Assembly: GCA_017409065.1 (NCBI GenBank)
Contig: JAFQTK010000032.1
Span: forward strand, 1-38,140
Direction: 5' to 3'
From: a bacterium
Lineage (GTDB): Bacteria > Cyanobacteriota > Vampirovibrionia > Gastranaerophilales > Gastranaerophilaceae
Length of the DNA: 38,140 nucleotides
The position numbers and the translations under genes are program-made. Shown in pieces: positions 1 to 38,140 of this stretch (positions within the stretch are counted from its first letter, which is position 1; every line of letters starts with the position of its first letter). Under the pieces are notes generated by a model, which saw only the letters and a list, made by a program, of their open reading frames with translations, did not search any database and was not told the origin of the DNA.

Positions 1-141
1 GGTCGTTTAACAGACCACAGAATAGGTCAAAACTTAAACGTTTGGACGGTAATAGAAGGGGAATTAGAAGACTTAATTAATCTTCTTATGGAACACGACC
101 AAAAACTAAAACTTGAAAAACTTGCTCAAGTTGAAGCTTAA
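1..141 (+). CDS. prfA: Peptide chain release factor 1, C-terminal end (partial)
   Basis: Only the last 46 codons and the stop are in the window; the frame is open from base 1. The visible part begins GRLTDHRIG, the conserved segment just after the GGQ domain of class I release factors, and ends in a helical tail (LEDLINLLMEHDQ, then KLAQVEA). RF1 recognises UAA and UAG stop codons and triggers peptide release on the ribosome. The RF1/RF2 choice rests on the short GRLTDHRIG-type tail; the stop-recognition loop (PxT in RF1, SPF in RF2) lies outside the window, so RF2 is not fully excluded. A hairpin terminator follows 20 bases downstream. Confidence 0.85.
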   Translation, partial: GRLTDHRIGQNLNVWTVIEGELEDLINLLMEHDQKLKLEKLAQVEA

Positions 142-161
142 GATAAATATAAATATAAAAT

Positions 162-191
162 AAAAAAGAGACGCAATTGCTTCTCTTTTTT
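162..191. terminator. Bidirectional intrinsic terminator between prfA and gatB
   Basis: The 10-base arms AAAAAAGAGA (162-171) and TCTCTTTTTT (182-191) are perfect reverse complements, with a short GC-capped inner region (cgcaattgct). The T-run on each strand serves the two convergent genes, prfA (plus) and gatB (minus, stop at 197). Confidence 0.75.
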
Positions 192-196
192 ATTTA

Positions 197-1639
197 TTAA
201 CCCAACAAATCCTTTAACAATTCGTTTACTGTTTGAGGATTTGCTCTGCCTTTGGTTTCTTTCATTACTTGGCCGACAAAGAAGCCGAACAACTGTTGTT
301 TTCCACCTTTATATGCTGCCACTTGGTTAGGATTATTATCAACAACTTTTTGACAAATTTCTTTTATTGCTCCTTCATCAGAAATAACACCCAAACCTTG
401 TTTTTCAACAATCTCAGCAGGATCTCCTCCTTCTTTTACCAGTGTCATTACTAAGTTTTTAGCAATATTATTTGAAATTGTTCCTTTTTCAATCAATTGA
501 ATAAGTTTGGTTAAACTTTCAGGAGTTATTTTTGTTTCATTTATAGTAATGTGCTGTTCTTTTAAATACGCTGTAATTTCACCCATAAGGAAGTTTGAAC
601 CAATTCTTGCATTAGCACCTAATTCAAGCATTTTATCGTAGAATAATGCTGTTTCCATTTGGTCTACAATTACATTAGCATCATATGCACTCAACCCTGC
701 CTCTTCATATTTTGCTCTTTTTTGAGCAGGAAGTTCAGGCATAGATTTTCTAATATTTTCTACCCATTCACGAGAAATTTCCAGTGGCATTAAATCAGGT
801 TCAGGGAAATATCTGTAATCATGAGCATCTTCTTTCCCACGCATTGATTTTGTTACACCTTGATTATCATCCCAAAGACGAGTTTCTTGAACAACTTTTT
901 CCCCTGATTCAACAACGTCAATTTGTCTGTCAATTTCATATTCAATAGCTCTTTGCAAAGCTCTAAAAGAGTTAACGTTTTTAATTTCTGCACGAGTTCC
1001 AAATTCTTTTGAACCCTTTGGCATAATTGAAATATTTGCATCACATCTCATAGAACCTTCTTCAAGGTTTCCATCGCAAACACCTAAATATCTAACAATA
1101 CTTCTCAATTCTTCCATATAATCTTTTGCTTCTTCCGAGCTTCTCATATCCGGCTCAGAAACAATTTCAAGAAGCGGTGTTCCTGCTCTGTTCAAATCAA
1201 CTAAAGAGTAACTAGAGCCGGCTAAACCATCAGCACCTGCGTGAACTAATTTTCCTGCATCTTCTTCTAAATGAGCTCTTGTTATACCTATTCTTTTACC
1301 TTTAACATCAATGTAACCATTTACGCAAATTGGTTCATCATATTGAGAAATTTGATAACCTTTTGGCAAATCTGCATAAAAATATTGTTTTCTATCAAAC
1401 TTACATCTTTCAGGAATTTCACAATTCAAAGCCAACCCTAAGAGAATCCCCATATTAACACATTCTTTATTTAAAACTGGTAATACTCCGGGCATACCAA
1501 GTGTAATAGGGCTTATTTGAGTGTTTTGTTCTTTTCCAAATTCTGTTCCGTCCGGTGCAAAAATTTTAGATTTAGTTTTAAGCTGTGCATGAACTTCTAA
1601 ACCAATAACAACTTCATATTTATCTCTTAATTGACTCAT
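197..1639 (-). CDS. gatB: Aspartyl/glutamyl-tRNA(Asn/Gln) amidotransferase subunit B
   Basis: GatB is the kinase/transamidase subunit of GatCAB, which converts Glu-tRNA(Gln) and/or Asp-tRNA(Asn) to the amidated forms in organisms lacking GlnRS or AsnRS. Visible signatures are VIGLEVHAQL (residues 11-20), YFYADLPKGY (86-95), AHLEEDAGKL (122-131) and the DLNRAGTPLLEI block (148-159). The C-terminal ~150 residues form the YqeY-like tRNA-binding tail. At 480 residues it has the normal family length. GGAG lies about 7 bases before the ATG and supports the start. gatA and gatC are not in the window, so the complex is encoded at separate loci or beyond the left edge. It sits 62 bases downstream of the ABC ATPase gene on the same strand and may be co-transcribed with it. 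Confidence 0.96.
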   Translation of the reverse strand: MSQLRDKYEVVIGLEVHAQLKTKSKIFAPDGTEFGKEQNTQISPITLGMPGVLPVLNKECVNMGILLGLALNCEIPERCKFDRKQYFYADLPKGYQISQYDEPICVNGYIDVKGKRIGITRAHLEEDAGKLVHAGADGLAGSSYSLVDLNRAGTPLLEIVSEPDMRSSEEAKDYMEELRSIVRYLGVCDGNLEEGSMRCDANISIMPKGSKEFGTRAEIKNVNSFRALQRAIEYEIDRQIDVVESGEKVVQETRLWDDNQGVTKSMRGKEDAHDYRYFPEPDLMPLEISREWVENIRKSMPELPAQKRAKYEEAGLSAYDANVIVDQMETALFYDKMLELGANARIGSNFLMGEITAYLKEQHITINETKITPESLTKLIQLIEKGTISNNIAKNLVMTLVKEGGDPAEIVEKQGLGVISDEGAIKEICQKVVDNNPNQVAAYKGGKQQLFGFFVGQVMKETKGRANPQTVNELLKDLLG

Positions 1640-1701
1640 TTTATAACTCCAGTATCTCTCTTAAAAAAATTATAGCACAAAAAAGAGTCAACAATAATTT
1701 A

Positions 1702-2649
1702 TTAAGAGTTTAACCAGCAAGAAACCATTGATTCGTTATTTTTTAACAATTCTGGATTTTTTTGAGTACAAATATCCATAACATATTTACAACGAGGATT
1801 AAAAGGACAGCCTAAAATTGAATCATTAATAGAAGGAGGTTGTCCTTCAATTGGAATTAATTTTTCACCAATAATATCCGGAATTGAATTAAAAAGAGCT
1901 TTTGTATAAGGATGTTTTGGATTTTCAAACAATTCTTTTTTTGAAGAATATTCCACAATCCTTCCTGCATACATAACTGCAACATAATCTGCATTTTCAA
2001 AAACCAAACCCAAATCATGAGTTATTAAAATAATAGCCGTATTTTTTGTTTCTTTTATTTCTTTTAACAATTTCATTATTTGAGCCTGAACAGTTACATC
2101 TAGGGCTGTTGTTGGTTCATCAGCTATAATCAAATCAGCATTACAAGCCAAAGCCATTGCTATAATTATTCTTTGTTTCATCCCTCCTGACAACTCATGA
2201 GGGTATGACTTCAATCTCTCCTCAGGATTAGGAATTTTTACATCTTTTAATGATTTTAAGGCTATTTCTTTAATCTTTTTTTCATTTGGTCTATGGGTTT
2301 TTATAATTTCAACAATTTGATTTTCTATCGTGTACAACGGATTTAAAGATGTCATTGGATCTTGAGGAATTAAAGCTATATTTTTACCTCTTATTTTTTG
2401 AAGTTGAAATTCTTTTTTTTCAAGTAAATTATATTCTTTAAAAAAAATATTACCTTCTTTTATTTCCGCATTTTTAGGTAAGAGATTTAAAATACTCATA
2501 GCAGTAAGAGTTTTACCACATCCTGATTCTCCAACAATAGCAAGCATTTTCCCTTTATCCAAAGAAAAAGAAACATCATATAATACTTGTTTAAATCCTT
2601 GGGATAAATTAAAACCTAAATTTAAATTTTTTACATCTAATAAACTCAT
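1702..2649 (-). CDS. Oligopeptide/dipeptide-type ABC transporter ATPase (OppD/DppD family), orphan
   Basis: ATP-hydrolysing subunit of a peptide or nickel importer acting at the cytoplasmic face of the membrane. Visible motifs are Walker A GESGCGKT (residues 40-47), Q-loop IPQDP (94-98), signature LSGGMKQR (153-160), Walker B LIIADEPT (173-180) and H-loop histidine H211. The C-terminal ~30 residues are the Cys-rich oligo_HPY extension (GCPFNPRCKYVMDIC) that distinguishes OppD/DppD-type subunits from general ABC ATPases. The 315-residue length is typical. No permease, binding protein or OppF partner is adjacent, so the substrate cannot be assigned. No Shine-Dalgarno sequence is visible before the ATG; a -10-like TATAAT (minus strand, 2671-2676) lies 21 bases upstream. 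Confidence 0.9.
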   Translation of the reverse strand: MSLLDVKNLNLGFNLSQGFKQVLYDVSFSLDKGKMLAIVGESGCGKTLTAMSILNLLPKNAEIKEGNIFFKEYNLLEKKEFQLQKIRGKNIALIPQDPMTSLNPLYTIENQIVEIIKTHRPNEKKIKEIALKSLKDVKIPNPEERLKSYPHELSGGMKQRIIIAMALACNADLIIADEPTTALDVTVQAQIMKLLKEIKETKNTAIILITHDLGLVFENADYVAVMYAGRIVEYSSKKELFENPKHPYTKALFNSIPDIIGEKLIPIEGQPPSINDSILGCPFNPRCKYVMDICTQKNPELLKNNESMVSCWLNS

Positions 2650-2670
2650 TTTTTAGAATTTTTATCTTTT

Positions 2671-2676
2671 ATTATA
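2671..2676 (-). promoter_or_regulatory. Possible -10 box for the orphan ABC ATPase gene
   Basis: Minus-strand TATAAT ends 21 bases before the ATG in an AT-rich gap. No convincing -35 is seen at 16-18 bases, so this is a weak call. Confidence 0.3.
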
Positions 2677-2798
2677 TTGTGGTTTAATAATATTTGTTTT
2701 CTATATTTATTGTCAAGAAAATTAACATCAACAATAATTCAATAAAATATAACAACAAAAAAACATTTTTTTTAATAGTCAAAAGAGCTAAACCAAAA

Positions 2799-4115
2799 TT
2801 ATGATTGACCAATCTCTATTTTTTTATTTTGCTCTTTTTTCATTCTTATTTTTTTTAATAATTCTCTTCTTTTATTAGATAAATTTATATAATTTTCCAT
2901 TTTTTGATAATCAAAATCTTTTTCCCATCGTGCAATAACGACTGTTGCTACACAATTACCTATTAAATTAACAGTTGTTCTTCCCATATCTAATATATGG
3001 TCAATAGGCAAAAGAAGAGCTACACCTATAAGAGGATAGTTAAATGAAGATAAAGTTCCTGCCATAACAATCAAAGCTAATCTTGGAACTCCAGCAATTC
3101 CTTTAGATGTTAACATTAAAGCAAGCATTACCAAAAGTTGTTCTTTAATTGTTAAATCTATTCCCATAATTTGAGTTGAAAATAAAACCCCAAGAGCTAG
3201 ATATAAAGTACTTCCATCCAAATTAAAAGTATAGCCTGTCGGCATTACAAAACCAACTATATTTTTAGGAACTCCAAATTTTTCCATTATATCCATGGCT
3301 TTTGGTAATGCAGCCTCAGAACTTGCTGTTGAAAAAGCCAATAATGCCGGTTCTGAAATAGCCATCAACAACGATTTAAAAGGAACTTTACAAATTCTAC
3401 AAGCTATAATAAGTACAGAAAAAACAAAGACCACTAAAGCAATATAAAGGGTAAATATAACTTTTGCATAATTTTCAAGTATTTGAAAACCACTTACAGC
3501 AACAGTTGAAGCTATTGCTCCAAATATACCTATTGGAGCAAAACACATAACTAATTCAGTAAATTTAAACATTATATCTGATAATGAGGTTAACATATTG
3601 AGAAAAGGTTTAGCTTTTTCCCCAATTGAACATATTGCAATAGCAAAGAATATTGAAAATATTACTATTTGCAATAAATTACCTGTTGACATAGCATCAA
3701 AAATACTTGTCGGAACCATTGATATAATCATATCTATAATAGATTCATGGTGGTGAGAAGCTGCCATAGCTTGAACTTTATTTATCTGACTTATAGTTAT
3801 TTCTTGTCCAAAACCCTCTCCAGGTCTAAACAAATGTCCAAAAGATAAACCTATAAATAAAGCAATAGTTGTAATTATTTCAAAATAGATAATTGTTTTT
3901 AAACCAATTCTACCAAGGTTTTTTATATCTCCATGTCCTGCAATTCCAACAACTAATGTTGAAAATAACAATGGAGCTATTATCATTTTTATCATGTTCA
4001 AAAAGACTATGGCTAAAAAATCTGCTTCCTTGGCTATTTCCGGAAAAAAACCTCCGAAAATTATACCTAATATCAAAGCTATTAAAATGTAAATTATGAG
4101 CCTTTTGCCCTTCAT
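2799..4115 (-). CDS. Dicarboxylate/amino acid:cation symporter (DAACS family, GltP/DctA type)
   Basis: Secondary transporter that takes up C4-dicarboxylates or acidic/neutral amino acids with H+ or Na+. The 438 residues are strongly hydrophobic with about eight membrane spans and two re-entrant loops. Family signatures are the Ser-rich hairpin STASSEAALP (residues 262-271), the TM7 motif NLDGS (298-302; NMDGT in archaeal GltPh) and the TM8 block DHILDMGRTTVN (372-383). The Arg of GRTTVN corresponds to the side-chain carboxylate ligand of acidic substrates, favouring Asp/Glu or dicarboxylates, but the exact substrate is not decidable. A longer reading from GTG at 4124 is possible, but AAGGAG (4124-4129) overlaps that codon and sits 8 bases before the ATG at 4115, so the ATG is chosen. 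The C-terminal tail is basic and cytoplasmic. Confidence 0.93.
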   Translation of the reverse strand: MKGKRLIIYILIALILGIIFGGFFPEIAKEADFLAIVFLNMIKMIIAPLLFSTLVVGIAGHGDIKNLGRIGLKTIIYFEIITTIALFIGLSFGHLFRPGEGFGQEITISQINKVQAMAASHHHESIIDMIISMVPTSIFDAMSTGNLLQIVIFSIFFAIAICSIGEKAKPFLNMLTSLSDIMFKFTELVMCFAPIGIFGAIASTVAVSGFQILENYAKVIFTLYIALVVFVFSVLIIACRICKVPFKSLLMAISEPALLAFSTASSEAALPKAMDIMEKFGVPKNIVGFVMPTGYTFNLDGSTLYLALGVLFSTQIMGIDLTIKEQLLVMLALMLTSKGIAGVPRLALIVMAGTLSSFNYPLIGVALLLPIDHILDMGRTTVNLIGNCVATVVIARWEKDFDYQKMENYINLSNKRRELLKKIRMKKEQNKKIEIGQS

Positions 4116-4211
4116 GGATATCACTCCTTAATTACATTTTATTATAAATATTTTATTAGACAAAATTAAGAAATAAATTATTTATATTTGTAAAATTTTA
4201 TTAAAAAAAGC

Positions 4212-4238
4212 TAAAGTTAACAAAAAATATGCCGTCTT
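4212..4238 (+). promoter_or_regulatory. Sigma-28-type promoter for the 57-residue gene
   Basis: TAAAGTTA (4212-4219), an 11-base spacer, then GCCGTCTT (4231-4238). The known FliA/SigD consensus is TAAAGTTT-N11-GCCGATAA. The -35 half and the GCCG core match with exact spacing; the last four bases do not. The -10 element ends 35 bases before the ATG, exactly as for the promoter at 13031-13057. Confidence 0.5.
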
Positions 4239-4272
4239 ATAAATTAGAGGTTAGTTTATAAAGGAAATTTAT

Positions 4273-4446
4273 ATGAAAGATTATCAACAATTTAAAAGAG
4301 CAGTAGAGCAAAACAAAGAACAAAACTACAAAAATTTGAAAAGAGAAGTAAAAACTGTAGAAAAAGCAATTGAGTCATTCTTGGAAAAAGCTTTGGAATG
4401 CACGGCTATTATGAATGAAAGAGATTTCTTTGTTACTCAGCCTTAA
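4273..4446 (+). CDS. Small basic/amphipathic hypothetical protein, 57 residues
   Basis: I do not recognise a family. The product is 57 residues, starts MKDYQQFKRAVEQNKEQ and is rich in Lys and Glu with heptad-like spacing through residue ~40, suggesting one or two amphipathic helices. It ends DFFVTQP and has a single Cys near residue 43. There is no signal peptide or membrane span. AAGGA lies about 8 bases before the ATG, a strong palindromic terminator follows directly, and a sigma-28-like promoter precedes it, so it looks like a complete one-gene transcription unit rather than a chance ORF. A small regulator, chaperone or export partner is conceivable, but nothing in the sequence proves it. 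Confidence 0.7.
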   Translation: MKDYQQFKRAVEQNKEQNYKNLKREVKTVEKAIESFLEKALECTAIMNERDFFVTQP

Positions 4447-4464
4447 ACAAAATTAAAAAAAATA

Positions 4465-4500
4465 AAAAAAGTTGATTTAGTTAACTAAATCAACTTTTTT
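4465..4500. terminator. Bidirectional terminator between the 57-residue gene and thrB
   Basis: A perfect palindrome: six A, GTTGATTTAG (4471-4480), TTAA centre, CTAAATCAAC (4485-4494), then six T. It can end transcription from both convergent genes. Confidence 0.85.
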
Positions 4501-4521
4501 AAATTTTTAATTATTTTATTT

Positions 4522-5454
4522 TTAATTTAAAATAAAAGCTCCTTTTTCTTCAACTTTAAGTATATTTACATCTGATTTAACATTCAAATTATACCAAGTA
4601 TTTTTTACAATTTCTTTTATTCTATCTTGAGAATTACCTGTTGTTATAACTAAAACAGCAGGACCTGCTCCACTTAAGACACAACCTAAAACATCTTCCT
4701 CATGTTTTAAATTTTCAATTATTTCACTTAAACCAGGAACTAAATTCATTCTGTATGGTTGGTGCAATTTATCAGTTAGAGCTAATTTCATTAATTTTTC
4801 ATCTTTTGTAGAAACAGCATGAACAAACATTGCACTTCTTCTCAAGTTAAAAGCTGCATCTTTTAATGGAATTTCTTTTGGAATAACAGAACGAGCTATA
4901 TCTGTTGCTAGTTCATAATCAGGAACACAAACCATTATTTTCCATTCTTCAGGCCAATCTAATTTTCTATAAACAACTCTGCCATCTTCTTCTTGAGAAG
5001 AAATAACAACACCACCTACAATAGCAGGAGTAACATTGTCAGGATGACCTTCAACTTCTGTTGCAATAGAGAGCAAAGCTGCTTCATCTGCAGGTCTACC
5101 TAAAAGCTCATTAGCCGCCAACAAACCACCAACTATAACTGAAGCAGAACTTCCCAAACCTTTTGCAATTGGTATATCAGATTTTATAGTTATTTTTAGC
5201 TCACTTGGAGTTTGACCTATTGAATTATATAAAAGTTCTACTGCTTTATAAACAATATTATTTTTATCAGTAGGAATAGACATAATGTCTAATTCATCTT
5301 GATTATTAGATATTACAGATATTTCTATTCCTGTCCCCGGCATTACTGTTTCTTCAATTGTAATTTCATTGTAAATTGGTAAAGCCATACCAAAACAATC
5401 AAAACCAGGACCAATATTTGCTGTTGTTGCCGGAACTTTTGCCGTAACTTTCAT
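4522..5454 (-). CDS. thrB: Homoserine kinase
   Basis: Phosphorylates L-homoserine to O-phospho-L-homoserine, the penultimate step of threonine synthesis, in the cytoplasm. It is a GHMP-kinase fold protein: N-terminal PATTANIGPGFDCFG (residues 8-22), ATP-binding GLGSSASVIVGG (99-110), and C-terminal VLSGAGPAVL (motif 3). The 310-residue length is typical. The start is supported by AGAGG in the short gap after dnaN. Only 10 bases separate it from the dnaN stop, so it is probably co-transcribed with dnaN. thrA and thrC are not in the window. Confidence 0.96.
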   Translation of the reverse strand: MKVTAKVPATTANIGPGFDCFGMALPIYNEITIEETVMPGTGIEISVISNNQDELDIMSIPTDKNNIVYKAVELLYNSIGQTPSELKITIKSDIPIAKGLGSSASVIVGGLLAANELLGRPADEAALLSIATEVEGHPDNVTPAIVGGVVISSQEEDGRVVYRKLDWPEEWKIMVCVPDYELATDIARSVIPKEIPLKDAAFNLRRSAMFVHAVSTKDEKLMKLALTDKLHQPYRMNLVPGLSEIIENLKHEEDVLGCVLSGAGPAVLVITTGNSQDRIKEIVKNTWYNLNVKSDVNILKVEEKGAFILN

Positions 5455-5464
5455 TTTTTACCTC

Positions 5465-6586
5465 TTATCTTATTTGAATTGGCATAATTAAACACAGATA
5501 ATCATCTTCTGAATCCGGTTTAAATATCGTAGCTGACAAACTACCACCCAATCCTATTTTTACATTCTTACTTTCCATAATTTTTAAAGAATCCAATACA
5601 TATTTGTAATTAAAAGCTATAACTAATTCTTCTGTATCTGTAAATTCAATAGAAATAACATCTTCAGAAGCTCCTGTATCAGATGTATCTGCTTTTAAAG
5701 TTAAATTTTCTTTATCAAAAGTAAATTTAATAATATTTGTTCTTTCATTTACCATAACAGAAACTCTTTCAAGAGCATTTATTAATTCTTCTCTGTTAAT
5801 AACGGCTTCTTTTGCACAAGAAGTAGGAATTAATTGTTTATATGGAGGATATTCTCCTTCCAATAATCGAGAAGATAAAATTACAGAATTAGTTTTTATT
5901 ATTATTCGAGAAGATTCAGCGTAAACTTCAAGTACAGTATCATTCACCAGAGAAACAATTCTCAACACTTCTTGAAGAGTTCTTGAAGGAATAACAAATG
6001 ATTTTTTCTTGTCTTCTTCATTTTTAATAACTTCAATAATTCTTGTTAAACGGTTACCATCAGTAGCAGCCATTTCAAGATTTGTTCCTTCGATAGAACA
6101 ATAAACCCCACTTATAATATTTCTATTTTCATAATTAGCTGCTGCATAAACAGTGTGCTTTATTCCTTTTACAAAAGGTGAAACTTCAATTTCAAAAGAT
6201 TCTTTATCAACAAGAGCATTTTTGTCAATTACATTCGGAAATTCACTCGCTGAAATACCAATTAACTCAAATTTAGCATTTCCACAATTTATGCTTGCAA
6301 CATTTGAAGTTAAATCTATGTTAAAAACAACAGGTTTGTTAGGTAGTTTAGAAACAATATCACTTAACTTTTTAGCAGGAAGAGTTATAGAACCTTCTGT
6401 ATCAACAACAGCTGTTGTTGAAGCAACAATTGATAAATCTAAATCTGTTGCAGAAAAACGAACTTCATTATCTTTTGCTTCTATCAAAATATTTGATAAT
6501 ACAGGTTGAATACCTTTTGAAAGACTTGCTTTTTCTACAATTCTTAAATTATTCAACAAAGATTCTTTTTCTATAGTGAATATCAT
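5465..6586 (-). CDS. dnaN: DNA polymerase III beta subunit (sliding clamp)
   Basis: The beta clamp is a ring-shaped homodimer that tethers DNA polymerase III to DNA. The 373 residues match the three-domain clamp, with conserved N-terminus MIFTIEKESLLNNL, the FSATDLDLSI segment near residue 45, and the C-terminal partner-binding edge ending LCLIMPIQIR (usually LIMPMR). An AAAGAGGTGT-type Shine-Dalgarno precedes the ATG. dnaA and recF are not adjacent; thrB follows instead. The ~260 bp upstream is very AT-rich. Confidence 0.97.
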   Translation of the reverse strand: MIFTIEKESLLNNLRIVEKASLSKGIQPVLSNILIEAKDNEVRFSATDLDLSIVASTTAVVDTEGSITLPAKKLSDIVSKLPNKPVVFNIDLTSNVASINCGNAKFELIGISASEFPNVIDKNALVDKESFEIEVSPFVKGIKHTVYAAANYENRNIISGVYCSIEGTNLEMAATDGNRLTRIIEVIKNEEDKKKSFVIPSRTLQEVLRIVSLVNDTVLEVYAESSRIIIKTNSVILSSRLLEGEYPPYKQLIPTSCAKEAVINREELINALERVSVMVNERTNIIKFTFDKENLTLKADTSDTGASEDVISIEFTDTEELVIAFNYKYVLDSLKIMESKNVKIGLGGSLSATIFKPDSEDDYLCLIMPIQIR

Positions 6587-6847
6587 TTTGACACCTCTTT
6601 CTAATTGTTATTTATATTTATAATAATATATAAAAAAAATAATAATAGTAATAAGTAAAAATTTTTATGTACAAAACTTATCAAAAAGGTTATTATTATT
6701 GAGTTTTTAATTGTTAATAAATTGTCAATATTTTAGATAAAATTCGTTTATATTTAATTTATTTTTGTATAAAAATTTATATTTATATTAATGTACAAAT
6801 AAAATTAATACTTTTTTAAAGTTTATCTACAAGTTTTATACATTTGT
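6587..6847. other. AT-rich gene-free gap upstream of dnaN
   Basis: About 260 bases of almost pure A/T between dnaN and the pilin pseudogene. It holds one near-match to a DnaA box (TTATCTACA, 6823-6831, one base off TTATCCACA) and the word ATGTACAAA twice (from 6668 and 6791). No ORF, terminator or clear box cluster is visible. It presumably contains the dnaN promoter. Origin function is not supported. Confidence 0.4.
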
Positions 6848-7266
6848 TTATTTGTTTGGTAATTCATCCCAGTATTTATTATCGAATAAAGCTCTATATG
6901 TACATCCCATTCCGTTTTTATCATTATTGCTTTTTAAGCTGCAATAAATATCTTGATATTGATAAGTTGTTTCAGGACCACCCATAAGTCTATATTTTTA
7001 TGTCTATTAAATAAAAGAGGAAGTTCTTCATAGTTTTTTAAATAGTATTTTATATTATCTCTAAAAAAAAGAGCTTCAACTTCTCCATTTTCTCTTTCAA
7101 TCATAGTTATTGCATGAGTTAGTGTTTAATGAGCTTTTTTTAAAACTGATTTAAATTGAGTTTTTTGGTAAGATGATATTAAATTAGGAACGGTCAAAGA
7201 ATCAATAATTCCAATTATTGATAAAGTTATTAGCCTTTCTGCTAAGGTCAATCCTTTAAATCTCAT
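6848..7266 (-). pseudogene. Broken type IV pilin-like (prepilin-type) gene
   Basis: Reading from ATG 7266 gives MRFKGLTLAERLITLSIIGI followed by VPNLI at residues 27-31. This is a prepilin N-terminus with a G/L cleavage site, Glu at +5 of the mature form and a hydrophobic helix. The frame stops at codon 47 (TAA, 7126-7128), just where family members continue into an Ala/Tyr-rich helix. Beyond the stop the same frame stays protein-like (TLTHAITMIERENGE) to about base 7000. Sense then moves to another frame (GGPETTYQYQDIYC, ending TYRALFDNKYWDELPNK) with a stop at 6848-6850. One nonsense change plus a one-base loss near 6998 explain this. The start overlaps the preceding gene's stop (ATGA), so it was the last gene of the coaE operon. 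A sequencing error could explain one lesion, but hardly both. Confidence 0.8.
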
Positions 7267-7577
7267 TTTTTTAAATCCTCACATTTATTATATTTTTTAG
7301 AATTATTTTCGTGCAAAAATCTTGATAAATCTACATTTTCTACACTTTGGATATAATTATAAAGAGATAGAGTAAGATTTCTTCCTGTTTCAGATTTTGG
7401 AATTATTATAAAATCTCCATTATTGTTTTTTGCATACCAACATTCTTTTTGTATTATTTTATCAGTTTTTGTTTTTGCAGGTTTAGATATTCTCTTTTTT
7501 AACCATAAAGACAATAATGTTATGTATTTTTTTGTTTTGGTTTTTTTTAAAACTTTTGAAAAATTAGTTAGTATCAT
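7263..7577 (-). CDS. Hypothetical basic protein, 104 residues, in the coaE operon
   Basis: Not recognised. The first ~45 residues are strongly basic (VLKKTKTKKYITLLSLWLKKRISKP) with a short hydrophobic stretch. The rest is mixed and polar, with a YAKNNNGDFIIIPKSETGRN segment that could form a beta-rich domain. No signal peptide is evident. Both ends overlap neighbours by ATGA: its start overlaps the coaE stop and its stop overlaps the start of the pilin pseudogene. Such coupling argues that it is a real gene. A role linked to the adjacent pilin-like gene is only a guess. Confidence 0.6.
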   Translation of the reverse strand: MILTNFSKVLKKTKTKKYITLLSLWLKKRISKPAKTKTDKIIQKECWYAKNNNGDFIIIPKSETGRNLTLSLYNYIQSVENVDLSRFLHENNSKKYNKCEDLKK

Positions 7578-8161
7578 TTTATTTTTTTTATTAGATTTTT
7601 TATTTCTTTTTCTAGTTCTTCCAAACTTTTATTATCATTTTCTATTATATAGTTTGATTTTGTTTTTTTGTATTCTTGGTTTAGTTGAGATTTCATAATT
7701 TTTTTTATGTGGTCTTCATCAAAACCATTTCTTTTTTTTATTCTTTCTATTCTTACATCATCACTGGCACAAACCAGTATTATTTTATCAAATAAATATT
7801 CAAAGTTACCCTCAAAAAGAAGAGGAATATCAATAACAACATATTTTTCATTTTTATTTTCTTCAAAGAAATATAATATTTTTTTTATAATTTGGGGATG
7901 TATTATTTCTTCTAATTCATTTTTTTTATTTATATCAGAAAAAATTATTTTTCCTAATTTTTTTCTGTCTATTTTATCATTTGTTGTTATATCAAAATTT
8001 TTAAATTTTTTCTTTATATTTTCTATTATTTTTTCGTCTTTTTCTAATAAAAAATGTGATAATTCGTCAGCACAAAGATTTTTTATTTTTAATTTGTCAA
8101 ATATTTTTTTAACTTCTGTTTTTCCTGCGGCAATATTACCTGTTAAACCTATTTTTAACAT
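7574..8161 (-). CDS. coaE: Dephospho-CoA kinase
   Basis: Catalyses the last step of coenzyme A synthesis, ATP-dependent phosphorylation of dephospho-CoA at the ribose 3'-hydroxyl. The P-loop GLTGNIAAGKT (residues 5-15) and the following ADELSH and IDIPLLFE segments are family signatures. From ATG 8161 it is 195 residues, the usual length. The frame is open upstream to 8218, but the extra 19 residues precede the conserved MLKIGLTGN start, and AAGG lies about 7 bases before ATG 8161. It is divergent from ilvN and translationally coupled to the next gene by ATGA. It is very Lys/Asn-rich, reflecting the AT bias. Confidence 0.94.
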   Translation of the reverse strand: MLKIGLTGNIAAGKTEVKKIFDKLKIKNLCADELSHFLLEKDEKIIENIKKKFKNFDITTNDKIDRKKLGKIIFSDINKKNELEEIIHPQIIKKILYFFEENKNEKYVVIDIPLLFEGNFEYLFDKIILVCASDDVRIERIKKRNGFDEDHIKKIMKSQLNQEYKKTKSNYIIENDNKSLEELEKEIKNLIKKIK

Positions 8162-8237
8162 TTTTAAACCTTGTTTTATTTTGTTTATATTTTTTATGAT
8201 ACAATATAAATCAAACATTTAGAATAGAGGATTAGAA

Positions 8238-8738
8238 ATGAAACATACTATATCTGTTTTGGTAAGAAATGAATCAGGCGTTTTGTCCAGAGTTTCTGAC
8301 TTGTTTTCAGGTAGAGGATACAATATTGAAAGTTTAACTGTTGCTCCAACATTAGAAAATGATTATTCAAGACTTACGATTATAACAAGAGGACAAGACT
8401 CTGTTGTAGAGCAAATAACAAAACAGTTAAACAGACTTATCCCTGTTGTAAAAGTTGTGGATTTAAATTCTCTTGACCATATAGAAAGAGAATTAATTCT
8501 TTGCAAAGTAACGGCAAAAGATGAAGCACGCTCGGAAATCCTTAGAATAGCAGAAATTTTCGATGCAAAAATAATTGACGTAACAAATAAAGTTTATACA
8601 ATACAAGCATTTGGTGATAGCAGACAAATTAATTCTCTGATAGAACTTTTAAAACCTATGGGAATAAAAGAACTTGTTCGTTCAGGAAAAGTAGCAATTT
8701 CAAGAGAAAATCAATTTGTTAATTTAAAAAATATTTAA
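8238..8738 (+). CDS. ilvN: Acetolactate synthase small (regulatory) subunit
   Basis: Regulatory subunit of acetohydroxyacid synthase, which makes acetolactate and acetohydroxybutyrate for valine, leucine and isoleucine synthesis and confers valine feedback inhibition. The N-terminal ACT domain begins MKHTISVLVRNESGVLSRV, followed by LFSGRGYNIESLTV. The second domain includes ELILCKVTA and ends with LLKPMGIKELVRSGKVAI. At 166 residues it is the standard long form (often called ilvH). GAGG lies about 9 bases before the ATG. The catalytic subunit gene is not adjacent, which is unusual because ilvB normally precedes it. Confidence 0.95.
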   Translation: MKHTISVLVRNESGVLSRVSDLFSGRGYNIESLTVAPTLENDYSRLTIITRGQDSVVEQITKQLNRLIPVVKVVDLNSLDHIERELILCKVTAKDEARSEILRIAEIFDAKIIDVTNKVYTIQAFGDSRQINSLIELLKPMGIKELVRSGKVAISRENQFVNLKNI

Positions 8739-8799
8739 GTTTTTTTAATTTTTCTTTAAATTTCTTCATGTTTATATTATTCTATTTTTGCAAGCTAAA

Positions 8800-8831
8800 T
8801 TGTATGATAGGCTTTCGCTTAGTTTATACAA
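8800..8831 (+). promoter_or_regulatory. Possible structured leader of the rpsB mRNA
   Basis: TTGTAT (8800-8805) pairs with ATACAA (8826-8831), with an inner AGGC/GCTT stem closing on a TTTC loop. It lies ~70 bases before rpsB in a 161-base gap. rpsB leaders are autoregulated by S2 in many bacteria; whether this hairpin does that here is inference. Confidence 0.3.
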
Positions 8832-8899
8832 AAAATAACCCAATTTGTATGAATGGTACTCTTTAACTTGTGCGTATTAGTTAAAACAAGGAGAAAATT

Positions 8900-9670
8900 A
8901 TGCCACAGGCATCATTGATTGAACTTTTAGAAGCTGGTGTACACTTTGGCCACCAAACACAACGTTGGAACCCAAAAATGAAACAATATATTTTTGGTGC
9001 AAGAAACGGTATTTATGTAATTGATTTGAGAAAAACAGTTGATTTGTTAGACGAAGCATGTTCTGCAGTTAGAGATGCGGCAGCTAGAGGAAAAAATATT
9101 CTTTTCGTTGGAACTAAAAAACAAGCTACTGATGTTATAAAAGAAGAAGCTGATAGAGCTGGTATTTATTACATCAATAGAAGATGGTTAGGCGGTATGC
9201 TTACTAACTTTGAAACAATTCGCTCAAGAGTTAACAAACTTAGAGAGTTGGAAGATTTTGTTGAATCCGGTCATATTGAAAAATTACCTAAAAAAGAAGT
9301 TGCTCAAATAACAAGACAACTTGCTAAATTAAGCAAATCTTTAGGTGGTATAAAAGAAATGAGAGGATTGCCGGATATGATTTTTGTTGTTGACCAACAA
9401 AAAGAACTTATTGCAATTCAAGAAGCAAACAAATTAAATATTCCTGTTGTTTGTTTGGCGGATACAAATGCTAATCCGGATGGAATACAATACATCATCC
9501 CTGGTAATGATGATGCTATTCGTTCTATTAAATTGGTTGCTTCTAAATTGGCAGATGCTGCTTTAGAAGGTAAACAATTGAGAGAAGCAAAAGCTGTTAA
9601 AGCTTCTTCTAAAGTTGAAACTATTAAAGCTGAAGATGCTGGTGTTGTAGCTGAAACAGCTGAGGTTTAA
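8900..9670 (+). CDS. rpsB: 30S ribosomal protein S2
   Basis: Small-subunit ribosomal protein that binds late in assembly at the head-body junction and is needed for S1 docking. Signatures are [19 protein letters not shown] (from residue ~9), [12 protein letters not shown] (from ~92) and [11 protein letters not shown] (~187-197). The length of 256 is normal, with an Ala/Lys/Glu-rich tail. The AAGGAGAA Shine-Dalgarno is strong. It is followed by tsf, the conserved rpsB-tsf arrangement, with a hairpin between them. Confidence 0.98.
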
Positions 9671-9678
9671 TCATAAAT

Positions 9679-9704
9679 AAGGATAGTTTTTATAACCTAT
9701 CCTT
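9679..9704 (+). terminator. Hairpin between rpsB and tsf (attenuator-like)
   Basis: AAGGATAG (9679-9686) and CTATCCTT (9697-9704) form a perfect 8-base stem with a 10-base loop, followed by TTATTA. The weak T-tract suggests partial termination or processing between the two genes rather than a full stop. Confidence 0.5.
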
Positions 9705-9733
9705 TTATTAAAAATAATAAGGAGATAGAAAAA

Positions 9734-10594
9734 ATGACATTTAGTGCAGCTCAAGTTAAAGAACTTAGAGAAAAAACCGGTGCAGGTATAATGGATGCTA
9801 AAAAAGCATTGGTTGAACACAATGGTGATATGGAGAAAGCTATGGAATACCTTAGACAAAAAGGTATTGCTTCTGCTGATAAAAAAATGGGTAGAATTGC
9901 AGCTGAAGGTGTTGTAGCTTCTTATGTTGCTGACGGTGTTGGTGCAATGGTTGAAATCAACTGTGAAACTGACTTCGTAGCTAAAAACGAAGAATTTAAA
10001 GCTTTGGCTAATGAAATTGCTCAAATCGTTGCTAAAGAAAATCCTGCGACTGTTGAAGAATTGAATGCATCAAAAACTGCGTCAGGTTCAACTGTTGAAG
10101 AATTAATTAAAGAAAAAATTGCAACAATTGGTGAAAAAATTACTTTAAGAAGATTTGTTCGCTATGAAGGAAATATTGGAACTTATATCCACAATTCTAA
10201 AATAGGTGTATTGTTAAATGCTTCTGCTAATGAAGAAACAATGATAAAAGATATTTGTCTTCACATTGCGTCTTCTGCTCCGGAATTTGTTTCAAGAGCT
10301 GAAATTCCTGCTTCTGTTATTGAAGAAGAAACAAGAATTGAAATGGGTAAAGAAGATTTAGCAAATAAACCAGAACAAATTAGAGCTAAAATAGTTGAAG
10401 GTCGTGTAAACAAATTGATGGCTCAAAGATGTTTAGTTGAACAACCATTTGTTAAAGATCCTAACCAAACAATCGAACAATTAATTTCCGGAAAAATGGA
10501 AATTAAAGAATTTACAAGATTTATGCTTGGTGAAGGTCTTGAAAAGAAACAAGAAAACTTTGCAGAAGAAGTTATGGGTCAAATTAAAGGTTAA
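9734..10594 (+). CDS. tsf: Translation elongation factor Ts
   Basis: Guanine nucleotide exchange factor that recycles EF-Tu-GDP. It has the N-terminal UBA-like domain (VKELREKTGAGIMDAKKAL, residues 8-26) and the core motif EINCETDFVAKNEEF (~75-89), including the TDFV residues that contact EF-Tu. At 286 residues it is close to the usual long bacterial form. AAGGAGAT precedes the ATG. It ends at a strong terminator shared with the convergent gene. Confidence 0.97.
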   Translation: MTFSAAQVKELREKTGAGIMDAKKALVEHNGDMEKAMEYLRQKGIASADKKMGRIAAEGVVASYVADGVGAMVEINCETDFVAKNEEFKALANEIAQIVAKENPATVEELNASKTASGSTVEELIKEKIATIGEKITLRRFVRYEGNIGTYIHNSKIGVLLNASANEETMIKDICLHIASSAPEFVSRAEIPASVIEEETRIEMGKEDLANKPEQIRAKIVEGRVNKLMAQRCLVEQPFVKDPNQTIEQLISGKMEIKEFTRFMLGEGLEKKQENFAEEVMGQIKG

Positions 10595-10612
10595 TGAATA
10601 AATCTTTATAAT

Positions 10613-10643
10613 AAAAAACCGAGCTTTATGCTCGGTTTTTTTT
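10613..10643. terminator. Bidirectional terminator after tsf
   Basis: Six A, CCGAGC (10619-10624), loop TTTAT, GCTCGG (10630-10635), then eight T. It overlaps the stop of the convergent minus-strand gene and works on either strand. Confidence 0.9.
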
Positions 10644-11361
10644 ATACATTAAAAGGTTCTTCTTCTTTTGGTTTCACTTTTGTTTTAAACATGTTTCCTA
10701 CAAAAGCACCAGCGACTAAACCTGCAGCGGATATAACGCCCATCCGTCTTTTGTTAAAACTTTTTACTATACTTGAAAATTCATCAATGCCTTGTTTTAT
10801 TTTTGGATTATTTTTTATAATTGAATCATAATATGCAGTTACACTTGAAGTACTAACTTTTTCGTCAGTAGCACCTTGGACTATTTTTTTCATAGCTTCT
10901 TTTTCGGCAATTATTGCTTTCTTTTCTGCTAATATTTTGGGGTCTTTTATATCTGTTGTTTCGCCTTTAACCCAATCTATTTCAGATTGAAGTCTTTCTA
11001 CTGTTTTTTCTTCTTTATTATCTACAATTCCGTTAAGAATGCTTTGAGTTGATACTTCTTTTGTTCCCTCTTCAATTCCCATTTTTGATAATTGAGAATC
11101 TCTATGTTCTTTTAATGAAGTGAATGTTTTTTTAATTATCTCGAAACTGTCACTTTGTTCCATTGTTTTTGGTATTTTTGTTTCGATAATCTTAATTGAT
11201 TCTTCAATATTTCCTTTGTCCATTTTTACTTTATTAAAGTGTGAAAAACCGGCACCGGCAGCAGCACCAACTATGGCTCCGGGAATAATTTGTGATTTTG
11301 TTTGTTCTCTCTTTTTTCGACCAAAAGTAATGTTTGCAGAATTAATAGGATGAATTGGCAT
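10642..11361 (-). CDS. Hypothetical protein with two glycine-rich hydrophobic segments
   Basis: No family recognised. The 239 residues begin MPIHPINSANITFGRKKR, then a short Gly/Ala-rich hydrophobic segment (IIPGAIVGAAAGAGF, residues ~24-38). A long charged region (~40-205) follows, dominated by Glu/Lys/Ile and probably helical or coiled-coil. A second Gly/Ala-rich segment (MGVISAAGLVAGAFVGNMF, ~212-230) lies just before a short acidic tail. The hairpin-like Gly segments resemble glycine-zipper membrane motifs, so a membrane-associated protein with both ends anchored is plausible. AAGGAGA before the ATG supports the start. It is monocistronic between the terminator and the FAD dehydrogenase gene. 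Confidence 0.75.
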   Translation of the reverse strand: MPIHPINSANITFGRKKREQTKSQIIPGAIVGAAAGAGFSHFNKVKMDKGNIEESIKIIETKIPKTMEQSDSFEIIKKTFTSLKEHRDSQLSKMGIEEGTKEVSTQSILNGIVDNKEEKTVERLQSEIDWVKGETTDIKDPKILAEKKAIIAEKEAMKKIVQGATDEKVSTSSVTAYYDSIIKNNPKIKQGIDEFSSIVKSFNKRRMGVISAAGLVAGAFVGNMFKTKVKPKEEEPFNV

Positions 11362-11455
11362 GCGTTTCTCCTTTTTTATTAATTATATGCATTTGTATAA
11401 AACTTGTAAATTAATCTTTTGATATTTTCAAAAAATAGCTTTACAAATCTTTACT

Positions 11456-12829
11456 TTATCTTGAGCAAATAGTTCTTGCTGCATGTATACCGGACGCAGA
11501 AGCTTGTATCAAACCTCTTGTTACGCCTGCTCCATCACCGATTGCAAACAAGTTTTTAACTCCTTCAGTTTCGAGTTCGTTTGTTAATTTAACTCTTGCA
11601 GAATAGAATTTAACCTCTATACCATAAAGTAACGTATATCTTGATGCTGTTCCGGGAGCAATTTTATCTAAAGCATAAATCATTTCAATAATGCTTAACA
11701 TTTGTCTGTAAGGAATAACCAAACTTAAATCTCCGGGGGTTGCACAAGTTAATGTCGGAGTTATTATACTTGATTTAATTCTTTCAGGAGTTGAACGACG
11801 TCCATCAAGTAAATCTCCAAAACGTTGAACCAAAACACCACCGGCAAGCATATTTGCCAGACTTGCAACGTGTTGACCGTACGCAATAGGTTCTTTAAAC
11901 GGTTCTGTAAATTTTTTGCTTACTAAAAGTGCAAAGTTTGTGTTGTTTGTTGTTTTTTCAGCATAACTGTGACCATTAACTGTTGAAATACCGTTGTAGT
12001 TTTCTTGTACAACTTCTCCGTTTGGATTCATACAGAAAGTTCTAACTTCATCTCCGAAAGTTGGAGAATAATAAACCAACTTAGATTCGTATAGTTTAGA
12101 AGTTAATGGTTCGAATACAGGTGCAGGAAGTTCTACACGAACTCCAACATCAACAGCATTATTAACAAATCCTATTTTGTTTTTATCAAATTCTTTAGTA
12201 AGCCAATCAGCACCTTCTCTGCCTGGGGCAATTATTGTATATTCAGCTTTTATTGTTTCTCCGTTATCAAGAACTATTCCTTTTACTTGTTCACATTCAA
12301 CAATTAAACTTTGAGCGGAAACGTTGTTTAATATGGTTATTTTTTCATCTAAATAATCTTGCATTGCTTTTAAAACATCAAGGCTTCTTTCTGTACCTAA
12401 GTGTCTAACAGGAGAATGCACAAGCTTGAGTTCAGCTAAAGCTGCTTGTCTTTCAATTTCTCTAAATACAGCCTTATCTGTTCCAAAAACTTCATCAGTT
12501 GCTCCAAATTTGAGATAAAGGTCATCTGAATATCCAATCAAATCTTCAACTTTTTCTCTGGACATATAATCAACTAAATGTCCGCCAACATCAGGAGTTA
12601 GTGTAAGTTTTCCGTCAGAAAATGCACCGGCACCGCCCCAACCGCAAAGAAGACCGCATTTTTTACAACTAGGACATTTTTCCCACCCTTCACGAAGAAG
12701 ACATTTTCTTTTTTCTATCTTTTGTCCCTTTTCTATTAAAATTACTTTCCAATCAGGTTTTAATTTAGTAATTTCTAGTGCTGCGAAAATTCCTGCAGGT
12801 CCTGCCCCAACTATGGCAACATTATACAT
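11456..12829 (-). CDS. FAD-dependent dehydrogenase (COG2509-type)
   Basis: Rossmann-fold flavoprotein of the uncharacterised FAD-dependent dehydrogenase family. The dinucleotide-binding motif VAIVGAGPAGIFAA is at residues 4-17. A Cys-rich insert (KCPSCKKCGLLCGWGGAGAFSDGKL, shared by this family) follows near residues 50-80. The C-terminal FAD-binding LFAIGDGAGVTRGLIQA precedes an SGIHAA end. The physiological substrate of the family is not established. A TTG at 12835 opens the frame slightly earlier, but AGGA sits at a proper distance from ATG 12829, giving 457 residues. It is divergent from the EF-hand gene, with a ~260-base gap between them. Confidence 0.88.
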   Translation of the reverse strand: MYNVAIVGAGPAGIFAALEITKLKPDWKVILIEKGQKIEKRKCLLREGWEKCPSCKKCGLLCGWGGAGAFSDGKLTLTPDVGGHLVDYMSREKVEDLIGYSDDLYLKFGATDEVFGTDKAVFREIERQAALAELKLVHSPVRHLGTERSLDVLKAMQDYLDEKITILNNVSAQSLIVECEQVKGIVLDNGETIKAEYTIIAPGREGADWLTKEFDKNKIGFVNNAVDVGVRVELPAPVFEPLTSKLYESKLVYYSPTFGDEVRTFCMNPNGEVVQENYNGISTVNGHSYAEKTTNNTNFALLVSKKFTEPFKEPIAYGQHVASLANMLAGGVLVQRFGDLLDGRRSTPERIKSSIITPTLTCATPGDLSLVIPYRQMLSIIEMIYALDKIAPGTASRYTLLYGIEVKFYSARVKLTNELETEGVKNLFAIGDGAGVTRGLIQASASGIHAARTICSR

Positions 12830-12920
12830 ATTCAATCCTCATAACAAGTGGTTTTACTTATGTATTTTACCCTTAATATAATTCAATGTCCAGGGATAAA
12901 AAATTAGTTATAAATATCTC

Positions 12921-13038
12921 AAATATTACAAATCTGCAACATTGTAACAAAATGTAAAAACAAATTTTTGACACCAAAACGCAGTCATAATAGGCTCTTT
13001 AATAGAATAGAATGGAATGGAAAACGTGTGTAAAGTTT
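12921..13038 (+). repeat. Upstream regulatory block, copy A (paired with 22565-22687)
   Basis: About 118 bases nearly identical to 22565-22687. Differences are a few bases at the left end and one 5-base AGAAT tandem unit missing here. It contains the inverted repeat ACATT-N7-AATGT (12939-12955), a TTTTTGACACC stretch, AGAATAGAATGGAATGG tandem pentamers, and ends in TAAAGTTT, the -35 of a sigma-28-type promoter. Similarity stops abruptly after that. Confidence 0.9.
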
Positions 13039-13057
13039 TAGAAAAAGCTGCCGATTA
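13031..13057 (+). promoter_or_regulatory. Sigma-28-type promoter of the first EF-hand gene
   Basis: TAAAGTTT (13031-13038), 11-base spacer, GCCGATTA (13050-13057). This differs by one base from the FliA consensus TAAAGTTT-N11-GCCGATAA, with perfect spacing. The predicted start near 13064 gives a ~28-base leader with AAGGAG at 13079-13084. Confidence 0.7.
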
Positions 13058-13091
13058 CTCCATTATCGTAGTCAAGATAAGGAGAAAAAAT

Positions 13092-14801
13092 ATGGTAGCA
13101 TTCCCAAACGACAAAGGAACTTATAGTTTCACACACACAACAGCATTGAGTCAAGAAATGTTTGACAAAATGGATTACAACAAAGACGGACAAATCACAG
13201 AAACAGAAAAACAGCTTTTTGACGCACAAGTAAGAGTAGATAATAATTATGATGATTATTCTCAAGGTAAAGATATAGACGTATTAATGAAATTCATGGG
13301 TGCTTTTATAAAGGATGAAGAAACCAGAAATGCTTATAATATGGAGATTTCTAAAGAAAAGTGCAAGGGGGACAGGAAATTATACGACGATGCTGAAGCT
13401 TACCTGAATGAACTTCGTACAGATGGAGTTTTAACTTTGGATGAAAATAAAATCCTTATGGAAGTTCAAGAAATGGAAAAAATTGCTAATGATTTAATTG
13501 CACAGAATAATCAATATGTAATAGATTCTACGTCTATGGGTCTTATTGAACAAATTTCTGACTTTTTTGATTCCTTTGTTTTAAAAAATAAAGGTAGAAA
13601 ACAAAATATTGAAAAAATGTCTGATGAATTTGCAGCTCAATTGAAGGCAAAATTTACAAATAAAAAGATGGCAAAAGCCGCAATTAGCGGATTAAAAGAC
13701 ACAGATTGGTTAGAATATAATTTAAGTTCTTGTTCCTCTTGGGCAAATAGAGATGGGAATTTAGATGCTAATGAAATAAAAGAAATACAAGGAATAACGG
13801 TAGATTTACTCATGGCTCGTGCTTTACAAGGTGAAAGTGTGGGAGGCATTTTGAATGAATTGTTAGAAGGAGTAAAAGACCCTAACACAAAAAAACAGCT
13901 TGTCGCAGCGGCTAAAAAACTAAAAGAGCTGGTGGGTCAAGAATTGTTCAAAAAACCGGAAGACTTCTTTAAAGAAATGCACACATTGGCAACAAATATG
14001 GCTCAGATGATTACTGGTCATGAAATTGCAGACGGACTAACAGATGCAATGGCAAATGAGAATAAAGATGAAGCAGACTCTAAAAAATTAACAACAAAAT
14101 TTGGAAATGGTGCTTATTATAGACCATGGAGAGGTGATTCTTCAAAAGATTTATTCAGAATGGCAATTAATGAAAAAAATGAATCTCGTATAAATGAACT
14201 GGCACAGGGTATGTGTGATTGGTTAAAACGAGAAGGTCTCTGCAATTGGGACGTTAATGTTATTAAAGAAGTAATTAAAGCTATGCCGAAAGACACCAAT
14301 TTGGATGAATTTTGTAATAATGATCCGGGGTTAGGTTATGCTATTCAAATGAATAAATTTGTAGAATTTTTCAATCAAACATTAGATGACATTGATAATG
14401 CTACAATCAACCCTCAGGCTATAGACTTTGAATCAAATGAAGAAATGGTAATAAAATCACCGGAAACTTTAGAAGAAGAGCAAAGGCTTGGAATTGAACA
14501 AGAAGTTAACAATGAAGCTTTTTATACAAAACCGACAAATAAAGAAATAGCAAAATCTACAATAGAAGGTGCAAAATCACAAGTTAAAGGACTTGCAGAA
14601 ACAAATTATATATTGAAAGATGTTGAATTTAATGAGCAATTGTTCAACAGTATATTTGACTCTGTAAAAGGCAATGTTTTGGATAACATAAGTGAAGGGA
14701 CAACATTAAACAATGTTTTACACACCTTTATTTCTCAATTCAATGCTCAATGGGTGCCTGAATCTATGAATGATATTGCAGCTCAAAATAAGGAAGAATA
14801 A
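13092..14801 (+). CDS. EF-hand calcium-binding-like protein, paralog 1
   Basis: No characterised family recognised. From ATG 13092 (AAGGAG 7 bases upstream) it is 569 residues; the frame extends upstream to 13017, but that stretch lies in the promoter. A canonical EF-hand loop DYNKDGQITETE is at residues 28-39. Two degenerate loops follow, RTDGVLTLDE and NRDGNLDANE, which keep Asp5, Gly6 and Glu12 but lack Asp1. The rest is helical and acidic, with blocks shared with the paralog at 22749: IEKMSDEF, MARAL.GE, KKPEDFF, AxSTIEGAKSQVKGLAE and FNAQWV near the end. There is no signal peptide or membrane span. With the sigma-28-type promoter, a motility- or export-linked cytoplasmic or secreted Ca2+-binding protein is possible; this is inference. 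A strong terminator follows. Confidence 0.85.
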   Translation: MVAFPNDKGTYSFTHTTALSQEMFDKMDYNKDGQITETEKQLFDAQVRVDNNYDDYSQGKDIDVLMKFMGAFIKDEETRNAYNMEISKEKCKGDRKLYDDAEAYLNELRTDGVLTLDENKILMEVQEMEKIANDLIAQNNQYVIDSTSMGLIEQISDFFDSFVLKNKGRKQNIEKMSDEFAAQLKAKFTNKKMAKAAISGLKDTDWLEYNLSSCSSWANRDGNLDANEIKEIQGITVDLLMARALQGESVGGILNELLEGVKDPNTKKQLVAAAKKLKELVGQELFKKPEDFFKEMHTLATNMAQMITGHEIADGLTDAMANENKDEADSKKLTTKFGNGAYYRPWRGDSSKDLFRMAINEKNESRINELAQGMCDWLKREGLCNWDVNVIKEVIKAMPKDTNLDEFCNNDPGLGYAIQMNKFVEFFNQTLDDIDNATINPQAIDFESNEEMVIKSPETLEEEQRLGIEQEVNNEAFYTKPTNKEIAKSTIEGAKSQVKGLAETNYILKDVEFNEQLFNSIFDSVKGNVLDNISEGTTLNNVLHTFISQFNAQWVPESMNDIAAQNKEE

Positions 14802-14820
14802 TTTTATTTGCTTATACTCC

Positions 14821-14848
14821 ACACTCCGCTATATGCGGAGTGTTTTTT
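14821..14848 (+). terminator. Intrinsic terminator of the first EF-hand gene
   Basis: ACACTCCGC (14821-14829), loop TATAT, GCGGAGTGT (14835-14843), then a run of T. It is followed directly by the convergent rubrerythrin stop. Confidence 0.9.
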
Positions 14849-15425
14849 AATAATTTTCACAGCAAATTTCAAAATATGCTTGTTCATGTTTACATGACGG
14901 ACAAATTTTTGGGGCTTTTTTGCTTATTGTTGGATATCCACAATTTAAACATTTCCATTCTACCTCTTTATCTTTTTGGAAAACTTTGTTTTCTTCTATA
15001 TTTTTTAAAAGTTTTTTGAACCTTGCTTCGTGATGTTTCTCTACTTCGGTAACATGTTTGAAAGATTCTGCAATATCTAAAAAACCTTCATCTTCGGCTA
15101 CTTCTGCAAAATATGGATAGAGGTTTGTATTTTCATCGTGTTCGCCCATAATTGCGGCTTCAAGATTTTCTTTTGTATCTCCCAAATTTGTCAAGAATTT
15201 AGCACAAATTTCAACCGGTTCATTTTCTAAATATTCAAGAAAGACTTTAGCATGTTCTTTTTCATTTTCTGCGGTTTCTTTAAATATGTTAGATATTTGC
15301 TCGTAACCTTCCTTTTTTGCTTTGGATGCATAATAAGTATAACGATTTCTTGCCTGAGATTCTCCTGCGAATGCCAACATTAGATTTTTTTCAGTTTTAG
15401 AACCTTGTATTGAATTTTTTTTCAT
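14847..15425 (-). CDS. rbr: Rubrerythrin
   Basis: Non-haem iron peroxidase that detoxifies hydrogen peroxide in anaerobes. The N-terminal four-helix diiron domain shows GESQARNRY (E22), ENEKEHAK (residues 53-60), AEDEGF (110-115) and VEKHHEARF (128-136), all carrying diiron ligands. The C-terminal rubredoxin-like domain has two Cys pairs, C159/C162 and C175/C178. The length of 192 is standard. An AAGGAGAAA-type Shine-Dalgarno precedes the ATG. No clear PerR-like operator is visible in the short upstream gap. Confidence 0.96.
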   Translation of the reverse strand: MKKNSIQGSKTEKNLMLAFAGESQARNRYTYYASKAKKEGYEQISNIFKETAENEKEHAKVFLEYLENEPVEICAKFLTNLGDTKENLEAAIMGEHDENTNLYPYFAEVAEDEGFLDIAESFKHVTEVEKHHEARFKKLLKNIEENKVFQKDKEVEWKCLNCGYPTISKKAPKICPSCKHEQAYFEICCENY

Positions 15426-15524
15426 AATTTTTCTCCTTTTTTTTATGGTTAGAAAAAATTAAAAATAATTTATCCGCCATTCGTTTATTTTTATTAAAAA
15501 GTGGTATTATTTTTAAAAATTTGT

Positions 15525-15530
15525 TATTCT
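15525..15530 (+). promoter_or_regulatory. -10-like box at leaderless distance from ATG 15537
   Basis: TATTCT ends exactly 6 bases before the ATG and no Shine-Dalgarno sequence is present. This geometry recurs at 16361, 26364 and 30213. Confidence 0.35.
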
Positions 15531-15536
15531 TTAATT

Positions 15537-15896
15537 ATGAAAAAGGTTTTATTTTTAATTTTATTTTTACTAATTTTATCTCCGGCATGTTTTGCGGCTC
15601 AAGATAAAATATATAATAGTACAGGGGCTGTTATTACAGGTAAAATAGACGGCATTACTGACGGTTTAATTCAAATAAAAAACAATGGAAATATTGTTAC
15701 TTTGATTAGAAAAGAACCTCATCATGTTTACAAAGATTCTGTGGAAGTGAGAAAAAGATTAATTTCTCGCCAAATAATAAAATATGTTGGCAATATAATT
15801 TTTGCTGATAGTTCTAGTGTAAAAATTATTTGTGAAGATGTTAAAGTTGTAATCCCCCGATATAAAGTGAAAAAGATGGAAATGTTTGTCCCTTAA
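15537..15896 (+). CDS. Small exported hypothetical protein, 119 residues
   Basis: A Sec signal peptide is clear: MKKVLFLILFLLILSPACFA, with likely cleavage after CFA (no lipobox, since the Cys is followed by Phe). The mature ~100 residues are beta-rich and basic: a YNSTGAVITGKIDGITDGLI segment, KNNGNIVTLIRKE, and a second similar strand set ending IPRYKVKKMEMFVP. The pattern resembles small beta-barrel or SH3-like repeats, but I recognise no family. The frame opens at 15501, but the signal peptide shows the true start. It has no Shine-Dalgarno and may be leaderless. Confidence 0.75.
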   Translation: MKKVLFLILFLLILSPACFAAQDKIYNSTGAVITGKIDGITDGLIQIKNNGNIVTLIRKEPHHVYKDSVEVRKRLISRQIIKYVGNIIFADSSSVKIICEDVKVVIPRYKVKKMEMFVP

Positions 15897-15953
15897 TTAA
15901 ACTTTAGTTGTAAAAAGTTTAAACTAAAATTCAATTCCAATTAATTAAAAACA

Positions 15954-15983
15954 TTGTTAAAATAAAAATGTGAAAAATATAAT
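15954..15983 (+). promoter_or_regulatory. Sigma-70-type promoter of the STAS gene cluster
   Basis: TTGTTA (15954-15959), an 18-base spacer, TATAAT (15978-15983). Transcription would begin near 15990, leaving a leader of about 8 bases before ATG 15998. Confidence 0.6.
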
Positions 15984-15997
15984 ATTGGGATTTGGAA

Positions 15998-16339
15998 ATG
16001 ATTCAAATTAGGGAAAACGAAGAAAAAATAGTATTAAGATGTAATGAAACAAATTTTGGATTAGATGATATCAAAGATTTAGAACAGATGGTACAATCGA
16101 AGCCTGAAAAAAAGGTTGTTGTCAACTTAGAGGGGGTATCTTCTATCAAAAATTCGGCATTGAGTTTGTTGAAAAAAATATCAGAACAAAATAAATTGTC
16201 TTTATGCAGTTTAGATGCAGATATTTTCGCTGTAATAAATTTATTGAATTATGATAAGGCTTTTAATATTTATCCAACCGAAATATCAAGTATTGAAGAA
16301 AAAAATGAATTAATCAATCGGCGATTTAAAGTTGTATAA
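15998..16339 (+). CDS. STAS-domain protein (anti-sigma-factor-antagonist-like)
   Basis: A single 113-residue STAS-like domain: short beta strands (KIVLRC, KVVVNLEGVSSI) around a helical segment (ALSLLKKISEQNKL), then LCSLDADIFAVINLL. STAS proteins bind switch-kinase anti-sigma factors or regulate transporters. The phosphorylatable Ser normally lies after the second strand (DxSxxxxxDSSG); here the corresponding segment is NLEGVSSIKNSALSLL, so S/N residues are present but the classic motif is degenerate. A TTG at 15992 would add two residues; the ATG is preferred given the promoter position. It is the first gene of an apparent cluster with spoIID-like, murJ and tsaC. Confidence 0.7.
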   Translation: MIQIRENEEKIVLRCNETNFGLDDIKDLEQMVQSKPEKKVVVNLEGVSSIKNSALSLLKKISEQNKLSLCSLDADIFAVINLLNYDKAFNIYPTEISSIEEKNELINRRFKVV

Positions 16340-16360
16340 AAAAAACCTTGTTTGTTTTAA

Positions 16361-16366
16361 TATAAA
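16361..16366 (+). promoter_or_regulatory. -10-like box 6 bases before the spoIID-like ATG
   Basis: TATAAA ends 6 bases before ATG 16373. It overlaps a 7-base hairpin (CTTGTTT 16347-16353 / AAACAAG 16364-16370). There is no Shine-Dalgarno sequence; either a leaderless transcript or reinitiation from the STAS gene would explain translation. Confidence 0.35.
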
Positions 16367-16372
16367 CAAGTT

Positions 16373-18028
16373 ATGACTCATAAATTATTAATTGTTTTTA
16401 TTTTTTTATTTTTTAATATATTGAGCGGTTTTGCTTTGCCGCTTGAAACAAATTCTTTGATTAGCGTTGGAATTAGTGATAACTCTTTTCAACGTTATTA
16501 TTATGTAGAAAATACCTTTTATGCAACTAAAAAATTAATTTTATCTGATAAAAAAAATGCAAAAACTATCGCAGAATTTGAGCCAAATACCCCTGTAACC
16601 GTCAAAATCAAAAATAACTTATTTGAAATTTCTAAAGATAATATTGTTGTGGCTCAAAATGTAAATCCGCCAATAGTTTTAAGTACTGAAAAAGGTGGAG
16701 TGCTGGGGATAACAAATCTTAAAAGAGCGGGACAACCTGCTTTGTATAGAGGAACAATAGAACTTGTAAAACCGTCTTGTAAGGAAAACATGTTTTTGGT
16801 TAACAATGTCTTAAAGTTAGAGTCTTATTTACTTGGCGTTGTTCCAAATGAAATGCCTGTTAGATTTGGATTAGAAGCCTTGAAGGTTCAAGCGATTTCT
16901 GCTCGAAATTATGCTCTTCGTCCAAGAGAAAAAAAATATCATGAGTTTGATGTTTGTGATAGTGTTTCATGTCAAGTTTACTTTGGGGTAAATACGGAAA
17001 AACCTTTAGCAACTCAGGCCGTTTTAGAAACCAGAGGTATCGTTGGTTTGCATGAAGATGAATTAATAGTGGCTCTTTATAGTTCTACGGCTGGCGGTTA
17101 TACGGAAAGTTATGATAATGCATTTTTGCCTAAAGAAGAAAATAAATTTAAATATCTTCAAGGAGTCCCAGATAATAAAAAAGAGAAGTCATTGGAAAAA
17201 GAAGAAGATGCTCTTGAATTTTATAAATCTGAACCTAAAACTTATGATAATGATTCTCCATATTTCCGTTGGACAAGAGAATGGACAAGAGAGGAATTGG
17301 AAAAGGTTTTAAAAGAAGGTCTTCCTGCCTCATTTAAAACAGGGTATTCTCATCCGGAATTGAAAAAAACAGAAGATTTTGGAAATTTAAAAGAAATAAA
17401 AGTTATAAAGAGGGGTAAATCAGGAAAAATTGTTTCTTTAGAGATAATTACGGATAAAGAAAAATTTATTGTAGAAAAAGAGTTAGTTATAAGACGTTTA
17501 TTTAAGAATAATGGGAAAGCCTTACCTAGTGCTAATGTAGTTTTTGAACATGAATTTGAGAAAGATAAATTATTAAAAATAAAAGCTTATGGTGGCGGAT
17601 ATGGGCATGGAGTTGGAATGAGCCAGTATGGAGCAGGCTCAATGGCGAGAGATGGAAAAACATTTGATGAGATATTCCAGCATTATTATTCTGATACTAA
17701 AATAGTATTGTTACCTTTTGAATTATCTAATACCCCAGAAAAAAATACTGCCGTTTATGATTTTTATCTAACCAAAAAACAAGCAAAAATTGTTGTGGAT
17801 AATAAAAAAAATTATAGTGAATTAAAAGTAGTAATTAATGGAAAAGAATTTAATTTAAAGGCTGAACCCAGTTTGAATAAAAAGTATGAGGTAGATATAT
17901 CAAAATACGTTAAAATTGGGGATAACAAAGTGTATTTTTTCTACCCTTTAGAGGATAATAGAGAAAAATCATTAAAAGTATACATAGAATTGTATGGAAC
18001 GGGAAATGGAAAACACAACGACAAATAA
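16373..18028 (+). CDS. SpoIID/LytB-domain exported protein
   Basis: SpoIID/LytB proteins are lytic transglycosylases or amidase enhancers acting on peptidoglycan. The 551 residues start with a signal peptide (hydrophobic LLIVFIFLFFNILSGFA, cleavage near residue 21). The SpoIID domain shows LESYLLGVVPNEMP (~149-162), ALKVQAISARNYAL, SVSCQVYFG, ALYSSTAGGYTES and the C-terminal catalytic block GGGYGHGVGMSQYGAGS (~406-422), ending in FDEIFQHYY. About 100 further residues form an extra beta-rich tail (NGKEFNLKAE, YGTGN). Non-sporulating bacteria, including cyanobacterial relatives, carry such proteins, so sporulation is not implied. Its 3' end overlaps murJ, suggesting a shared envelope transcription unit. 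Confidence 0.93.
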   Translation: MTHKLLIVFIFLFFNILSGFALPLETNSLISVGISDNSFQRYYYVENTFYATKKLILSDKKNAKTIAEFEPNTPVTVKIKNNLFEISKDNIVVAQNVNPPIVLSTEKGGVLGITNLKRAGQPALYRGTIELVKPSCKENMFLVNNVLKLESYLLGVVPNEMPVRFGLEALKVQAISARNYALRPREKKYHEFDVCDSVSCQVYFGVNTEKPLATQAVLETRGIVGLHEDELIVALYSSTAGGYTESYDNAFLPKEENKFKYLQGVPDNKKEKSLEKEEDALEFYKSEPKTYDNDSPYFRWTREWTREELEKVLKEGLPASFKTGYSHPELKKTEDFGNLKEIKVIKRGKSGKIVSLEIITDKEKFIVEKELVIRRLFKNNGKALPSANVVFEHEFEKDKLLKIKAYGGGYGHGVGMSQYGAGSMARDGKTFDEIFQHYYSDTKIVLLPFELSNTPEKNTAVYDFYLTKKQAKIVVDNKKNYSELKVVINGKEFNLKAEPSLNKKYEVDISKYVKIGDNKVYFFYPLEDNREKSLKVYIELYGTGNGKHNDK

Positions 18029-19577
18029 GAGTGAGAGTTTGTTAAAATCAGCTTGGTTGATAGCCGTTGTAATAGTTATTAGCAAATTTATGGGTTTTCT
18101 AAGGGATATTGTTGTTGCTAATTTTTATGGTGCAGGGCTTGTTTCAGATGCATATTTTTATGCTTATCAAATTCCGTCTTTGGCTTTGATATTGTTGGGT
18201 GGAGTTGGCGGCCCGTTTCATAGTGCAGTTGTTAGTGTTTTTTCTAAATTGATACCTCAAGGAGCTAACAAGGCGGATGAAAATGTAAACAAATTATTCA
18301 ATACTTTTTTAACGGCTAGTTTTATTGTTTTTTTAATGTTGGCTATTCTTATTTTTGTTTTTGCCGATGTTATTATGAGTTTTATAATCTCCAATGGTTC
18401 GCCTGAATTAATCGGATTGGCAACTCAGCATTTAAAAATAATGACCCCAGTTTTTGTTATTGGTGGTTTGGTTGGTATTTATTATGGGGTTTTGGTTTCT
18501 TACAAGAAATTTATGATTCCTAATATTTCTCCAATGTTAATGAGTTTGGCTATTGTCGTAATTTTGTTGTTGGCGAAAAATGATGAAAAAGGAATTTTAT
18601 TAGCTATTGCAACGACTGTTGGTGGTTTGTGCCAGTTTTTGTTTCAATTACCTAAGATTAAACAATTGGGATTTAAACTCCGTCCTAATTTAGATTTTTT
18701 CAATAACGTCCAGTTTAAAAATGTTTTAGAACTGTTGTTCCCGGCAATACTCAGTTCAACCGTCGGACAAATACACATATATGTTGATATGTTTTTTGCT
18801 TCGTCTTTGAAAGAAGGTGCATGGACTGCAATTGGTTATGCAAATAGGGTTTATCAATTCCCTGTTGGTATTTTAGTGACGGCATTTTTAGTTCCATTGT
18901 TTCCTTTATTTTCTCGATTGGTAGCAGATAAAGACTATGAGGGGGTAAAATATTATTTTAATAAGGGCGTTGGGCTTCTTAATTTTGCTTGTTTTCCTAT
19001 TTTGATAATGATTCTTTTGTTGAGTTATGATGGAGTCAAATTTGTATTTGAAAGAGGAAAATTTGGTTCTGATGCGACATTTATGGTCGCAGAGGCACTA
19101 ATTTTCTTGTCCGTTTCGCTATTACCTTATGTGTTTAGGGATTCAATAACCAGAGTTTATTATGCATTTAATGATTCTAAAACTCCGTTTTATGTCGCAT
19201 TTAGCTCAATAATTCTTAAGTTTTTATTGAATTGGTTAATGGTTCCCAAATTAGGCATTGGCGGAATTACATTGTCTACGTCTTTGGTTACATTGTGGAA
19301 TGCCGTTATTTTAGCTCTTTTGATACGCAAAAAAATGAGTTTTGGCTTCAAAAAGTACTTTGTAGATTTTTCTAAAATGTTTATTGTGGCAGTTATTACT
19401 TATTTCATTTGTTTTTGGATTTATAAATTAGTGGTGTTATTGCATTTACCTTTGATTATTCAATTATTGTCTATGGCAGCAATTATTTGTATTATCTATG
19501 TTTTGTTGGTCGTGTTGTTTAAAATAGAATATGCTAATGAATTATTAGAAAGGCTTTACTCAAAATGGAAAAGATAA
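18006..19577 (+). CDS. murJ: Lipid II flippase MurJ
   Basis: Moves lipid II across the cytoplasmic membrane for peptidoglycan synthesis. It is a polytopic protein (about 14 helices) of the MOP superfamily, with the conserved N-terminus SKFMGFLRDIVVANFYGAG followed by SDAYFYAYQIP, and later FPVGIL-VTAFLVPLFP and YYAFNDSKTPFYV. From ATG 18006 it is 523 residues. An ATG at 17994 would add four residues; neither has a strong Shine-Dalgarno, though GGAACGGGA precedes the later one. The start lies inside the SpoIID-like gene (23-base overlap) and the end overlaps tsaC by 13 bases, so translation is probably coupled. Confidence 0.95.
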   Translation: MENTTTNKSESLLKSAWLIAVVIVISKFMGFLRDIVVANFYGAGLVSDAYFYAYQIPSLALILLGGVGGPFHSAVVSVFSKLIPQGANKADENVNKLFNTFLTASFIVFLMLAILIFVFADVIMSFIISNGSPELIGLATQHLKIMTPVFVIGGLVGIYYGVLVSYKKFMIPNISPMLMSLAIVVILLLAKNDEKGILLAIATTVGGLCQFLFQLPKIKQLGFKLRPNLDFFNNVQFKNVLELLFPAILSSTVGQIHIYVDMFFASSLKEGAWTAIGYANRVYQFPVGILVTAFLVPLFPLFSRLVADKDYEGVKYYFNKGVGLLNFACFPILIMILLLSYDGVKFVFERGKFGSDATFMVAEALIFLSVSLLPYVFRDSITRVYYAFNDSKTPFYVAFSSIILKFLLNWLMVPKLGIGGITLSTSLVTLWNAVILALLIRKKMSFGFKKYFVDFSKMFIVAVITYFICFWIYKLVVLLHLPLIIQLLSMAAIICIIYVLLVVLFKIEYANELLERLYSKWKR

Positions 19578-20137
19578 ACCAAATACTAAAAAATGATGGA
19601 GTAATTTCTTTTGTTACTGATACGGTTTGGGGAGTTGGGTGTTTGCCAAGTTCGCAAAAAGCGGTCGATAAAATATATGAGCTAAAGGGGCGGGATAGGT
19701 CAAAGCCTTTGATTTTGATGGCCAGTTCTTTGGATTATCTTTTGCCATATGTAGAAAACATGTCAATAAGCCAAAAAAAGTTGATAGATAGTTATTTTCC
19801 GGGAGCGGTTACTTTTATTTTAAATAAAACAGAAATAACGCCGAATTATTTAACCTCCGGAATGAATACGGTAGGTATAAGAATCCCTAACAACAAAGTA
19901 TTTGCAGATTTATGTGACAATATTGAGGGGCATGTTTTGGCTACAACAAGTGCTAATTTGTCAGGACAACCTTCTGCAAAGACATATGAGCAGGCGGTTC
20001 AATTTATTGGTTCTTATGTTGATTATGTGTATCACAATGAAGAGGACAAAGCTAAAGGTTTAGAATCAACAGTGGTTCTAATAAATAGCACCTCGCCAAA
20101 AATTCTTCGACAAGGTGCTGTTGTGTTTAATTCATAA
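19565..20137 (+). CDS. tsaC: Threonylcarbamoyl-AMP synthase (Sua5/YciO/YrdC family)
   Basis: Makes threonylcarbamoyl-AMP from threonine, bicarbonate and ATP for the t6A37 modification of ANN-decoding tRNAs. Family motifs are SFVTDTVWGVGC (residues ~15-26), KGRDRSKPLILM (40-51), PGAVTFIL and RIPN, then ATTSANLSGQPS (~126-137). The 190 residues cover the catalytic YrdC domain without the extra Sua5 domain, so the TsaC form fits. It overlaps the end of murJ and its own stop lies 2 bases from the convergent typA stop. Confidence 0.94.
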   Translation: MEKINQILKNDGVISFVTDTVWGVGCLPSSQKAVDKIYELKGRDRSKPLILMASSLDYLLPYVENMSISQKKLIDSYFPGAVTFILNKTEITPNYLTSGMNTVGIRIPNNKVFADLCDNIEGHVLATTSANLSGQPSAKTYEQAVQFIGSYVDYVYHNEEDKAKGLESTVVLINSTSPKILRQGAVVFNS

Positions 20138-20138
20138 T

Positions 20139-21941
20139 CTATGAATTTAATTTTGATGTAATTTTTACAAGGTTGGCTTTTCTTATGCGAACATTTTCAG
20201 GTGTAATTTCAACCAATTCATCTTCTTCAATATATTCAAGACAATCTTCTAAAGACATTAATCTTGGGGCTTGCAGTGTAACCATAACGTCTGCGGTTGC
20301 ACTTCTCATGTTTGTAAGTTTTTTGGTCTTACAAACATTGACAGCAATATCTTGAAGTCGATTGCATTCCCCTACAATCATACCTCTATATACCTTGGTT
20401 TTTGGCGTAATAAAGAATACTCCTCTGTCTTCAAATTGTGCTAATGCATAAGGAATAGCTTCTCCATCCTCAAAGGCAACAAGAGAACCGTTTCTTTGTC
20501 TTGGAATATCGCCGGCATAAGGTTTATAGTCATTGTATGTGTGGTACATTATTCCTTCACCACGAGTCATTCTTATAAATTCACTTCTAAATCCAATTAA
20601 TCCTCTTGCGGGGATAACAAATGTCATGTGTGAACGATTCCCCACAACTTGCATTGATTGCATTTCAGCTTTTCTGCCTGCAAGTCTTTCAATACAGCTT
20701 CCTGCATATTCTTCCGGAACATCAACAACAAGGTTTTCAAAAGGTTCGTGTAAAACTTCATTTACTGTTTTGAATATTACTTGAGGTTTTGAAACCTGAA
20801 ATTCAAAGCCTTCTCTTCTCATTGTTTCAATAAGAATACTCAAGTGAAGTTCCCCACGTCCACTTACTCTAAAAATATCTGTACTGTCTGTATCTTCAAC
20901 CCTTAAACTTACGTTTTTTTCCAGTTCGTGATAAAGTCTTTTTCTTATCTGGCGACTTGTTACAAATTTTCCTTCAGTCCCTGCAAACGGGCTATTATTT
21001 ACTGAGAAATTCATTTGCAAGGTTGGTTCGTCAACTTTAATTAATGGCAACGGTTTTGGGTCATTTAATGCAGAAATAGTTTCTCCGATTTGTATTTCAG
21101 GAAACCCTGCAATGGCAACAATATCTCCGGCAGACGCTTCTTGTATTTCTACCCGACCTAAATCTTCAAATCCGTATAATTTGGCAATTTTCCCTCGTTC
21201 AATCGACCCATCCGCTTTTATAAGTGAAACTTGTTCTTGTGATTTTATTTTTCCGTTAACAAGACGCCCTGTTACGATTCTTCCAACGTAGTCGTTATAG
21301 TCAAGAGTCGTTGCTTGAAATTGAAGTGTTTCGTTTTCATCCCCGACAGGTGCTTTTATATGCTCAAGAATAGCATCTAAAAGTGGGGTTATATCTTTTG
21401 ACTCGTCTTCAAGTTCTTTTTTTGCAAATCCTTGTAAACTGCTTGCAAATATATACGGAAAGTCTAATAAATATTCATCCGTTGTAAGTTCGGTAAACAA
21501 ATCAAAAACTTTGTCTAAAGCTTGGTGTGGGTCGGCAGCCGGTTTATCAATTTTGTTTACAACAACCATTACTCTAATACCAAGTTCCAAGGCTTTTGAC
21601 AGAACGAATCTTGTTTGGGGCATAGGACCTTCTGCGGCATCAACAATGAGTAAAGCTCCGTCAACCATTCCCAAAACCCGTTCGACTTCTCCGCCAAAAT
21701 CAGCGTGACCGGGGGTGTCTACGACGTTGATTTTGTGACCTTTGTAATTAATGGCAATATTTTTTGCGAGGATTGTAATTCCTCTTTCTTTTTCTAAATC
21801 GTTATTGTCCAAAACTCTTTCTTGGACAACTTGATTTTCTCTAAATGCTCCGCTTTGTTTAAGCATGCAGTCGACCATTGTTGTTTTCCCGTGGTCAACG
21901 TGAGCAATAATAGCGATATTTCTGATTTTTTCGTTATTCAT
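20139..21941 (-). CDS. typA: Ribosome-associated GTPase TypA/BipA
   Basis: Translational GTPase that assists 50S assembly and stress or cold adaptation. G-domain motifs are G1 AHVDHGKTT (residues 13-21), effector region ERGITILAKN (52-61), G3 DTPGHADF (75-82) and G4 NKID (129-132). EF-G-like domains II, III and V follow, then the BipA C-terminal domain (LIGFRSEFI, GEAIPYALAQFEDRG, LTNMRSATADVMVTL). From ATG 21941 it is 600 residues, the usual length. The frame is open 16 codons further upstream, but that part lacks conservation and CAGG sits before the chosen start. An untranslated region with a terminator-like element lies ~120 bases upstream on the same strand. Confidence 0.96.
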   Translation of the reverse strand: MNNEKIRNIAIIAHVDHGKTTMVDCMLKQSGAFRENQVVQERVLDNNDLEKERGITILAKNIAINYKGHKINVVDTPGHADFGGEVERVLGMVDGALLIVDAAEGPMPQTRFVLSKALELGIRVMVVVNKIDKPAADPHQALDKVFDLFTELTTDEYLLDFPYIFASSLQGFAKKELEDESKDITPLLDAILEHIKAPVGDENETLQFQATTLDYNDYVGRIVTGRLVNGKIKSQEQVSLIKADGSIERGKIAKLYGFEDLGRVEIQEASAGDIVAIAGFPEIQIGETISALNDPKPLPLIKVDEPTLQMNFSVNNSPFAGTEGKFVTSRQIRKRLYHELEKNVSLRVEDTDSTDIFRVSGRGELHLSILIETMRREGFEFQVSKPQVIFKTVNEVLHEPFENLVVDVPEEYAGSCIERLAGRKAEMQSMQVVGNRSHMTFVIPARGLIGFRSEFIRMTRGEGIMYHTYNDYKPYAGDIPRQRNGSLVAFEDGEAIPYALAQFEDRGVFFITPKTKVYRGMIVGECNRLQDIAVNVCKTKKLTNMRSATADVMVTLQAPRLMSLEDCLEYIEEDELVEITPENVRIRKANLVKITSKLNS

Positions 21942-22061
21942 GTTTTTACCTGTTGGGCTGTGTCTTTTTACAGTAACATAATATAACAAAAATATTTGCT
22001 GATAAATGTTTTACTAAATGGTGTAGTAAATTATATTAATAAGATATAAAGAAAAATGAGC

Positions 22062-22208
22062 AAAAAAAAGAGCCTTTTTACGGGCTCCCGGAATGAAACT
22101 TTGTTTACATTCCTCGTCTAGTGTGAAGTGTGTGGTGTGTGTGAAAATTTTATTCTCTAAATCCTCTAAATCTCTTTGTTGAGTGGGTCTTAACCGATTG
22201 ATTTCTCT
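22062..22208 (-). ncRNA. Candidate small RNA or typA leader element, minus strand
   Basis: On the minus strand, GGAATG...CATTCC (22090-22113, with inner AAAC/GTTT pairing) is followed at once by GAGCC-N8-GGCTC (22070-22087) and a run of eight T (22062-22069). This is a stable hairpin plus an intrinsic terminator, the usual 3' end of an sRNA. Upstream is a CA-rich, probably unpaired tract and a doubled GATTTAGAG. A weak -10 (TATATA, 22215-22220) would start a ~147-base RNA; the 5' end is a guess. No ORF fits. Because typA starts ~120 bases further downstream, it could instead be a premature terminator controlling typA. It is not recognised as 6S, SRP, tmRNA or RNase P RNA. Confidence 0.5.
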
Positions 22209-22220
22209 TACATGTATATA

Positions 22221-22564
22221 AAAACTTTTTGATATAAAAAATTGCCTTTTTCTATATAAAAATCACATATCTCGTTTACAAAACTTAATGTGTTGCCCAA
22301 AGCCTTGATACGCTTATGTATTCAATAAGTTGCGGTTTGTCTAAACGATAATAAAATGATATATTTAAACCATGGAAAAAATAAATATAGTTACTTTTGC
22401 AAAAGTCTTAAATAGTTTAATATAAGTTCTTATAAGGTATAAGAATAAATCTAATAATATTGTTTATTTAAATTCCATAGACAATAGTTTTAAAAATATA
22501 ATTAAAGATGATTTGGTTTTGATAATATAGTTTTTTAAAAATAAGAAAACAATTAAAAATATAT
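22221..22564. other. AT-rich gene-free stretch
   Basis: About 340 bases between the candidate RNA and upstream block B. No ORF with a ribosome binding site, no hairpin terminator and no recognisable repeat is seen. Plain A/T-rich spacer is the best description. Confidence 0.5.
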
Positions 22565-22687
22565 AAATATTACGAAATCGCAACATTGTAACAAAATGTA
22601 AAAACAAATTTTTGACACCAAAACGCAGTCATAATAGGCTCTTTAATAGAATAGAATAGAATGGAATGGAAAACGTGTGTAAAGTTT
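22565..22687 (+). repeat. Upstream regulatory block, copy B (paired with 12921-13038)
   Basis: 123 bases matching copy A almost base for base, with one additional AGAAT unit in the pentamer run. The inverted repeat ACATT-N7-AATGT is at 22583-22599. The block ends with TAAAGTTT at 22680-22687. Confidence 0.9.
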
Positions 22688-22706
22688 TCTTTAAACGTGT
22701 CGATTA
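22680..22706 (+). promoter_or_regulatory. Sigma-28-type promoter of the second EF-hand gene
   Basis: TAAAGTTT (22680-22687), 11-base spacer, GTCGATTA (22699-22706). The -10 half keeps CGATTA as in the first copy although the spacer sequence has diverged. The predicted start near 22713 gives a ~36-base leader. Confidence 0.65.
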
Positions 22707-22739
22707 ATTAGATGTCGAGATAAAGGTAGTTTAAAGAAA
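22686..22739 (+). repeat. 11-base inverted repeat across the second EF-hand promoter and leader
   Basis: TTTCTTTAAAC (22686-22696) and GTTTAAAGAAA (22729-22739) are perfect reverse complements 32 bases apart. The right arm abuts the AAAGG Shine-Dalgarno of the gene. It has no counterpart in copy A. Confidence 0.6.
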
Positions 22740-22748
22740 GGATTAAAA

Positions 22749-24365
22749 ATGACTTACGATTACAATTTTTGGACCGGAGGACGCGGGGTCAGCCAACAGG
22801 CTTTTGACATGTTGGACGCAAACAAAGACGGAAAAATTTCAATGGAAGAGGAAAATCTCTTTGACCAACAAATGTTAGTAAAATACGGGCAAACTGAGGA
22901 TGCCCTAAAATTTAAAGTTTCTAACAAATTTGAGATAAGTCGAGATTTGTCTTGGATTACTGATGAAACAGAAAGAGCAGCGGCTGGCTATGAACTTAGC
23001 AAAACAACTGCAGAAAATATGTATTCTGGGTGTGAATGGCAAATCAGATTTAATGATGGCGAATTAACTGCAGATGATAACAAAATGTTGAAAGAGATGG
23101 AAGAAATGAATGCGATTGCAAACGAGTTTCTAAAGGCAAATTCCCAATATGTTATTGGTAACCGTTATGATGAAGGATTGGCAGCCCAAGTCGGAGAATT
23201 ATTTGATAATTTTTCTAGACAAAATGCGAATCGTTCAAAAGATATTGAAAAAATGTCAGATGAGTTTAAAGCAGAATTGCAAAAATTATCAACAAAAAGT
23301 ATGGCAAATGCCGCTATTGATAGTTTGATGCATCGTGGTGGTACGGACGTGTATATAGGTTTGGAGCTTGACAGGGCAAATAAGGACGGAGTCATAACAA
23401 ATGAAGAAGCTAAAAAGATTAGTGATGCAACAGCAGAAACCTTTATGGCTCGTGCTTTAAAAGGCGAAAATGTAGAAGGCATTTTAAAAGGTTTGTTGGA
23501 AAGTACAACAGATCCAAATGTGAAGAAAGAGTTGATTAATATGGCGAAACAGTTACAAGAATTAGCCGGACAAAGATATTTGATGAAACCGGAAGACTTC
23601 TTTAACAAGTTGAATAATCTTTCTACAAATATGGCAGACAAATTAAACGGAACAAATATTGGTGATTCTGTTAATGATAATAGAGTAAGGGGAAATACTT
23701 TACCTCGCACTAATGATGTTATTATGCATCAAACTAACACTAGAGCTGGCAATAATAATTTAAATGGAATGATATCCGCTTTGCGTGATAAAAATGAAGG
23801 AAATATAGCCTATGTCGCAAATGAAGTAATTAACTATTTTAAAGGAAAAGGCATAACGTTAGATCCAACTTTAGTTAAAGAGGTCATAAAGGCTATGCCA
23901 TATACTAAAGAATATATAAAAGACAGGGGACTTGATTTGTCTGTGTTTGTTCCTAAATTTAACAGCACTTTACAAAATCTCAATACGGCATCTATTAATG
24001 CACAACAAATAGATTTTGCAGCCGATGAGTCGTTGAATATTAAGGCAAATCTAACTGCTGAAGATACAGACCCATTCTATCGACAAAAAACTAATGAAGC
24101 AGCCGCACAAGCAACTATCAACGGTATTAAAGGACAAATCAAAAGTATGGCAGAAAATGCTTATTTGTTGAAAGAGTTGGAATTTAACCAAGAGTTGTTT
24201 GACCAATGTTTCTCAACAGCTTCTACTGAAACAATGAACCAATTTAAGTCCGGTAATATTAAAACAATGAACGAAGTTTTAAATAACTTTATTATTAATT
24301 TTAATGCTCGATGGGTAACTCAATCTTTGTCAGATATAGCTTCCAAACAACAACAACAAAATTAA
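22749..24365 (+). CDS. EF-hand calcium-binding-like protein, paralog 2
   Basis: 538 residues, homologous along its length to the product of 13092-14801. The canonical EF-hand loop DANKDGKISMEE is at residues 23-34. A second degenerate loop (FNDGELTADD) and a third (ANKDGVITNEE) match the positions of those in the paralog. Shared blocks include IEKMSDEF, FMARALKGENVEGILKGLLE, MKPEDFF, ATINGIKGQIKSMAE and FNARWV. There is no signal peptide or membrane helix; the protein is acidic and mostly helical. AAAGG precedes the ATG. The shared upstream block implies duplication of gene plus control region and joint regulation. Function is unknown; Ca2+ binding by the first loop is predicted from family knowledge only. 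Confidence 0.85.
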   Translation: MTYDYNFWTGGRGVSQQAFDMLDANKDGKISMEEENLFDQQMLVKYGQTEDALKFKVSNKFEISRDLSWITDETERAAAGYELSKTTAENMYSGCEWQIRFNDGELTADDNKMLKEMEEMNAIANEFLKANSQYVIGNRYDEGLAAQVGELFDNFSRQNANRSKDIEKMSDEFKAELQKLSTKSMANAAIDSLMHRGGTDVYIGLELDRANKDGVITNEEAKKISDATAETFMARALKGENVEGILKGLLESTTDPNVKKELINMAKQLQELAGQRYLMKPEDFFNKLNNLSTNMADKLNGTNIGDSVNDNRVRGNTLPRTNDVIMHQTNTRAGNNNLNGMISALRDKNEGNIAYVANEVINYFKGKGITLDPTLVKEVIKAMPYTKEYIKDRGLDLSVFVPKFNSTLQNLNTASINAQQIDFAADESLNIKANLTAEDTDPFYRQKTNEAAAQATINGIKGQIKSMAENAYLLKELEFNQELFDQCFSTASTETMNQFKSGNIKTMNEVLNNFIINFNARWVTQSLSDIASKQQQQN

Positions 24366-24386
24366 TTGAAATAAATAATTGGGGTA

Positions 24387-24420
24387 AAAAAATGAGGTAG
24401 ATTCGTTCTACCTCATTTTT
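24387..24420. terminator. Bidirectional terminator between EF-hand paralog 2 and aspS
   Basis: AAAAATGAGGTAGA, loop TTCGT (24402-24406), TCTACCTCATTTTT. It sits between convergent genes and ends 2 bases before the aspS stop. Confidence 0.9.
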
Positions 24421-24422
24421 AG

Positions 24423-26207
24423 CTATCTGTTTGCCATTGGCTTTTCTCGTAATTTCAAGTGTAATTCTTGAAGTTGAGCTTCTGATGCGATTCCCGGAGC
24501 ATCTGTCATTAGACATTTAGCGTTAGAGTTTTTAGGGAATGCGATTACATCACGAATGCTGTCCGTTCTTGCCAATAAAGCTACTAATCGGTCTAATCCG
24601 ATTGCGAGTCCGGCATGAGGTGGTGTTCCGTATTTGAATGCATTTACAAGATATTCAAATTTTTCTTTAACGTCTTGTTCACTTAAACCAAGAGCTTTAA
24701 ATACTCTCTGTTGAAGTTCACTATCGTGTATTCTTACACTACCTCCACCTAGTTCATTTCCGTTGTATATAATATCGTAGGCGATAGAACGGCAGTTTGC
24801 AGGGTCATTTTCCATTTTGTCTATATCTTCTAAATTAGGAGATGTAAATGGGTGGTGGACTGACATATAGCGTTGTTCTTCTTCAGAATATTCGAACATT
24901 GGGAAATCTACAACCCAAAGTAGGTCGTGTGCGTTTTTATCAATAAGTCCGAGTTTTTCACCAAAATGTAATCTTAATCTGCCTAAAACGTCAAATACAA
25001 GTTTCGGTTTATCTGCAAGTAGGAAAACAATATCACCGTCTTTCGCATTTGCACGAGCTTTAAATTCAGCAATTTGTTCTTCGCTTAAGAATTTTAGAAT
25101 CGGAGATTTTACTGTTCCGTCTTCCATAAATGTAACCCAAGCAAGACCTTTAGCTCCAAAAGAAATAGCAAGATTTCTTATATCATCCATTTCTTTTCTT
25201 GAGTAATTAGCTATTCCATCAACTTTCAATGCTCTAGCTGTTCCGCCGGTTTGCAATACTTCTTTAATTGCATCAAAGCTTGAGTTCATTAAAATATCTG
25301 AAATATCGAACAATTCTAGACCAAAACGAGTATCAGGTTTATCTGAACCATATTTTTCCATCGCTTCTTTGTAAGTTATACGTTTAAACGGTGGTTTAAC
25401 TTCAACATCAGCTTGTTTGAATGATTCAACGATAAGACCTTCAACCAAGTTGATTATGTCTTCTTGTTCTACAAATGACATTTCGATGTCAACTTGTGTA
25501 AATTCAGGTTGTCTATCGGCTCTTAAGTCTTCGTCACGGAAACATTTTGCAATTTGATAATATTTTTCAATTCCACCAACCATTAAAAGTTGTTTAAAAA
25601 TTTGTGGAGATTGAGGTAAAGCATAAAATTTTCCTTCATGAACACGAGAAGGAACCAAATAGTCACGAGCACCTTCTGGGCTTGTATTTATCAATATAGG
25701 AGTTTCAACTTCCATAAAATCTTGGTTGTTCATATAATTTCTTATTGCGGCAACAATTTTATGGCGAAGTTGCAACTTACTGAGCATTGAATCTCTTCTT
25801 ATGTCTAAATAACGATATTTTAAGCGAACATCTTCTGAAACATTTTCATCATCAAGAACAAAAGGAAGAGTTTCTGATTTTGAAAGAATTTTTATACTTT
25901 CTGGATACATTTCAACTCCACCTGTTGGATATTTGGGGTTGTAAGTTTCATCAGGACGTTTTGAAACTTTGCCTTCGACAGTTATAACATATTCGCTTTT
26001 CAATGTTTCAAATACTTTGTGTACAGATGAATTAATTTGAGGGTCTGCAACAATTTGGAAAAATCCTGATCTATCTCTAAGTTCGACGAAAATAATTCCG
26101 CCTAAATCTCTGATAGTTGACACCCATCCGGACAGTTTTACTTGTTCATTAACGTTAGTTTCTCTTAAATCACCACATTTATGGCTTTTCATCGATGTAA
26201 TTTGCAT
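24423..26207 (-). CDS. aspS: Aspartyl-tRNA synthetase (bacterial type)
   Basis: Class II synthetase charging tRNA(Asp). From ATG 26207 it is 594 residues: OB-fold anticodon domain (GWVSTIRDLGGIIFVELRDR, 27-46), motif 1 region YRYLDIRR (131-138), motif 2 FRDEDLRADRQPEF (223-236), the bacterial GAD insertion, and motif 3 GLAIGLDRLVALL near the C-terminus. The frame is open to 26267, but the extra 20 residues are not conserved; a weak GAGAG precedes the chosen start. Leu35 in RDLGG corresponds, as I recall, to the position that is often His in non-discriminating enzymes, which would favour strict tRNA(Asp) charging; this is tentative. GatB in the same window makes that question relevant. Confidence 0.96.
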   Translation of the reverse strand: MQITSMKSHKCGDLRETNVNEQVKLSGWVSTIRDLGGIIFVELRDRSGFFQIVADPQINSSVHKVFETLKSEYVITVEGKVSKRPDETYNPKYPTGGVEMYPESIKILSKSETLPFVLDDENVSEDVRLKYRYLDIRRDSMLSKLQLRHKIVAAIRNYMNNQDFMEVETPILINTSPEGARDYLVPSRVHEGKFYALPQSPQIFKQLLMVGGIEKYYQIAKCFRDEDLRADRQPEFTQVDIEMSFVEQEDIINLVEGLIVESFKQADVEVKPPFKRITYKEAMEKYGSDKPDTRFGLELFDISDILMNSSFDAIKEVLQTGGTARALKVDGIANYSRKEMDDIRNLAISFGAKGLAWVTFMEDGTVKSPILKFLSEEQIAEFKARANAKDGDIVFLLADKPKLVFDVLGRLRLHFGEKLGLIDKNAHDLLWVVDFPMFEYSEEEQRYMSVHHPFTSPNLEDIDKMENDPANCRSIAYDIIYNGNELGGGSVRIHDSELQQRVFKALGLSEQDVKEKFEYLVNAFKYGTPPHAGLAIGLDRLVALLARTDSIRDVIAFPKNSNAKCLMTDAPGIASEAQLQELHLKLREKPMANR

Positions 26208-26363
26208 AATATTTCTCTCTATATCTACCTTTACAATTAATTTATAATAAAAATAATGAATAATCAAAGAAAAACATTTTATTTTGAAAATATTTTAAAA
26301 ATAATTTCAAGCAAAAAACAAAATATAGTCAATTCTTAGGATACGCAGAAAAAAAAACAGGTA

Positions 26364-26369
26364 TAAAAT
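26364..26369 (+). promoter_or_regulatory. -10-like box 6 bases before the GHL10 ATG
   Basis: TAAAAT (within GTATAAAATAG) ends 6 bases before ATG 26376. No Shine-Dalgarno sequence is visible and the -35 region is poor. Confidence 0.35.
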
Positions 26370-26375
26370 AGTATT

Positions 26376-28211
26376 ATGAAAAAACTTTTTATAGGTTTAT
26401 TTTTAAGTCTTTTTTTATTGGGCAATTTTTCTGATACAGCATTTGCCCATTATCCTGCATTACAAAATCAACCTGCATTTAACTCTAAAGAAATGATTTA
26501 TCGTCAATCTTCACATAAAATAGATACGATTAATCCTACTGTAACCAGTAATGTTTCGGGTGCATTTTATCCCGGACAAAGAGGGGCAAACCAACTTATT
26601 ATTTACACTAAAGAGTATGGAGAAAGAACGGGAACAAACGAATTTGGCTCAGAGGCAATTGTTGTGAACGGAATCGTTACTCAGCTTTTTGGTGCTGATT
26701 CAATAATTCCTAATAATGGTTATGTCATTAGTGGACATGGCTTGGCAAAAAATTGGATTAACGAAAATATAACTGTTGGGACAAAAGTTTATGTAGATGA
26801 AACAAATTTAACAATAAAAACGTTTATTACTCCTCAAAGTTTTATTTTTGGAGCAGAGGAAAAAATAAAAGAAGTACTGTCTATAATGCATTATTATGAA
26901 ATGAATAATCCTTGTTATGACAGAACAGAAGCTGAATTATATTTAAAAAAAGCTAAACAAAATTTGCAAAAAGCTTCCCAAAATCCAAATGATGTTCAAA
27001 AATATGCCGCTGCTGCCGGTAATATGGCGAATAAAGCAATAGAAACGGCATTACCTTACTACCCTAATGAATTTAAGGGAGTATGGATAAGACCGACAGA
27101 AAAAACAGAAAGGCAAGTTGAATCAACTTTAGACAGATTGAAAAAGGCAGGTATCAATAATGTTTTCTTAGAAACATATTTTCACGGAAAGACTATTTAT
27201 CCGTCTTCTGTTTTGACAAAATATGGTCTTGCTAATCAGAGGGAAGAATTTATAGGTTTTGATCCTTTAGAGGTTTGGATTAGAGAAGCACATAAAAGAA
27301 ATATAAAAATTCATGTATGGTTTGAGAGTTTTTATGTCGGAAATAAATATAATCCTGCGGATAAAACTAATATTATTAATGCTTATCCCCATTGGTTAAA
27401 TAAAACAAAAACAACATATGATTCTAAAGACCCAGTCCCATCTGTGTCTGAACATAACGGATATTTTATTGATCCGGCAAATCCGGAAGTTCAACAATAT
27501 TTATCGGAAATTTTAAATGAAATAGTTTTTAAATATAAACCGGATGGAATAAATTTGGATTACATCAGATATCCTCAAAGTATTCAAGAAAAATTCCCTA
27601 CATATGAAGATTCAAACTGGGGTTATACTAATTTTGCAAGAGCAGAGTTTAAAAGTTTGTACAATGTTGACCCGTTAAATATAAAAAAGGGAACGACTGA
27701 TTGGGCTTTGTGGTCTAAATATAGACAAGATAAAATCACGAATTTTGTTAAAGATACAAGAAAACTGACAAAAGCTAATAAGATATTTTTAACAACAGTT
27801 ATTTTCCCAGATAGACAAAGAAGTCTTGAAACAAAAATGCAAGATTGGAAAACATGGTCTGTGCAAAATTATGTTGATGGATTTACACCATTAATATTGA
27901 CTTGTGATAAGCAAACAGCATCTTTGCTTCTTTCAGATATACAGAAAAATTCTTCACGTTTAACAAATATTTATCCCGGATTATTCGTTACTTTTATGGG
28001 CGGTGCGACAGATGATTTATTAAGACAGGTTCATGAAACTCGAAAATTGTCTATGTCCGGTTTTATATTGTTTGATTATGCTCATTTTGAAGATAAATAT
28101 ATTGATGTTTTAAAATCAGGAGCTTTTAATATTAAAAACTATAATGAACCTGAACCCGTTCAAGATATTTCAAAAAATACATCAAAAAAACGGTTGAAGA
28201 ACAAGAATTAA
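26376..28211 (+). CDS. Exported GHL10-type glycosyl hydrolase (family 10-like, YngK-like)
   Basis: The signal peptide MKKLFIGLFLSLFLLGNFSDTAFA is clear, with cleavage near residue 24. Residues ~40-170 form an N-terminal region with no family I recognise (contains GVTQLFGADSIIP-like strands), followed by a short helical region. From GVWIRPT (~235) the glycosidase-like (beta/alpha)8 barrel begins: NNVFLETYFHGKTIYPS, EAHKRNIKIHVWFE, YFIDPANPEVQQYL, and the signature DGINLDYIRYPQ (~391), whose Asp is a probable catalytic residue, then VDGFTPLILTCD. The family acts on cell-wall or exopolysaccharide glycans; the exact substrate is unknown. The C-terminus is Lys-rich. It lies 16 bases ahead of the response regulator gene. 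Confidence 0.9.
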   Translation: MKKLFIGLFLSLFLLGNFSDTAFAHYPALQNQPAFNSKEMIYRQSSHKIDTINPTVTSNVSGAFYPGQRGANQLIIYTKEYGERTGTNEFGSEAIVVNGIVTQLFGADSIIPNNGYVISGHGLAKNWINENITVGTKVYVDETNLTIKTFITPQSFIFGAEEKIKEVLSIMHYYEMNNPCYDRTEAELYLKKAKQNLQKASQNPNDVQKYAAAAGNMANKAIETALPYYPNEFKGVWIRPTEKTERQVESTLDRLKKAGINNVFLETYFHGKTIYPSSVLTKYGLANQREEFIGFDPLEVWIREAHKRNIKIHVWFESFYVGNKYNPADKTNIINAYPHWLNKTKTTYDSKDPVPSVSEHNGYFIDPANPEVQQYLSEILNEIVFKYKPDGINLDYIRYPQSIQEKFPTYEDSNWGYTNFARAEFKSLYNVDPLNIKKGTTDWALWSKYRQDKITNFVKDTRKLTKANKIFLTTVIFPDRQRSLETKMQDWKTWSVQNYVDGFTPLILTCDKQTASLLLSDIQKNSSRLTNIYPGLFVTFMGGATDDLLRQVHETRKLSMSGFILFDYAHFEDKYIDVLKSGAFNIKNYNEPEPVQDISKNTSKKRLKNKN

Positions 28212-28227
28212 GTATTAGGATAGAATC

Positions 28228-28812
28228 ATGGAAATGAACGATAAATTTACAATTGAATTAGATGAAGCTTTTTTAGAAGAGTTTTATATGCATGCCGGAG
28301 AATTGCCTCCAGCAAAAGAAATGGCAACGTTAGAAGATTTTAAACGAGTTTTGTCTAAAATGAAAAGTGTTGGAGTTGTGGCTGCACCTAAGGAAGAAAA
28401 TTTTGGTTTTTCCGCAATTCAAACTGGGCAGGAAGAGAAAAAAGTGCTTATTGTTGATGATTTAGGGACGATTACTTATCAACTAAGTATTTTATTGAGC
28501 AAAAACGGTTATTCAACGGTTTGTTCTAATGAAATTTATGATGCTATTGCAAAGTTTAAAAAACAACATTTTGATATTGTCATACAAGATTTGTTTATTC
28601 CAACCGATAGAGAAGGCTTTTTGCTTTTAGATGAACTTATAAAACTCAATGAATACAAAATGCCGAGATCTACAATCGGAATTATGACTGCCTCTAATAA
28701 AAAAGAGTATAAAATTGCGTGTAAAGAGCGTGGGGCGGATTTTTACGTAGAAAAAGTAGATACTTGGCAAAAAAATGTTATAGATATGTGCCAACGTCTT
28801 AATGAAATCTAA
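28228..28812 (+). CDS. Single-domain response regulator with an N-terminal extension
   Basis: The C-terminal ~125 residues are a complete receiver domain: acidic pair D77/D78 in VLIVDD, phosphoacceptor D121 in VIQDLF, T154 in IMTAS and K176 in YVEK. No DNA-binding or enzymatic output domain follows. The first ~65 residues are acidic and helical (LDEAFLEEFYMHAGELPPAKEM, then LEDFKRVLSKMK) and may be a partner-binding region. No histidine kinase is adjacent. AGGATAG precedes the ATG. The last 4 bases overlap the stop of the convergent RseP-type gene. Confidence 0.88.
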   Translation: MEMNDKFTIELDEAFLEEFYMHAGELPPAKEMATLEDFKRVLSKMKSVGVVAAPKEENFGFSAIQTGQEEKKVLIVDDLGTITYQLSILLSKNGYSTVCSNEIYDAIAKFKKQHFDIVIQDLFIPTDREGFLLLDELIKLNEYKMPRSTIGIMTASNKKEYKIACKERGADFYVEKVDTWQKNVIDMCQRLNEI

Positions 28813-30176
28813 AATTTCTTAGTAATTAAGCCCACGACATCATTAAAAATAATAACTACCATTAGTGCTATAAGTAGGTAAAAGCCGGTATTTCCTATTT
28901 TTTCTAAGGTTTCTTCTTTTATAGCTCGTCCTCTTATTTTTTCAATTAGTAAGAACATTAAATGTCCGCCATCAAGAGCCGGAATCGGTAAAAGATTTAC
29001 TATTGCCAGATTTAAGCTTATCACGGCAGTTAATAATAACCCTTTAAATAAGCCTTGTTGTTCTATTACATCTCCTCCGACTTTTGTGATTGCGACAATT
29101 CCATGCAAATCTTTTAAAGGAATTTTTCCGGTAAATATTTGACCTAAACTCCAAATCATTGTTTCTGTGTTTGAGTACAAATAGTTCCAAGCGTTTGTTA
29201 TCCCTGATTTTAGCCCTTTTGTTTCTTTGAAGATTTCTTTATATTGACGCTCTATTCCAATAATTCCTTTTTCGTTTGGATACAAAGGTTTTAATGTTAT
29301 AAGTTTATTATTTCTTTCTACTGTAATTGTTAGGGGAACTTTTGAATCTGATGTTGCAAATGCAACGTCTTTTAATGTTATTTTGCCATCAGATTTGTAA
29401 GTTTTTTTGTTTCTAATGCTATCTCTTAGCTCTTTTTGAGTTTCATTTAAAAACATTGTATTTGTTTTCTTTGATTCAACCCCATACATTTGACTTTTTG
29501 AAAGAATGACCTCTTTTTCGTCTGTTGTAGGTAATAATTTTATAGTTGTATTAAGGGGAATAATTTGAGTTGTATCAACTTTTGGGTTTAGATTTTTTAA
29601 TTTTTCATAATTTTCTTCAAAGCTTTCTTTTGAAATTTTACCGTCAAATGGTCTACTTGCTTGTGCAAAGAAATTTATTTGAAGCGGATTTGTAATTTTT
29701 TGACCGTTAACAGATATAATTTTATCTCCGACCTGAAGCCCTGATGAATAAACAGATGCACCTTTTTCCGCAACGATTTTTGTTACAAAAACCTCATATT
29801 CACTGGATGGGAGCTTGCCCCAAGCAAAAGCCGTAAGCAAAACTAGTATTATTGCACAAATAACGTTTGCTGTTACCCCTGCAACCGCAACAAAGCTTCT
29901 TTGACCTACTGATTTGTTTTTGAATAATTCGGGCGAATCATCGCTAAGTCCAGAATCTTTTTCATCATCAGGAAAAGATACATAACCGCCAAGAAGAAAC
30001 GCATGAATATAAAAAGTTGTATCTCCTATTTTCTTTTCATAAAGTGTTGGTCCAAATGGTAGTCCAAATCCGAATTTTGACACTTTTATTCCGCATATTC
30101 TTGCTGCAACGTAATGTCCCATTTCGTGAACTAAGATAAGCAAACTTATTAACAAAATCATCAAGATTATATTCAT
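28809..30176 (-). CDS. rseP: Site-2 intramembrane metalloprotease, RseP family
   Basis: Zinc metalloprotease that cleaves membrane-embedded substrates such as anti-sigma factors or signal peptides. TM1 carries the active-site HEMGH (residues 17-21, zinc ligands H17 and H21, catalytic E18). The third ligand lies in PALDGGHLMF near the C-terminus. A PDZ domain begins around GASVYSSGLQVGDKIISVNG, and the long periplasmic region (~150-320) is larger than in minimal homologs. At 455 residues it matches the E. coli-like size. GAGGAAAA precedes the ATG. Divergent from comF with a 48-base gap. Confidence 0.94.
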   Translation of the reverse strand: MNIILMILLISLLILVHEMGHYVAARICGIKVSKFGFGLPFGPTLYEKKIGDTTFYIHAFLLGGYVSFPDDEKDSGLSDDSPELFKNKSVGQRSFVAVAGVTANVICAIILVLLTAFAWGKLPSSEYEVFVTKIVAEKGASVYSSGLQVGDKIISVNGQKITNPLQINFFAQASRPFDGKISKESFEENYEKLKNLNPKVDTTQIIPLNTTIKLLPTTDEKEVILSKSQMYGVESKKTNTMFLNETQKELRDSIRNKKTYKSDGKITLKDVAFATSDSKVPLTITVERNNKLITLKPLYPNEKGIIGIERQYKEIFKETKGLKSGITNAWNYLYSNTETMIWSLGQIFTGKIPLKDLHGIVAITKVGGDVIEQQGLFKGLLLTAVISLNLAIVNLLPIPALDGGHLMFLLIEKIRGRAIKEETLEKIGNTGFYLLIALMVVIIFNDVVGLITKKF

Positions 30177-30189
30177 ATTTTCCTCTTTC

Positions 30190-30218
30190 TGTTTACTAAA
30201 AAAATTTTATCATATAAT
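30190..30218 (+). promoter_or_regulatory. Promoter at leaderless distance from comF
   Basis: TGTTTA (30190-30195), 17-base spacer, TATAAT (30213-30218), then 6 bases to ATG 30225. No Shine-Dalgarno sequence is present, so transcription would start on or next to the A of the ATG. Confidence 0.55.
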
Positions 30219-30224
30219 CATCTT

Positions 30225-30890
30225 ATGTTTAAATTTTTATTAAAAATTTTAGATTTTGTCTATAAGAAGAAGTGCTATTTTTGTTCTTCCAGTTATTATA
30301 ATTCGGTTATGTGCGAAAAGTGCTATGATAAAATGGAAGAACTTAGTTTAGGTGTTATTAGAGAGCTTTTGGGTATTAAAGTTTATGCCTGTTCATTTTA
30401 TGCAAAAGAAATGCAGAAGCTTATACGAGGTGTAAAGTATCATAATCAGAAAGAATTAGCTTATTATCAAGCAAAATTTATGTACGATTATTTTGTCAAA
30501 ATAGTGGGTGAAAATGCTAATTTTACAATTATTCCTGTTCCTATGCACAAAAGTAAGTATAAGCAACGTAAATACAACCATATGGAATTAGTGGCAGATG
30601 AATTGTCAATTTTAAGTGGTTGGAAAGTTAAAACTAATTTGATAGAAAGAATTAAAGAAACCAAGCCTCAATATAAGCTTAGTACAAAGGAAAGAATGGA
30701 AAATTTAGCCGGAGCGTTTAAAGTTAATCCGGAAAACTATCAAGGAGATAATTTGTTGATAATAGACGATATTTTGACAACCGGAAGTACTTTAACTGAA
30801 ATGATTAAAGAGTTGTTTTCAAACAAGATTGAAAATATTACCTGTTTAACTACGTCAACTGTGCATGGTTCATCAATAAATGTGCAATAA
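30225..30890 (+). CDS. comF: ComF-family amidophosphoribosyltransferase-like protein
   Basis: ComF/GntX proteins combine an N-terminal zinc finger with a type I phosphoribosyltransferase fold and are needed for DNA uptake in competent bacteria. The zinc-binding cysteines are C17/C20 and C30/C33 (CYFC, CEKC). The conserved IPVPMHKSKYKQRKYN block follows at ~100-116, and the PRPP loop LLIIDDILTTGSTL is at ~180-193. The 221-residue length is typical. Natural competence is possible but not shown; the window contains no other competence gene except decayed and unusual prepilins. Confidence 0.9.
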   Translation: MFKFLLKILDFVYKKKCYFCSSSYYNSVMCEKCYDKMEELSLGVIRELLGIKVYACSFYAKEMQKLIRGVKYHNQKELAYYQAKFMYDYFVKIVGENANFTIIPVPMHKSKYKQRKYNHMELVADELSILSGWKVKTNLIERIKETKPQYKLSTKERMENLAGAFKVNPENYQGDNLLIIDDILTTGSTLTEMIKELFSNKIENITCLTTSTVHGSSINVQ

Positions 30891-30969
30891 TTTTTGTTTC
30901 AAATGTTCTTAAAAGATTGCTATATTACTAATTTTCGACTAAAATTTCATTATGGGATAGGAGAGAATT

Positions 30970-33852
30970 ATGTCACAAAAAACGTTGATTTTGATAGATG
31001 GTCATGCTTTAGCTTTTAGAAGTTATTTTGCATTAGAGCGAAGTGGAATGAAAACTACATCTAATCAACCAACTTTTGCTGTTTATGGTTTTTTTAAAGC
31101 TGTTTTTGACCTTTTAAAAAACCCTCTTCTTAAACCTGATGCCATTGCTGTTGCATTTGATGTCGGAAGAGAAACTTTTAGGTTGAAGGAATATGCTGAG
31201 TACAAAGCCAACCGTGAAACAATGCCTGATTCTCTTCGTAGTCAATTACAGTTAATCATTGAGGGGTTAGAATCTTTTAATATTCCGATTTATACAAAAG
31301 AAGGCTTTGAGGCGGATGATGTAATAGGAACAATCGCAAAAGAAGCAAAAGAACTTGGACATAAAACAATTATTTTAACAGGGGACCAAGATGCATTTCA
31401 GCTAATAGATAGGGGTGGTTATGTTAAAGTTTTAATCCCTTCTAAAGGAGAGCTTAAAGAATATGATTGGAATGCAGTTTACGAAAAAGTGCAGGTTTAT
31501 CCTTTTCAGATAGTTGATTACAAGGCTCTTAGAGGTGATACGTCTGATAATATTCCGGGGATTCGTGGTATTGGCGAAAAAACAGCGGTTAAATTATTAG
31601 ATAGATTTGAAAATTTAGAACAAATTTTTGCTCATTCTGATGAGATTAAAGAAAAAGCTATTAAGTCAAAAATTAAAGAAGGGGAAGAAATTGCTAGATT
31701 AAGTCAATTTTTAGCCCGAATCAAAACAGATGTTGATATTAATTTTGATTTTGACAAAACAAAATTAGAGATGCCTGATATAGAACAAGTTGGTGCATTT
31801 TTCCAAAAAGTTCAGTTTTTTAACTTTTTGAGGAATATAAAAGAAATATTGAAGCCTTTTTCTTCTGTTGAAAATAATGAATCTATCTTAAATTTACCTA
31901 CGGATGAAGATTTAGGGGCATTACAATCAGGGCAAATGCAATTAGGATTATTTGATACGGTGCAAAAGCCAAAATGCAATACTAATTTTAATTTTGAAAA
32001 ACACACATTAACTCAAGAAGCTGATTTTGAAAAGTTTATTTCTGAATTGAAAGAACAAACATTGTTTTCTATTGATACTGAAACGACAGGAATTGATATT
32101 ATGGAAGCAGAATTGGTCGGAATATCAATTGCTTTTAACCCTCAAATAGGTGCTGAAAATGGTAGAGTAAAAATAAATTGTAATGCTGAAAATAAAACAA
32201 AATCATATTATATTCCGGTATTTCATCAAATTGGAGAACAGCTGGATTTAGATTATGTTTTAGACCATTTAAACCCAATTTTAGTTGACAAAAATATTTA
32301 TAAAACGGCTCAAAATGCCAAGTATGATATAAATATCTTGTACAGGCATGGTGCAAATTTAGAAAATGTAATTTTTGATACTATGTTGGCAAGTTATGTA
32401 AAAGATTCTTCTCGTAAACACGGTTTAAAGAATCAAGCAGGTGAACATCTTAATTATTTGATGAAAGATATAGAAGTTTTAATTGGCAAAGGCAAACATG
32501 CTGAAACTATGGAAAGAGTTTTAATTGAGGATGCTTCGGACTATGCTTGTGATGATGCTTTTGCGACTTTAGAGTTGACTCGTTTTTGGGTTGAAAATTT
32601 AAATGAGAAAGAAAAGAATCTACTTTATGATTTGGAAATTCCATTGATGTATATTCTTGCAGAAATGGAGCGAGATGGGGTTTCTATTGACAAAGATTAT
32701 TTGAATGAATTATCCGTTGAGTTGGAAGCCAAAACAAATTCTCTAGAGGCAAGAATTTGGCAAATGGCAGGAACGGAGTTTAATATAAATTCTCCTCGTC
32801 AGGTTGGAGATGTTTTGTTTGAAAAATTGCAACTTAAATCTAAATCTAAACAAAAAACTCGAACAGGATATTCTACGAATGCAAAGATTTTGGAAGAATT
32901 AGCAGAAAATAATGAGATAGTAAGACTTATTCTTGAATACAGACATTATCAAAAACTCAAATCTACTTATATTGATTCATTACCATTATTAGTTTCGTAT
33001 GATGACCGAGTTCATACAAGTTTTAATCAAGCGGCAACAGTTACAGGTAGATTATCATCTTCTAATCCTAATTTACAAAATATTCCGATAAGAACGGAAG
33101 TAGGAAATAGAATAAGAAAAGCCTTTGTGCCAAAAGATAAGCTTAATAGCGTAATTGTGTCAGCTGATTATTCTCAAATAGAGTTAAGATTATTGGCTCA
33201 TTGTTCACGAGATGATGAATTAATTGATGCTTTTTGTTCTGATGAAGACATTCATACGACGACTGCTTCAAAAGTTTTTGAAGTTCCGTTAGACGGTGTT
33301 GAAAAAGATATGAGAATAAAGGCAAAGGCAGTTAATTTTGGAATAATATACGGACAGACCCGTTATGGATTGGCAAAATCTTTAGGTATTTCTTCTAACG
33401 AAGCTCAATTATTTATTGATAAGTATTTTGCAACTTACCCTAGAATTAGACAATTTATGAATGAAACAATTCAATATGCCTATGATAACGGTTATGTTGA
33501 AACAATGTATGGAAGAAAGAGATATTTGCAAAATGAATTAATGTCTTCTAATCGTCAAATAAAAGAATTTGGCGAAAGAGCTGCAATTAATGCCCCTATG
33601 CAAGGAGCAGCTGCGGATTTGGTTAAATTTGCAATGTTAGAAGTCCACCGTCAATTGAAACAACGTGGCTTAAAGTCTAAAATGATTATACAAGTTCATG
33701 ACGAATTAGTTTTGGAAGTTGAAAAAGCTGAATTAGAAGAAGTTAAACAAATTGTTCAATCTGCTATGGAGTTAGGACAGCCGTTGTTAGTTCCGTTGAA
33801 AATAGATGTGCAAGTCGGCTCAAGTTGGATGGAGTCTGAGAATGAAGAATAG
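30970..33852 (+). CDS. polA: DNA polymerase I
   Basis: Repair and Okazaki-fragment polymerase. At 960 residues it has all three domains. The 5'-nuclease domain (1-~290) has IDGHALAFRSYFA, GFEADDVIGT and GIRGIGEKTA. The 3'-5' exonuclease retains its catalytic acids: DTET at ~369-372, NAKYD, and the YACDD segment of exo III, so proofreading appears intact. The polymerase domain shows motif A SADYSQIELRLLAH (~731), motif B KAKAVNFGIIYGQTRYG (~784) and motif C VHDELVLEV (~909). GGAGAGAA precedes the ATG. The small exported-protein gene starts inside its last codons. Confidence 0.97.
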   Translation: MSQKTLILIDGHALAFRSYFALERSGMKTTSNQPTFAVYGFFKAVFDLLKNPLLKPDAIAVAFDVGRETFRLKEYAEYKANRETMPDSLRSQLQLIIEGLESFNIPIYTKEGFEADDVIGTIAKEAKELGHKTIILTGDQDAFQLIDRGGYVKVLIPSKGELKEYDWNAVYEKVQVYPFQIVDYKALRGDTSDNIPGIRGIGEKTAVKLLDRFENLEQIFAHSDEIKEKAIKSKIKEGEEIARLSQFLARIKTDVDINFDFDKTKLEMPDIEQVGAFFQKVQFFNFLRNIKEILKPFSSVENNESILNLPTDEDLGALQSGQMQLGLFDTVQKPKCNTNFNFEKHTLTQEADFEKFISELKEQTLFSIDTETTGIDIMEAELVGISIAFNPQIGAENGRVKINCNAENKTKSYYIPVFHQIGEQLDLDYVLDHLNPILVDKNIYKTAQNAKYDINILYRHGANLENVIFDTMLASYVKDSSRKHGLKNQAGEHLNYLMKDIEVLIGKGKHAETMERVLIEDASDYACDDAFATLELTRFWVENLNEKEKNLLYDLEIPLMYILAEMERDGVSIDKDYLNELSVELEAKTNSLEARIWQMAGTEFNINSPRQVGDVLFEKLQLKSKSKQKTRTGYSTNAKILEELAENNEIVRLILEYRHYQKLKSTYIDSLPLLVSYDDRVHTSFNQAATVTGRLSSSNPNLQNIPIRTEVGNRIRKAFVPKDKLNSVIVSADYSQIELRLLAHCSRDDELIDAFCSDEDIHTTTASKVFEVPLDGVEKDMRIKAKAVNFGIIYGQTRYGLAKSLGISSNEAQLFIDKYFATYPRIRQFMNETIQYAYDNGYVETMYGRKRYLQNELMSSNRQIKEFGERAAINAPMQGAAADLVKFAMLEVHRQLKQRGLKSKMIIQVHDELVLEVEKAELEEVKQIVQSAMELGQPLLVPLKIDVQVGSSWMESENEE

Positions 33853-34294
33853 TTTGTTATTTTTTCTTTGTTTTGTTCTATCGAGTTTGTCTGTATTTGC
33901 AAATTCTCCAATAGTGCAAACAAACCAAAGGCAAACAATAAAACCGGCTCAAATTGCTCAACCAAGACCTGTTTCACAGATTAATACACAACCAAAGCCA
34001 AAAGTTGTATCAACAAGCTTTGAAAATTGTGTAAAAACTTATCCAACAAGTGTTGAAAATTTGTTTTATCTTACTTTGGCCGCTATAAATAATGCAAATT
34101 ATGAAATAGATGAAATACAGTCCAGAACCGGTTATATTTCATTTTTATCAGGGCAAAAACCTTTTTTGGCTAGTATAACATCTATTAATGATAATTCATC
34201 AATGATTAAGATTACACCGATGGATAATAGTTACAACTTTTCTCCGTTGGTGGTAGATAAGATATTTGTCTATTTGACTAATAATATTAAATAA
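33842..34294 (+). CDS. Small exported hypothetical protein downstream of polA
   Basis: ATG 33842 overlaps the last codons of polA. The 150 residues start with a signal peptide (MKNSLLFFLCFVLSSLSVFA, cleavage before NSP), then a Gln/Pro/Thr-rich linker (~22-55; QTIKPAQIAQPRP). A folded domain follows: FENCVKTYPTSVENLFYLTL, YEIDEIQSRTGYISFLSG, SSMIKITPMD and a final helix LVVDKIFVYLTNNI. This looks like a small alpha/beta domain tethered outside the membrane; no family recognised. An earlier in-frame ATG (33806) would bury the signal peptide and is rejected. Confidence 0.75.
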   Translation: MKNSLLFFLCFVLSSLSVFANSPIVQTNQRQTIKPAQIAQPRPVSQINTQPKPKVVSTSFENCVKTYPTSVENLFYLTLAAINNANYEIDEIQSRTGYISFLSGQKPFLASITSINDNSSMIKITPMDNSYNFSPLVVDKIFVYLTNNIK

Positions 34295-34412
34295 AGGAGA
34301 ATATCAACGCACAACCTCTTTGTCAGCCTGAGAATGACGGGAGAAAAGTATTGCCTGAAAGTGGTAAATTATGATATATTGAAATAGTAGTAAAATAATG
34401 GAGAAGTGAAAT
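34295..34412 (+). promoter_or_regulatory. Gap holding a repeat fragment and a promoter for the pilin-collar gene
   Basis: A Shine-Dalgarno-like AAGGAG just after the preceding stop leads to no ORF. CCTGAGAATGACGG (34327-34340) resembles the end of the palindromic repeats at 35866-36009. A plausible promoter is TTGCCT (34351-34356), 18 bases, TATATT (34375-34380). GGAG (34400-34403) lies 9 bases before ATG 34413. Confidence 0.45.
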
Positions 34413-35300
34413 ATGAAAAACCTTAATTTACTAGGGGGGGGGGAGTTAAGAGGAAATAAAATTTCTTATTTTGATAAATCCCCCCGTATTAATAAAAAGA
34501 AAGCTTTTTCTATCGCAGAAGCTTTAATCACATTGGCAATTGTCGGGATTACAATAGGTTCTGCTGCCCCACTGATTTCTAAAACGATGAAAAACAGTCA
34601 GGTTGGTAATTTCCAAATGATGCAAATTAATAAAACACTTGATACAACCAAAAGTGATATAAATAATTTGAGAAATCAGATAAACTTAATAAGAACCAGT
34701 TTAGCAAATTATGTTACAAAAACCGAACTGACGACAACTTTAAGTAAATATGTAAAAATAACTGATTTGACCACAAAGCTCTCAAGTTATATTACTTCGG
34801 ACCAGTTAAATTCTCGTAATTATATTACGAGTGAATCTTTAACAGGCTTTTTAACGGACTCTGATTTAACAGCATTAAGAAACAGGCTTACAGCTTTAGA
34901 ACAAACACCGGCACCTACTAACGATAATTTCCCAATTGGTGGAATTATAATGTGGAGTGGAACCACAATACCTACTGGTTGGAAGTTATGCAACGGACAA
35001 AATGGAACACCTGATTTACGAGATAGGTTTATAGTCGGTGCAGGGAGCAGTTATGCTATTGGGGCTAAAGGTGGAGCAAGCACTGTTACATTGACAGCAT
35101 CACAAATACCGCCGCATAGACATCTTGTTCATGAGTATGCAGGTCCTGTTCATACAGATAAAACCAATCATAGGGCCCATGTTAACGCAGGAACTAACGG
35201 TGGGTCGTCTTCTTATACAGGAAGTATAGGTGGTGGACAAGCTCACGAAAACAGACCACCGTATTATGCTTTGGCTTATATTATGAAAGTATCAAATTAG
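34413..35300 (+). CDS. Prepilin-like N-terminus fused to a phage tail collar domain; contains a G10 tract
   Basis: 295 residues. A long basic leader (1-31) ends in KKKA, and the mature form would start F32-S-I-A-E36, with Glu at +5 and the hydrophobic helix ALITLAIVGITIGSAAPLI: a class III-type prepilin signal with Ala instead of Gly before the cut. Residues ~70-165 are a low-complexity helical stalk (LRNQINLIRTSLANYVTKTEL, then YITSDQLNS repeats) like tail-fibre shafts. Residues ~173-295 are a tail collar domain: FPIGGIIMWSG, PTGWKLCNGQNGTPDLRDRF, IPPHRH, and the end AHENRPPYYALAYIMKVS. HRH and HxD/H residues resemble metal-binding fibre tips. Ten G at 34434-34443 fall in codons 8-11. Likely a surface or pseudopilus adhesin; function not proven. 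Confidence 0.88.
   Translation: MKNLNLLGGGELRGNKISYFDKSPRINKKKAFSIAEALITLAIVGITIGSAAPLISKTMKNSQVGNFQMMQINKTLDTTKSDINNLRNQINLIRTSLANYVTKTELTTTLSKYVKITDLTTKLSSYITSDQLNSRNYITSESLTGFLTDSDLTALRNRLTALEQTPAPTNDNFPIGGIIMWSGTTIPTGWKLCNGQNGTPDLRDRFIVGAGSSYAIGAKGGASTVTLTASQIPPHRHLVHEYAGPVHTDKTNHRAHVNAGTNGGSSSYTGSIGGGQAHENRPPYYALAYIMKVSN
34434..34443 (+). repeat. G10 homopolymer, candidate phase-variation tract
   Basis: Ten consecutive G in a very A/T-rich genome, inside the leader of the pilin-collar gene. With nine G the frame reaches TAA two codons later; with eleven G it reaches TAA within a few codons. Only 10 (or 7, 13) keeps the protein open from this ATG. Confidence 0.8.
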
Positions 35301-35308
35301 TATAACGT

Positions 35309-35340
35309 GTGAGAGTCCGACAAAACCAAATAAAAAAGAC
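35309..35340 (+). repeat. 3'-flank repeat, copy 1
   Basis: Starts GTGAGAGTCCGACAAAACC and runs into AAATAAAAAAGAC. It recurs diverged at 35690-35719 and 36061-36094. It is followed by CTCA and then unrelated sequence, as if the right arm of the terminator preserved in copy 3 had been lost. Confidence 0.7.
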
Positions 35341-35380
35341 CTCACCATTATTCTTCGCTTTTGGTTTGGAATTACGAAAG

Positions 35381-35409
35381 CAGGGGGTTCTGGGGGGTGC
35401 AACCCCCTG
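35381..35409. repeat. GC-rich hairpin CAGGGGGTT / AACCCCCTG
   Basis: A 9-base perfect stem (35381-35389 and 35401-35409) with an 11-base loop that itself contains GGGGGG. It is unusually G-rich for this genome; there is no T-tract, so it is not a classic terminator. Confidence 0.75.
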
Positions 35410-35441
35410 ACCTAAAGTCGAAGGCAAAGCGTGTTTTTCTT

Positions 35442-35498
35442 CTTTGCGATACTTTCTTCTTTTTGCGTATGCAATTCAAAAAGAAGAAAGTATCAAAG
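35442..35498. repeat. Long palindromic element with an 18-base perfect stem
   Basis: GATACTTTCTTCTTTTTG (35448-35465) and its exact reverse complement (35477-35494) surround an 11-base loop. The stem extends by CTTT/AAAG with a two-base bulge. This is typical of dispersed intergenic palindromes. Confidence 0.8.
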
Positions 35499-35591
35499 AA
35501 AAGATAATTTGAAATAATAAAGTAAAAGATTTCTTTCCGGTGCATCTTTCATCCAGTTATGAGAATGGTGCATAAATGCACCATATAGGTT

Positions 35592-35681
35592 GCTTTTACC
35601 GGAATTATAGGCAGTGGAGAAGCTCATGAAAACCGTCCGCCGTATTATGCTTTGGCTCATATTATGAAAGTATCCGATTAG
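35592..35681 (+). pseudogene. Truncated 3' end of a second tail-collar gene
   Basis: In one frame the DNA reads FTGIIGSGEAHENRPPYYAL followed by AHIMKVSD and a stop. This is nearly the same as the end of the intact gene (YTGSIGGGQAHENRPPYYAL, then AYIMKVSN). An in-frame TAG lies at 35586-35588 and nothing related is seen upstream, so about 30 codons of a former gene remain. Its downstream flank is also homologous (35690-35719). Confidence 0.85.
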
Positions 35682-35689
35682 AAGAGCGA

Positions 35690-35719
35690 GTGAGAATCCG
35701 GCAAAACCAAATAAAAAAG
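35690..35719 (+). repeat. 3'-flank repeat, copy 2
   Basis: GTGAGAATCCGGCAAAACC running into AAATAAAAAAG, following the truncated collar fragment as copy 1 follows the intact gene. Confidence 0.7.
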
Positions 35720-35865
35720 CTCCTACCGTTATTTTGAGGGGCGAATCCTCGTTAGATGGGCTTTAGTTTTTTAACTGGCTGGTTGAAACGCTGCCATTGC
35801 TGCGAATCCTAGCCAAATGGGCTTTAGTTCAAAGGTCTGGCTGATGGTGAAGCAGCGTTGCTGCC

Positions 35866-36009
35866 GTCATTCTGAGGGAGTCCGCAGGACGACTGAAGAA
35901 TCTCGCTGAATATAGACTTTGTGTGTCGAGATCCTTCGCTTTGCTCAGGATGACGAGGAGGCTTTTGCTCCGTGAGATTCTTCGCTTCGTTTCACTCTCT
36001 CAGAATGAC
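35866..36009. repeat. Palindromic repeat cluster (GTCATTCTGAG type)
   Basis: GTCATTCTGAG (35866-35876) is mirrored by CTCAGGATGAC (35944-35954, one mismatch), with inner CTGAAGAATCTC and GAGATCCTTCGC arms. A second right-hand half (GAGATTCTTCGC to CTCAGAATGAC) ends at 36009. This kind of dispersed intergenic palindrome is known from many bacterial genomes. No coding capacity. Confidence 0.75.
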
Positions 36010-36060
36010 TGTAGTAGGGTTTCAACTCGTCAGATTTTTGAGCTATGCTCAATTAGAGAT

Positions 36061-36094
36061 GTGAGTGAATGTCCGTCAAATCCAAATAAAAAAG
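36061..36094 (+). repeat. 3'-flank repeat, copy 3
   Basis: GTGAGTGAATGTCCGTCAAA running into TCCAAATAAAAAAGAC, preceded by TCAATTAG, reminiscent of the TCAAATTAG gene end before copy 1. It leads into an intact terminator. Confidence 0.65.
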
Positions 36095-36115
36095 ACCTCA
36101 AACGAGGTCTTTTTT
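36088..36115. terminator. Bidirectional terminator between the repeat region and tRNA-Leu
   Basis: Six A, GACCTC (36094-36099), loop AAAC, GAGGTC (36104-36109), six T. On the minus strand it sits directly after the tRNA 3' end. Confidence 0.9.
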
Positions 36116-36118
36116 ATT

Positions 36119-36204
36119 TGACCTGGGCCGGACTTGAACCGGCACGAGAGGTGAGTCTCATTGGATTTTAAGTCCAACGTGTCTACCGATTCCACCACCA
36201 GGGC
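36119..36204 (-). tRNA. tRNA-Leu (anticodon UAA)
   Basis: The minus strand folds as a class II tRNA of 86 bases: acceptor GCCCTGG with CCAGGTC, anticodon stem TTGGA/TCCAA with loop CTTAAAA (anticodon TAA), a long variable arm typical of Leu, and T stem GCCGG/CCGGC with loop TTCAAGT. CCA is not encoded. Position 2 of the acceptor stem appears as a C-U mismatch. It decodes UUA, a favoured Leu codon in this AT-rich genome. Confidence 0.93.
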
Positions 36205-36265
36205 TTAAAGTAATCACGTGAACGTGTATTCCTTTTATAATACAAAAATAATTTTATGTCCAGTA

Positions 36266-37639
<1,374 letters not shown>

Positions 37640-37680
37640 TTATTTATAATAACACATTTTTTTTAATATGGCATTAATTA

Positions 37681-37697
37681 ATTGTAATTTTTACAAT
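37681..37697. repeat. Inverted repeat ATTGTAA-TTT-TTACAAT in the gdhA-rex gap
   Basis: A perfect 7-base palindrome with a 3-base centre, ~66 bases upstream of the gdhA ATG. It resembles an operator, and loosely the Rex motif without its G/C positions. Confidence 0.4.
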
Positions 37698-37717
37698 TAA
37701 TAATATTTTTAATGTAA

Positions 37718-37748
37718 TTGTGAATTTTTTCACGCTTTGTAATATAAT
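37718..37748 (+). promoter_or_regulatory. rex promoter with a Rex-like operator
   Basis: TTGTGAA-TTTT-TTCACGC (37718-37735) matches the known Rex operator TTGTGAA-N4-TTCACAA at 16 of 18 positions. It overlaps the -35 region of a promoter whose -10 is TAATAT or TATAAT (37740-37748). Autoregulation of rex is the simplest reading. Confidence 0.65.
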
Positions 37749-37765
37749 ATTGTTATTGAGGAATT

Positions 37766-38140
37766 ATGGACAAAAAAATTTCAGAAAAAGCTGTTAGCCG
37801 AATGACATTATACCATTGCATTTTGACTGACTTTATAGACAAGGGAATCGATACAATTTCAAGTCCGCAAATGGCTTCTTTGTTGGGGGTTGACGATTCA
37901 CAGGTAAGAAAAGATATTAGTTTTTTAAACAATTCAGGTAAGTGCAGAGTTGGTTATTTGGTAAAAGAATTGAAAGAGTCGATTGAAAAAACATTGGGTT
38001 TTTCAAAACCTAAAAGTGCAATTATTATTGGTGCTGGAAATTTGGGGAATGCTTTAGCAAATTATGGTAATTTTAGCAACTATGGATTGAATGTTATTGC
38101 TTTGTTTGATACAGACAAAAAGAAAATTGTGACAAGTATA
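37766..38140 (+). CDS. rex: Redox-sensing transcriptional repressor Rex (partial, runs off the window)
   Basis: 125 codons are present and the frame is open at the end. The N-terminal winged helix includes ISSPQMASLLGVDDSQVRKD (~32-51), whose QVRKD segment is the DNA-recognition helix of Rex, followed by DISFLNNSGKCRVGY. The Rossmann domain starts SAIIIGAGNLGNALANY (NAD(H)-binding GxGxxG). Rex senses the NADH/NAD+ ratio and represses fermentation and respiration genes. GAGGAATT precedes the ATG. A Rex-like operator overlaps its promoter. Confidence 0.94.
   Translation, partial: MDKKISEKAVSRMTLYHCILTDFIDKGIDTISSPQMASLLGVDDSQVRKDISFLNNSGKCRVGYLVKELKESIEKTLGFSKPKSAIIIGAGNLGNALANYGNFSNYGLNVIALFDTDKKKIVTSI

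Follow-up and report, generated by a model that had tools for sequence, protein, structure and literature searches.

A run of ten G residues close to the 5´ end of a prepilin gene very probably serves as a translational ON/OFF contingency switch for this gene, which is one member of a multigene set. The gene is located in a stretch of 38,140 nucleotides from a member of the Gastranaerophilaceae (the window), and replication slippage would be the most economical explanation for its switching, a view which is based on the length differences found between paralogous tracts.

The G10 tract and its reading frames

The run was confirmed on the forward strand at positions 34434-34443, within the ORF 34413-35300, and, counted from the ATG at 34413, it spans codons 8-10 (GGG GGG GGG) and the leading G of codon 11 (GAG), precisely where the sequence-only reading had placed it. 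Dinucleotide shuffles of the whole window gave 0.02 expected chance matches of G9 or longer, and the second-longest G run of the window comprises six residues. With a window GC content of 31.6% and GGG accounting for 10.6% of the glycine codons, the probability that three glycines are all encoded as GGG GGG GGG is ~0.0012. Changing the tract length in silico revealed that G7, G10 and G13 yield ORFs of 294, 295 and 296 amino acids, whereas G8, G9, G11 and G12 end after 14, 11, 15 and 12 amino acids. The earlier expectation that gain or loss of one base leads to an early stop was hence borne out, all out-of-frame lengths stopping within 15 codons; the accompanying statement that only the present length is ON has to be reworded to ten plus or minus multiples of three, as G7 and G13 are ON likewise. 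The sequence from the tract up to the pilin signal with its hydrophobic segment was scanned and contains no ATG, GTG or TTG in frame, and the start-like codons found there are two ATT only (codons 17 and 26), which renders a useful start downstream of the tract unlikely; such a start had been named beforehand as an observation that would speak against the switch. Taken together, the locus carries a G/C homopolymer of at least nine residues (the threshold given in PMC5953494) inside the ORF and near its 5´ end, a one-base change abolishes the product without an alternative start as rescue, and ON and OFF lengths are both present among related copies, these being paralogues, not strains, all of which characterizes simple-sequence-repeat contingency loci. 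Control by an RNA hairpin, formed upon pairing of the G-run with a downstream C6, was also considered and rejected (z = -1.67; the C6 is absent from the paralogues).

The gene behind the tract

A putative sigma-70-type promoter (TTGCCT-18-TATATT, extended TG) was assigned to positions 34351-34380 of the forward strand by consensus match and by its conservation among paralogues, and resides in an upstream block that is common to the paralogous leaders. It is followed by a Shine-Dalgarno-like GGAGAAG (34400-34406, forward strand), well placed relative to the ATG at 34413 and identically spaced in the paralogues. According to sequence and frame tests, the forward-strand ORF 34413-35300 would encode a phase-variable prepilin of 295 amino acids that is ON at G10. 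Its leader (MKNLNLLGGGELRGNKISYFDKSPRINKKKA; 34413-34505, forward strand) carries a predicted prepilin-peptidase cleavage site after A31 and is succeeded by the hydrophobic pilin N-terminal helix (FSIAEALITLAIVGITIGSAA; 34506-34568, forward strand), both assigned from the sequence and PF07963. The PF07963 match of the window protein is weak (residues 27-51, E=0.004, 17.1 bits, under the cut-off of 21.2 bits), several of its tract-bearing relatives exceed this cut-off, and by inspection the class III signal is present, with KKKA directly preceding FSIAEALITLAIVGI, an A/G-F cleavage site, E5 and a hydrophobic helix. The C-terminal half was assigned as a tail-fibre/collar-like domain (approximately residues 133-293; 34809-35291, forward strand) by PHROG, Pfam and PDB matches, namely to the PHROG tail fibre families 8469 (E=5.7e-31) and 1800 (E=1.7e-27), to Pfam Collar PF07484 (23.2 bits, just under the cut-off of 24) and to solved tail-fibre chains in the PDB. 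Judged from its sequence, the window protein is to be regarded as a prepilin with a phage-tail-fibre-like C-terminus, whose processing and assembly are plausible since genes for a prepilin peptidase as well as for several T2SSE-type ATPases are present in the source genome.

Downstream of the gene, an orphan fragment (35592-35675, forward strand) resembles the pilin C-terminal 28 residues with 79% identity, which suggests a relic of another collar pilin and points to a deletion here or to an exchange of pilin bodies. Between the pilin gene and a tRNA, at 35700-36050, REP-like repeats of the GTCATTCTGAGG type are scattered. On the upstream side, a 162-amino-acid ORF (33806-34294) with a secretion-signal-like start and without family match overlaps the end of polA.

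Paralogous leaders in the source genome

The source genome (G000), a draft MAG of 2.18 Mb in 175 contigs, was found to possess 18 G/C runs of at least nine residues, most of which are located in prepilin leaders with promoter, ribosome binding site, ATG and tract as in the window gene. Among the approximately 13 such pilin leaders, four are ON and at least three are OFF, while one is broken and another locked, with ON/OFF calls being limited to leaders whose start and frame were readable. Next to the window gene (C18, G10), C26 (G10), C37 (G12) and C73 (G10) are ON, while C131 (G11), C27a (G10) and C36 (G10) are OFF. The tract of C150 is in frame with a nonsense codon ahead of the helix, C67 holds an interrupted tract (GGGTGGGGG) that reads ON, and C27b, the start of which is missing from the contig, would be out of frame if its leader resembles the others. 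C131 and C27a show 0 mismatches over 90 flanking bases and differ solely by one G. By length, this genome has seven runs of 7, three of 8, four of 9 (two of which are truncated at contig ends), seven of 10, two each of 11 and 12, and one of 15; the spectrum hence drops between G7 and G8 and climbs to a second peak at length 10, which is not what a random tail would produce. Two contigs end inside a tract, and several to many contigs end in these leaders.

The OFF and ON lengths among these paralogues, together with the early stops and the missing downstream start, are what slippage control predicts at the sequence level, and support the ON/OFF control that had been proposed from the window. 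MutS and MutL are intact in the source genome, so that loss of mismatch repair was rejected as the cause of the tract abundance; at the same time both proteins would count against the switch, as they would lower the rate of single-base slippage.

A few more features of leaders and tracts were noted in this genome. In C37 (L023) a window-type leader precedes a pilin of another class (AFTLAETLITL), and leaders are consequently common to different pilin bodies. The leader paralogue in C90 (L102) has its tract shortened to GGGG, and its pilin is out of frame close to a run of eight A (A8), which is possibly a second slippage site or a sign of decay. A G8 run at C161:20167-20174 (L104) immediately precedes the start codon (ATG) of a further prepilin (TTTAGGGGGGGGTATGAAA) and would serve there as Shine-Dalgarno sequence, so that a change of its length could tune translation and not the frame. 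Finally, a G15 run at C19:12877-12891, upstream of an ORF beginning with ATGGCAATCGACTTAACATCA that is no obvious pilin, is a candidate promoter-region tract.

Distribution and register within the family

Genomes were surveyed for a Shine-Dalgarno sequence, an ATG and a G9+ run 12-42 nt downstream, with the reversed pattern serving as control. Matches were obtained in 77 of the 191 genomes of the same bacterial family while the control remained almost empty, and 65, 98, 100 and 244 matches, each versus 0 for the control, were counted in G003, G012, G023 and G057, numbers which include overlapping placements and hence are not gene counts. Counts for whole genomes were derived from pattern tallies and from samples, the assemblies being consensus sequences and for the most part drafts. 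In sampled families from other parts of the order and phylum, at most 1-3 matches were obtained, about the control level, and the pattern scan returned zero such sites for the congener G001, meaning that the window gene is not conserved in the genus. Comparison of the leader pattern and the N-terminal protein with viral contigs returned nothing, and a scan of genome contigs for relatives suitable for strain comparison gave only collar-domain relatives in other phyla.

Small unbiased samples from G012 and G057, evaluated by a simple rule, yielded no clean prepilin tracts; in G012 the tract is located in a short ORF ahead of a pilin that has its own ATG. In leaders of G001 and G012 (L115-L131, L266), a G/C run of 11-15 is part of a conserved short ORF, downstream of which the pilin has its own ATG; in one G001 copy (L124, C14) this ORF and the pilin are fused in frame. 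A switching leader peptide possibly acts here by translational coupling. In G016, two ORFs of 330-363 amino acids (C23 and C35; L243, L244), one ON and one OFF, are preceded by Shine-Dalgarno sequence, ATG and tract, and their leaders read through REP-like repeats (CHPELVSGS).

The relationship of tract and prepilin was followed in a 400-kb sample of G023, where 23 of 28 tracts directly precede a prepilin signal and all but one of the 24 common-type pilin motifs (23 of 24) possess a tract. The tract-to-signal distance varies from 25 to 247 nt, and a common ON register (n = 11 modulo 3) was found in 22 of the 23 genes (P ~1.5e-9 under random phase), all 23 being stop-free in their own ON register. 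As this register is shared and stop-free, the post-tract stretch is maintained as coding sequence continuous with the upstream ATG. In the relatives it is the tract that breaks the frame, the variable sequence behind it being held in codon phase with that ATG. Lengths in G023 are G10 (18/23) and G11 (5/23), corresponding to four genes ON and 19 OFF. Targeted samples revealed 2 ON and 6 OFF for G073, 4 ON and 7 OFF for G011, 1 ON and 13 OFF for G137 (four OFF without open register), 0 ON and 3 OFF for G080 (one OFF without open register), 0 ON and 5 OFF for G054, and 0 ON and 1 OFF each for G128 and G203. Over these eight relatives, G023 included, 11 genes are ON, and a further 50 are OFF at a length which a change of one or two bases would restore to ON. 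The ON share amounts to ~18%, versus one third expected for random lengths, and the bias towards OFF could result from selection that keeps the number of pilins per cell low, or just from a preferred length of about 10.

Alternative explanations

The main molecular rival is transcriptional slippage, which, like programmed ribosomal frameshifting, would bypass the tract, with the DNA length being fixed and every cell making some in-frame product; for G023 this would mean that the standard state is G10 throughout, one base below the ON length. RNA polymerase can slip on long homopolymers, exactly G10 was found in 18 of the 23 G023 genes, nearly all of them one G short of ON, and the bodies of OFF genes stay open. 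However, near-identical copies differ in length, as documented by near-identical leaders with G9, G11 and G12 in G073 and by two G054 paralogues (~93% identity over the next 300 nt) with G12 and G10, each one base from ON. Furthermore, other genomes range from G9 to G13 with ON and OFF mixed, and the window gene, being in frame already, does not need slippage. We consider a bypass unlikely.

Still less probable is that the leader block and its G-run are mainly a recombination site, conserved 5´ cassettes allowing pilin bodies to swap while tract length matters little. It would account for one leader being found on two pilin classes (AFTLAETLI in C37, AFSIAEALI in C18), for the frequent contig ends inside leaders and for the collar-pilin relic downstream of the window gene, but it leaves the conserved ON register and the absent downstream start unexplained, and it is the entire leader that signals exchange, not the G-run within it. 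Cassette recombination at shared leaders is possible as a companion process that is compatible with the switch. That the run is ordinary coding sequence or a homopolymer length error is barely conceivable: the source is a draft MAG of 175 contigs, and MAG assembly could mis-set homopolymer lengths, but GGG makes up just 10.6% of glycine codons and a run in the corresponding position was seen again in many pilins from dozens of independently assembled genomes, with an almost empty reversed control.

Proposed mechanism

For the translational switch, the following course of events is suggested. Initially, slipped-strand mispairing at replication would add or remove a G within codons 8-11. With the length thus changed, the ribosome would either run out of frame, ending translation after 11-15 codons, or be brought back in frame to yield the full-length prepilin, the assembled source genome carrying an ON length. 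The ON product is expected to be inserted via its pilin helix and to have its leader cut by the prepilin peptidase of the genome, whereupon its receptor-binding, tail-fibre-like domain would be exposed on a fibre resembling type IV pili. Of these steps, in vivo slippage, assembly into pili and receptor binding are what we infer here. As leader-tract pilins would switch independently, a clone would show changing pilin subsets. Whether the G/C tracts of prepilin leaders constitute a combinatorial pilin code in the family, with nearly every prepilin of some species being independently phase-variable, most of them OFF and a small stochastic subset made per cell, is a proposal to which we give even weight for and against.

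If this holds true, cells of one clone could show different surface fibres, and a widespread uncultured family would possess slippage-controlled pilin repertoires. Surface display would then be unpredictable from genomes, with consequences for adhesion, for host recognition and for the receptors of phages. The resemblance that many such pilins would bear to pseudogenes or short ORFs in draft genomes would likewise be explained.

Comparison with known systems

Within the literature searched, no paper was found that treats Gastranaerophilales and phase variation together, nor a report that an entire pilin repertoire carries such tracts in its prepilin leaders, upstream of the cleavage site. A close likeness is offered by a gut commensal, Bifidobacterium breve, where replication slippage in the G-tracts of the sortase-dependent pilus genes bbr_0113 and bbr_1889 switches pili ON and OFF, as measured by maximum depth sequencing (PMC9187656). 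Here as there, an intragenic G-tract would control pilus expression; the B. breve pili, however, are Gram-positive sortase pili encoded at two loci, whereas type IV-like prepilins with the tract in the cleavable leader were identified here, the number of loci in a genome ranging from a dozen to perhaps a hundred. In Neisseria, a poly-G run (G9-20) in the reading frame of pilC switches a type IV pilus component ON and OFF, and ~15-19 poly-G tracts of all kinds were reported per genome (PMC5953494). PilC is a large pilus-associated protein present in one or two copies, whereas here the pilins themselves carry the tracts, and in some species their number, if the proposal is correct, probably exceeds the whole Neisseria poly-G set. 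Neisseria also varies its pilin antigenically by gene conversion from silent pilS copies into pilE. The present repertoire is similar to pilE/pilS in being large, variant and presumably mostly unexpressed, but each pilin is provided with its own ribosome binding site, ATG and tract. Many surface genes switch independently by poly-G contingency loci in the AT-rich genomes of Campylobacter (PMC6321876, PMC8355987), where the targets are mixed surface-structure genes; here they belong to one pilin family. Poly-G switching of pili as such was hence known already, while the placement of the tract, the number of loci and the lineage are, as far as could be checked, new.
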